From assembly GCA_035236585.1 (NCBI GenBank), contig CP141130.1, positions 75,525,944 to 75,589,943 of the forward strand: DNA of 64,000 nucleotides, in the 5' to 3' direction. Below, piece after piece: positions 1 to 64,000 of this stretch. The stretch is from Warburgia ugandensis (taxonomy: Eukaryota; Streptophyta; Magnoliopsida; Canellales; Canellaceae). The notes beneath the pieces were generated by a model that was given only the letters and a program-made list of their open reading frames with translations, did not search any database and was not told the DNA's origin. Each line of letters starts with the position of its first letter. Positions within the stretch are counted from its first letter, which is position 1. Made by a program: the position numbers and the translations under genes.

Positions 1-506
1 GTGACCAGGGCCTACAAGCTCTAAGGAAGGCTTACTTAGATTGTGGATATGGCCTGAAGGACTTAGGCTTGTTGTTGAAAGTCCATGGAACAAGGCTTGA
101 TTCTAGAAGGCTTGCTTTCCGGAAGTCTCCTTGTAAAATATCTAGAAAGAGGAAAGCCTAGATATTTGTAGAGAGTTCTAGAGAAAGTTCTAAAGTAGTT
201 CTCAACCATTAGATGGTTGACACTTGTAATAATCCGGACCATCCATTGAGGAGGTGGATGGAGGGAAACAACTATAAATAGGGGCAAGCTCCTCACTTGT
301 AATCAAATTACTCAATTGAGTTCAAGTAAAAGATAATGAGTTCTCTTTAAATAAGTCTCATCTCTTTAGTTCTCTCATTGCTTTTGTGAGTGAGTATAGT
401 CTTAGCAAGTGAGAGTGAGGGGTTGAAAGCTAACTTATGCCTAGCAAGGGAGTTACGCACAAGTGTCACACGGGTTCAGCAAAGGTGAAACTGCGACCCC
501 GTGACA
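1..506 (+). repeat. Left LTR of the gag-only element (cut by window edge)
   Basis: It matches 5998-6487 along its length. It contains a TATA-like stretch (ctataaatag near 270) followed by a leader-like segment, as expected for an LTR promoter. It ends GTGACA next to the primer-binding site. Confidence 0.85.
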
Positions 507-570
507 GTTGGTATCAGAGCTGGTCGACGTGCGCGTTGCTTATCAAGTGTTGGGCAAAGATGTTGTCAAG

Positions 571-3500
571 TGAGTCAGGAGTGACCACTATACCTGTGAA
601 AACCCTAATTTTTTTGAAATTATTTGAAAATAATAGAAATTTTTACGAAACTAGAGGTGAAATATTATATTTAATATAATATTATTTTTTTAGAAAAAGA
701 ATCAAGTATTAAAACATAGATATTTGAAATCATACTTGGAAAATGGGTCAGAATGACTATAAGCATGCTGAAATCTGAGCCCAAGTGAAAAATTCCTATT
801 TTTCTTAATTTTTATGAATTTATATTTACCTATAGGGGTAAAATGGCTATTTCACTTTTATATGAGGTCCACAAAAGTTAGGTAAGCTGGGAGACAACCA
901 GCACAAGGAATATCAATGATGAAGAATAAATATGATGAGGAATCTCTTTTGAATTTAATAAGAAAATTAGATAAATCATTTAAAAATAAAATAATTAAAA
1001 TAATGCAAAAATAAGCCTATAAATACCTCCCCTAACAATCCCACAAAATTGCACCAAAATTCTCTCCCCCCACACACTCTCTCTCCCTTTACTCCTCTTT
1101 CTCCTTCTCTTTCTCTTTCTTTTTCTTTCTTTTCTCTCTCCTCTTCCCTTTACAGTTGCAGAGCACATCTGCAGACGCATTAGAGGGAATATTCCCTTAC
1201 GAAGCGTCGGGCGCGTCTGCGGACTCGTCATCCTCGATTGAATAGGGTTTTCGCCTCGAAACCCTAATTCAATTAGCCATCCAAATTTGGCTATTCTAAG
1301 TCAATCTCCACCGTTGGATGGGTTTGCCTTAACCTGATCTATAAAAGCTCTAAGATTCTAAATTGATTGGAGGTGTATTAACTGGTGAAAACACTGAAAA
1401 ATAGTAAGTTCGGTGACCCTATGTTTTTCAATGTGGATTCCCCTTTTTAAACTTTTTTTTTTTTTTTATTCTGGACACTTCAGGTAGGTTTCTCATCATC
1501 CACTCTATCTATTCCGGTAGTTTTTATGGTAAGAAGATCACCGGACTGAATTTTCGGCAAGATTTCTCCGGTGAATCCTACTAGTGAACTAGCCTAAAAA
1601 CTCTAGTGAAATGTGATTTTTTTAGAGTTTTTGAGCCGTTGGATGGATTCCTGAGGTCCAAAAACCCAAGTGTATGAAATCTCAGAGGATGGCCCGTCCA
1701 GATTTTGAAGATCGGGCGAAATGTTGATTCGACAATTCAGATCGGATTGTCTCAACCTAAACCCGCGATCAGACTCTGGGACGCACCCAAGGAGATGCGC
1801 TAAACGACGCTCAACCTGGGCATGCCTCTGTGCGTGCTACCGCATGCATATCATCAAGTGCGCAATCACAAAGGACGACAACGCGTGCTGCTTCCCAGTT
1901 ATGGTGAAGCTCGCCGCCCCCATTTTGTCACGTTCTAGATTCCAGATCAAATCTAGACTGTTTATTTTTGATCAAAAACTTCAAAATGCAATTCAGAGCT
2001 TATTTTAACTCCAAATTAAGATTGAGAAAAAGCTCTGGATTCATGTTGAAAAGTAGAATCTAATGAAAATATAAAATTTATGTTTTTTTCACTTTAAATT
2101 TTTGCAAATCACAAAAAGTAGTACTGATTCTCAAGATTGATCAAATCTGGATTGATCAAACCTTGGATTTTTGATCCATTTGTGACATCATGATAAAGGA
2201 ACATGAGATCATGAGTTGGATATGACTGATTTAGAGTAAATTAAGAAATTTGGCTTTAATTGATGAAAAATCATAAAAATAACCATATAACTACTTGATC
2301 TTAAAGATCAAACATGATTAGACCATGCAAATCTCTTTTTTTTATGATCTAATGATGTAATAACTTGAATCAATGGATTGGATGTAACTTATTTGTCAAA
2401 TCTTAAGACCTTGACCATTAAAAGTAACAAAATCCTTTAAAAATGCATAATAATCTCCTTGATTAGATTGATCAAGGATAATTAAGAACTTTGAATAAGT
2501 ATGGATGATGATCTAACGATAAGATCATGAGAAATGAATAGCCAGATGTAGCTAATTTGGGATAAATTGAGATCTATGCCCTTAATTTTGATAAAATGAC
2601 TTAAAATCTTCTTAATCAGTTAGATCAAGAAAGATCAGATCATTTGATAAGATCAATAAATGATCTAGAGATGAGATTATATGAGATGATGTAACAAAAA
2701 TATGAATGATAAAGATCTAGGCCTTTGATGGGATGAAAACCCTAGATCTATGGCCTAGATCTAATGAATAGAAAACAAAGAGGATTATGATGAAGTATAA
2801 CATGAGCATTGGAATTACTATTATCGTGAATGTCTTTGTTTGCTAAATTTACTTCTTTATGCTTTCCTATTATATAAATTATATAAAAAATGTAATTAAA
2901 TGAAAATAGATATTGATGGACATTTACAATAAATAGAGGACATTGACTTAATGATAGTAAGGGCTATAATTAGCAGGACAATATAAGGAATATCATTTTC
3001 TTGGCCCAAATTAGGAGAATAATAAACCCCATGAATGACATTTTAAATGTTCATGGACATTAATTTAAATTAAATAGCAAGATTACTTAAGGTATACCAG
3101 CTTATAAGAACCTTATAAAACGTTGAGCTAAGGTCACTCCAGTAAATGCTGAACATGGTGGTTAAGAGGGTTCTCTAATAGAGCCTCGCTCTTCCCCCAT
3201 CTTTTGGTACCGTTTGTTGAGGTCTAAACTTCTCCTTACATGAGGATTGAATTAACCATTATGTGAGTAGCTTTTAGCTGGTAAACCTTAATCAATTAAG
3301 AATAAGAGTAGTTGTCTAGAATTAAGAGCGCATAAATTATCTTCAACCAGTAAAACATTAACTGGTTGAATAATAATAAGATCATAAAAGGATAGTAAAA
3401 TATCTAATTCTAATAAAAATGGTAATTAACATAATCAAACATCAAACAAGATCCATAAGGAGATCTTGAATGATCAAGAATAATAAGAATCATAATATTG

Positions 3501-5141
3501 TGTTAGTATAAATGTTTTTGAATTAGTATAAATGTTAGATTTAAATATAGATCAATAGATTAGACCTTGATCAATATTATCCAAGAAAAAAGATCCAAAT
3601 CATCTTATGTAAGGATGATCAAAAGAACAACTAGGAAGTATAAATGAGTTGAGGAATGACTATATATATATATATATATATATATATGATTTGACAGATA
3701 CATGAAGGATATGATGATCAAAATCAATGGGATGATGGATTGTTGAAAGTAAAGGTTCTTGGATTTTAAGAGTATATTCAATGTAGAAGATACATGTATT
3801 TTACATATGATCTTGTACTGATAACTATAGATTGATTATAATTACCTTAGAACTGTTTATGAATTAACAAATGATGTTGAAATGAATACAAAGTAATTGA
3901 TTAAATAATTATGAAATTACTTAAGGTTAGAATGAGAAGATTTGAACTACATAAGTTGGACTCCCAAATCTTAAGGAAAGAAGTTATAAGCATGTCCTAT
4001 TATAACCAGACACACTGTCTATAAGTATTGAAATATTATTTTCCATACAAGCATGGAAGCTTGTGATTTTGTTTTAAGACAGGTTTATGCCTGGGGATAC
4101 CAATGCTATGAGAGTTATGAGGGTTTAGCTACCTGCTCTCTGAAACTGATTATGATGATGATACCGTGCCCAAAGAGAGGAAAAATGTCGGGTGGGGCAA
4201 TTATGGGAAAGCCGTCACTGCGACAGCCATTGTTCCCCCATACGAACATGGATCTGTATTTTCAACTGTGGTATCAGTGGAGTATTGAACAGTTATCCGA
4301 GTACACTGTATAGATTGAGACTGCAAGCATGGTAGTCTTTTGATTATATTTTGTATTATGATGCAATTGATTATGGCATGATGAAATGCCTTATTTTATG
4401 GTATGATGAGATACCTAATAAAAGTTATTACCGATGTTGTATTGGAGGATGATTCCCAATACAGTATGATTATATATTAACACATAGTGTTAATATTGAA
4501 ATCAGTTTGGAAATGAGATATTATTGATGATATTAACTATATTCATGATTTTAAATGGTTTTATTTAGTATATACATATAATTCATATGATGAATGAAAG
4601 ATAAAATGGTTATCCAATGTATAAATTGATTTATATCATGGATATAAAGAACTGTTGATTTTGAAATACATTGATTATATTTCTTAAATCCCCTACAAAG
4701 CATAGCTTGCTGAGATATTGTAAATGTTTGAATATTTACAATATCTCAGATTCAGTTAAGGTAGATTAAAAGCTCAAGACTTGAGGATAATCATGACTAA
4801 ACTACTACTTAGGGTATTTATTTTGAAGAATATTGAATTGATTGTTTTGTAATTTGGATTGTAATATTTGGACAAGGTATGTAATGACTACTGAGCTGTG
4901 TATGTGAACCATTGAATTGATCTTGATTTTAATAAAAGTATTCCTATTATTATTCAAGAAAAAATTTATTTTATACAAAAATTTATGTATGATAAGTAAT
5001 TTGAGGTAGCACTCGGGTTTTTAACAAATAAATTTCAAAGAAAATATGTTTCTGCTATTTGTATTTTAAAAATTTTCAAAATCAAGGCCCTACCTTTGCA
5101 AATATTTATGAAAATGTGTTTTAAAAACCTGGGTCGTCACA
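571..5141 (+). mobile_element. Long non-coding, LTR-like insertion inside the first element
   Basis: This AT-rich stretch has no credible ORF and separates the primer-binding site from the rest of the host element. Its proposed ends are TG (tgagtcagg at 571) and CA (gtcgtcaca ending 5141). A TATA-like box (cctataaatacc near 1015) is followed by a long C/T-rich leader-like tract (1050-1150), as in promoters of very long plant Ty3/gypsy LTRs. No target duplication is seen at the proposed ends, so the boundaries are soft. It could be a solo long LTR, a LARD-type element or several fused fragments. Short ORFs at 1721-2008 and 4053-4313 have no recognisable domain. Confidence 0.4.
3660..3687. repeat. 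(TA)n microsatellite
   Basis: About 13 uninterrupted TA dinucleotides lie inside the long non-coding insertion. Confidence 0.95.
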
Positions 5142-5165
5142 ATACTAGCGGAGGTTCAGAAGAAG

Positions 5166-5546
5166 TTGAGGTGGGAGAAGTCCAGAGACTTGTCGTGGAA
5201 GTTGGCTTTGGATGCTCAGCTTTCTACGTTGGATGCGAGGCTTGGTAAGTTCGAACAAACTCTGTTTGATTGTTTGAATAAATTGAGTGCATTTGTGGAT
5301 GCCTTAAAAAGCCTCAAGGACGAGATGCGAAGCACAATTAAGGTGTCTAACGTTATAAACGTTAAGACCATGGATGAAGGGAGGTGCATTGAGGCCATGG
5401 AAGGCAAGATGGCCAGCCCATATGAGAAAGTGGATGGGTTGGAGGATATGGAGCAAGCAAAGGAATCCACAATGAGTGTGGATATAGCACAGCTAAGCTT
5501 GCCAAGCCTAGATACGACAAGGTTGTTTGGGCCTAATGAGTCCTAG
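5166..5546 (+). other. Gag-like internal remnant of the first LTR element
   Basis: The reading is rich in Leu, Lys and Glu with a likely coiled coil. It ends in a motif (RLFGPNES) paralogous to the [10 protein letters not shown] segment encoded by the element at 52901-54837, and the similarity continues downstream for about 60 residues. This marks it as part of the retroelement and not a host gene. It is a broken fossil. Confidence 0.55.
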
Positions 5547-5970
5547 AAGGAAGTGGTGATCAACAAGGAGGTTGATACAACTCATGGTACAAAGGGGAGT
5601 GTGCCACAACAGAAGGACTCTAGGATGGGTGAATCCAAGCAAAGTCATGCAAGGAGCATACTGCATGGTAGTTACCACATTGAGGTGAATAGGGCACAAC
5701 AATGAAGGGCAGTAGTGCAGGGGCGCAAAGGTGTGACTACCAACAGGTGTGCAAAGGTGCACCAGTGTGCAAGGGTGCATGCAACATAGAGAAGACAAAG
5801 AAGCTCTCCAAGGAGCACAAGCATGGTAGGATGTGAATGTGCAAAGGGAGGAGCAAGGCACGCCGTATCATAAGGATTACAAGGCAACATAGGACGTGCC
5901 AAAGGTCAAAGCTCGCAACATTAAAGAAGATGTGTGGACGAGGGTGTCGACATTATCAGGTGGGGGTGAA

Positions 5971-6487
5971 TGTCACGGACCTGCATTGCAAGGCCCGTGA
6001 CCAGGGCTTACAGGCTCTAAGGAAGGCTTACTTAGATCATGGACATAGCCTGAAGGACTAAGGCCCATTGTTGAAGGTCCATGGAATAAGGCCTGATTCT
6101 AAAAGGCTTGGTTTCTGGAAATTTCCTTGTAAATATCTATAAAGAGGAAAGCTTAGATATTTGTAAAGAGTTCTAGAGTAGTTCTCAACCATTAGATGGT
6201 TGATACTTGTAATAATCTGGACCATCTATTAATGAGGTAGATGGAGGAGAACAACTATAAATAGGGGCAAGCTCCTCATTTGTAATCAAATTACTTAATT
6301 AAGTAAGGGATAAAGAGTTCTCTTTGAGTAAGTCTCATCTTTTTAGTTCTCTCATTGCTTTTGTGGGTAAGTGAGTGTAGTCCTAGCAAGAGACAGTGAG
6401 GGGTTGAAGGCTGACTTGTGGCTAGCAAGGGAGTTGCACACAAGTGTCTCACGGGTTTAGCAAAGGTAAAACTATGATCGCGTGACA
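5971..6487 (+). repeat. Right LTR of the gag-only element
   Basis: It starts TGTCACGG after a purine tract and ends GTGACA. It matches the left LTR and, more distantly, the LTRs at 52901-53425 and 54315-54837 read on the opposite strand. Confidence 0.85.
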
Positions 6488-9246
6488 ATATGTTTTGAAT
6501 CTTTGAAAATATCCTTAAAAATCAATGGTTGCGATTGATTTTCAACTTAAAAAACACATAGGATGAAAGCATCCAATGTACCCAAAGTTTAAGGCACTCC
6601 ATTAGCCATGCATATGATTACTCTATTTATGCAGGAATGATGTTTAGGCTAAGAAGGTCCAGGGCCCTCCCTCTATTTCAGGCGAAGCGTCATACAAATT
6701 TAGCAAGATTATTTCTTGGCTTGCATTGTCATAGCCATTGAAATTCACTTGCTTCTTAAGAGACTTTCAAGTCTCTTGTAGGACTGGTCTTAATAAGAGT
6801 TAATAAATAGCGTTTTGTAATGAAAGTTAAGACTACATACTATTGACCCTTTGTGATGTGCCCCTTTCCTGGACTTGGCATACGTGGGAGCTTCGTGCAC
6901 CAGACTACCCTTAGTTGAGTGCTGCCCCAGACCAAATGACCTTCAGCATTATGTTGGCCAACATACTCCCAAGTCAATGAGTATTTACTACTCTGACCCA
7001 CAAAGACAAGTGTTCCTGGACGAGTGCAATGCACCGTGAGAGATCTTCGGCTCCGCTACATCTGCAGCTAAGCCCTTTTGGGGTCTAGTACAGAGTGAGA
7101 AGGTTGAGATCATCTTCAATTGCTAGAAAAAGGTCTGTGACCCGTATCTTTACATTGTATAACTAGATGTTCTTTGGATATTACTGTGGGTGAAGTGTGC
7201 CTTGATTTTAGGTTGGAATTTTTATGACTTAGGGGCAAGCTCATCAACTTGAGGTCAGACTGTGTTGCATCAGCTAGCTACGGTTCTTTAGATCTATTCC
7301 ATAGCTTTCTACTACAGTGGCCAAGGGTGTATCTCACCCGGCGACGAGGGTTTGAGGCCGTGCATGGGTTTGTGTCTAACTTTCAGGAGAAAAAAAGATT
7401 GTTCTTTTGACCTTTGATCCGCACCTTTGTAATATGTGTTGAGTTTCCAAAATTGGAATCTGTTCTTCTTTCTTTTCTATTCTTGTTCTGTTAGAAAAAG
7501 AGAGGCTTGGCTGATTAGAGGAGATTTTCAGTAAACTTTGGACTATCATGCTGCAGAACCAGCAGAAGAGGATGAAATGCAGGAGGCAGACCTGTTTTTT
7601 TTTCTTTTTTTCCAACTTCTAACTTGGTTCCCTGGTCCTATATGCCACTAAGAGTCAGGCAGTTCACATGCGTAGCTCCCATAATTGCTTTCCACAAGGG
7701 TAAAGCATTAGATGGGGTGGCTTCCGACATAAATGGTGTAGTTATTAAGAAAGCGGTATGAATAGCTTTGATCCATAAGAACTATGTGAGGATGGATCAA
7801 CACAGTCTGACCATGTATGCTTAGTGTAATGACCTAAGGTTTCCAACTTCTCACCTATCTATCTTTTATCTTGGCATAGGTGCAACTACTTGACCAGGGC
7901 AAGACCGGACCTTTCTCCAATTTTGCCCTATACAAGTGTCTCTTAGCTATCCAGACTTTTTCTTTTCCTTTCTTAATTCATTTTCTTCTTTTTGTTTTTT
8001 GAATTGTTGACAGATGTCCCCTTGAGCCGCCTCGAACGCTGGTCACCCCGGAGAGAAGCTGCACTAGAAGGCCTCTGCTCACTTTTTCATACTAAACTAT
8101 CAAGGATTATGCAATAAGGTATTCTAGCTGAGTGCATTTAGAGGGTAAAAGGTCACAATTCCAACTTCATAACCTTAATTGTATGTTTTGGCAAGGCAGT
8201 CCAATGAGTTCTTGCTCCAGGGCTTGACGATTAAGACCAGAAGAATAAGTTAGCCGGTCTGTTTGCAAAGATTTATTATCATCATAACAATTTTCAGTCT
8301 GCCAATGGACCTTCTTGGTTGACAGTGTAGCAGTCTATGGTGAAGTTTGGCCAACAATTAGGATTTCAAACTACTGTCCAGAACTAATATTTATGGCTAC
8401 GGAGTTTGAGATTGTGTACTCTGCAGCGACGGTCAAATAATTTGTATATAGAAGATGTTGTCCATAGGGTCTAACAGGATCAGTTACTTTGAATAGGCAA
8501 CCTCCTCACCTTCCAATAGACAATCTTTCACACATAAAATTCCACATTTCTCCAACTGATTCTAGTTTACATGTTCACTATAGGTAGCTAAGCCATGTCG
8601 TTCAGGCTTAACCTTCAGTGTGCAGATGATATCTGTTTCATTTGACCTGTAAAACCAATCAGCCATTTTACATAGAACAAGCTATTATGTCAGGTGATAT
8701 GCTGCTCTTGTTGAGCATTCTTGAGAGTATTTTCATATCTTTCCATCCACATGAATGCAAAACTTCAGTTACAGTGTTTGGTAAATGAAGGGCTGCAGTG
8801 ACCATTTTTCATTCCTCTTTGATGGGTGGTTTGTACAAAGAGATAAAACACTGTTTTTGCAAACTTGGTTCCTGCAAGAATAGAACCTTGGAATCTTTAT
8901 AAAATGAAAATGTCAAAATTCTTTTCCGCTTTCCTCCTTTAATTTTGGATCTTAAGCCATGCACCGGAATTTACTCAAGTTTACCAGAAAGGACCACATT
9001 AGCAACTAAATCAGATGTATCACACAAACCACCTTTTCTGTCCATGTAGGGTTCGTTTATCTCAATGTCTGGTTTTACATCGTGCTCTTAGGTTAAGAGA
9101 ATTGTCCCAATACCAATAAAAAATAGCTGCACTTGACATTGTTTGATTTTAACAGTCGAACTAAATATCTTCAAATATAACTACTCAGGTTATTAATCCT
9201 CTAACAGCAACCAAAAGCTAAAAATTGGAAGAAGACAGTGTTTTAA
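6488..9246. other. Intergenic region, mostly unassigned
   Basis: No gene was found between the LTR element and the FKBP stop codon. It contains a SINE 3' fragment (6806-6914). The part next to 9247 is presumably the FKBP 3' UTR. A short stretch near 8023-8080 reads like coding sequence (SRLERWSPRREAALEGLC) after a possible AG acceptor, but it has no extension. Confidence 0.6.
6806..6914 (+). mobile_element. Au-type SINE, 3' fragment
   Basis: The order of blocks (poly-purine linker, tattgaccctttgtg, gggagcttcgtgcacc, ccctt end) matches the 3' half of the complete SINE copies at 11353 and 16036. The tRNA-like head is not recognisable. Confidence 0.55.
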
Positions 9247-9429
9247 CTATAACTCATCGCTATTTGTAACTTTTGCTCCACCTGTTTTCCCATTCACTGC
9301 AACGAGCTCTGTGTCAAAAATCAGAGTAGCTCCACCTGGCATTTGTAACAGGCCATAATATTTAGTTACATGTGTAGAAACAGAAAATAGAGGGAGTACT
9401 GAAATATGGAGGTTTTGGAATCTAGTTTT

Positions 9430-9478
<49 letters not shown>

Positions 9479-9765
9479 CAGAAAATTGAAAATTAATATA
9501 TTTATGTGTGAAGCCCTTCATTCTTTTTTGTCGGGATGATGTATGAAAATATAAAGCCATTATGATAATTAGGAATTTCATGCAATCAGCTTACCAGGGA
9601 TTTTTGGTGGAGAACCCTGTGCACCATAACCAAGTTTTGCAGGTATCTTCAGCTTGCGCTTCTCACCTACACATGCTCCCAAGAGTCCTTGGTCCCATCC
9701 TGAAAAAGACACGTGGAATGTCTTAGTAAATTACTAACACGGCATGTGACATTGTGTGTTAAAAA

Positions 9766-9803
<38 letters not shown>

Positions 9804-12800
9804 TCTCCTCCCCATCCAGTCCAATCAGCAACAATATCAGGCTTCTCTCTTCCTCGTTGATTCCTCTGTGTTATTCCATAGCACTACTAGCAGACCTTAC
9901 TTATCAGGGGAAGGGGAATGGTTAATATGGATTAAAGCAGCTGTACAATGGACATGGGCAACCATATGGCCAAACCCATCCAAATGATTAGAACTAGCAG
10001 CTGAGTAATTGTTGCAAACACAGAATCTAGTTATTACCTTTGGCCAACTAATGAGATTTTTCGCCCTTAGGGGTGTGAAATTCTGAAAATGTAAATCCGA
10101 ATTTCTCAAATCATAGGGAAAACCTCTCAGTTCGAAGCAATTTTTTTTGAAGTAGGTTGATCAAAGATCTTCTAATGAGGAGGTCTTAGGAAGGAAATTT
10201 ACTTCGATATGCTGAATTAATCATTCAGGATTGATTGATACAAGAACATCGTTAATTTTCCATCAATGTGCAGGTCCCATTAAGATATAAAAAAAGTAGA
10301 AGTGGAAAAACTTTATCCTTTGGAAGTTAAAGGATACTTTAAGAATTTAAAAAGTTGTTTGGGAGAGTATTTTGGGATTTAAAACAACAGTGCAGGCCTT
10401 ATCACTTAAAACTTGCAAGGTTTAAATTTGCAATTGTTTTAAATTTTTATTAACTTGGACTTCCTTGGGGAGTTTTAAGGGCCCCAACTTAAAGTTTTTG
10501 TCGACCTCTTGTGATAAGCAGTACAAGATGAAATTGTGTGAGTTATTTAGGTGTTGCAATCATTTTTCGAGTCATTACAAAATCAGATAAGATCTATTTT
10601 GGGCCAATATCTTTTGTTGTGTTTAAGTTTCTTAAATAGAACCTCTAACATAGGAATTAAGAGCTTGAGTTTGGGAAAGCTAGAGAGAAGTTATTTGGAG
10701 AGAATTGCTAGTTTGAGATGTCTTCAATTAGAGAACACGGAGTGGGCCATATTTTTCAGGCAGCAACATGGAGTTACTACCACCTTTCTTGTACTTCAAA
10801 TAGAAACAGAGGCTTGTTCAGTAACAATGTAAGGGCTAAAGAATGACTAAACCAACATTTAAGAGAATGATAGTCTTGAGAGCTCATACATACACTGTGT
10901 AGTGCAATGGACATTGAGGAATTGTCGAAGGGTTACAGATTTTTCTTTTCTGTTTCGTAAAAGGGCAGCCCCGGTGCATGAAGTTCCCGCCTATGCAGGG
11001 TCCGGGAAATGGGCGGACCACAAGGGCCTATAGTAGGCAGCCTTACCTTGCATTTTGCAAGAGGCTGATTCCACGCCTTGAACGCGTGACCTCAAAAAAT
11101 CTTATGGTGCAATGCAACAAGGTGGTGTAATTCTACAACATCATTATGTTTATTATTACTGATTGATGTTACTGGTATAAGGTTGGATACTTGATTGGGT
11201 TAGGCAGTTGTCTTAATTTCCCACAAGTGATCAGTTAACATTATACAAAATATATGCTACAGTTGATCCTGCATTAAATTGGAACATAAGCAGATTGGTT
11301 TCAGCAATATTGATTCTTCAGAGGTCACATTTCTATATTACCATCCAAAGAAGGGGAGCCTTGGTGCAACGGTAAAAGTTGTTGTCATGTGACCTTGAGG
11401 TCACGAGTTCAAGGCGTGGAAACAGCCTCTTGCAAAAAATGCAAGGTAAGGCTGCCTACTATAGGCCCTTGTGGTCCGCCCCTTCCCCAAACCCTGCATA
11501 GGCGGGAGCTTCATGCACTGGGGCTGCCCTTTACCATCCAAAGAAAATTAAGTGTTTCAAACTTTGAATAAATTTGCAGGAATATTGATCATTGGTAATG
11601 AATGAAATGACATTAGAGAGGGTTAGTAATCAGTGCAACACTTTATTTTTGTATACCCTATGATGTAGGACAGCATGCAATATGACCTAATCTATACACT
11701 GAGATCAGATCAGAATTAACTTAAATAAGAAAACATAAATTAAACTATTGCGAAAACTTCAACATTCAGAAAATCAGTCTTAATGAGCATGAATAGCCTA
11801 CAATGAGTTACAGGATCTGCAGACTGCCCTAGATCTCTACCGATTAAGGTAAAATCAAAGTTTCAATCTGGATTGTCCCTCTAATTGATGAACGGTCTTG
11901 ATTAAGCTTTGGATCTAATGTTCAAGAATTTTATGCAGGATAAGAATTCTAGATTATTACCAACACAGATCACATAACCACTTGCGGCTCAAAAATTGTC
12001 CTTTAAAAGCAAGATAGAAAAGTGCTGACTTACATAATAGGATGAAACAAACGTGATTTGGCCTTGTACTAAACGCCATTTCATGCCCATGGGAAGGAAG
12101 CTAGAACGAAGAATCCACCAAGTCTAACGAAATTTTCATTCATTCCTCGTTAAAAACTACTTACACAAAAGAGAAAAAAAATTTTAAGTAGGGGACATTC
12201 AACCCTAATCTAGAAAAAGACAAAATTGCCCCTACTTAAGTCACAACATACTAAGAAACCTAATACCCTTAGTGGTAAATATCTTAGGTAAACTAAACTA
12301 TAACATAACCAAAAAAAAAAACATGGGATGATGGTCCTCATCACCCTACTCCTTGGTTAGAAGTTACTGTTGCTGGATCACTTCAGTATAATGATGTCGC
12401 CACTGGGATTTTGCTATTTTTGCTTTCAGGTTTATTAGAGAGTCTATTATTTGTCTACATTTCCATAACATATGAGATAGGTCATTAATTGGTTTGCATA
12501 CACAACAGGTTTTTTCTTAACATAGAAGTCAGAGATCAATTCATATCATGCGAAACTAGATGAAGATGAAATAAGTGACTTCGTGCTGAAAGAGATCCCA
12601 CACTTTGGCTCCTACAGCAAGGTTCTATTGGTGCTTATCATAATACATAACATTTGGAACAACAAACCTTTGATAACTTGACCAGTACCAAGCTCAAATT
12701 CAATAGGATCACCCCTTTCAAAACTGGAATCGAAAACAGTTCCATCTGTGAGTTTTCCCTGCATGTACAGCATGAGTTAAACCAAATGGAAGAAAAGATA

Positions 12801-15800
12801 ATTACATTTGGAAACAAACCTTCAAATAATCTGCTAAAGGAAAGAATCACACTGTAATGATACCCATAGATAATAGCAGAGCCACATACCCGATAGTGTA
12901 CTTTGATTCTATCACCTTTATGAGCCTGAATTTCACAAGATTCTGGCTTATACTGCCAAAATAAATATGATAAAACAAAAAAGATAAGTACAGAAGAGAA
13001 ATAAATTACTTAGATAAAGACTTCAGAAATGCATTAAAGGTCTATGTTGGTGCTATGGTGGCTCCAAACTACACAAAACCAGAGATGGATAGAACTGCAT
13101 AAAACACAGAAATAGTGACAGTGTAATTCCACTTAATCCCTATGGAACAATGGAGAGGCGATCACTATGTCTGTTATGCTTTTGTTTTCTTGACATCGAT
13201 ATTGGGTCTGACTCTAGCTTTTGTGTGTTTCCTTGAAATCACTGTAGAGTCCAACTTTAGAGCCTGCTTTCATATATGAGTTCCACTAGAGATCTATGCC
13301 TCCTATGAAAGTGATGGTAGTGGTGATGAGTGATAAGACCACTTTGCTTCAACCAAGGGACTGATGGTAATAAAGTGACATGTTGAAAACAAACTGCAAC
13401 TGCAAAAGAGGAGTCCAAATTTTGTTCAGTACTCTTTAGTCCAGCCAATTATTATTAAAGTGGAATATGTTTTACAAGCATGCCACATTTGGGCTAGAAA
13501 GATTTCAGTTTCCATCCTTGTCCATTAAACAACAGAATCATGATATCCAGAATAACAAAACCTTGCCTAGGTGACAGTACATAACCTACGTTGATAGGAT
13601 ACTGAAGCTTCCACGTATTGCAACCAACAAGAAGTTTTCATTTTTGTGAAATTATCTGATTTGCAAGCTCTAGCTTCTCTTGATATCTACCTTGTTGCTT
13701 ATAGCATAATTCCTCTTTCTCAATCACAGAAGTTCCATACTAAGCTTACAACTCATGGTCTAATCCAAAGTCATTAATACTTGGAGGAAGGGATGGGCCA
13801 GCTATTGAATTACTATAGGATAAACTAGTTAAAGAGCAGTTGGGTCGATATAAACCAAATTGCATGTCCAAACTTCAATGATCTTAGAGACCCCTTGTCT
13901 AACAGGAAATCTCATTGGAAATCATGGTTTAAGAATTCCAAAGGTCACTAAATTGACCCAATTCCGTATCTCCTTAGTGTCACTCATGATAGAGCTTCGC
14001 CTGCTATATCAAAACAAGAAACCCCTTCCACTTGCCCCAGTTAATGGAAAGATTAAATTAGCCAATATTGATTCACTTGAACCAACTATCATAGTTGATT
14101 CTCCATGGAGGCCTCAATTTTGATCAGTGAAGCACATTTAACGTTAAAGGAGTATTAACTAACAAACACCTTATCTTGTGTCAGGAACCCAATTTCATGT
14201 TCCAGCTCTGAGCATCCCGGATCATGAGAAGAAACCATCACGAGTGTACACATCAATTTTGAAGTCCTCGTATCTCCCATGTGCTTGATCAACTCCTTTG
14301 AATGGCCAATTTTAAAGCATATCATACCTTTCATGGTTTATGCAGAAGTCCTTAATATTATGTGGTCTTTTGACATCATTGTAATTCACAACCGCCAATC
14401 TTACCTATTGTCACAATGAGATCCCAAAATTAGTGTAAGTTCATGTTCGTTATTTAGCTCCTTGACTGAGAGCTACATATTTCCATTTGTTGCCATTCAA
14501 GAAAGTTCTCCTTCCTCAAATGGAGGAGCATACCATCTCTTCACAAGTTTCACAAAGGAAAAGGAGGAGAAGAAAACAAACTGAACTATATTTGATGGGT
14601 CTCCAATGTTTCCAACATTCCATTAGTAAGAAGCTTCCCCTTGTTTGAAAACAGAATATTAGTTTAAGGTTGTCTTCCCCTTGTTTGAAAAAAGAATATC
14701 AGTTTAAGGTTATCTAAAAAGTCTTGCAAGACTCTTATGTTCAGAAATTGAGCGGTTGAAGTATTGTTCAACTGTTTAGAGTCTTACGGCTGTTTATTCC
14801 TTCCCTGTAATTTGGATTATTGAAGTTACGACATTGAATGCAACGTTTGCCATTGGTTTTGCGTGTCTCAGTTATCTACCTCGTGTTCAGTGCTGCTATG
14901 GCTACTCGAGTTCTGATTCTGCAAGATAGTAAGTGTCATTCAGTTTTCATCTGTTCTGAAAATAATGATAGCACTTCTTGCAATTGCTTGAATTAAACTT
15001 ACCCAATTAGGATAATTTTGTTCTTTTATTTTACTGGAACTCTTTCTTATTTTCATATGCATCCGATGCCAAAATCTAGTGCTTCATTGGGCTGGGAAAC
15101 TTGCTAGGAGGGAATATCTGACCGCAGTAGCTAGAATTATATGCTTGACAATATGTTTACTGAAACATTCACAAGCAGACAAACTTACTCATAACTGAAA
15201 ACAAGACAACAAATCTTAAATTTAGAAACCAACATCAAGGTCATTCTCATCAAATCGGCAAAGAAAACAAGCATGAAAAAATAACTAAATCAGACAATAA
15301 TGAAGTTAGTAAGATAATCTTTCCCGTGGAAATCAATTTCCGTGCATTTCCTGCCAACCAAAAGAGCCCTTAGGCTCGATTTCAGTGAAGCAATTACAAT
15401 ACAGAAGTTTTACGAGTATAGCTTCTCATGTCTAGTTACATCAATGTCTCAGATCATTTAGTGAACTCGTTCATTCAGAAGCTAAATGACCACAGATTGA
15501 AAACGATCGAATGGCAAGTGCAAAAATCAGAAGGGAAGAGGAAAAGGGACGTAAAATGATACCTTCACACCGATTTGTAGCTCTGTTACATCACCAGATT
15601 TCTTGGCATCAACTGCAGAACACGAAAGATCACGCCTGTCAATGTCTTAAAATACTACAAATTTCACCATATTCGACCCAATTTTCTTAACGAAATTGAT
15701 TTTTCTCAGCATGAATTCGTCTTCATTTTTCCCTTCAAATTCAGAAGAATGGGGAGTAGCAAGAAAAGATTACCAAAGGTCAGCAATGCCGCGGCAACTA

Positions 15801-15831
15801 GCAAGAGACTGCACAGATTCAACTTCGCCAT
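9247..15831 (-). CDS. FKBP15: ER-lumen FKBP-type peptidyl-prolyl isomerase (FKBP15-1/15-2 type)
   Basis: The spliced CDS is complete: exons 15831-15774, 15612-15563, 12952-12890, 12758-12668, 9699-9595 and 9335-9247, all with GT-AG introns and matching phases, giving 151 aa, close to the plant FKBP15 and animal FKBP13 length. Residues 1-19 form a signal peptide. The FKBP domain covers about 45-140. All usual pocket residues are visible: Y56, F66, D67, F78, V85, I86, W89, Y112 and F129. C42 and C97 sit where ER FKBP13 has its disulfide. The C-terminus NSDEL is a KDEL-like retrieval signal. The family catalyses cis-trans isomerisation of X-Pro bonds in the ER lumen and helps secretory protein folding. 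Introns 2 (2.6 kb) and 4 (3.0 kb) are long, and intron 4 carries SINEs. Assignment to FKBP15-1 versus FKBP15-2 is not possible by eye. Confidence 0.93.
9434..9475. repeat. (GA)n microsatellite
   Basis: About 21 GA units lie in the last intron of the FKBP gene. The serine/leucine-rich ORF on the other strand is an artefact of this repeat. Confidence 0.95.
9769..9799. repeat. (GA)n microsatellite
   Basis: A second run of GA dinucleotides lies near the 3' end of intron 4 of the FKBP gene (transcript sense). Confidence 0.9.
10959..11098 (-). mobile_element. Au-type SINE, head-truncated
   Basis: Read on the minus strand, it ends in ggggctgccctttt and contains the Au blocks (gggagcttcatgcacc equivalent, ggtaaggctgcc, cctcttgcaaaatgcaagg). 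The match fades in the tRNA-like head. It lies in FKBP intron 4, in the gene's own orientation. Confidence 0.8.
11353..11530 (+). mobile_element. Au-type SINE, full length, with perfect target duplication
   Basis: This 178-bp copy begins ggggagccttggtgcaacgg, with a pol III A-box-like head and a B-box-like cgagttcaagg, and ends ctgccc. A perfect 15-bp duplication (ttaccatccaaagaa) flanks it at 11338-11352 and 11531-11545. It lies in FKBP intron 4, opposite to the gene. Confidence 0.95.
11590..12660. other. Intron sequence without recognised features
   Basis: The rest of FKBP intron 4 upstream of exon 4. It is AT-rich, with no ORF or repeat I can name. Confidence 0.5.
12953..15562. other. FKBP intron 2, mostly unassigned
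   Basis: This 2.6-kb intron holds a small imperfect tandem duplication at about 14634-14718 (two ~42-bp units around ccccttgtttgaaaa). Nothing else was recognised. The ORF at 13860-14123 has no family signature. Confidence 0.6.
14634..14718. repeat. Two-copy tandem duplication
   Basis: Two adjacent ~42-bp units share cttccccttgtttgaaaa and agtttaaggtt, with a few differences. Confidence 0.75.
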
Positions 15832-15938
15832 GAGAGTCTCCCCCTTTCTCTCGCTCGGACGACGCAAAAAGGAGAGGGCCGATTTGATGGTTCGCGAGAG
15901 CTTCTTAAATTGTGGCTCGCCCCATCTCCTGAGGAAGG

Positions 15939-15961
15939 CACGTGTAAGTGACCGATAAATA
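15939..15961 (-). promoter_or_regulatory. Candidate FKBP promoter: CACGTG core and TATA-like box
   Basis: About 110-130 bp upstream of the FKBP start codon lie a palindromic CACGTG (15939-15944, the core of plant bZIP/bHLH G-boxes) and a TATA-like gataaata (15954-15961; TATTTATC in gene sense). On the minus strand the TATA-like box is the more upstream of the two. No classical ER-stress element was found. The assignment is positional only. Confidence 0.3.
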
Positions 15962-16035
15962 CTCAAAGTGAGCCCATAAACGGGGGACGTTGGGCGTTTC
16001 TGTGAAAATTTGGGGAACGTAAATAGACCCAGGCC

Positions 16036-16213
16036 TAAGGGGAGCTTGTGCAATTGTAAAAGTTATTATCATATGACCTTGAGGTCATGGGTTTAAAGTG
16101 TGAAAACAATCTCTTGCAAAATACAAGGTAAGGCTGTCTACTTTAGGTCATTGTGGCCCGTCCCTTCCCAAACCCTGCATAAATAGGAGCTTCGTGCACT
16201 GGGGCTGCCTTTT
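16036..16213 (+). mobile_element. Au-type SINE with 16-bp target duplication, upstream of FKBP
   Basis: The duplication taaatagacccaggcc is perfect at 16020-16035 and 16214-16229. The SINE body is more diverged than the copy at 11353 (for example gagcttgtgcaattgtaaaa in the head). It sits about 200 bp upstream of the FKBP start codon, opposite in orientation, so it abuts or enters the proximal promoter. Confidence 0.93.
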
Positions 16214-17079
16214 TAAATAGACCCAGGCCATCTACTGCAATTGTGGCAGATAACAAGCCCCTCTCCTTGTTGTCTAGGATATAAGTAGTTTGTTCATATA
16301 TTTTTAATGTAAAATACAAAAAAAGAAAAGAAAAGAAAAAGAATTAGATAGTTTGATATATCTACAGTTAAAAATATGACATATTATTGTAGTGGATCCT
16401 TCGCATATTCCTTTCGCGAAATCATATTCATTCACAAATAGACATGATCAGGATGATCCAAAATCTGATTAGAATCAGCTAATAATAAAAATATTCTTAT
16501 GCTTTATATAATCCAAAAACATAATCATCCTTTCATCTAGTGTTCATCTATGATATATTAGTATTGTTAGTCAAATTTGAGGTCATTCGATTTGGCCTAT
16601 ATTTGCTTTTCAATAGAGTTAGCCTCTCTGGCGAGATATTGAATCTAAAATCTTGTTTTTACCTAATTCGACAAGATACTATGCTACTTGAGCTAGTCAA
16701 ATTTTGAAAAATGTTAGGGTGAATTGGGGTTGAGTTTGATTTAAGCTAAGGCGAGTTTCACCATCTTTTACTGGAAGTTCATTCAAATATTTAATATTAA
16801 AATAATACACATTTAGGTCCAATTCTTGCGAAACATGTGTGAGCCTAGAATAGCAGCACCTAATAAGACATGTTCATAGGCTTGCATGCCTCGATGAAAC
16901 TTGTTTCTAGCATTCATACCATGAAGCATATTTGTAAGTCCTCTTTGCATACTATGAAGCCATTGGTGGCCTCCTTGCCCACAATGGAACTTGCTTTAGC
17001 GGGCATCATGTGTACTATGAAGCTTGTTTGTGAGCATTCTCAACCTTTTTATTTGAAAATAATTGCGGATGACTCAAAT

Positions 17080-17395
17080 GTAAATAAGTTTTTATTTGAA
17101 AATGTATGTAAATGCTTCCAATCCTATCATGCAAATGCCTTCCATTTTGAAAATAGATGTGAATAGCTTCTAGGGTACACCATATAAATACATTCTTATT
17201 TGAAAATGGATATGGATGGCTTCTAGAACCTATAACGTGAATAACTTCTTATTTAAAATGTTTGTGAATAGCTTATAGGGCCCTTTATGTAAATAGCTTC
17301 TTATTTGAAAATGCATAATGATATATTATAGGGCCCACCATGTGAATAGCTTCTTATTTAAAAATTGGTAGGGATAGATTATAGGACCCATTGTT
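17080..17395. repeat. Minisatellite of about six ~53-bp units
   Basis: Successive units share the order (g)tgaatagcttcttatttga, aaaatg..., ta/ctagggccca. Units start near 17080, 17128, 17183, 17236, 17286 and 17340, and they are diverged from one another. Confidence 0.8.
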
Positions 17396-18202
17396 TAAAT
17401 CCCAACTCCCAATTTCTCAAACTCTTGAAAACTTGGGTAAAAAATAACTCCACCTTTGGTTTTTTCTCAAAGCTAAAAGAATGTTTAGTTCACACTACGA
17501 AGTCATCAAAACTCAGGCTCACCTCAAGTCAAGCTAACCTATGATCTTTTTCGTTAACAATAAGCCAGCCTGAGTTTTGTGAAACTCTTACTAGCCCAAG
17601 ATGGACTAACATTGGGTATGCAAGAGCTAGGACAACTATCGGCCCAGCTTATGACGGACTGACAATGAGCTACCAACAGTTTCATGAAAATTAGCTCAGC
17701 TCAAGTTAGACTAATAATCATACATGCTTGATACTAGCAAAATCAATGAAACTCATCCCATGACGGATAAAACTGGGTGAAATCAAGATTGACCAATTCC
17801 ATGTTACTTTGTTTCTATGGTACATTACTTTGCTAATTGTATGTTGGTTAGGTTAATTATTTCGATGATGGAGAATAACCTATACTTTTTAGCCGTTTGT
17901 CAATGTTGATGACTATTGTGACTAATTAGTTATAATGTATTGTGTGTTATGATTGACAATCTAAATTTGATAATAGCAGTATAGTCGGGTGGGTTAATGT
18001 TAATTCATGGTATTTTCAAATATATGTTGTATAGGTATATTTTTACACAACATGAGATAATCTAAGATAACAAATATTGCATTTGCTTGCTTGGAGAAGA
18101 AGTACAAATCAAGAGTTTAACAAATCACTTTTTATTGGAACTTGTGGTTTTTACCAATGGTTTTCTTGAAACTGGTTGAAGAACCATTATTTTCGATAAG
18201 AA

Positions 18203-18383
18203 GGGGAGCCTTGGCACAACAATAAGAGTTGTCGTCATGTGACCTTGAGGTTATGGGTTCAAGGCATGGAAATAGCCTCTTGTAAAATGCAAGGTAAGGC
18301 TGCCTACTATAAGCCCTTATGGTCCACCCTTTCCTCGGACCCCGCATAGGCGGGAGCTTCATGCACTGGGGCTGCCCTTTTTA
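18203..18383 (+). mobile_element. Au-type SINE, near full length
   Basis: It starts ggggagccttggcacaac and ends ggggctgccctt. All internal Au blocks are present. No clear target duplication is visible. Confidence 0.9.
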
Positions 18384-18441
18384 GTTTCTCCTAAAGCCAA
18401 CAACTATCTTACTTGACAGTCTGTCTTTGGAAAGTATTTGG

Positions 18442-18526
18442 CAAGACAGCTCTGGTGCACAAAGCACCTGCCTATGCGGGGTTCGGAGAAGAGGTGGACC
18501 ACAAGGGCCTAAAGTATACAGCCTTA
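18442..18526 (-). mobile_element. Au-type SINE, 3' fragment
   Basis: Minus-strand remains of the 3' third: agctctggtgcac, cctatgcggggttcgg and ggtggaccacaagggcct equivalents. It lies 60 bp from the copy at 18203, in the opposite orientation. Confidence 0.75.
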
Positions 18527-19447
18527 TACTTTAGGGGTACTTTTTTCAATGATCAAAACTATCCAAATCTTAGGACATACTATGGATGAACCACACACCA
18601 AATTTCAAACCCACCTAATTATTTTAGGCTACTGTTTGTTTGTAGTCAATGACAGAACCATCACATACCAAACTCAAAGGCTTTATAATAATCAAGATTG
18701 TGACTATTGTGTATGGTACATTCCCAGTTAAGGAAGAAATATACTTTTTTGGGCTCATACATGAAAAAAGTTATCTATAGGTCTATACCAATAAAATTGT
18801 ATGCCAACAACAGCTAACTCAAATGGGTTTGTCCCATGCCAACAATTGTTTTGTGGGTATAGTATAAATTAATAAAAATCAATGGTTCACATTTTTCTTG
18901 AAAAACCCAAGTAGGGTTTTTGGATGAAGGATATAAGAAAGTCCAATAAAGACAGGATTGGTATAAATAGGTTAGGCTTGTCATTATTTCCCGTTTAATA
19001 TATTGGATTATTTTGTATGGTACATTGGACCCCAAAACTAGAACTTCTTCCTTGAGCAAGTGCATTTTCCAATCATTGATCCTTTCACTTAGGAATGCAA
19101 AATGACCCCTTTTAAGTATCAATGGTCTTGATTTGAAGAATAAATAAAATTAGACTACAAAATCAAATCACAGTGGTTTAGTGTGTAGATGATCATCTAA
19201 GGAATTCAAACTTTGGTTGGTTCTTCCAAAATGCATGTGGACACTATTTTAACTTCAAGAAATATGAGGACTCTAGTTTGGTAACTGCAACTTTTGTCTT
19301 TTTGATAGTTAGATGAAGGGCTTACCCTTTATTAACCAATGTATGCCCAAGGTGTTTGATGGAGATTGTCACAAGTAAGAGTTGAAATGCAAGGAAGAAG
19401 TCTTACCACCTCTTTCTCTTTTTATGGTTTGCATCTTTATCATTTTT

Positions 19448-19631
19448 ATGAATAGGAGCCTTGGCGCAACGGTAAAAGTTGTCGTCATGTGACCTTGAGG
19501 TCACGAGTTCAAGGCATAAAAATAGCCTCTTGCAAAAGGCAAGGTAAGGCTATGTACTTTAGGCCCTTGTGGTCTGCCCTTTCCCTGAACCCCATATAGA
19601 CAGGAGCTTTGTGCATAGGGGCTGCCCCTTA
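19448..19631 (+). mobile_element. Au-type SINE with 15-bp target duplication
   Basis: The duplication atctttatcattttt is perfect at 19433-19447 and 19632-19646. The body carries gagccttggcgcaacggt, cgagttcaaggc and ggggctgcccctt. Confidence 0.93.
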
Positions 19632-20216
19632 ATCTTTATCATTTTTTTAAAATTCGATGGTCATGATTTCAAAGAAATATATGTTGAAAGCATAAAAAAT
19701 GGGCATAAAATTTTGTATTCAGCCTTCTAGGTCATTTTGAACACAATGAATGAAAGTGGTGTCGACGTCTTCCATTTTTTTGAACGTGGACTTAAACATA
19801 AAAAATGTGTTGATACAATTGTATTTCTAAAATATGACCACATGTTCTTCTATGATAAAATAATTCTTCAAAAGACACTATAGAGTTTCTATTTATTATT
19901 CATTTTTGGTAATCCTATAGATGTTTTACAACCAAATAATGCTTTGTATCAAGAGACACATTTGAGTGATGAACTCTTGCCAAAGTAATATGCCAGGAAG
20001 GATGATTCTAAACCAAAAATAGCTTTCTTTATTGTCTTAAAAATTTCACATGATACAAAACTCAAAGTGCCTCCTAAATAGAGGTAGTGGAGGAGTGCTC
20101 ATTTTTTCACACTATGAAGAACAATATTAAGAGTGAAACACAAAAGATCTCATTTCAGCCATCAGCATATCTCTAGAAAAAGTGGTATGAACTTAGTATT
20201 AGGCTAAAACCATATC

Positions 20217-21265
20217 GCCATTATCATCAAGACCTTATCCTGATTACGGGTTAGTCATATGAATCTTATTCCTCCATTCCTCTTTATTAAGTGTCATGGC
20301 TTCAATCCCAAAATTTTTTAATATTTTCTCACCACTTCCATCCACATTCTTTTGGGCTTTTCCCTTGCCCTTTTAAAACCTTTGACCTTGATCGCTTCAC
20401 TACTTCTAATCAGTGCTATTTTCATGCTCCATTGCAAAATGTCCAAACCACCTAAGTCTAGTTTGCCTTATATAGTTGCCTATTGATGCTACTCTTAAGT
20501 TTCCTATAATGTTTTCATTTCTAATTCTATCCTTCCTTGTCTAGCACTCTTTTATTTCAACATTCGCATTTCGACTACACCTCGTCCTATATATATGATG
20601 TTCCTTAACTGCCCAATACTTGGATCCACAGAGCATGGTTGGTCTTACATCCATCATACATAATTTTCTTTTGGATTGAGTGACACTTACTAATCACACA
20701 AAACTCTAGAGGTGCATCTCCATTTGTTCCTGCTCATTTGGATTCTCTAGGTAATTTCCCTCCCAATCTCTGTTCTTTTGAACTACCAATCCCAAGTGTT
20801 GGAAGTGATCTTTTAGGGGGACTTCTTGGTCATCAATCATTAAAAGTCCTCCATTCTAGCTCATTTCCTTGCTAAAATTGCATTATATATATTTTGTCTT
20901 AGTTCGGCTAATTTTAAATTTTTTAGATTTTAATGCATTCCTTCATAAGTGTAGTTTTGTGTTTAGGCCCTCCATTGTCTTATCATTCAAAACTATATCA
21001 TCTACAAATAATATGAATCATGCAATTTTCTAGACTATATGTTTTATTAAATTATCCAAAAACAACGTGAAAAGGTATAGGCTTAATGCCGATCCTTTTC
21101 ACATTGTTTTTGGATAATCTAATAAAACATTTATCAATTGTCTAAATATAAAAATAGCTTCTATGGTAGACCTGTTAGGCATGAAATCAAACTGATTCCT
21201 TGATACAATTGCCTCATGCCAAATGCTAAAAACATCTATATAAAAAAACCAATAAAGAATAAATA
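20217..21265 (-). mobile_element. RTE-clade LINE, 5'-truncated and rearranged
   Basis: Read on the minus strand, it matches the RTE copies at 47343-52129. It ends in the typical TGATGA-like tail (atcatcaagacc on plus at 20225) and contains the C-terminal block and the FADD-like RT motif (plus strand tatcatctacaaata near 20997). About 250 bp present in the full-length copy is missing near 21130, next to a hairpin (21041-21128). It is not coding. Confidence 0.85.
21041..21128. repeat. Inverted repeat (35-nt arms, 18-nt loop) in the RTE fragment
   Basis: The left arm at 21041-21075 (gttttattaa...gaaaagg) is the reverse complement of 21094-21128 (ccttttc...aataaaac), with about two mismatches. 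Other RTE copies carry only the left-arm sequence here, so the right arm is a new inverted copy. Confidence 0.9.
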
Positions 21266-21949
21266 GAGATGTTGCCTTTTGAAAATTGTGATTAGAAAAT
21301 AAGTTTTTTGAACTACTAGTTCATTAGACATAAAAAATTAGAGCAATTAGATGAACGGATCAGATCAACTAAAGATGAGGCGGTCTTGTCATGCAAGAAT
21401 AGGTCGCCTCAAGTGAATATATGCCTTATTTGACTCATCTATTAAATATTTCTTACAAAGTTGAGGAATGCTAAACTAACGGCACCATGGGTGAGGTCTA
21501 GCTACCACATTTTGTGGGGCCAATTTTACACGATTTGAATAGTTCATCTCAATTATCCAACTTTAGATTTTCTCTAGGTAAAAAATTATGTGGTTTGGAT
21601 GGTTCTAATTGTTAAGAAACTGTATATATTGTTTATAAGCTTTTCAATCTTCTGCCTTTTAACACAACTTTTTAGATGCTAGCATTATCCAAACAACATG
21701 CGTTTTTTATCTATAAAACATCTAAATATAAATAAAATAAAATGAACGAGTTAGATCATTAAGAGGTGGGTCCCATAGAATGTGGTCGCTAGACTGCACC
21801 CATGTCTTGTGAGTTACCTGTCCCCGCCTGGCAGCACAAGTGAAAAAACTCCCACACGCCACCGCTTTCTCCTCTCCCGCCATCGAAAGCTACGAATTCA
21901 AATTGGTGAACCACAAACAAACGCGGAGAGACCGAAACAGAGAAAGAGG

Positions 21950-24900
21950 ATGGAAATGGAGGAAGCTGAAACAATGTGGTATTGCGACGACGAGGGAGGA
22001 GAATCCCAGCGTTGTTGCGCGCAAGGCCACAGATCTTCTCTCGGCCTGCAAACTTCACAAGGCGGAATCATTTGCCTTGTCTGTTTCTCCAATCTCCTCT
22101 CAAACCCTACTTCCCCTCCCTTACACGTTTCCTACGCCCTCTCACAGCTCTCCCTCGCCATTCAGGATCCTCTGTTTTACCAGAATCTCACTAAATTCCA
22201 CGCTCATCTCCTGGTTCCACCTCTCACTGATGCTCTCGCTTCCTTCGACGATGAACCTCTCGCAAGACAGATCATCGATCTCGTTGCTAGGCTCTGTGAT
22301 TCGGATCATGCTAATGCCGCTGCTGTTTACCGTGATTTTGTGGCGAGGATTGCCGATCGGATTTCGTCTGGTGCATTGGCATGGAGCAGGCGCCAGATCT
22401 ATGCGGTGAGTTGATTTATTATTATTGTTGTTCGGATTTATGTGTTTTCGTTGGTTAACGAGGGATTTTTGACTGATTTATGCGAGGACTGGAATTTCAC
22501 GAAGAGATTGGTGGTTCTTGCTTGTTGCATTTCTTTGTGAACATTTTTCATCTTTCATCTCTGGTAGAGGAAACAAAAAGGGAAGTCAAGTCGGATTTTA
22601 TTTTCTTACTAGAATTTCTGCCTCCGAAGTTCTTCGTCTTGTTCTGTTTCGATGGATTCCATGTTCTCCTCAGGGGTAGCCATGGAGGTGATCCTACAAT
22701 TTACATCTTTTGACCTTATTTATAAGGAAAATTCTTTCCGGAAGCAGAATAATAGTAGCAATTACATCGTAGGCCCCCCTTGTACATCTGGTAAAGTTGG
22801 GAAAGAAGCCGGCTCAAATATCATTCAAAAGGGACAGTCTAAACGTCCGATTACAAGTACTTCGAAGTGTTGGAGGCCTTTTTTCCAAGGATTTGTTAGA
22901 GGCTTTTCCCTAGATTGAACTCGTTATCATCCATTCTCAAGTTCTTGACCAGATAACCTGACGTTGCATATTTGACATTTCTTGTTAGTCTCAACCTTTA
23001 ACTATAAACCAGTCGCTTACACGTGCATGTGCACGAGAGAGAGGTGGATGTGTGTATGTTTTCTCGATTAAGAAGACGTTAAGAGGAGCACATTTTCACA
23101 CTTTCTCCTCCTTTATTGCTTCCTTAATTCATTTCCCAAGATAAAGATATATTTAATGTTTCTATTTTTTTAACCTAAAATACTACAAACTAATAATATA
23201 CTAACATCATTCCCCTAAGATGATCAATTTTTGACCCCAGGAGTTTCGTTTATATGGTGTATAGATATGAATGGCCTTTTCTGCTGCACCGGGAGATCAT
23301 ATATTATATACTCTTTCTTCAATATTTCTGATGTCTTACATTTCATTTAAACTTCTCTAATTTGCTGTTGATGGAGTAGGAATAACTGAAAGAAAAAATG
23401 CATAAGAGCAGCTGTTTAGGCTGATTATACAGTTCCAGTTGCGTAATGATAGAGTTGTCGTTATGTGATTTTGAGGTCATGGGTTTAACGCATGGAAACA
23501 GCCTCTTGCAAAATGCAAGGTAAAACTGTGTACTATTGACCGTTGTGGTCCGCCCCTTTCTTGAACCCTGCATACACAGGAGCTTTGTGCACCAGGGCTA
23601 CCTTTAGTTGTCCTACTGTTGCACATTCACGTGATTCTACTACGATTGGCATCTGAATCGCCATGCAACTGGATATACCAGAGCATGGCTTACCATTCTA
23701 GAATTTACGATTGACCATTACAAACTTCCATTCTTACGCAGCTCCATTGCTTAGGAGTTCTACTGAATTGCCAGATGGACGATAATCCTTCCACCCACAT
23801 CAAAGATAGAGGAGCTCTCATCTCAAATCTTGTGAAGGGCCTTAGGTTGCCGAGGTAATTGATTGGGAGAATTTAAATTCCTGAACGTCCATCTATCGTC
23901 TAGTAAGTTTCTATTTATGCCCGTGAACCTGTTGCTGCTGCAGTGAAGAGATCCGCGGAGAAATCCTTTACGTGCTCTATAAACTGTCTCTTCTGCAGGA
24001 AGAAGATGACAATGATTTCCTCTGCAATTGCGCCCAGGCATTGTACCTGTCCTTGGAAGCTCTCAGCAAAACCCAAGACGATGACGTCCGATTGAATTGT
24101 ATAGGTATCTCTTCTTTCCATCATTTTCTTTCGTCCATCTAAATCGTTAGTTGTTCTCTAACAAAATTTTCAGCGTTTGCTTCTCCAGCGCTGTTGACAG
24201 TATTAGTTCGAAGGGGTTATTTTGACAGTTCATTTGGAAATGATCTAAGCAGTATTAATTTTGGAGCAGCAGATAATTTCATGGAGATAGAACAACACAT
24301 GGGGGATGCTTCTCTGATCATCTTGTTTGCTAATGCTATTAAAGGTCCTTTACTTTCTTCCGATACCCAAGTCCAGATCAGCGCTTTGGACTTAATTTTT
24401 CATGCCCTATCTTCCGAAGGAACTTCTGCGAAACAGATTCAGATTCTCATCGAAGAAAATGTTGCGGACTACGTATTTGAAATACTACGATTGTCAGGTA
24501 ATTACTATTAGATATCGAAGTCAGTTCAAGAAATTTGCAAATTGGGAGCCTTGGTGCAATGGTTGAGTTGTCGTTGTGGGACTGGAGGTCATGGGTTTCA
24601 GGTTTGAAAACAACCTCTTGCAACAAATGCAAGGAAAGGCTGCGTAATATAGACCCTTTGTGGTCTGCTCCTTCCCTAAACCCTGCATGCGCGAGAGCTT
24701 TGTGCACCAGGCTGCCCTTTTTTTTAGTTGCTGACTGAATGGCTATGAAATTGGGCAGATAATAAGGATCCCCTGGTCATTTCCTGCCTCCAGGTTCTGG
24801 GTGCTTTTGCAACTGCAGAGCAGGCATTCAGACAAAGTCTTGCCATCGGGTTCCCAACTATGATTCCAGTTCTGCAATATGTAGTAGAAATACCTCTTCA

Positions 24901-27742
24901 TCCAGTTCAATTGCATACTTTGAAGCTTCTCTGGAGTTGTATCTCCCACTGCCCGGGAGTCATATCAAGATCTCAAGTGGAAGAACTGGTTCTGGTCTTG
25001 ACAGGGATTTTCAGAAGGTATGCTAGTGGAGAGACTGGCATGTTGTCTGAGACACTTACAACAGCCTGCTCAACAATTGTGACACTCCTGAAATTACCGG
25101 CTTCCCAGGGGCTCACATCCCTGCCACAGTCACTAGAAGCAGCAGCAAGGAATGCCGTTTTATCATCTCTCCATGTACCTCGCACAAATACTAATGATGT
25201 GTTTTTGTACTCATTATACCTTCTGAAAGAAGCATATGCATACGGTTGCAAAGAGAATCCCAGTATGACTAACACAGAATTGGCAAGTAGTATAGTAGAA
25301 ATATGTCAAAATAATATATTACCATGGTTCAAAAGTGTTATTCAAGAAGGGGAAGAAAAGGAAGAAATTATCCTGGGGGTACTTGAAACATTTCATTCAA
25401 TACTGCTTCAGGTATCAGATGTCCATGCCAGGAAGTTTGCTGAAATGCTGGTGTCCTCCTCTTGGTTCAGTTTATCCTTTGGTTGCTTAGGACTATTTCC
25501 ATCAAATCAGATGAAATCCCGAGTGTATTGGATGCTCAGTTCAATCCTTGACAGAGTTTTCGGGGATGGATCTGGGCAATCCATCAGAAATGCCTCTCTG
25601 TATCTCCCATCAGATCCTCTAGACTTGCTCTTTCTACTTGGGCAGAAAAGTTTACATGATCCAGACTTGATTTCCTGTCAATCTGCTGTTCTGTTGATAT
25701 TATTTACCAGCTCACTGCATGACGAAAGGTACCAGAGCCCTAACCTTTCTTTGGTTCCTTTCTATACTCTGCTCTCTCTTATAGTTCTAATAGTTTTCCT
25801 CTCCAGACTTGCAGATGATAGACAAGTTCTGATTTCTTTAGAGCAATATATTATTGTAAATTGTACCAATTTCTTCTCTGGGATAGCTGATTCTACAACA
25901 CTGACTCAGTTGGTGCATCTTTATGGCCATGTTAGAGGAGCTCAGATGAGCTCCAAAGCAACCTACAGTCTAGAGGCAGAGAAACTCCTGTTCCAACTAG
26001 TAGTTGAAAAAGAGTGGAATTTGCATTCCACAAGAATTCATCCAACTGCACTGAAATGGTTGTTTCAGCAAGAGCATATCAGGACACCCTTGTCTAACCA
26101 TGTCCTAAGCTTTTGTAGATTCAATACCAGAAATAATTCCCAGAACATTAGCCATGAAAACATTAATTGTGGGATGACCGACATTCAAGTAATTGCACAA
26201 CTAGTAGCAGCTGGAGATAATTGTGGAGCTTCACTGCTGGTATCTTTATTGAAGCAGCTAACTGAAGAAGATCAAGAGAACGACATCACTTCATTGCTGA
26301 ATATCATGACAGCAATCCTCAACATCTTTCCAGTTGCTTCAGACCAATTTTGCATGTGTGGTGTTGCTCATGCAATTCAGAGTCTATATTGTTCAACATA
26401 TACTACAACTAGTAACTTTACAACTTGCTTGCTTCTAGTTTTCAATATTCTGCGGTCAGCACAACCTAAAATGCTTTTGGATCCCAATGCTTGGCTTCAA
26501 GTCACTGTGAAGGTACCGTCTGTCAAATCTTTCTTATCCTGTAAAGCCAGTACTTTCTCATCCTAGCCAAAGGCAAAAAGAACTAATTGGACCATCTTCT
26601 TCTGCAGCTGCTGGAAATTTTGATTCCTACATTGGCTGCCAACACCTCAAACCAAGGGCACCTAATAATGAGCATTCTTTCTCTTATCCTACATCATTCT
26701 ACCCACGAAGTGCTCCCAGAAGCTTCCAAAGCAGTAATGCTGAGTACTCCCTTGGCCACTGCAATTAACAAAATAATAGAAGCAGCTTGTTCAAAAGGCC
26801 CTGCTTTAGCTGACCATGATGAGGAAACAAACACAGGGGAGACAATAATTTTCGTGCTCATACTATACTTTTTCTCTTTAAGAAGGTCAGTACTTTGCAT
26901 TCCTGCAACCCAAGCCAGATGTTTGCTGCTCAGTGTTGTTCAAATAGCTAATGTGCATATTCTTTCTCAGTCTCTTTGCTGTTCTGCACGGAACAATTGA
27001 CTGGCAAGATTTCCTTCAGTCCTCAAATGGCACTCAAGCATTTGCTGTGATCTGCATTCCATGCAATTATTTATGCAGGCTGATACATTTTGGTTCTTCT
27101 TCAGTCAAGCTGGTTGCTTCACATTGCCTGTTGGAGTTGCTTACTAGAATTTTGGATGAGAGAAGTAGCAGTTATAATGAGCTTAGATGTTCCTTACATT
27201 ACCTGAAGTGTATGATGGCTATACTGGAAGGCATGGTCTTTTATGGAGATATTGGAGTCGCTATGAATTGCAGTTTGTGCTTGTCCATGATTCTGAGATG
27301 GGATAAGCTAGGCTTGTCAGAGAAGAGAGCAATTGAGGAAGATAAGTGGTGCAGGGTGGTCATTGAAGAGTTGGCATTGTCCTTTGCAGTTCCCAGTTTG
27401 GCATCCAAATCATTTACAAATCAGCACAAGCCTGCAGCTTATATAGCCATTGCACTGCTAAGATTAGATCAACCACCTGAATGGATAAGATCTGTGTATG
27501 ACGTTTCTTGCATCTCTGGCATAATTGACAATCTTTCAGCCAGTAATGTGACTGTGGAGATGGTGCAGTTGTTTCGAGAGTTTGTGGCCTCTGAATATCT
27601 GAATGCAGAGCACATTGTAGCTCTAAACTGTCTCTTCCAGGTGAGAATACAATGTATACCTTTCTTTTCTTCTCAATTACCCTCAATAAAGTTCTACAGA
27701 TGAGCTCAGAAAGAAAGACACTTGATTACATTCTAGTTTACA

Positions 27743-27796
<54 letters not shown>

Positions 27797-28188
27797 TGTT
27801 AATGTGAGCTCAATTTGTTTTGCTTTTCACATTTTAATTTTAAGATGCTAGAAACTGAATTAAGGAGATTGCTAATACGGCCACAACCTCATTCTTTAGA
27901 AGGAAATCTTTAAGGGGATGGGAGAGACATATGAAGTCATAACAGAGTTTCTTTTCTAATGTGCAGGAATGTAGAAAGCATGTGTATATGGAGAGGTGGC
28001 CTGAGTCACCTAGAAAGGAAAATTTTGAGAAGGTGGAAGCCATTCCTGATGATTTAGGGAAGATTTGCAGACTCCTTGTTCACCTCATGTCTTCTCAGAC
28101 TTTCATCACTGATGAAGCTCAAACAGAACAGAAAAGATTGTTAGAAGAAATTGAATTGTTTTCTCTTGAGTCTTCTGCCAGAGCATAA
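21950..28188 (+). CDS. PRD1: Meiotic double-strand-break factor PRD1 (PUTATIVE RECOMBINATION INITIATION DEFECT 1)
   Basis: Nine exons: 21950-22405, 23742-23854, 23944-24104, 24174-24497, 24759-25728, 25807-26512, 26608-26885, 26971-27640 and 27967-28188. All have GT-AG borders and consistent phases; together they give 1299 aa, close to the ~1330 aa of Arabidopsis PRD1. The start is the first in-frame ATG; ATGs at 21956 and 21974 are alternatives. The N-terminus has paired cysteines and GH (CCAQGH, CLVCF), followed by PRD1-like segments such as HVSYALSQLSLA and LHCLGVLLNC. The rest is helical and leucine-rich. The plant protein is required, with SPO11-1/2 and PRD2/3, to form meiotic DNA breaks, and is related to mammalian MEI1. 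Introns 1 and 4 carry Au SINEs in gene orientation. Intron 5 is only 78 bp and stays open in frame. The assignment rests on remembered family sequence. Confidence 0.9.
22406..23741 (+). other. PRD1 intron 1
   Basis: This 1.3-kb intron (GTGAG...GCAG) contains an Au SINE at 23436-23608. Nothing else was recognised. The short ORFs in it (22480-22918) look like chance readings. Confidence 0.8.
23436..23608 (+). mobile_element. Au-type SINE in PRD1 intron 1
   Basis: A diverged copy in gene orientation: agttgtcgttatgtga, cagcctcttgcaaaatgcaa, ggagctttgtgcaccagggc. No clear duplication flanks it. Confidence 0.88.
24543..24725 (+). mobile_element. Au-type SINE in PRD1 intron 4
   Basis: A copy in gene orientation: gggagccttggtgcaatgg to caggctgccctttt. 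It fills most of the 261-bp intron, ending only about 30 bp before the exon 5 acceptor (24756-24758), so its T-rich tail may contribute to the polypyrimidine tract. Confidence 0.9.
25729..25806 (+). other. PRD1 intron 5, 78 bp, open in frame
   Basis: Donor GTACCA follows GACGAAAG; acceptor CTCTCCAG precedes ACTTGCAG. The intron is 26 codons long without a stop and would encode a strongly hydrophobic insert (YTLLSLIVLIVFLSR). I call it an intron because removal joins HDER to LADDRQ cleanly, and the insert is unlike the surrounding protein. Confidence 0.75.
27743..27796. repeat. (CA)n microsatellite in PRD1 intron 8
   Basis: About 26 uninterrupted AC dinucleotides between exons 8 and 9. Confidence 0.95.
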
Positions 28189-30367
28189 CAAAAACATAAG
28201 ATTTAGCTTGTTCTATAACCTCATTAGTGCTTGGCAATAGAGGCCTCAATTTCAAGGTCGAATACATTTAGATAGTTATACAAGGTACTTAAAAGAGGAA
28301 GTAACTAACTGCTAGTGGAATAAAGTCTTAGGATGTAAGAGGAATGCTCCTTATATGATATAAAACAAATATAAGTAACTTCAAACTTTCACTGGAGTTC
28401 CCTGAGGTTGTCCACAGTATATGCAGTGATTTGCAAAGATTTTCTTTCTTCCTGCACGTTCAGCAGAGAGTAGCTGCTGAATTACATCTTGTTGCATTGA
28501 AGTGTAATTCTGTCTTCAGTGACTGTGGTGAGTTTGGAGACTCAAAAGATCTTATGTTGCTTGCTTTTGGCTAGTGTGCCTTGTATGACTGATTGATAGA
28601 GAGAAGGGTTTCCTCATGCCTCAAGGATGTCCAAGATGGTGATCAGTAGTGATAATAGCCATGTCACTGAGATTACTAGACCAATGCCATTTTGCACTCT
28701 AAGAAGATTGACATTCTTGGAAGGTTACATTGGATTTCATGGAAACCTTGAATCTAATTGGCCACATGAGGATGTTCACACTAAAAACACCTTCAAGATG
28801 CAAGTTTCTCTTGACAATGTGTTTGAGACATTAATCCTGGGGACCTGCATTAGATTTCTTTACTGATTTGCAGTTTACCATTGTTTTTATCAAGAGTCAT
28901 GCAATCGAGTAATGGGATCTTTAATCAACAAAACAATGTCTAAAAATTGGAAAAGCTAGTGAGAATATGTAAACTCAACGCTGCAAGATCTAATGTGCAA
29001 CAATTACCTGAGTTGTGAAAGATACACCCTAAGAGAGATTCAAGTGACAAATCACGCCATACAGGTATGACATAACATTTACCACTTGTGAAAGAGAGAT
29101 ACTGGTAGTGCAATCTATGAGTATAAAGATTATCTTCCAGAAAAATTATACTGCAATTTCATGTTTGTTATTTCTTCTAAGATTATCCTCTAGCACTTGA
29201 CAAAAAGAAAAGTATGGTGTTTGGCCACCTTTTTTTAAAGGTAGTGGAATCCATACGTATAAAAATTAACTTGAAGGAAGCAATTACTGCAATTCTGTGT
29301 TTGTTATTTCTTTTAAGATTATCCTTTTGCACTTGATAAAAAGAAAAAGTATGGTGTTTAATCACCTCATTTTTTTCACTTACTTTTTTCAGTCCTCCGG
29401 AGACAAATTTCTTATTACTGTTCTTTACTTGAATTGGTATACATGCAAATGTGTGACCTATAACATTCTGCTAACAGAACCTGTTACGATCTGGTAACCA
29501 AAACATCACATAAATTGGTGGACAATCCTAATTTTTGATGAGAGGACCTTCTCTCATTGGGCTTCAACCATCACTTATGTATTTCCAGTTCTTTGATTTT
29601 CTGCAACCCCTTTGCTGTCAACTATGACCCTCCTGTTGGGGCCTCACTAAATGAACTTTCTAGATCGCACAATCGTGTACCAAATTAAGTCATCAGTAAT
29701 GACTGCAAAAGAAACTGTGAACACTGGAAAAAGTCTTTAACTCATATTCAGTGGGAAGTGAAAAGAACACACCCCTGGAGAGGTGGTATATAAAATGATT
29801 TATGTAATTACGCTACTAATGACAGATTATGTTTAAAGAAGGATAAGCATGAGTTACATCACATATCTGAAGGGACATCAGAAAATCAAAACAGGGCAGC
29901 AACCATAAAATGTCTCCCCATTTAGAATCAAAGCACTGCATTAATCCCAGACCAGCCAAGGAGCATTTGGGGTAGAGGATAGTGGCAACGGTCCAAGAAA
30001 AACAGCCACTTTACAAACCATGAGGTGGAGGTGTAATACTTTTCTTTCCTGAATGTTGGACATGCACACCTATTAGCAGCCTTGATCCTTCTTGTGACTC
30101 ATTGGATAGAGGCTCTTTGGGCCACTGTGCTAGAAGGCCTTTGCTCAGATGAAAGCATAATATTGATAAAGCTTCTGGAATCACTGCCACCATATTCACA
30201 AGGGAAGTTCTTCTGCATCCCAAAAGCACTGAAAGATGGATGGTTCAGCTCTAGACATCACTTAAAAATCACTTTGCCCCAAAAGTCAGACCTTTCTCCA
30301 GATCATGGGATATTCTAAAAAATTCTGACCGTTTGGGTTTCAGAAAAGAATAGTTGCAGCATCTTTG
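28189..30367. other. Tail-to-tail intergenic region between PRD1 and the PPR gene
   Basis: It should hold both 3' UTRs. A diverged two-copy duplication lies at about 29153-29377. Two longer ORFs (28627-28866 and 30082-30318) show no domain and are probably chance readings. Confidence 0.6.
29153..29377. repeat. Diverged direct duplication
   Basis: Two ~85-bp segments (29153-29237 and 29290-29377) share tgtttgttatttctt, taagattatcct and aagtatggtgttt, with several differences. Confidence 0.75.
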
Positions 30368-32124
30368 CTAACATTTCTTCAGCTTAAATTCTTGCTTAAT
30401 TTGCATTGAGTTAGGGCTTCTTGCATTGTGTGTAGATACCAAACTGATCAGATCTTCATACGTCCAGACTTTCTTCTCTCTAGCTTTGGATCCAAGAGCT
30501 GAGTACAACTGTTCACAACTCTTAAGGAAATGACCCTTGCCAAAAGCCGTGAGAACTAGAGTATCTGTGTTCATTTCCACCACTTCCTTCAGCAATCCCT
30601 TACTTCTCCATATTTTTATGGCTTCTGGTCTGTGAGAACTACTTAAAGACATATCATAGGCAACTCCAATAGTTACTATATCTGGTTTTATATTTCGTAC
30701 TTGAAGCTGGGAGAGAAAGACATCCAAATCTCTGAAAGCTTTCATCTTCAAGTAAGCTAGCACAAATATGTTAGTATATGTTATGTTTGGCTTAACTTTA
30801 GCAACTCGCATTTCTTGAAAGATGGATCCCATGCCTTTTCGGCTCAGAAGACATGCACTAGCAAGGAGCAGAAGACACCATACCAGATAAGTCCTCCCGG
30901 TCCTTTCAGCAATCTCGAGAGCAAATTCCTCTAACCTAGAAAACCTGTAGTTCTCAATATAAACACTGGCCATTTTTCTAACGAGGTCCTCATTTAAATT
31001 GGTTTTTGAATTCAAAATCTTACGATAAACCTTCTCCATCTTCTTTACAATCCCCAAGTTGGCATAGGCTTCAAGCATGGCAATCAAAGAGGAAGACTGC
31101 AGACCCATCCGCTTTGAGAGAAGGGTTCGATGTACTCCTTCCATTTTCTCAAGCAAACCTCCTCGGGCAAATGCCTTAATCAGTATATTGTAAGTAACAT
31201 GGTCTGGAAGACAACCGTCTGACTCCATCTTCTTCACACACTTACACATCTCATCATACATTCTGTAATCCCCATAAGCTTGAATAAGTCCATCATAGGT
31301 TTCAGGTTGTGGCATCAGATCATCCTCCACCATCTTTCTAAGGAAAATCTTTGCATCATCAAACTCCCCTTTCTCAGCAAACCCGTGAATTATGGAGTTA
31401 TATATCTCCACAGTCAGCCGAAGATCATACGAATTCATCTCCTGAAGTGTCAAAACAGCTTCTTCCATCAATCCCGCTGTACCCAACAACTCGACAACCT
31501 TCGTGTAGTTAACCTCATTGATTCTTGATTTCTCTATGTTCTTCCAGCAATTAAACACCTATAATTTCATTGTAGATATTCAATTCAAAAGAAATGGTTC
31601 ACCGTTTTCAATTTTCAATTCATAAAAGATCTTTTAGAGAGAATGTAGTACTATCGAAACACCATTTCTGCAACTATTTCAGCTATTATGGTGAACCCAT
31701 AAACAAGACACCAAAAGAAATAAAACTACAAAATAGAAACGAAATGTGAATCAAGTAAAGATTAAGAAATAAAGACCTGGAGAGCTTCTTTCGTTCTGTC
31801 TGTTTCCTTGAGGAATTTCATGACAGCCCAGAACTGTTCTTTGGTCCAATCTCCTTCTTCTCTGAGTATATGGACAGCGTCCGAGTCTTTGGCCCTGAGC
31901 TTATCTAGTAAGATTTTGAGTCTCTGGTTTTGGTGGAAGGTTTCTACTAGAAGAGTCGTATGGTTTGGGGAGTTGTTTTGTGGACTTGCAGAGTGAGATT
32001 TCAGGGGAGTTGAGAAATAGGAAGTCTTTTTGAAGTTTCTGTTTGGTGGAGTTTTTGAGGGGGTGCGGGATCGGCATTTGATTGGATTAGGCATGTAGAA
32101 GTGGGGGGAATGGATGGAAATCAT
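30368..32124 (-). CDS. Pentatricopeptide repeat protein, probably chloroplast-targeted (At4g14190-like)
   Basis: Two exons, 32124-31777 and 31558-30368, with a 218-bp phase-0 intron, give 512 aa. The first ~50 residues are rich in Ser, Thr, Pro, Asn and Arg with few acidic residues, as in a plastid transit peptide. From about residue 120, degenerate 35-aa P-type PPR units follow, for example the segments containing YNSIIHGFAEKGEFDDA, YDGLIQAYGDYRMYDEM and YNILIKAFARGGLLEKM. No E, DYW or SMR domain is present. PPR proteins of this class bind organelle RNA and affect its stability, splicing or translation. The neighbour relation to PRD1 and the general architecture suggest orthology to Arabidopsis At4g14190. 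Its exact RNA target cannot be inferred. Confidence 0.92.
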
Positions 32125-32949
32125 AGTTTTAGCAGACTTTAGTGTTGTTCATGGGCACCATATTTAAGAAGAGTATGGTAGAGGGAGCTCGTATAAAGAG
32201 CGAGGGAACGGTTTGCTGTTGGCAGCACGGATGTGAGGAATAGAGAGGGACATGTCCAATATCTCTTCCATTCGATTATTCTGGCTTCCGTTTCCTGAGT
32301 TCCGAAGATGGAGTTTTGGGCATGGCCACTTAAGACAGGCCATTGCCCACGTCTGGCCAGTTAATAGTTACTGCTAGCTGAGCGTTCGAATCCCCTTATT
32401 AAACCATTTACCAATGCACTGAGAAGAGAGAGGCATAGGTAGCAAAGAGTTGCAAAACAAACTAGGTAGAAGGATATCCTAAGTCCTACATCTACCTCAA
32501 ATCTTCCCAATAATTAAAAAAAAAAAATTGCTGCCTCAAACTTGGGATTCCGTGATGTTTGCAACCAACTGTGCTAGATAGTATTTTTTTTCCTCTCTTT
32601 TAAAAATATTCAATGAAGGATGACCTCATTCCATTTATCATGGATCCTTGGTGATCCAAAAATCATGGCAATTTCACAATTCTAAACCCAATAAAATGAA
32701 AGTTGGGTTGTTGAAATACAATAGGCATCTAATATCTACATATAATCAGTAGGAAAGTAATTTGGAAATCCACATAAACAACACAATTTGAAAATACACC
32801 TCATATTCGTTCATCTTTTTCCACTTGCCTTGGTTATAAACCAAAATTCATGATCATTAGATATTCTAGTATTCTATTTTAGATTATTATCATGACCATT
32901 AAAATTTTTAACTGAAAAACTAGTATTGCGTCCAAGCAGTACGAATTTT
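32125..32949. other. Intergenic region upstream of the PPR gene
   Basis: It contains the PPR promoter side; a TATA-like tttatacg in gene sense lies near 32195. It also holds unassigned AT-rich sequence leading to the 3' end of the L1 LINE. Confidence 0.5.
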
Positions 32950-35900
32950 GACTAGTAGCCTTGATAAGCCAGGCCAAATAAGGTGAAGGGGTTTGATCAT
33001 CCAAATGTAGGGCCTACCTGTACTGTGTTTCCAATAATAGGAAGTGTTCCTTGAGCTTTGGGTTTGTGGGACCTTGAAGCTAATTTCTTTGAATAGCCCA
33101 TGTCAGTAGCAATTTTAATACTGTTATTCAAAGCTAGCCATTCAACTTCATTATTGGTTTTATGCCCAACATATTCACAGAAGCCTGCAACAAATTGACC
33201 GTTGAAATCTCTTAAGACTCCACCAATACCTACCCACCTAGGTTACTAAGAGCAGGTCCATCAAATCATCATGCATGAGATTTGCCATGAGTTTTACTTA
33301 CCGGCTAGCACCTAACGCAACATATTTGAATAATATAAGGTTGATTTGATTCCATTTTTTAGGGAGGGGAATCATCATTAGTCTATCTGTTCGGAAAATT
33401 GTATGCTGATTTAATGGTGACTTCACCATTATCAGATGGGGACCAAATAACTTTATACCCTATTTTCGGAAAAATAGGATAAATTTTATGATGTTCATAA
33501 GATCTTCCCCCATAAAACTTATATTTTCAAAGCTTCATATGCTAGAATGGATTACGGAGGCCTCTCTATCAGATGGGTGGCAATTATTCGAGTTGCCAAT
33601 AGGAACATGCCCAATTAAAGGGTCCATACTTGTCCAATCTTCAATACCACAGTGATGTAGTCCTGCTACTGCCAATAACTTTCCTCTGTCCAACAACAAA
33701 TCTTGTCTGCACTTTAGAATTTCTCTCCACATTGGATAGGAATAAGATGCTTTTATAACATAACACAAATCTTTGCCTCTCATATACTTAGACTTTGAAA
33801 AGCTTGACCCACAGAGTTCTTATTTGAAAGAACTTGCCATGCTAGATTCAGTTTGAATAATTTATTTAATTTGATTAAATCTCCAACTCCCAGACCCCCA
33901 TTAGATTTACTTTTACAAATTTGTCTCCATCTGACTCTATGAGAACCTTTGTCAAGGGGTCTGTCATAACCATTCCAGAAAAATGAACTTCGTTTTTTCC
34001 TTGATTCGTGAAGATTCTTCTTTGAAACAACTGAAGCATTCATAGCATATTTTCCATTGATGAAATGACAATATTAATGAAAGTAACTCTTCCTGCTTTA
34101 GATAACCGAGAAGCCTTCCAAGAAGCTAATTTCTTTTTAATTTTATCGGTTGGAGCAAAAGAGAGAGACCTACAAAACCCCCTTCATAAAGAGGTAGTCC
34201 AGGGTAAAAGCAATTCTTAGATTCCTGTTGAATGCCCACAAGTTTCTTCAAGGTTCTTTTAAACTGATGGTGAATGTTTCTAGAAAACAGAATAGCAGGT
34301 TTGTAAGGAGTGATGCATAAGCCTAATTCTTCACCAAACAGAGAAAATATTTTTCAATTCAACACATGAGCTGAAATATACTCTAGAGAAGATCAATATG
34401 TCATCTGCATATAAAAGATGAGAAATAGAAGGTTGGTTCCTACAAATTTTTGCTGGATAAAGATTTTTAGTTACCTCAACTTGATGTAAAAGACGAGAAA
34501 ACCTCCACACAGAGTATGCAGGTATGTTGATAAGGGACAACCTTGCCTAAGACCACACTTAGGCTTAAACTATCCCGAGATCTCCCCATTTACAACAACA
34601 GAATAGCTGGGGGAAGAGATGTATAAGGTTAATTAATTTACTGGGAAATTCCAATGGTCTTAGAACAGCATAGAGTAAGCTCCAACTAATGGAATCATAA
34701 GCTTTAAAAATATGAAGTTTGATGGCAACATTTTCCCAGTAAGACTTCTTCTATTGAAGGAAGAAAGAAACTCATGGGCAATCAGCAAGTTTTGTTGAAT
34801 TACTCTATTTGGCACAAAAGCGTTTTGCTCCTCGTTAATAGTTTTAATATGGTTAACGATGAGCTTTGTGAGAATTTTGTATGTGGTATTACGGATGTTG
34901 ATAGGTATAAACTTTTCAACTACCATGACATTTTCTTCTTACGGAATGAGGCATGTAAAGGATTTATTCGTTTGTTTTGGAAACATACCTTGATTAAAAG
35001 AATCCTGAATAAATATGAAGATCTCTCAAGAATTCTTGGCCAAGATCACTAGAAGAAGGAAGCTATCATCCCATCTGGACCACATGATTTATAAGGATGT
35101 CAAGAAACTACAGCAGCTTTACATTCCTCATAAGTAGTTGGAGTACTCAAAAGAGAAGCTTGACTAGGAGTAACTTTTTTCTTTATAAGAGAAACAGATA
35201 GAAAGGAGCTTCACTGCTTAGTGAAAAGTTATGTGAAATAGTTTTAAACTCCTCATGATAACGTTCTAACCATATGATAGATCACCATTTTTTGTTTTAA
35301 TCCGGGGAATGGCATTCTTTCTTTTGCTAATGTTGGCTGACAGATGAAAATACATGGTATTTCTATCCCCACAATTGAGCCATTTGTTCCTAGATTTTTA
35401 TTTTCATGCAATTTCTTGTCTTCTCACAGCTGTGTGAAGGTCACAGAGGATACTGATTTCTTCTTGTTCATCTAATGGCCAAGAACATTGTAAACTTCGA
35501 AGCTTATCAGATCACTTTAAAGTCCCAAAATTCCACCTTATTCACTCTTTTAGGGTGAATTTAAGTTTCTGAATTTTCTGGCAAAGAACATGCCCCAAAG
35601 AACCCACACATGGCTTACTCCATGATTCATTAATAATTTTATCAAAGTCAGCATGTTCTTGCCAGGTAATGTTATACTTGAAAGGTCTAGTGTGAGTAAA
35701 TCTCCTTTTGGCAAGAGAGAGGAGAATGGGGCAATGATCAAATGGCACTCTAGGAAGGTGAAGAATTGTAGACTGAGGGAAATGATTCAGCTAGTTAGTG
35801 TTACACAGTCCTTTGTCTAGCCTTTACATAATTCTACTTTCTGCATGCTAATCAGTCCATGTAAATGGACAGCCCTCAAAGCCAAGGTTCAAAAGCCCAA

Positions 35901-38900
35901 GGCCATCAACTAGAATGTGAAGGTCTTGATTTGAGGGGCAGATGAGCTATATGCTTCATCAGGAATGCACAACAGAGATCAAATCACCTATCATTCAGAT
36001 AGGAGTCTTAAGATGTATATTCTCACAAATAGAAAGTTCCAAAGCTCCTTTCTTATATTGGTTGGTGCTTGCATACACAAAAATAATACAAAAACATGGA
36101 TATATGGGGTGGAAGTCAAATGTGTCAGTAATGATAAATTGAGAGGATTGAGAAATGATTTTATTATGAGATTGGAGACTTTCACATCAAAATATACCCC
36201 TAGAAAGGACTTCAAAAGGAACCACAAGCTTATATGGACATCGTTTGTGCAGTAATTTATGCGAAAAAGAAAAGATCCTTATTGTTTGTGATTAGAGTAT
36301 CTGATATAAACAATACACCAGGATCTACCAAACCCAAAATTGGATTAAGAGCTCTCCGAAAAGGGGCTCTTCTAGCTCCTTTAGCATTCCAATCTTCATT
36401 TAAAATGAGATAAGGAAAGGACTTACCATATGGTTTGTAGGTTTAACCCATCTCTTTTACAGGAGCAACAACATACTCCCTTTCATCAATTCTTTTAGTT
36501 GTTCCTTTCACTTTAGCCGAGCTTCCAACTCTAGCATTCACTCCTTCATTGTCATTATGGCCTCTTCAACAATGTTAGCTCATTCTTTCTCTTGAATACT
36601 AGTACAGACGCTCATATCTGATTTTCTCTAGTCTTTTCTTCAAGTTACTGTGTTCTTCTTTTCAAAAAGTTGATGTTCTTCTTCTGAGAATCAACCTTTC
36701 TTTTAAACCTTTCATTTTTCTCCTACATCTTCTTAAGCAGAGCTTATTGATCTTCAACTTACCTTTTAAGCCTCTCAATCTCATTTCCTTTAATTCTATT
36801 TCATCCAGCGAGTTTTTGTTTGCAGTTATAACCTTGCTTTGGAACTCAACTCTTTTCTCCTTGTCAATTTTAGCCAAAGCAGTATGTTCCTTATCGAATA
36901 TTTAATTTTGCACGTAAAGTTCCTCTATTTCTTCCTTCTGGATTTTTAGGGTGACGGCAAAAGGATCATTTTAGTTCACAACCTCTTCACAAGTTGGTTG
37001 CACCACTTTAGCAATTTCAGGAAGGAATGAAGATGGATCAACATCAACAATGGGATGTTCCATCTGCTACTTGACACATGCATTTTGTGCTTCAAGGAAT
37101 TCCACCTCTTCAGTGTTGGCAACATATGAAGATACAAGGGAGATGTAAATCTCATTCACATAGTTCATTGGCAGAGATCAATGATATCTTGGAGGCCTTC
37201 AAAATGATTTTCATATGCTCCCATCCTCGTTAAAGTCCATTTCCTAATGAAGATCTTCAATTCTTGAGTGCAAAGATTGAACAGAACTTGAATATGTACT
37301 AAGCATTGGGGAAGGGATGTTGTCTCTCCACCCTTATATTATCCTGCTTCTCTTCTTAACAGGAACAATAATCTTCTGATTTTCCTTGAATCTGCTTACT
37401 TCTTTTGCAGATCAATAATTTTTTCTTATCTCATTTAAATTTAAGATGAAATCTGGATTTATTCTTTCACCTCTTTTGTGCTCAACCAATCCCTACCTTC
37501 TTTGCAGGGTTCAGTAAATTGGGACTCAGCAAACAGCTATTAAAACCAGTGACTAATTCATGCTTATTCTTAATAAAATATACCTTTTTTCTCTACCTTT
37601 TCTTGCACTTAATATAAATTCTTATACCTTTGACTTTGACTTTTATTTCTCCATCATCTATGATTTGCATGCCCTACTCAATTCTTTTCCTTTTGCTATC
37701 TTGGGAGAACAAAAAAATCTTCCTTTTCACTGAGCACCTTTTTAATTTCTTTGGGAGAATAAAACACTTGAACTGGGGGTTCATTCTCTTCTATCTGCAT
37801 CTCACTTTATCTTTCCATTTCAATTTCTTTCTTTTTCGATTCAACTTGCATTGGATGGATAGCCTCCATCATATTATTTTCATCTTTTAAAGCATTTGGA
37901 TCTAGCATCTCACTGGTTGCTATGCATCCATGCCTGAGGCCATTGCAATTTCTTTAATTCTTCGCTCTTTTCAATCCAATTCACTTGCATAGAATGTTCA
38001 ACATATTCCAGGTTACTTTCTCCAACAATTTTTTTTGTTTCCATCTCCTTTTACAAATGAAGTTTGCCAGCTTTATTCTTTTTCGTTCTTCTCCTTCATC
38101 TTTTCCTCCTATGGCATCCTCTCCAACTTGCATCTTTATCATAATGGGTGTTTGAACAGCAACTACGTTGATGTTGTTCCATTTGACCATTTTTCATCTT
38201 CATCTCCCGAATGGGTGCCTTTGTATTCCACTTTCCATTGCTCATCAATTTTCTTTTCGCAGAAGATACATTCATTAGTTTTGTGCTGCCACAATCCACG
38301 TTTTGAACACAAAAGCTCTTTAAGGTCATAGAAGATTGGTTGTTATTTCAATGAATCTTTAGTTTGGAGGAAAATTACTTTCTGTAACTGCGTTTCACAT
38401 TAAATTTCACCCTAAATATGAGCATAATTGACCCTGGGTATGGATGAACTCACCTTTGAAAGGGCCTACCTGGTCTTATGGTCTGTCATAATGGGTGAAC
38501 CAAAGCATTTAGCAATTTGATACGGGTTTCTCCTCGCAGAATTCTAGTGGAAGATTATGCAACTTGATCTATATTGGAACCGATGAGAAAGAGTAATCTC
38601 TAGTACTTGTAAGATACTTAAACCTTCTTGTAACCAAGATTGTTCCACCAATCTTCTATGGTCCACATGTCCAGATTCTAATTGCTTTCTCCTTTCAATT
38701 GAAAATAAATGTATAAAATTGATTTTTGAGATCTAACATTCTTAATTCTTCATTTAATCTCCATAGTCATTGACAAAGCATTTTACTTGTTTCTGCTTGA
38801 AGATTTCTCCTAAATATTCTTCCTACAAGAGTAAGATCGAGATTGATTTTACTTTGTTCCCAATCCTGATTGTTACAAACATACTTTTGGAGTATCTTCC

Positions 38901-38960
38901 AATCTTCTGATACTCATAAAGCTCTGTATTAAGAGCAAACTTTGGCTCTATTGATTCAAG
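32950..38960 (-). mobile_element. L1-clade LINE with C-terminal RNase H, decayed
   Basis: Domains appear in the expected order on the minus strand. ORF1: a DUF4283-like block (GPWKIGGTILV, then IKLHNLPLEFCEE, about 38780-38500) and a zinc-knuckle remnant (about 38300). ORF2: endonuclease start (WNAKGARRAPFRRAL, about 36400), endonuclease end (LPRVPFDHCPIL, about 35740), RT (EEQNAFVPNRVIQQNLLIAH, about 34810), the catalytic YADD (about 34405), the zinc-ribbon-type region (FFWNGYDR...GGLGV, about 33950) and an RNase H of the plant L1 type (IGGVLRDFNGQFVAGF, about 33240-33050). Stops and frame changes are frequent throughout, so it is long dead. Both outer ends are estimates; no target duplication was found. 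Confidence 0.85.
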
Positions 38961-39166
38961 CTAATTCCACCCAACGGACCATTCATAAGCCATTGAAGAA
39001 TGGTAAAGATTCAGCACTTAAGAAAATAATTTTATTTTAGAAGACATCAAACTGTTCGCCTCTCAAATTTGCAATTAACATAGCAACAAGAAGAAAGCTT
39101 AACTGGAAGGTCACTCTTGACTACTACTGAACTAAGATTGCTGTCTGTGAGGGAGTGCTCAATCAT

Positions 39167-39292
39167 GGGGTTTGAGGAAGGGGCGGACCACAAAGGGTCA
39201 GCCTTACCTTGCATTGCAAGATGCGGTTTCTACGCTTCAAATCTGTGATCTCAAAGTCACACACGACAACTCTACCGTTGTGCCAAGGCTTT
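39167..39292 (-). mobile_element. Au-type SINE, partial
   Basis: Minus-strand copy with Au blocks (ggaaggggcggaccacaa, ccttaccttgcat, gtgccaaggct). It has lost its 3' end and an internal piece. Confidence 0.85.
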
Positions 39293-39879
39293 CCTTCGTG
39301 TTTGAATTGTGCAATGCTGATGCTAAATAGTCTTTGATATTTATTAATTTCTGTTAAACCCATTTCATGGATTTTCAAGGACATTCTTATTCCTAATTGT
39401 GTTCTTTTTATAATAATTTTACATTAATCAAGATGTTGAGTTACAATCACAAATCTCTAATTGATTGGTGTATCTTGCGAGCTCTACCAACGTTACAAAA
39501 GGGAAGGAGGCCCTCTCTATTTAACTAAAGTAGTCTAATGGGCTGAGTCCAACGTTGCTTAGGAATACTCATAGTGGGGCTCCTCCAACTTTTTACACCG
39601 TTCTCTGACACTACAACAAAAGTTTCCAAGTGAAAATATTTTGACCCTTAACTGTTTAAGGTCTACTACGATAAAAGCCAAATAAACTCATAATCGCCTT
39701 AGGATAATATAATGTCTCGTCTCCACTTGGGCCAATATGGTAAATTAATAATCTCAATGAACTTGTAAGATAATATATTTTCAAAGTTTTCTTAAGGGCT
39801 CACAAATTACATAATTTAATGTTCTCCATTTTGAGGATTTCTTGTTATGAACATAGAGTTCAAATTGGGGCAGATATTC

Positions 39880-39940
<61 letters not shown>

Positions 39941-40406
39941 GAAATAATTGAGATTTTTTTGATAAAAGTGTATATAATTAAAATTTTCTGATAAAATAAA
40001 ATCCTGCAAAATTAATAGAAAACTTCCAGATAAGGTATTTAGTTTATCGGATTTTTTACTGTACATGGTTCTTGTGTGGTGATACGCGCACTCTTAGTTG
40101 GAAGTACTAGTAACTGGCAAGGATACGCAAGGTTCATGAAACCGTCCATCTCGGAGTGATACTCTGAACAAGTCATGAGCCAATATTTTGACTCATTTGA
40201 ATCCTGAATGGTTCAGAATATTTTCCTGAATCAAAAGCCACCCTGGCTGTTGATTAACAAACTCCCCACAAATCAAAGGCCTTGAATCATCTCATTGACG
40301 AGAGGCTTCATTGATTATTCATCCACAGCAAGCTCTACCACACAAAATGATTTGGATGATTCCAACCATGGATCCTACTTGCACATACAAGAGCGCCCAA
40401 GTCGGA
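39293..40406. other. Intergenic sequence with a GA microsatellite
   Basis: No gene was found. A long (GA)n run occupies 39881-39937. The rest is AT-rich and unassigned. Confidence 0.6.
39881..39937. repeat. (GA)n microsatellite
   Basis: About 28 GA units. The Ser/Leu ORF on the minus strand is its shadow. Confidence 0.95.
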
Positions 40407-41570
40407 TGTAACAGACCAAGGGCCCCACCAGCAACAATATTGTCCGCTTTGGGCTTTCGGCCCGTATGGTTTTGCTCTTCCCCCTTCAGGGAAAGACCAG
40501 TTGTTGTAAGGGAAGTCCTCAACACTCTTATTAACAACCCAGTTTCCCCTCCCCAGGCGATGTGGGACTAGCTCTCAGTACCTCCCCACCATTGTTCCCT
40601 CAGATTATCTTGGGCCCTGACCTCAGACTATCTTGGGGCATCCCCCTCAAGCTATCTTGGCCTTACCTTGAAGCCATCTTGGCGAACACCTGTGGGTTCA
40701 CCTTTCCCCCTTTAGGGACACGCGTCCACGTGTGCAGCTAGCCACCCCCATCACGAGGGAACTGGCTCTGATACCATTTGTAACAAACCGGGGTTCTAAC
40801 AGTGTGATATTATCTGCTCTGGCACAAAGTGCCTCACGGTTTTAAAACGCGTCACCGTGTGTATCAGAGTAGCATAGCGGATTGATATTGTCCTCTTTGG
40901 GTCCCTCAACCTATCTTGGGTCTAACCTCAGACTATCTTGGGGCATCCCCCACAACCTATCTTGGTCCCCCCTCAAACCATCTTGGCCAATGCCTGTGGG
41001 TTCACCTTTTCTCCTTTAGGGACACGCGTCCATGTGTGCGGCTAGCCTTCTCCACCACTAGGGAACTGGCTTTGATACCATTTGTAACAGCCCGGCTCCA
41101 ACAGTAACAATATTGTCAGCTTTGGGCATAGCCCGCATGGTTTTGTTCTTCCCCGGTTTCCTAGGAAAAATGCGTTATGACTGTTAGAGTCCAACCGACT
41201 CTTATCAACTGGCCTAGATCTCCCTTCCCAGTCCATGTGGGACTAACTCTCTGTACCTACTCACCCTTGTTTCCTTAGACTATCTTGGGGCATTCCCCTC
41301 AAGCCATTTTGGCGAACACCGGGGTTCCAACAGTGTGATATTGTCCGCTCTGGCACAGAGTGCCTCACGGTTTTAAAACGCGTCACCGTGTGTATCAGAG
41401 TAGCACAACAGACTGATATTGTCCTCTTTGGGTCCCTCAACCTATATTGGGTCTAACTTCAGACTATTTTGGGGCATCCCCCTCAAGGCATCTTGGCAGC
41501 CCTCAAGGTTTTGTTTCCTTGGATCCCTCACTTACTGCTGGGGAGTACTCTTAGAATGTGTCACACTAGT
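40407..41570 (-). mobile_element. TRIM array, left minus-strand block
   Basis: LTR-like segments begin near 40407, 40779 and 41083 (TGTAACA on plus) and two primer-binding sites are present. Fragments between 41296 and 41570 are mixed. Confidence 0.75.
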
Positions 41571-44490
41571 TAGAGCCTAATCGCGACCCGATGGTGGGTG
41601 GCTAACCGCATGTGGGCGCTCGCATGGAAACAAGCGCGGACGCGTGTCCCATAAGGGGGAGAGGTGAACTGTTGCCGTCGCTAAGATACCTTGAGGTAGA
41701 TGCACCAAGATAGGTTGAGGGACGAAGGCGATGAGGTATCGAGAGTTAGTCCCACATCGCCTAGGGAGGGAGATCTGGGCTGGTTATAAGAGTCCGGTTG
41801 GCTCTAACAATTATGACGCTTTTTAAAGCCATGTGGGCTAGGCTCGGAGTGGACAATATCACACTGTTGGAACCCCGGTTTGTTACAAATGGTATTAGAG
41901 CCAGTTCCCTCGTGATGGGAGTGGTTAGCCGCACGCGTGGACGTGTGTCCATGAAGGGGGAAAGGTGAACCCGCAGGTGTTTGCCAAGATGGCTTGAGGG
42001 CAGGGCCAAGATGGCTTGAGGGGGATGCCCCAAGATAGTCTGAGGTCAAGGCCTAAGATAGTCTGAGGGAACAAGGGCGATGAGGTACCAAGAGTTAGTC
42101 CCACATCGCCTGGGGAGGGAGATCTGGGCTGGTTATAAGAGTCTGGTTGGCTCTAATAGTTGTGACGCGTTTTAAAGCCATGCGGGCTATGTGAACCCCC
42201 AGGTGTTCGCCAAGATAGCTTGAGGGGGATGCCCCAAGATAGTCTGAGGGAACAAGGGTGGGGAGGTACTGAGAGTTAGTCCCACATCGCCTAGGGAAGG
42301 AGATATGGGCTGGTTATAATAGTCCGGTTGGCTCTAACTAGTGTGACGCATTTTAAAATCATGAGGCACTCTGTGCTAAAGCGGACAATATCACACTGTT
42401 GGAACCCCGGTATGTTACAAATGGTATCAGAGTCAGTTCCCTCATGCTGGAGAGGGTTAGCGGCACTTATGGATGCGTGTCCCTAAAGGGGGAAAGGTGA
42501 ACTCGCAAGTATTCACCAAGATGGCTTGAGGGGGATGCCCCAAGATAGTCTGAGGCTAAGGCCCAAGATAGTTTGAGAGAACAAGGGCGGGGAAGTATTG
42601 AGAGTTAGTCCCACATCGCTTGGGGAGGGAGATATGGGCAGGTTATAAGAGTCCGGTTGGCTCTAACTAGTGTGACATGTTTTAAAACTGTGAGGCACTC
42701 TGTGCCAGAGCGGACAATATCACACTGTTGGAACCCCAAGGCCCAAGATAGTCTGAGGGAATAAGAGCGGGGTGGTATTGAGAGTTAGTCCCACATCACC
42801 TGGGAAGGGGAAACTAGGCTGTTGATAAGAATGCTGAGGACTTCCCTTACAACGACCGGTCTTCCCCTGAAGGGGGAAGAGCAAAATTGTGAGGGCCAAA
42901 AGCCCAAAGTGGACAATATCGTTGCTGGTGGGGCCATCGGTCTATTACAATGGTATCAGAGCCAGTTCCCTCGTGATGGGGGTGGCTAGCCGCACGCGTG
43001 GACGCGTGTCCCTAAAGGGAGAAAGGTGAACCCGCAGGTGTTTGCCAAGATGGCTTGAGGGCAAGGCCAAGATAGCTTGACGGGGATGCCCCAAGATAGT
43101 CTGAGGGACCCAAAGAGGACAATATCGTCTTCGCTGTGCAGTCTGCGCCCGGAACGACCGGTTTTCTCCTAAAGGGGAAGAGCAAAATCGTGAGGGGGCT
43201 GGGTTACCAGCCTGCTAAAGCGGACAATATTGTTGCTGGGTGGGGCCCTCGGTCTAATACAATGGTATCAAAGCCAGTTCCCTCGTGGTGGGGAGGGCTA
43301 GCAGCATGCGTAGACGCATGTCCCTAAAGGGAGAAAGGTGAACCCATAAGCGTTGCCCAAGATGGCTTGAGAGGGATGTCCTAAGATAGTCTGAGAGAAC
43401 AAGGGTGGGGAGGTATTAAGAGTTAGTCCCACATCGCCTGGGGAGGGAGAACTGGGCTGTTGATAAGAGTCTGGTTGGCTCTAACAGTTGTGACGCGTTT
43501 TAAAGCGGTGCGGGCTTTGCCCAAAGCAGACAGTATCACACTGTTGGAACCCCGGTCTGTTACAAATGGTATTAGAGCCAGTTCCCTCGTAATTGGGAGG
43601 GCTAGCCACATGCGTGGATGCGTGTCCCCTAAAGGGGAGAGGTGAACCCGTTGCCGTCTGCCAAGATACCATGAGGGTGGGCCAAGATGGCTTGAGGGGG
43701 ATGCCTTAAGATAGTTTGAGGTCAGGCCCAAGATAGGTTGTGGTAGCCCAAGATAGGCTGAAAGACGAAGTGAGAGGTAATGAGAGTTAGTCCCTTATTG
43801 CCTATGGAGGGGAAACTGGGCTGTTGATAAGAGTGCTGAGGACTTCCCTTGCAATGATCGGTTTTCCCCTAAGGGGGAAGAACAAAACTATGCAGGCTGA
43901 AAGCCCAAAGCAAACAATATCATTATTGGGTGGGCCTTTCGGGTTGTTACAATGGTATCAGAGCCAATTCCCTTGTGATGGTGGGTGGTTAACCGCACAT
44001 GGGCGCTCACGGGAAAACACGCGAGGACGTGTGTCTCCTAAGGGGGAGAGGTGAACCCGTTGCCGTTTGCCAAGATGCCTTGAGGGGGATGCCCCAAGAT
44101 AGGTTGAGGGAACAAAGGCGGAGAGGTATCGAGAGTTAGTCCTACATCACATGGGGAGGGAAAACTGGGCTGTTGATAAGAGTTGTGGTAGACTCTACCA
44201 GTAAGAACGCATTTTAGCTGGGCAACTGGGTAAGAACAAAACCGTGAGGGGGCTAGGTTGCCAGCCTGCCAAAGCGGACAATATCGTTGCATGGTGGGGC
44301 CCTCGGTTTGTTAAAATGGTATTAGAGCCAGTTCCCTCGTGATGGGGAGGGCTAGCCACACGCGTGGACGCGTCCCTAAAGGGGGAAAGGTGAACCCACA
44401 GGTGTCTGCCAAGATGCCTTGAGGGTGGGCCAAGATGGCTTGAAGGGGATGCCCCAAGATAATCTGAGGCTAAGGCCCAAGATAGGTTGA
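41571..44490 (+). mobile_element. TRIM array, central plus-strand block
   Basis: Seven primer-binding-like sites and repeated gagttagtcccacatcgcc LTR starts lie near 41738, 42088, 42271, 42599, 42779, 43419, 43781 and 44129. Units share LTRs head-to-tail. Confidence 0.8.
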
Positions 44491-45550
44491 GTTTTGTAAT
44501 AGCCCAGCTCCAAAGTAACAATATTGTCCGCTTTAGGCGCAGCTCGCATGATTTTGTTCTTCCCCGGTTTCCCAGGGAAAACGCGTGATGATTGTTAGAG
44601 TCCAATCGACTCTTATCAACCTGCCCAAATCTCCCTCCCCAGGTGATGTGGGACTAACTCTCAGTACCTCCCCACCCTTGTTCCCTCAGACTATCTTGGA
44701 GCATCCCTCTCAAGCTATCTTGCCCCATCCTCAAGCCATCTTGGCGAACACCTGTGGGTTCACCTTTCCCCCTTTAGGTACACGCGTCAATGCGTGCGGT
44801 TAGCCAGCCCCATCACGAGGGAACTGGCTCTGATACCATTTGTAACAGATCGGGGTTCTAACAGTGTGATATTGTCCGCTCTGGGCTTAGCCTGCACGGC
44901 TTTGAAACGTGTCACAACTATTAGAGCCAACTGGACTCTTATAACCAACCCTAATCTCCCTCCCCAGGCGATGTGAGACTAACTCTCAGTACCTCCGTAC
45001 CCTTGTTCCCTCAGACTATCTTGGGCCTTGACCTCAAACTATCTTGGGGCATTTCCCTCAAGCCATCTTGGCCCACCCTCAAGCCATCTTAGTTTGTAAC
45101 AAACCGGGGTTCTAATAGTGTGATATTGTCCGCTCTGGACTTAGCCCACACGGTTTTAAAACTTGTCACAACTGTTAGAGCCAACCGGACTCTTATCAAC
45201 AGCCTAGTTCTCCCTCCCCAGGCGATGTGGGACTAACTCTCAGTAGCTCCTTGCCCTTGTTCCCTCAGACTATCTTAGGCCCTGACCTCACACTATCTTG
45301 GAGCATCCCCCTCAAGCCGTCTTGGCCTTACCCTCAAGCCATCTTAGCAACACCTGCGGGTTCACCTTTCCCCCTTTAGGGACACGAGTCCACGTGTACG
45401 GCTAACCACCCCCATCACGAAGGAACTGGCTCTGATACCATTTGTAACAGATCGGGGTTCCAACAATGTGATACCATTGTAACAGACCGAGGTTCCAAAA
45501 AGCCCAGAGCGGACAATATCACACTGTTGGAACCCCTGGTCTATTACATC
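44491..45550 (-). mobile_element. TRIM array, right minus-strand block
   Basis: LTR-like segments begin near 44494, 44840, 45092 and 45445 on the plus strand as TGTAACA or TGTAATA. Two primer-binding sites are present. It ends in short mixed pieces before 45550. Confidence 0.75.
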
Positions 45551-46043
45551 GCAAGAGATGTGCTAACAGAAATGCCCAACATATGTGATTAAATTAGGCC
45601 CCCTTACCCATGGAGTAGGCAATAAGAAAACAAAGGGATCTCCGGAATGGACTGTTTTTGACAAGACTGGGCATCCCCACTGCGTTACTTGGGGACTTTC
45701 ACAGCCTTTAAGTCCTGCACCCTCGTTCTCCTCCCAGTCCTGCAGCCTTGTTCTCATCATAGGGAACTAAAATCCAAAAACCTACGGGAAATTGATTGCA
45801 TTTATAGTACTCTGATTTACTCCAGAAATACGTCAAGCATTAATAGAATATAACTGAAGGTAACATACTATTGGACGAAGCTTCCACATAAAATCCAGAC
45901 AAACAAGCCAAATAACCAACTAGATATATCACAAGGATTTACCCCACTAGTAGTAGAAACAGAGGTTCACACACTTAATACATGGCAAACCAATGAACAA
46001 ATCACCTGAAACTAATAACTTTTTCTTATACTTATTATGCCAT
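45551..46043. other. Region downstream of the acidic-protein gene
   Basis: It contains unassigned sequence plus the likely 3' UTR of the gene ending at 46044. Confidence 0.5.
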
Positions 46044-49000
46044 TCACAACTTATTAACAGATGAGCAGCATACAAATGGAACCCAGTATGCTCTCCCTTT
46101 GACCTTCGTCTTCCCCGGCATGCTATCTGGCAGTCTAGCAGGAGAATTCCATTCTTTCATTGTGGTGCCTTCGTTACCAGATACAGTAGAGAAATCAGTA
46201 GCTGGCTTGGCTGGAGCATCATCTTTGGATGTCTGATCTTTGTGGGTGTTCATAATTTTAGGGTCCTGTGTTGGGGACTTCTGTTTCCTTTCAAGGTTTG
46301 CTGAAACCAGAAGACTCTTCAACGGAGTATGCGGCTTCCCTGCGTTCCAATTGGCAACCTTTGCAATGATCTCCTCATTTTTCTTTCTCCCTTCTGATTC
46401 ATTTACAACATTTGTACGAGAAGGAAACCAGGCAACTTGTGAAGAAGGTGAATTGGGCCGTTGGGAGTTCTGCAAGGATTGAATTTCAGCAGAAGCAGGC
46501 TGTCCACTGTCACCTCTACTAGGTTCAACCAGGGTCATAAAAGAAGGTGGCTCAAAGACATCAGTGTCATTATTTTGATGCTCCCTGCTAACATTTCCTT
46601 TTACATTAGCATTGGATGTTTGAACATTGACCTGCGACTGAGATTCAGAGGTGAGGCTAACTGGTGCATCTGAAGCATCTCTTGTGGAAGGAACTGTTCC
46701 ATCTGCAAAACAGTCAAGCAGACCAATTTTACTATGCCCCAAAAGTAAAGGTTTTCACCTGGCATCAGGGGCAATTAGTTAACCTCTATAGCCAAGGAGA
46801 AACATTGCAATTACATAAGGAATAATTTCCTGTGACATCAGTTATCTCTGACGCTACTAATAGAAACATCATATTCAAAACTAGGTACGTCTTGAAAGAA
46901 ATAGACAAAAGAACTTTATCCAGCAAAAATGGTTAATAGGACCTGATGGTGTTGATGACATCTAAAACAGTAACACGTGTAAGAGACAAGAATATTATCC
47001 AGTTGATGGCATCAAGAGACCTCCAACTTTTCCAATGTCTTTATTAACAAGTCTGATCAGTGTTGTGCAGCTGAATAATGTATTAAGAAATAATTTATTG
47101 AGTAATTAAAAAATGTAAAATAAGTATATATAGAGAAACCCCAAACCAGCATCCAGCTTTCCGGAAAACATAGATGTAGAAGTGCACAAAGTGTGGCCAT
47201 ACGTGGAAACTTGGTGGTGAAAACGAACCCAGAAATATAAGAACTGGTTTCAAGACCTAAAAGTGGAACTTCAGGTGACTATTAACCAAAGTTCATTCTG
47301 TTTGATTTGATGTCATTGAGCTTAGCTCATTTAATATTAAATCATCATCATCATCAAGACCTTATCCCAATTTGGGGTTGGTCACACTTGCTCCTCCATC
47401 TCCCTCTATTAAGCATAATGGCTTCATTTAGTCCCAATGTTTTTAGATCTTTTCTCGCCACTTCTATCCATGTTCTTTTGGGACTTCCCCTTGCCCTTTT
47501 AGAACCTTCAACTTGGATCACCTCACTCCTAATCGGTGTCATTTCTAGTCTCTGTTGGACATGTTCAAACCATCTAAGTCTAATCTCCCTCATCTTGTTA
47601 TCTATTGGTTCTACTCCTAAGTTTCTTTTAATGTTTTCATTTCTAATTTTATCCTTTCTTGTCTTGGCATTCATCCATCTCAGCATCCACATTTCGACGA
47701 TTCTCATCCTATGTACATGTTGTTCCTTAACTGCCCAACACTGATCCATAGACCATGCCTAGCTTGACAGCCATCCTATAAAATTTTCCTTCAGTTTGAG
47801 TGGCACCCGCCGATCACACAAAACTACAGAGGCATATCTCCATTTGTTTCAACCCGCTTGGATTCTCTCGGTAACCTTCCTCTCAACCTCTCTGCTCTTG
47901 TGTGTTACCAATCCCAAGTATTGGAAGTGTTCTTTTAGGGGGACTTCTAGGTTATCAATCTTTACTAACAATTCACTCCCCCTCCTCTCCTTGCTAAAAT
48001 TGTATTCCATATACTCTATGTTATTTTGGCTAAATTTAAATCTTTAGATTCTAATGCACTCTCTCCATAACTCTACCTTTGTGTTTATGACCTCCCTTGT
48101 CTTATCAATCAAAACTATTTCATTTGCAAATAAAATGCACCATAGAATCTCTCTGTGTAGATGTTTTGTTAACTCATTGATAACCAATGTGAAAAGGTAG
48201 GGGCTCAATGCCAATCCTTGGTACAACATTATAGTGATAAAAAAATCATAGGTCTCTTTGTTAGCGATCCTAACGTTTGTTACCACTCCCTCATACATAT
48301 ACTTAAATATGTCTATATACCCTTGTGAAAACCCTTTCTCGACCAACACCTACCATATTAACTCTCTAAATACACTATCATAAGCTTTTTCTAAGTTGAT
48401 AAAGACCATGTGGAGGTTTTCCCTCATCTCTATATATTTTTCTCTATTTAGTGTCTAAACAAGAAAATAGCTTCCATAGTAGACCTCTCATCATCATCTA
48501 GACCTTATCCCAATTAGGGGTCGGCCACATGAATCTTATTCCTCCATTCCTCTTTATTAAGTACATTGGCTTCATTTAGTCTCAAAGTTTTAAAATCTTT
48601 CCTTGTCACTTCTATCCACTTTCTTTTGGGCTTTCCCCTTGTCCTTTTAAAACCTTCTACTTGCATTGCCTCACTCCTAACCGGTGCCGTTTTCGGTCTC
48701 CTTTGGACATGTCCAAACCATCTAATCTCCCTCATCTTGTTACCTATTGGTGCTATCCCTAAATATCCTCTAATATTTTCATTCCTAATTCTATCCTTTC
48801 TTGTCTTACCACTCATCCATCTCTCATTTCTATGATGTTCATCCTATGAACATGATGTTCCTTAACTACCCAACACTCTAATCCATAGAACATGGCCGGC
48901 CTTATGACCCATCCTATAGAAGTTTCCATTTAGTTTGAGTGGCACCCGTTAATCATACAAAACTCCAGATGCACATCTCCATTTGTTCCAACTCGCTTGG

Positions 49001-52000
49001 ATTCTCTAGATAACCTCCCTCTCGATCTCTCGATCTCTCCACTCTCATGAATCATTAATCCTAAGTACAGAAAGTGGTCTTTTACAGGGAGTCTTCTTGG
49101 TTACCAATCTTGACTGGTATTCCACTCCTACTCTCCTTGCTAAAATTGCATTTCATACATTCTATCTTAGTTCAGTTGATTTTAAATTCTTTAGATTCTA
49201 ATGCTTCTCTTCATAACTCTAGCTCTGTGTTTACACTCACCCTTGTCTCATCAAGTAAGACTATATCATCTGCAAATAGCATACACCAAGGAATCTCCTC
49301 CTGCAGATGTTTTGTTAACTCATCCATAACCAACGTGAAAAGGTATGGGCTCAATGCCGATCCTTGGTACAATCCTACAGTGACAGGAAAACCACCAGTC
49401 TCGCCACTATCGCTTTTAACATTTTTTACCACTCCCTTATACATATCTTTAATTATGTCTATATACCCCGCGAAACCTCTTTCTTGCCCAACACCCTCCA
49501 TATTAACTCTCTAGGGACTATCATAAGCTTTCTCTAAGTCGATAAAGACCATGTGGAGGTCTTTCCTCCTCTCCTTATATTTCTCTACCAATTGTCTTAG
49601 TAAGAAAATAGCTTTCATGGTAGACCTCCTAGGGTAGACCTCCTAGGCATGAACCAAACTGATTCTCTAATACACCTATCTCATGCTAGCCTCTTCTTTA
49701 CTCTTTCAAAAAGTTTCATAGTGTGGCTAATAAGTTTGATTCCTCAATAATTAGTGCACTTCTATATGTCTCCTTTATTCTAATAAATTGGTACAATAGA
49801 GCTTTTCCTCCACTCATCAGGCATTTTCTTTGATTTTATAATCTTGTTAAACAACTTGATCAACCAAACTACCCCAATATCTCCCATATGCTTCCGATCC
49901 TCTATTAGTATACCATCGAGCTCCATGGCCTTTCCTGATTTCATCTTTTTCAAGGCCTCTTTCATTTCAGGTATTTTTATCCTACGTTCATATCTATAAT
50001 ATCTAATGTTATTTAGATTTATAGTATTTTCAATCCCTATATTCTCAGAGCCATTGTCATTTTACAATTTTTGGAAGTACATTTCCCACCTTTGTTTGAT
50101 CTCATTATCTTTGACTAATACCCTTTGATTATCACTTCTAATACATCTAACATGATCTAAGTCCTTACCCTTCTATTCTCTTACTTTTGCAAGTTTAAAC
50201 ACATCTTTCTCACCTTCTCTTGTTCCTAGTCTATTATAAAGCTCATCATATGCCTTAAGTTTAGCCTCGCTTATTATTCTCTTAGCAACCTTTTTAGCAT
50301 TCTTATATTGTTCATAGTTTTCATTATTTCTAGTCTTCTGTCATGCTTTAAAACACATCCGTTTTTCTTTAATAACTTTTTGCACTATTTCACTTCACCA
50401 TGTTTCCTTTACTAATTGTCTTTTACCTTTAGATACTCCTAAGACATCTTTTGCCACTTTCTTAATGGACTCAACAATATTAACCTATATGGTATTTACT
50501 TATATTTCATAGTTCCAGTTTCCTTTTACCATCAACTTATTTTTGAATGAGGTTATTCTCTCCTTTTAACTTCCATCACTTAATTTTTGGATACCTATTT
50601 AGTTCATTTCCTTTCTTCCTTCTTTTGATATGGATATCCATAACGATTAAGCTACGTTGTGAGGTTAAACTCTCACCGGATATCACCTTACAATCCTTAC
50701 ACATTGATCATTCAGTATTCTTAAGTAGAAAAAAGTCTATTTGGCTTTTATGGAGTCAACTTTTAAAGGTTATCAAGTGTTCATCCCTCTTCTTAAAGAG
50801 TGAATTTGCAATGGCTAGGTTATATGACAGCAAAATCGAGGATAGTTTTCCCCATCTTTCGTTCACTTATACCACACCCTCTGTGTATTCTATCATATCC
50901 TTCCTTTTCTTTTCTTAGATGATTATTCAAGTCTACTCCTATAAATATCCCCTCAGTGTTGGAAATTTCTTGCATGACTCCCTCCATTTCTTTCCAAAGC
51001 TGTCTCTTGATTATATCTTCTAACCCTATTTGTAGTGCTATGCACTTATAACATTTATAATTTGCTCTCTTAGAACAAGTTTTATTATTATAATTCTGTC
51101 ACTGATTCTTTTAACGTTCACGACTTTATCCTTTAATTCTTTATCCATTATTATTCCTACGCCATTTCTGTTATTATCCTTTCCTACATATCATAATTTA
51201 TACCCATCAATTTCTCTAACTTCAGCCCCTTTCCACTTGGTTTCTTGGAGACAAGCGATGTTGACTCTCCTACGTTTCATCGTGTCTACTAACTCCAAAC
51301 TCTTACCTGTCAATGTCCCTATATTCCATGTAGCAATACAAATCTTATGTTCTGGAGATATCCTATTTACCAGCACCCTTCTTGATCTCCATGGCATGAA
51401 CCCATGTCCACTTTTCACTACACCTAGGTTCTAATGCAGCGCGCCGCTTCCGAGGGGACGCTCTAGCAGCCCTTGCCCATTTTTCACTACACCCGGGATC
51501 CGATGTAGCGTGTCGCTTCTAGGGGAACACCCTAGCAACCCTTGCCCATTTTTCACCGCACCTAGGATCCGATGCAGCGCATCGCTTATGGGGAATGCTC
51601 TAGCTTGAAGGAATGTTAGTTTTCGATTCATGTCATATTAGAGTTGCCATAGTTTTAAGAAGCAGCTGGAGATATTTTTCATTTCTTCCTTACAAACTAA
51701 TGTACAAATGCATATTCATTTGCAAGTAGGAAAGAAATAACAAAATCATCTTTAACTTCTCCCTAGCAGGTTGGCACCTGACGTAAGGGTTGCCATAATT
51801 TTAAGAAGCTAGAGATGATTTTCATTTCTTCCTTGCAAACTAATATACAAATGCATATTCATTTGCAAGAAGGAAAGAAATAACAAAATCATCTTCAACT
51901 TCTCCCTTGCCAGCTGGCACCTGACGCAAGACCCTGCTTTTTCATCCGAGCTTGGGGCCCGCATTGGCAGAGTTCTTCCATAGTAGACCTCTCAAGCATG

Positions 52001-55000
52001 AAATTAAATTGGTTCTCTAATACACTCGTCTCATGGCAAGCCTCTTCTCAGTCACTCTCGTAAAAAGTTTCATGATATGACTCATAAGCTTAATCCTCCA
52101 ATAATTAGTGCAACTCTCTATATCTCCTTCATTTAGTACTAAATATAACTATTATTTTAGAGGGACAGGTATTTCATGGAATGCAAGATTGTGGTCTATT
52201 CTTACTATCATGTTCTTTTGGTTGGATGAAAACTCAGCTCCCTAAAAAATTTGCCAATTTCAAGGAGGTCTTGAACATAAGTGGGCTAGTATCCTCATTC
52301 TCTCCTATATTTTTCTTCTTTTTAGATCCCCAATTTGTAGGTTTAGCCTTGTGAATAACATCACAAGTATATAAAGAGAAGAATGGAAAGAATTGATTTA
52401 GTATGGAAAGAGATTTTTTATTGTTTCACAATGATGGACAAACATTACACATCCAACATATGCACACATACCCACACATGGAGCACAAAACCTTCTCAGA
52501 TCACCAAAATACCCCAAAACATAAAATAGCCCCAATGAAATGCTCCACTGGACATGTTGAACTTGCTTAAACAGTAATGACCACAATTTGAGAGTGTAAG
52601 AACTCCAACCACTAAGATTTTGTTTGCAACATAGTAGATTAAATCTCTCCATCTTCAACCTTGTCACAGTGAAATTATTCTCTATCTCAAAATGCTTTAT
52701 ATTAACATGAAACACTTGACTTTGTGAAAGATCAACGAACTACAATTGCCACAATAGTGAGTACAACTCTCTTTTTCTCATACTAAAAGTAGAAAATGTA
52801 TGTTTAACCACAAGCAGGCCTCATGCTACTGATGCATTACTCATGCATTACTCATGTAAAATCTGTTGCATCAGAAGTCTTGGACATATAGTGAGCCTAG
52901 TGTTACGGGCTGAGATTTTCAGACACCCGTGCGGCACTCAGTCTTATAATGCACTCAAGGCACCAAGGCTAAGTTCAGCCTTCAATCCCCCCAACTCTCA
53001 ATTGCTAGGGCTACACTCACTCACCCACTCAAGCAATGAGAGGAACTCAAAAGGAAACTCTCCCACTCTATTGAGTTTACCCAAAACTGAGATGATTACA
53101 ATTGAGGAGCTTACACCTATTTATACTTGTTCTCACCCATCCACCTCCTCAATGGATGGTCCGGATTATTACAAATGTCAACCATAAAATGGTTAAAGGA
53201 CTATTCTAGACTTCTCTCTAGAAAACTCTACACAACTCCTTAACCTTCCCTCTTTCTAGATATTTACATGGAGTCTTCCAGAACCCAGGCCTTCTAGAAT
53301 CAGGCCTTCCTCCATGGATCTTTAGCAACGGGTTTAAGTCCCTTAGACATTGTCCACACTCTAAGGAAGCCTTCCATAGAGCCTGCAAGCCTTGGTCACG
53401 GGCTTTGCAATGTAAGTTTGTGACATTCTTCCCCACCTGATAACGCTAACGCCCTTGTCGACACATCTTCTTCAATGTTGCAAGCTTCGACCTGTGGCGT
53501 GTTCCATGTGGCCTTGTAATCCTTCCATGACGCCGTGCCTTATTTCTCCCCCTGCACATTCGCATCTCGCCATGCTTGTGCTCCTTGGGGTGCGCCTTTG
53601 TCTTCTCCATGGTGCGTGCATCCCTGCGGACTTGTGCACCGCAGCACATCTGAATGTAGTCGCCCCTCTTGCGCCCTTGCTTTGCTTCACTACACTGTTA
53701 TGCCTCTTGCACCTTAGTGTGGCAGCTACCAGCTACTATGCTTCTTGCACGTTGCTTGGAGTCCACCTCTTGTGGCACACTCGCCTTTGTACCCACAATG
53801 GTGTCAACACCCTTGTTGATCATCGCTTCCTTCTGCAACTCACTAGGACCAAGCAACGTCCCAGCAACTAGGTTTGATAAGCCTAGCTGTGCCGATTGAT
53901 CTACGTCCTCTAGCTCTTCCTCCTCCTCTTCCTTGTGTAATGTTAGGTTGTGTAGGACCTTCCTCGTTGGGCAATCTCGCATGTGGTAAGGTCCGTCACA
54001 AAAGTAGCATGGCCTTGATAGGGTTGTAACCTTCCATCTACTAGCATAATTTCTAGGATTCAAAGTATTAGCCTCCTGTGTTCTGTGAAGGCTTGCCTCT
54101 CTTATGGAGCGTAATCCATCCTCCCCTCGTCGTTAAGCTCTTTCCTCATAGCTTCAAGGGACCCAGACCTTGGGTGCACTTCCTCTAGCCAAGTGGAGAT
54201 GCCACACACAATTGCCTCCATCTTTGTAAACCTTCAATGCTAACCTTACTTTGAAACCAGCTTCAATCAATCTCGCTTAGTTATCAACCCCATCAAACCC
54301 GCTCTAATACCATTTGTCACGGGCTGAGATTTTCAGACACCCGTGCAGCACTGAGTCTTGTAATGCACTCAAGGCACCAAGGCTAAGTTCAGCATTCAAT
54401 CCCCCCAACTCTCACTTGCTAGGGCTACACTCACTCACCCACTCAAGCAATGAGAGGAACTCAGAAGGAAACTCTCTCACTCTATTGAGTTTACCCAAAA
54501 CTGAGATGGTTACAATTGAGGAGCTTACACCTATTTATACTTCTTCTCACCCATCCACCTCAATGGATGGTCTGGAGTATTACAAATGTCAACCATCAAA
54601 TGGTTAAAGGACTATTCTAGACTTCTCTCTAGAAAACTCTACACAACTCCTTAACCTTCCCTCTTTCTAGATATTTACATGGAGTCTTCCAGAACCCAGG
54701 CCTTCTAGAATCAGGCCTTCCTCCATAGATCTTTAGCAACGGGTTTAAGTCCCCTTAGACCTTGTCCACGCTCTAAGGAAGCCTTCCATAGAGCCTACAA
54801 GCCTTGGTCACAAGCTTTGCAATGTAAGTCCGTGACACTAGGCACTTGTCCAACTATTCTCCTTTGTCTCCCACTATTCCATGAAAATAAACAACTGCTC
54901 AATAAAGTAACTTGCATAGTCTTTGTCGTGTGGGCATCTTCCCAATCTGTATCCCAATACTCCAACCTCTAATTGTCGTGTCATGTTGTCCTCCTTATAT

Positions 55001-58000
55001 AGCACCATCTAATGTCCCCCTGATATTCCTCATGAACAACTTTATTGCTTGAAGATTCTCCTCCTTCAGACCATGGTACAAACTGATGAACCTGATTTCA
55101 AGTATAGGATACATTGAATCCAGTATTTATGAGGTACTAAAAGACTTGCATCATGCTCCTATAGAAAACTCCATGGATTCTCCAATTTTTCACCTTTATA
55201 AATGATACTTTCTGTACAATAAAGATGAACTCACAAGTTCATAGCCCATTATCTGATCTCTTAACATCGACCAACAATGCACTTGAATGACTCCAGGATT
55301 TTTCATGTAAAATACACCTTTTAGCTTACCCAGGGAGCCAGGATCTCAGAGTTGTTACCTCCAGTCGCACAATATCATCCACCTGGACCAGGACTACTAT
55401 TCTGAAAATGTTCGGCAAAAACAGAGTGGTCAGACTTATTTACCCAACATCCTTGAGAGCTGACATAGTTTGTCAAACAATGCTCTAGGAGATTATTTGT
55501 TATACTCCATAGATTCCCTTCTTCAGTTTGGAGACAAGATGAATCCCATCTGCAATCTCAAAGCACCCAATTCGCCTATACCTAGTAAGGATCCATGAAT
55601 CTAAATGCATATTAAACATCCATCAGGCTGAGCATCAAGGTCTTGATGATGATGATGATGAGGCTGAGCATCAAGGAAAACACATTTTCTGGAGCAAGTA
55701 AGAAATTTCTTAGTAAACTTGACAAGAACACTAAATTCTTCATCATAATTGACTCCCTGCCTTTGGTTGTATATCTCAGAAACTATCTTGCCTTTGAATG
55801 TGTGAATGGAACAAGACCACTTCTGCCCTGCTACACTCTTCCTATCTGGCTTACTTGCATACCCATTTACCATATTATAATACAAAAGCACTGATCTCAT
55901 TTTAAACATGACTCCTATCCAGCTGTCACCAACTGCTAACCAATTGAAAGCCAAATGGCTCATACCAAGAACTGGCAACACCATCAATCAATTCTAATTT
56001 CTGTTTCTGTTGGCTGAATACGATCTGGAACTATATGAGTTGATGAGCACAAACTTGATAACAGTATCACCAAAAGATCTCTCCCTGTTGATTGATATGT
56101 GGTGGGTTGGCTCATAAAACGTGTCTTGTTGAAAGAAGAACATAATAAGATTAACATTTAACATGTGAAGAGAAATTAGCACCCACATCATTTGCTGGTA
56201 ATCATCATATCTCTTGAAGATGCATGACAGCCTTGGGAAATTTGTTATGTGTAGATTGACAGAACATGCATGCAACAAGTAATCGGCATGAAGCAAGAGA
56301 GTAGAAGTTAGGACAAGCCAATTGGAAAGCAATACTCATGCTTGTAATCCTCACTGCTAAGTACTCGAGGCAGAGTTGTGCCAAGGCGAGGGTGTTGGAA
56401 CAAGATTGATGACATAGAAAGCAGAGTTAAAGGCCTATCTCCAGAGATGTTATAGTCCACAGATTTTGTACATAGCCTGATCTAGTTTTTAAAGTGATGC
56501 AATTTGGTCGAGATTGCCTTCCATCATTAATGTACTGATCAAAGTGGCTTGGAAACACATTAAGGTAAAGAATGAATTACAGAATGGCTTATAATTCTGA
56601 TGTAAGTGGTGAAGTTGGGAGGATGAAACAGGGAGCTGGATAACTTGGTAACAATAGAGGGATGAAGAGTTCTAAAGGGCTTGCTACTCCCTTAACACTA
56701 CATCATAGAATTCAACAGCCCATTGCTCTGGCAATTATAGCATGAATAAATATAGTTGCAAATGGGGATCAAATAGTTAAACACTTGATATTTTCCAGAT
56801 AAAGCAGGAACTTAGTTGCTGGAAAAGCCTACAGGGGCGAGGAAACCCGTGTTCCCAAAACACATTGGAAACCAGAAACGCAGCATTTTCCCACTCATGT
56901 CAGAATCTCGTTTCCTCAATTAGGAATTTGCATTTCCTGAAAAGGGTGAATCTCATTGCCCTATTTCAGAAATTGTGTTTCCCTATTTTAGAGTTCTGGA
57001 TTCCTTAATTGAGGAAACTGGTTTCTAGTTTTCATTTTATATTTTTTCTTTCCCTAGTTAAATTGAACTTGGGAATGTCAATTATTTACAAGTTGCCCAT
57101 GATGGGTTTTCTGTAAAACTCATTCCCCCCATCCTCTTCTTCGTTTCTGCCTGACTCCTTAGAGGACCACCAAATCTATAAATCTCCATCTCTCTCTCTC
57201 TCTAACACAGTAAGCTTCCGGTGATATTTTTGGCTTGTAATGGAGAGATAATCAAACACTTTCTTAAATGAGGGGGAGTTTAGAATGTTGACAGTTGGTT
57301 GTTGAATACATGGATTGTATCTTTCATATGAATCTTAGTCTTAATTTGGGTTGTATAAGATACATTCGATTGTTGGATTGTATCTTTCATATGAATCTTT
57401 TATATATTGATGATTTCTAGGCATTTTAAGCTTCTACATTCATATAAACTAATTTATGAAGTTGTTCTTTTCCTTTTTTCCAGCTCTTTTATTATTTTTG
57501 TATATTTTTAACATTGTTTGCAATTTTTAATCTTTTATTATTTTTTGGGGATACTAGTTTCCCCAATTTAACATGCTCATTCGCCTTTGCCATTTCCAGC
57601 TTTCATTTCTGTTTTCCGTAGTGGCAACTTGAGGCATTAATAATTCAGTTGATTAATAACCACATCTAAATGACAGTCAAACACAACAATTCTTCTAATA
57701 TCATCAAATTGAAATTCAATGACCCATTGTTCAAGCAATTACAACATGAAGAAAGATAGTTGCAAATGGGGATCAATTGATTAAGAGTAGTGATATATGC
57801 ACCTTTTTCCTCATGAGCCCCTTAATAAATTATAGGAATGGAGGTCTGCCAAATTTCTGAGATCTGAATCATTCACAGCATTCCCTTAATAAATTATAGG
57901 AATGGCTATAATTTCAGGTCTGCCAGGTTTCTAAAGATCTGAACCATTCACAACATTCCCTAGGCCTAGCTGGATTAAGCTCCGAAATTCTCATCCATTG

Positions 58001-61000
58001 GATGAACACAGACATTGTTTTCTTCAGTTGAAAAATGGATGGTAAAAAGTTTCACTGTCCATTTTACAAATAGAAGCAACAGTTGCTAGTATCACCCATT
58101 GGATGTGAATTTTGGAGCATGCCCCATCTAAGCCATGGGCAACATTGTGAACGGCTTGGATCTTTAGAAACCTAGACCTACCTGAAGTTACAAGTATTCA
58201 TACCATTTATTCTGTTGCTCGTGAGGAAACAGAAGGGGTGCATGTATCACTTGATTGAACACCATATTTTTCCAGATGAGGAAGGAAAGTTCAGTTGATT
58301 AATCACCACTTTCAAATGATAGTCAAACATAGAGATTCTTCTAAGTCATCAAAATGAAAATTCCCCAATCATTATGCACTTCACATTTTCTTTGAGACAA
58401 CCAAAAACTAGATAACTAACACTAAAAGATAGATAAGACTCACTAGAAATCATCATATAGAAAAATGAATTAAAAAGGACAGCCCCAATGCATGAAGCTC
58501 CCTCGTATGCAGGGTTCGGGGAAGGGGCGGACCACAAGGGTCAATAGTATGTAACCTTACCTTGCATTTTGCAACAAGCTGTTTTCATGCCTTGAACCCA
58601 TGACCTCAAGGTCCCACAACGACAACTCTACTATTGTGCCAAGGTTCCCCTTCATGTAGAAAAATGAATTATTGAGTCAAAACAAGTGGCAGAGGGGGTT
58701 CATTACCTTATAGTTTAGATTGGGGCATGGGCTAACTTTGCATCTTTCTTTAGAAACTTCACTTTTTGAACCCTAAAATGAAGAACAAATTTTCGTGACT
58801 GGATTAATTGGCCAAGAGCATCCTGGAAGTGTTCTTGGTAAGAATTAATTCAATCCTTTGCTTGATTGATCACATCATAGCAGCAAGAGCTCATGCCCCA
58901 TTCCTTAAATGTTGCCTTATTGTTCCCGTTGAAAAGCAAAGAAGTCAAAGTTCTCATGTGAGTTTTATGTGATTGTTTTGCATGGATGAATAAGGCTTTC
59001 TCATAGAACATTAGCAACAAGATTTACTGCTAAAACGGTGAGTGGATTGAAACTCACAACCTCTTGGTTATAAAACAGGGCATTTAACCGACTCGGTCAA
59101 GTGCTTGAACCTCATTGCTGAAGTATAATTGAAAGAGTGCTTTTGGACTGAGATCAATCAAAGTTTGAGAATTAAAAAATGCACCTTGATCTCCTAGAGA
59201 GATCCAATTTTCTCACACGTTGTTTCATGTATAATCTGCACGATTATTTAGATGAGTTTTGATTTTGTGCAGCCCAAAACAGTTAAAGGATTCTTTCGAA
59301 TAATGTGTACATTGGATTAATCTAGAAGGCTTTCAATCATCATCCAGTCTGTGTTAGTTTCTGGCAACCGAGACTGCAACCTTCTACTCAACATTCCCTG
59401 GACACTTCTAACATGGCTATGGATGACAACAACTTGCAGGCATAGGTGTGGCCATGCTAGAGGATCTCATTTGTAGCAAATGCCACTCTTTCCAAATGCC
59501 TTCTTTACTTGCTTTAACCATTGTACCAATACTTCTAGAAGGTCCTCTATCAATGTTCTTGTTTCAACTATTACTTCCTACTTTTTGTATATTTGTAGCA
59601 ATATTTGGAGCTGACAGCAAGTTTTACTCTATCAGGAGCTGCTGAATCTATGCCAAAATGTATGGAGCCTTGTTGGAATGAACCAAAGATATCAGAAAAG
59701 CTGCCGAACCTGAGAATCAATGAACCAAGGACAAAAGGAAGAACTAGTAAGGTCCAAATTGGAACTCAATGACTCTATCACAGGTGTAAAGTAGGAAGTA
59801 ATACAGTGGATATTTCAGGCACTAAAATTGATGGTAGGGACAGGGAATGAGAATGAAAGATGCCGACTCATTTACAATTATGCTCTATGCAAAGCTGATC
59901 ATTAGTAAAAAGTGAGACTCAACAAAAATCAAGCATCCATGTGTAATGGTGACAATATTCAAAGCCACAAATTCGGAAATTGACTTTCAAATTACAGTCA
60001 ACTTTCCAAGCTCCAAAGATGATCTTCATGTCAAGTAAGACACCACTGTGCAAAGTAAAGATAGGTAGGTATATGAGACAAAATGAAGAAAGCAATTAGA
60101 GTATGTTTTTGCTTCTAATATAGTATTAAATCCTATACCAACAATACCAAAAATCTGAAGTAACGGAACAAGGCAGTTACTGGTACAACATCATCATCAT
60201 CAAGACCATATCCCGATTAGGGGTCAATCACATGAATCTTGTTCCTCCATTCCCCTCTATTAAGTGTCTTGGCTTTCATTAGTTCCAAAGTTTTTAAATA
60301 TTTTCCTTCACCACTTCTATCCACGTTTTTTGGGCCTTCCCCTTGCCTTTTTAGAACCTTCGACTTGGATCACCTCACTCCTTCTAACTAGTGCCATATT
60401 TGGTCTTTGTTGGACATGTCCAACTGGAGTAATAAAAAAAATTTCATACAATGTTTACTTGGCTACTGAACTAAAGGAGCAGCTATCTTTGTTTCTTTTT
60501 ATTCTTTTGAGAGGTAAAAGGAGGAACTGAATAGAGATGTTAGACCCTATTATTAGATTGACTGTAGCTACTAGAGGACTTAAAAGAGGAGGAACGTCTA
60601 GCTTATGTATTGATCCATTGATAGGATGAATAGCCAACTCAAATAAATTGTGTCATTGAGCCCAACCAAGGATGGGAAATTATAGGTAGCTCAAGTTCAT
60701 TTGCAGCCTCAGAAAAGAGTTTGAAGCCACAAGCTGCAAGAAATCATTTGGTTATCCACATCTACTGAACCTGAAAATTCTCTCAAAGGGAAAACTAGGC
60801 AATTGAATTCTTATCAAATTTTGAATAAGTATTGGTCCAATCCTTTTTTTTCCACCAAATAATTGGAAAGCTAAGAGGTTCCTGTCCCTTTAAAAAATTG
60901 CAATACCAATATACTGAACCTGAAAATCTAATGGTCCGGAATGCCAGATTTACATGAATAAGTGACAAGTTGCACTGCTATGAAAGGGAATAATAAATAC

Positions 61001-63875
61001 ATGATTAGATGTGTTTCTACTGGTTCTGTATCTTTAGTTTCTACAAACTTTTCAGATTAATATGTTCAGAGACAATTTTAGTTTCCAGCCATTTAAAGAA
61101 AGAGGTTTCTTCCATTGAATGTCCCATCTTGTCTTAGTGTAAATAACAGAAATTACTTGCTGTGGGTTTGTGGTTCAAATGGCTACTATGACATTTTCTC
61201 TAGTGGTAACTAACCCACTAGATTATAGTACCAAATATAATGAGTCTAAGATGCTAACAAATGCCAGCATCACCCAGTGAATATAGAATGTTTAATCATT
61301 TCAAAAATTTAGAATACATTAAACCAACACAATTACATTAGAAATAAGCTGGAACAAGTGAAAACTGGCAAAATAAATGAAGCAATCCAGGAATAAAGAA
61401 TATCAGAATGAGATGCTAAAATAATGAAGCAATACAGGAGTATAGAATAGGAGAGTAGATGCTAACCTGAAACAGAGCCCCAGTTGCCTTCCACACTATC
61501 AATTTGGCTCAGAGAATCTACTGACATCTCTTTGGTCAAAACTGAAGCATTGCTGTGTTGCTTAAGAATATCACAACTTTCCTCTTGCAAAGATTGCAAG
61601 TGACTGTCTGTGGCTTCCCCTTCAACAAAATCTTTAGTCTTGATGTTTTGAAGTGTGAGCACACCCTGAGCAGAAGCTTTATCCACTGTGGAAGTTACAT
61701 CTTTTTCATATGTGGGTCTTGGTGCAGTAGACTGGCATGATCCAAGCTGAATACTTTGATCCAAAGTAGGTTCATCCGGATGGGTTTCAGGAAGCCTAGA
61801 GTCTATTTCATTTCCTGCCACTTGAACTTCCACCTCTTTAACAGTAGGATCAGAGCAAATATCAGATGCAATTTGTTGTGAACTTTCATAAGAAGTATGT
61901 CCCAGTGAACTCTCTACATGACTGGTACTGACATGGGTTTCTTCAGGACCCACAATTTCACCCAGAAGGGTAGATTCAGTTAGCTTTAGATCCCTTTCAA
62001 CTTTATCTGTTCCAAGATCTGCATAAAATTGTGGCTTTCTTTCAGTAATTTCACTTGCAGATTCAGGGTGAGTCCTTGAATCAGACGATTCTTCATCTCT
62101 AGATCCTTCCTGACTGTACTCATTATCTAAATTAGCATCAATGTGTCTAGCCTCCTTATCAACGACATCATACCCACTACTCTCTGTTGTGGTTTCTTGA
62201 AGAACTTCAGCTGCTGCTGCTGTAGTGGACTTCATATTACTGGTCCCAGCTGCATCAACTATCAGGTCTTCTGGTTGTATTTCATGTGATATTAGACTTT
62301 CCTGTTCTCCAGAAGAGGATTCTGCTGCCCTTTCCTCAAAATCGCTTACAGTTGCACCAATTCCTGAAGCCATCACTGCATCATTGGGACATATTGCTTT
62401 ACTTACTACTGGCTTTCCATTCACTGAATCAGCATCTGTTCTGTCCAAGAGAAGGCTTTCATCTGCAGTTTCACTGGATTGAGGTCCACCATGAGTTTTT
62501 CCTTTACCAGAAACTCCATCAGAACCACTTTGATCAATGGTCAAAACATCGTGTGTACCAGCACCAGTGCTATCTTCTGCTACTTTCATAGTTGAAGGAA
62601 ATATATTTCCATTCTCCTCAGACTTAACCGACACTAGTCCTAAATGAACTTCCTCCTGGGAATCAACATCTTCAGTTCCTACCACTTCAGCATCACAGGA
62701 GGTTAGAGCTACCTCCAGTTCCACTGGTCCTTGATCTTTAGAAGCTTCAGGGTTCATCTCACTAATAGTTGTGGCAGATAAATTAGCAACGGGTGGAGCA
62801 GGCTTCTCTTCTTCATCAAAATCTCCATGTAAATTGCTACCAACCATTGTATCAACATTTGCTTCCTCCACTTGTATTCTTCCTTTCATAACTTGCTGTG
62901 TGAATTCCCCAGCTTTGCCTTGTGTGGTTCCTGAACAAGCACTTAAAAACATCTCATTCTGAGGCTTCTGCTGTCCCAATGAATCAGTTAGCACTTCTTG
63001 TCGACACAAGATTTGGGAATCAGCTTCCTGTAAATCCACTTTGGACTTTGTATTAGAAATGTTTCTGACATCTGCAGGATTAGGAAGGGTGGTAAGATTC
63101 TCACTACCATGTCCATGTACTATGTAGGAATTTTCCACTGTGTCACTTGGATTCTCAAAGTTTGCTTCTTCACCAGCTTCAACTTTTGTCATTTCTGCAT
63201 AAGTACTAGAGGACAACTCATTCTGAGGCTTCTCATGTCCCATGGAATCAGTTTGCTCTTCTTGCCCATGAAAGATTATTGGGTCAGTTTCCTGTAAATC
63301 CACTGAAGGCTTCATCTCAGAAATTTTTTCAAAAGTTACATCTTCAAGCCTTAGACTTTCATCTCTGTCTCTATGCACAAAGGAACCTTCAGCCGCCTCA
63401 TTTGGATTCTGAACATTTGTCTCTTGAACAGAACTAACATGTTGGACTCTTTTTGGAGGTTGGACATCATCAACTTGTGAGCTTGCTTCTGGAGGCAGGA
63501 CAGCATCAACATGTGGGCTTCCTTCCTGAGGTTGGACAGCATCAACACGTGGGCTTCCTTGTGGAGCTTGAACAGTATCAGCAGAAGCATCCAGATGCTT
63601 ATGAGCTTCAACTTCAATAGAACCCAGATGGGTACTGGCAAAAATTTCGTTCCAAGGTTTCTGCTCTAGTGACAAATGAGCACTCTCTCCCTGTACGTCA
63701 GCAGGAGCTGCCTCTGGCAATTTGATGGTATCATCACTGGTTAACAACGAGGGAACAACTGACACAGGAAATGCATCCACCTCCTGCAATTCAGAATCAA
63801 TTTGAGCGAAACTTCTTGCTGGTATGCAGGACCCTTCATCTTCATTGCTTTTTCCATCGACTTTCATATCAGGCC
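46044..63875 (-). CDS. 3' part of a gene for a large acidic, repeat-containing plant protein of unknown function
   Basis: Two exons are visible. A long exon 63875-61467 (803 codons) has acceptor TGTAG, donor G|GTTAGC and phase 1. A last exon 46702-46044 has acceptor TTTTGCAG. The phases fit (G+AT), joining NWGSVS to [10 protein letters not shown] across a 14.8-kb intron. The 5' end lies beyond the window. The long exon is acidic and low-complexity (Glu, Asp, Ser, Thr), with a ~14-aa microrepeat (GSPxVDAVQPP-like, 63450-63580) and two ~85-aa units (about 63420-62910) sharing VDLQEtD and QKPQNE. The C-terminus is different: basic and ordered, ending [17 protein letters not shown], with [20 protein letters not shown] upstream. 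I do not recognise a named family. An extra exon inside the giant intron, or two separate genes, cannot be excluded. Confidence 0.65.
51418..51600 (-). repeat. Three ~65-bp tandem repeats at the RTE N-terminus
   Basis: Each unit encodes about 22 aa around VKNGQGLL and ALHRI, immediately before the endonuclease. Confidence 0.85.
51637..51930 (-). repeat. Two ~145-bp tandem repeats in the RTE 5' leader
   Basis: Both units contain catttcttcctt, caaatgcatattcatttgca, and end with ggcacctgacg. They differ at few positions. Confidence 0.9.
52600..52896 (-). mobile_element. Ty1/copia pol relic, distal part
   Basis: On the minus strand, a segment reading [15 protein letters not shown] (about 52640-52720) matches the C-terminal RNase H signature of Ty1/copia (FHxRTKHIxIDxHF). 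It belongs with the part starting at 54842 and is separated from it by a later LTR insertion. It is a broken fossil. Confidence 0.65.
52901..53425 (-). repeat. LTR (3' in element sense)
   Basis: This 525-bp direct repeat matches 54315-54837 and contains the element's TATA-like region in sense (tataaatagg equivalent). Confidence 0.93.
54315..54837 (-). repeat. LTR (5' in element sense)
   Basis: This 523-bp direct repeat matches 52901-53425. It lies next to the primer-binding site. Confidence 0.93.
54842..56000 (-). mobile_element. Ty1/copia pol relic, RT and RNase H part
   Basis: Minus-strand readings show Ty1/copia landmarks: the RT entry ([13 protein letters not shown], about 55700-55760), the VDD active-site region (about 55385), and the start of RNase H ([13 protein letters not shown], about 54930). 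The weaker reading at 55994-56332 may be the end of integrase. It is an old, broken fossil that hosts two later insertions (52901-54837 and 55641-55660). Confidence 0.75.
55625..55676 (-). mobile_element. Tail-only RTE insertion with 16-bp target duplication
   Basis: A 20-bp insert (tcttgatgatgatgatgatg, 55641-55660) equals the extreme 3' end and (TGA)n tail of RTE copies. On both sides lies the perfect 16-mer aggctgagcatcaagg (55625-55640 and 55661-55676). The insert's sense is on the plus strand, opposite to the gene, although the surrounding copia relic is on minus. Confidence 0.75.
56690..58390. repeat. Diverged local duplications in the giant intron
   Basis: A segment around 56710-56825 (gcccattgct...ttgcaaatggggatcaa...ttttccagat) recurs at 57720-57785 plus 58255-58275. 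A second one (cagttgattaat...cagtcaaaca...caaattgaaa) recurs at 57645-57730 and 58290-58360. Confidence 0.7.
57790..58251. mobile_element. MITE-like foldback element (~460 bp)
   Basis: Its ends are inverted repeats (agtgatatatgcacc at the left; ggtgcatgtatcact at the right). The inversion continues inward over tcctcatgag/ctcgtgagga and ggtctgccaggtttctaaag/ctttagaaacctagacctac. An internal ~65-bp direct duplication lies at 57830-57955. Flanks ttgattaag and ttgattgaa may be a decayed 8-9-bp target duplication, as in hAT or Mutator MITEs. It has no coding capacity. Confidence 0.65.
58473..58652 (-). mobile_element. Au-type SINE with 19-bp target duplication
   Basis: Minus-strand full-length copy. 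Flanks catatagaaaaatgaatta (58454-58472) and catgtagaaaaatgaatta (58653-58671) differ at one base. Confidence 0.93.
60184..60425 (-). mobile_element. RTE-clade LINE, short 5'-truncated fragment
   Basis: It begins on the plus strand with acatcatcatcatcaagacc (tail) and covers only the C-terminal block of the RTE ORF (to a reading equivalent to FGHVQ). No clean target duplication was found. Confidence 0.88.
60426..61466. other. Intron sequence next to the long acidic exon
   Basis: AT-rich, with no recognised repeat or ORF. Confidence 0.5.
63450..63580 (-). repeat. Coding microrepeat in the acidic protein
   Basis: Three or four ~42-bp units encode [36 protein letters not shown] and a decayed [12 protein letters not shown]. 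Confidence 0.85.
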
Positions 63876-64000
63876 CTACAACAGCCACAAAAAAGGTTAA
63901 TAACTTCTTACAAGAATTGGGCTAGGTATTCAATACCAAATCATCTCTTTGATGCCTCAAGTTTCAAAAGCAATTTTACAGGTAATAGCAACTTAGCAGA
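63876..64000 (-). other. Upstream intron of the acidic-protein gene (continues outside)
   Basis: The acceptor TGTAG at 63880-63876 implies a further 5' exon beyond the window. The phase at this acceptor needs one base from that exon. Confidence 0.55.

Follow-up and report, generated by a model that had tools for sequence, protein, structure and literature searches.

The window analysed here is a stretch of 64,000 nucleotides from Warburgia ugandensis (contig CP141130.1). On its forward strand the sequence AGGCTGAGCATCAAGG occurs twice, at 55625..55640 and 55661..55676, with the two copies identical by direct reading and by repeat search. The 20 bp between them, TCTTGATGATGATGATGATG (55641..55660), have the structure TCT(TGA)5TG, which genome matches identify as the last bases and tail of an RTE-like LINE; the tail becomes (TGA)6 if the first A of the 3′ duplicate (55661..55676) is counted. 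This A is common to duplicate and tail, a 1-nt overlap at the priming junction. At the 5′ junction, comparison with LINE ends revealed a 4-bp microhomology, AAGG (55637..55640, forward strand), between the target and the LINE 3′ UTR (..ATAAGG|TCT(TGA)n). The prediction of a 20-bp block between perfect 16-bp duplicates was thus borne out.

The probability of 16 consecutive matching bases within ∼40 offsets is ∼2 × 10−8 by base composition, and TGATGATGATG was found seven times in the window against 0.1 expected from shuffling, three of the seven lying at this locus. A wider tandem duplication, which the original prediction had named as the finding that would speak against it, is ruled out as the origin of the 16-mer pair: the homology stops at 16 bp (repeat search, family D8), and extends to 19 bp with one mismatch only because ‘ATCA’ meets the tail's ‘ATGA’. 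The window holds eight other close-spaced exact direct repeats of at least 16 bp, of which three are runs of a dinucleotide and the others local duplications; close duplication alone is therefore not specific, and it is the content of the insert that is. Elsewhere in the window, a perfect 26-bp direct repeat (TGGATTGTATCTTTCATATGAATCTT) encloses 37 bp of unrelated sequence at 57311-57399, a duplication-plus-insert scar, and at 57819-57905 a direct repeat of 23 bp without mismatch (starting CCCTTAATAAATTATA) shows a similar architecture, with 41 bp between its copies.

The 20-bp insert string occurs 5949 times in the genome (2989 forward, 2960 reverse), while its reversed control pattern gave no occurrence genome-wide. 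We read the first 30 occurrences in genome order. In 24 of these the string directly follows the 3′ end of an RTE-like LINE, consisting of a reverse-transcriptase ORF, TAA, a short 3′ UTR and (TGA)n, which agrees with the predicted identity of the insert as the 3′ end and (TGA)n tail of such an element. The sampled ends have the layout ..AATAAGATTCATGTGGCCGACCCC-TAA-TTGGGATAAGG-TCT(TGA)n, and the end type GACCCCTAATTGGGATAAGG follows an ORF ending ..HVADP-stop, both with base changes in some copies. The 3′ UTR is very short, with < 20 nt before the tail, and closes on a microsatellite rather than on poly(A), e.g. ..CCC-TAA-TTGGGATAAGGTCT(TGA)n in sampled copies. Human L1 has a poly(A) tail. 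Among the remaining six occurrences, L024 retains only the last bases, L022 is tail only, and L007, L008, L009 and L011 belong to one local repeat. All three upstream frames scanned, the only ones > 250 aa in the 30 sampled loci, matched RVT_1 (E-values of 4.8e-14 to 9.7e-24), and one LINE frame compared with the PDB matched the R2 and LINE-1 reverse transcriptases. We call the family RTE-like, a putative assignment drawn from its microsatellite tail, its short 3′ UTR and its insertion signature.

Members of the tail-supplying family are also present in the window itself, on the reverse strand. Two adjoining RTE-like copies occupy 47341..50028, with 3′ ends at 47341 and 48488; a short copy at 60186..60423 (∼240 bp matched) ends ..GGGATATGGTCT(TGA)n; and an older copy lies at 20219..21097, with 73-77% identity to the sampled copies. 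A 160-bp match to the LINE family was seen at 51975-52133.

The block lies within an unstranded host segment (54838..56817) that flank searches found to be 77% identical to part of contig C9 (8430665-8433906, locus L002). When the genome (1.12 Gb in 14 contigs) was searched with the flanks of the insert, this C9 segment was the sole relative found to span the site in two flank searches (77% identity over ∼2.1 kb); four further 37-bp flank matches elsewhere in the genome do not reach the insertion site. In the C9 paralogue the target (AGGCTGAGCGTCCAAAG-AAAC) is present once, and the TGA block is lacking. Related copies already carrying the block had been named beforehand as evidence against an insertion, and the only related copy found is without it. 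To judge from the alignment, C9 probably represents the empty site, in the form of a diverged paralogue that has further indels in the vicinity and not of an orthologous allele; exact deletion between direct repeats is an unlikely cause of its single-copy state.

The host had been described as a copia element, which is plausible from what we take to be copia reverse transcriptase-like motifs in the window and paralogue frames. This part of the prediction gained no Pfam support: neither the 128-aa minus-strand frame across the 36-bp expansion nor the four frames of the C9 paralogue gave a Pfam match. A coding role for the expansion was dropped on the same grounds, and these frames look like relics. 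Upstream of the host segment, two direct repeats of ∼525 bp lie 1411-1414 bp apart at 52895-54843 (96-97% identity, 92% in the last part), bounded by the inverted ends GCCTAGTGTTACGG.. and ..CGTGACACTAGGC. Because the C9 paralogue matches on either side of this segment (52416-52900 and 54838-56817), it gives the impression of a mobile element or repeat that was inserted here and is missing from the paralogue.

A genome search for TCT-led (TGA)n blocks flanked by duplications, as proposed in the original prediction, showed that the window event is not isolated. Patterns forbidding LINE bases upstream of TCT(TGA)n returned overlapping lists of 26, 183 and 79 places, from which we examined 93 loci (90 distinct) chosen for non-LINE upstream sequence; 63 of the 79-place list were included, the other 16 being further repeat-family members or LINE-like ends. 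Flanking direct repeats scoring ≥ 12 were present at 17 of the 90 loci, compared with three of 1075 mismatched pairs, and all three positive pairs join members of one family (L039/L052/L053). Four of the 17 loci with a duplication fall into this same family (L039/L049/L066, L052, L053, L056), leaving 14 independent events. Together with L024 from the 30-locus sample and L152 from a control set, these form a class of 16 selected by the presence of a duplication: W (the window copy), L053, L133, L104, L130, L060, L063, L126, L057, L046, L047, L024, L105, L117, L152 and L079. Besides the window copy, the genome thus holds 15 independent tail-only or near-tail-only insertions with duplications of 13-21 bp, three of which (L079, L105 and L117) are weaker. 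L117 keeps ∼21 nt of LINE sequence before its tail and L152 is pure (TGA)n, while L130 sits inside an RTE-like LINE copy, seven other copies of which (among the first 32 loci) have one target and no block.

The control set comprised 158 TGA arrays led by other trimers. In the 20 that were scanned, one duplication scoring ≥ 12 was found, at L152, and about four arrays were LINE ends by eye (L135, L146, L147, L151). At L152 (C2:2090730-2090885) the two copies of a 16-bp duplication, ACGCAAAACTCACTGA, enclose nothing but TGATGATG, and the locus is possibly an even shorter, pure-tail insertion; its presence in the control means either that pure-(TGA) events occur or that such duplications also arise otherwise. 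Three more non-TCT places lay outside the control scan, namely L111, a member of the L053 family with a duplication visible by eye, and L112 and L113, which are LINE ends.

Several groups of matches were rejected as tail-only insertions. In the AAATAAATACT-TCTTGATGATGATGA repeat family, which makes up a large part of the 100 places listed of the 183, and in the AATGATRTAYA-TCT.. family, the motif lies within longer shared sequence; other TCT(TGA)n matches proved to be diverged or internally deleted LINE ends. Among the same listed places, a dispersed family carries AAATAAATACTTCTTGATGATGATGA within sequence common to its members, so that a string resembling the LINE tail forms part of a different repeat. 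L007, L008, L009 and L011 were left uncounted as copies of a local repeat containing the block. This repeat (C1:1691053-1794443) has several copies with a TCT(TGA)n block, two of which begin 67 bp apart, at 1749455 and 1749522, and its structure suggests a LINE tail later duplicated along with its flanks.

The class of 16 shows the published RTE-clade signature, i.e. an excess of T ∼10 nt upstream and an A as the first base of the duplication. The T fraction at positions -13 to -8 before the duplication is 0.54, against a background of 0.32, in an interval fixed after the published signature and some of the flanks were already known. TTT occurs at -14 to -8 in nine of the 16 events, compared with 13% in the background (P = 6 × 10−5). 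In 12 of the 16 the duplication overlaps the final A of the tail (GA in L046; P = 3 × 10−4 at a base A frequency of 0.305). Microhomology of at least 2 bp with the LINE at the 5′ junction (range 2-6 bp) was also found in 12 of the 16, against 6% of random 12-mers from the window; here L117 and L079, which could not be placed on the LINE reference, were scored 0, and no microhomology was seen in L063 or L152. The window copy shares the A start and the 1-nt overlap with this class; it has a C|A nick, with C before the A, and TT only, at -13/-12. Lacking TTT, it leaves the full Tn-TA signature to the class of 16.

Longer copies of the LINE point the same way. When 27 LINE 3′ ends were scanned for duplications farther upstream, seven had one scoring ≥ 12 beside the tail (17-22 bp). 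In these seven the T fraction at -13 to -8 is 0.52, TTT is present in two and the first base is A in four. The agreement with the tail-only signature is one of direction in small numbers, with at least L086 doubtful.

We consider it highly probable that the window insert arose by target-primed reverse transcription (TPRT), as an extremely 5′-truncated copy of an RTE-like LINE. The endonuclease of the element would nick the bottom strand opposite ...CCATC|AGGCTG..., and the freed 3′ end, a T, would pair with an A of the (UGA)n tail of the RNA to prime reverse transcription. Only ∼20 nt, i.e. the tail and UCU (up to 24 with AAGG), would be copied or kept. With the top strand cut 16 bp away, the four bases AAGG, common to the target and the LINE 3′ UTR, would serve to join the cDNA end at that point, and fill-in would yield the 16-bp target-site duplication. 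The identity of the insert, the duplication, the probable empty site, the recurrence, the junction overlaps and the class-wide T-rich signature can be read from the genome itself; from these we infer the enzymes and the order of the steps. The original prediction had spoken of TPRT that stopped almost at once. Its first half is supported by the LINE 3′ end, the paralogue without the block, the recurrence and the class signature; an early stop is one inferred route among several, as degraded or short RNA or a trimmed cDNA leaves the same scar.

A quite improbable alternative is repair of a staggered break, in which offset nicks were filled to give the 16-bp duplication and one end copied in a few bases of a dispersed RTE tail and was then joined. 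Such patch-mediated repair, ectopic donors included, has been described in rice, as summarised in part of a review (PMC7407515). Almost 6000 LINE tails are available as donors, the junction microhomology is also compatible with end joining, and the close duplications with other spacers at 57311-57399 and 57819-57905 indicate that repair may act in this window. However, such repair does not predict that the donor should repeatedly be the exact 3′ end of one LINE (in events drawn with a TCT(TGA)n query), nor does it predict T-rich sequence ∼10 nt upstream and an A overlap across the class; the class signature and the microhomology favour TPRT over filler DNA. It is very unlikely that the source RNA was a SINE, or another RNA, with an RTE 3′ tail instead of the LINE itself. 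Plant and animal SINEs sharing RTE tails have been published (PMC13295347, in the portion drawn on here), and an RTE-borne SINE with the same 3′ end would give an identical scar that 20 bp cannot separate, but the LINE coding 3′ end is present at 24 of the 30 sampled strings. Finally, snap-back synthesis, in which CATCAAG folds back to template CTTGATG and slippage expands the product to (TGA)n, draws on the perfect 7-bp inverted repeat CATCAAG-GT-CTTGATG that a repeat check found at 55633..55648 on the forward strand, and is scarcely credible: it accounts for seven of the 20 bp and not for the TCT-led string common to 5949 places, the palindrome part AAG-GT-CTT belongs to the LINE end itself, and CATCAAG is missing from the 45 bp before the tail in all 15 other events, which rules out snap-back or slippage as the general cause.

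Elements of this picture are already in print, at least in the portions of the reports drawn on here: both the birth of microsatellites from truncated RTE copies and a human insertion made up of tail alone have been described, and the window event is not unique. In Lepidoptera, 5′-truncated copies of an RTE-clade LINE found (TGA)n/SSR microsatellite families (Tay et al., 2010; PMC2887409). As in our case, the element has a short 3′ UTR after TAA and, in some copies, a (TGA)n tail, and that paper gives 10-20 bp for the target duplications and describes reverse transcription that was interrupted and microsatellite birth; in contrast to the ∼220 bp or more of element kept in the copies it describes, the insertions here retain almost the tail alone, and lie in a plant genome. 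In human NF1 a retroelement tail likewise stands without a body: the insertion is poly(T) only, and its authors interpreted it as the possible result of severe truncation of an Alu, an L1 or a processed pseudogene (Wimmer et al., 2011; PMC3219598). It differs in depending on L1 machinery and in being a homopolymer of ∼120 bp, which does not reveal its source, whereas here TCT followed by (TGA)n names the source family.

For RTE/Bov-B elements, the Tn-TA signature comprises a T stretch ∼10 nt upstream, and in many families the duplication starts with a base of the tail repeat (PMC13295347, as far as the portion drawn on here describes them); the class of 16 resembles them in its T-rich sequence ∼10 nt upstream and in duplications that begin on a base offered by the tail. 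The scan in that work, as described there, needed at least 99 bases between duplicates, which places tail-only copies outside its design, and the size range of these scars thus falls outside at least one published duplication scan. Of truncated human L1 copies, nearly 80% have 5′ junctions with microhomology (PMC2912911, in the part consulted), as is seen here, in a different LINE clade with a TTTT/AA target. In the open-access literature searched, phrase searches included, we came across no description of such a class of tail-only RTE insertions in any plant.

What began as a hunch about one locus has become a checkable class: several scars of this genome consist of little but the tail and combine duplications, junction microhomology and the target signature of RTE elements. 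We regard the finding as real, well explained and modest, with a useful generalisation. Tentatively, at slightly under an even chance, we also propose that this LINE yields tail-only insertions regularly and in countable numbers, not as a rare mishap, and that they record abortive or heavily resected TPRT; that microhomology of 2-6 bp near AAGGTCT sets the end of the copy; and that some apparently spontaneous (TGA)n microsatellites began as such scars. If this holds, the scars, each comprising a priming site, a tail and an attachment site, would reveal in a natural setting which sites the RTE endonuclease chooses and how the 5′ end attaches. Such scars could serve to study RTE cut sites and the attachment of cDNA 5′ ends.

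As to abundance, tail-only strings made up two of the 30 sampled (L022 and L024), and the pattern searches suggest that tail-only scars are of the order of one per cent. To judge from the same 30, most TCT-TGA tracts are ordinary LINE copies rather than tail-only scars. Uninterrupted (TGA)n tracts of at least 17 nt number 7234, 1028 and 580 in the three phases genome-wide, 8842 in all, in a count to which a tract interrupted by a base change may contribute more than once. Of these, 5949 (67%) begin TCT-TGA, the LINE-tail context, and in this sense one LINE strongly shapes a microsatellite type.
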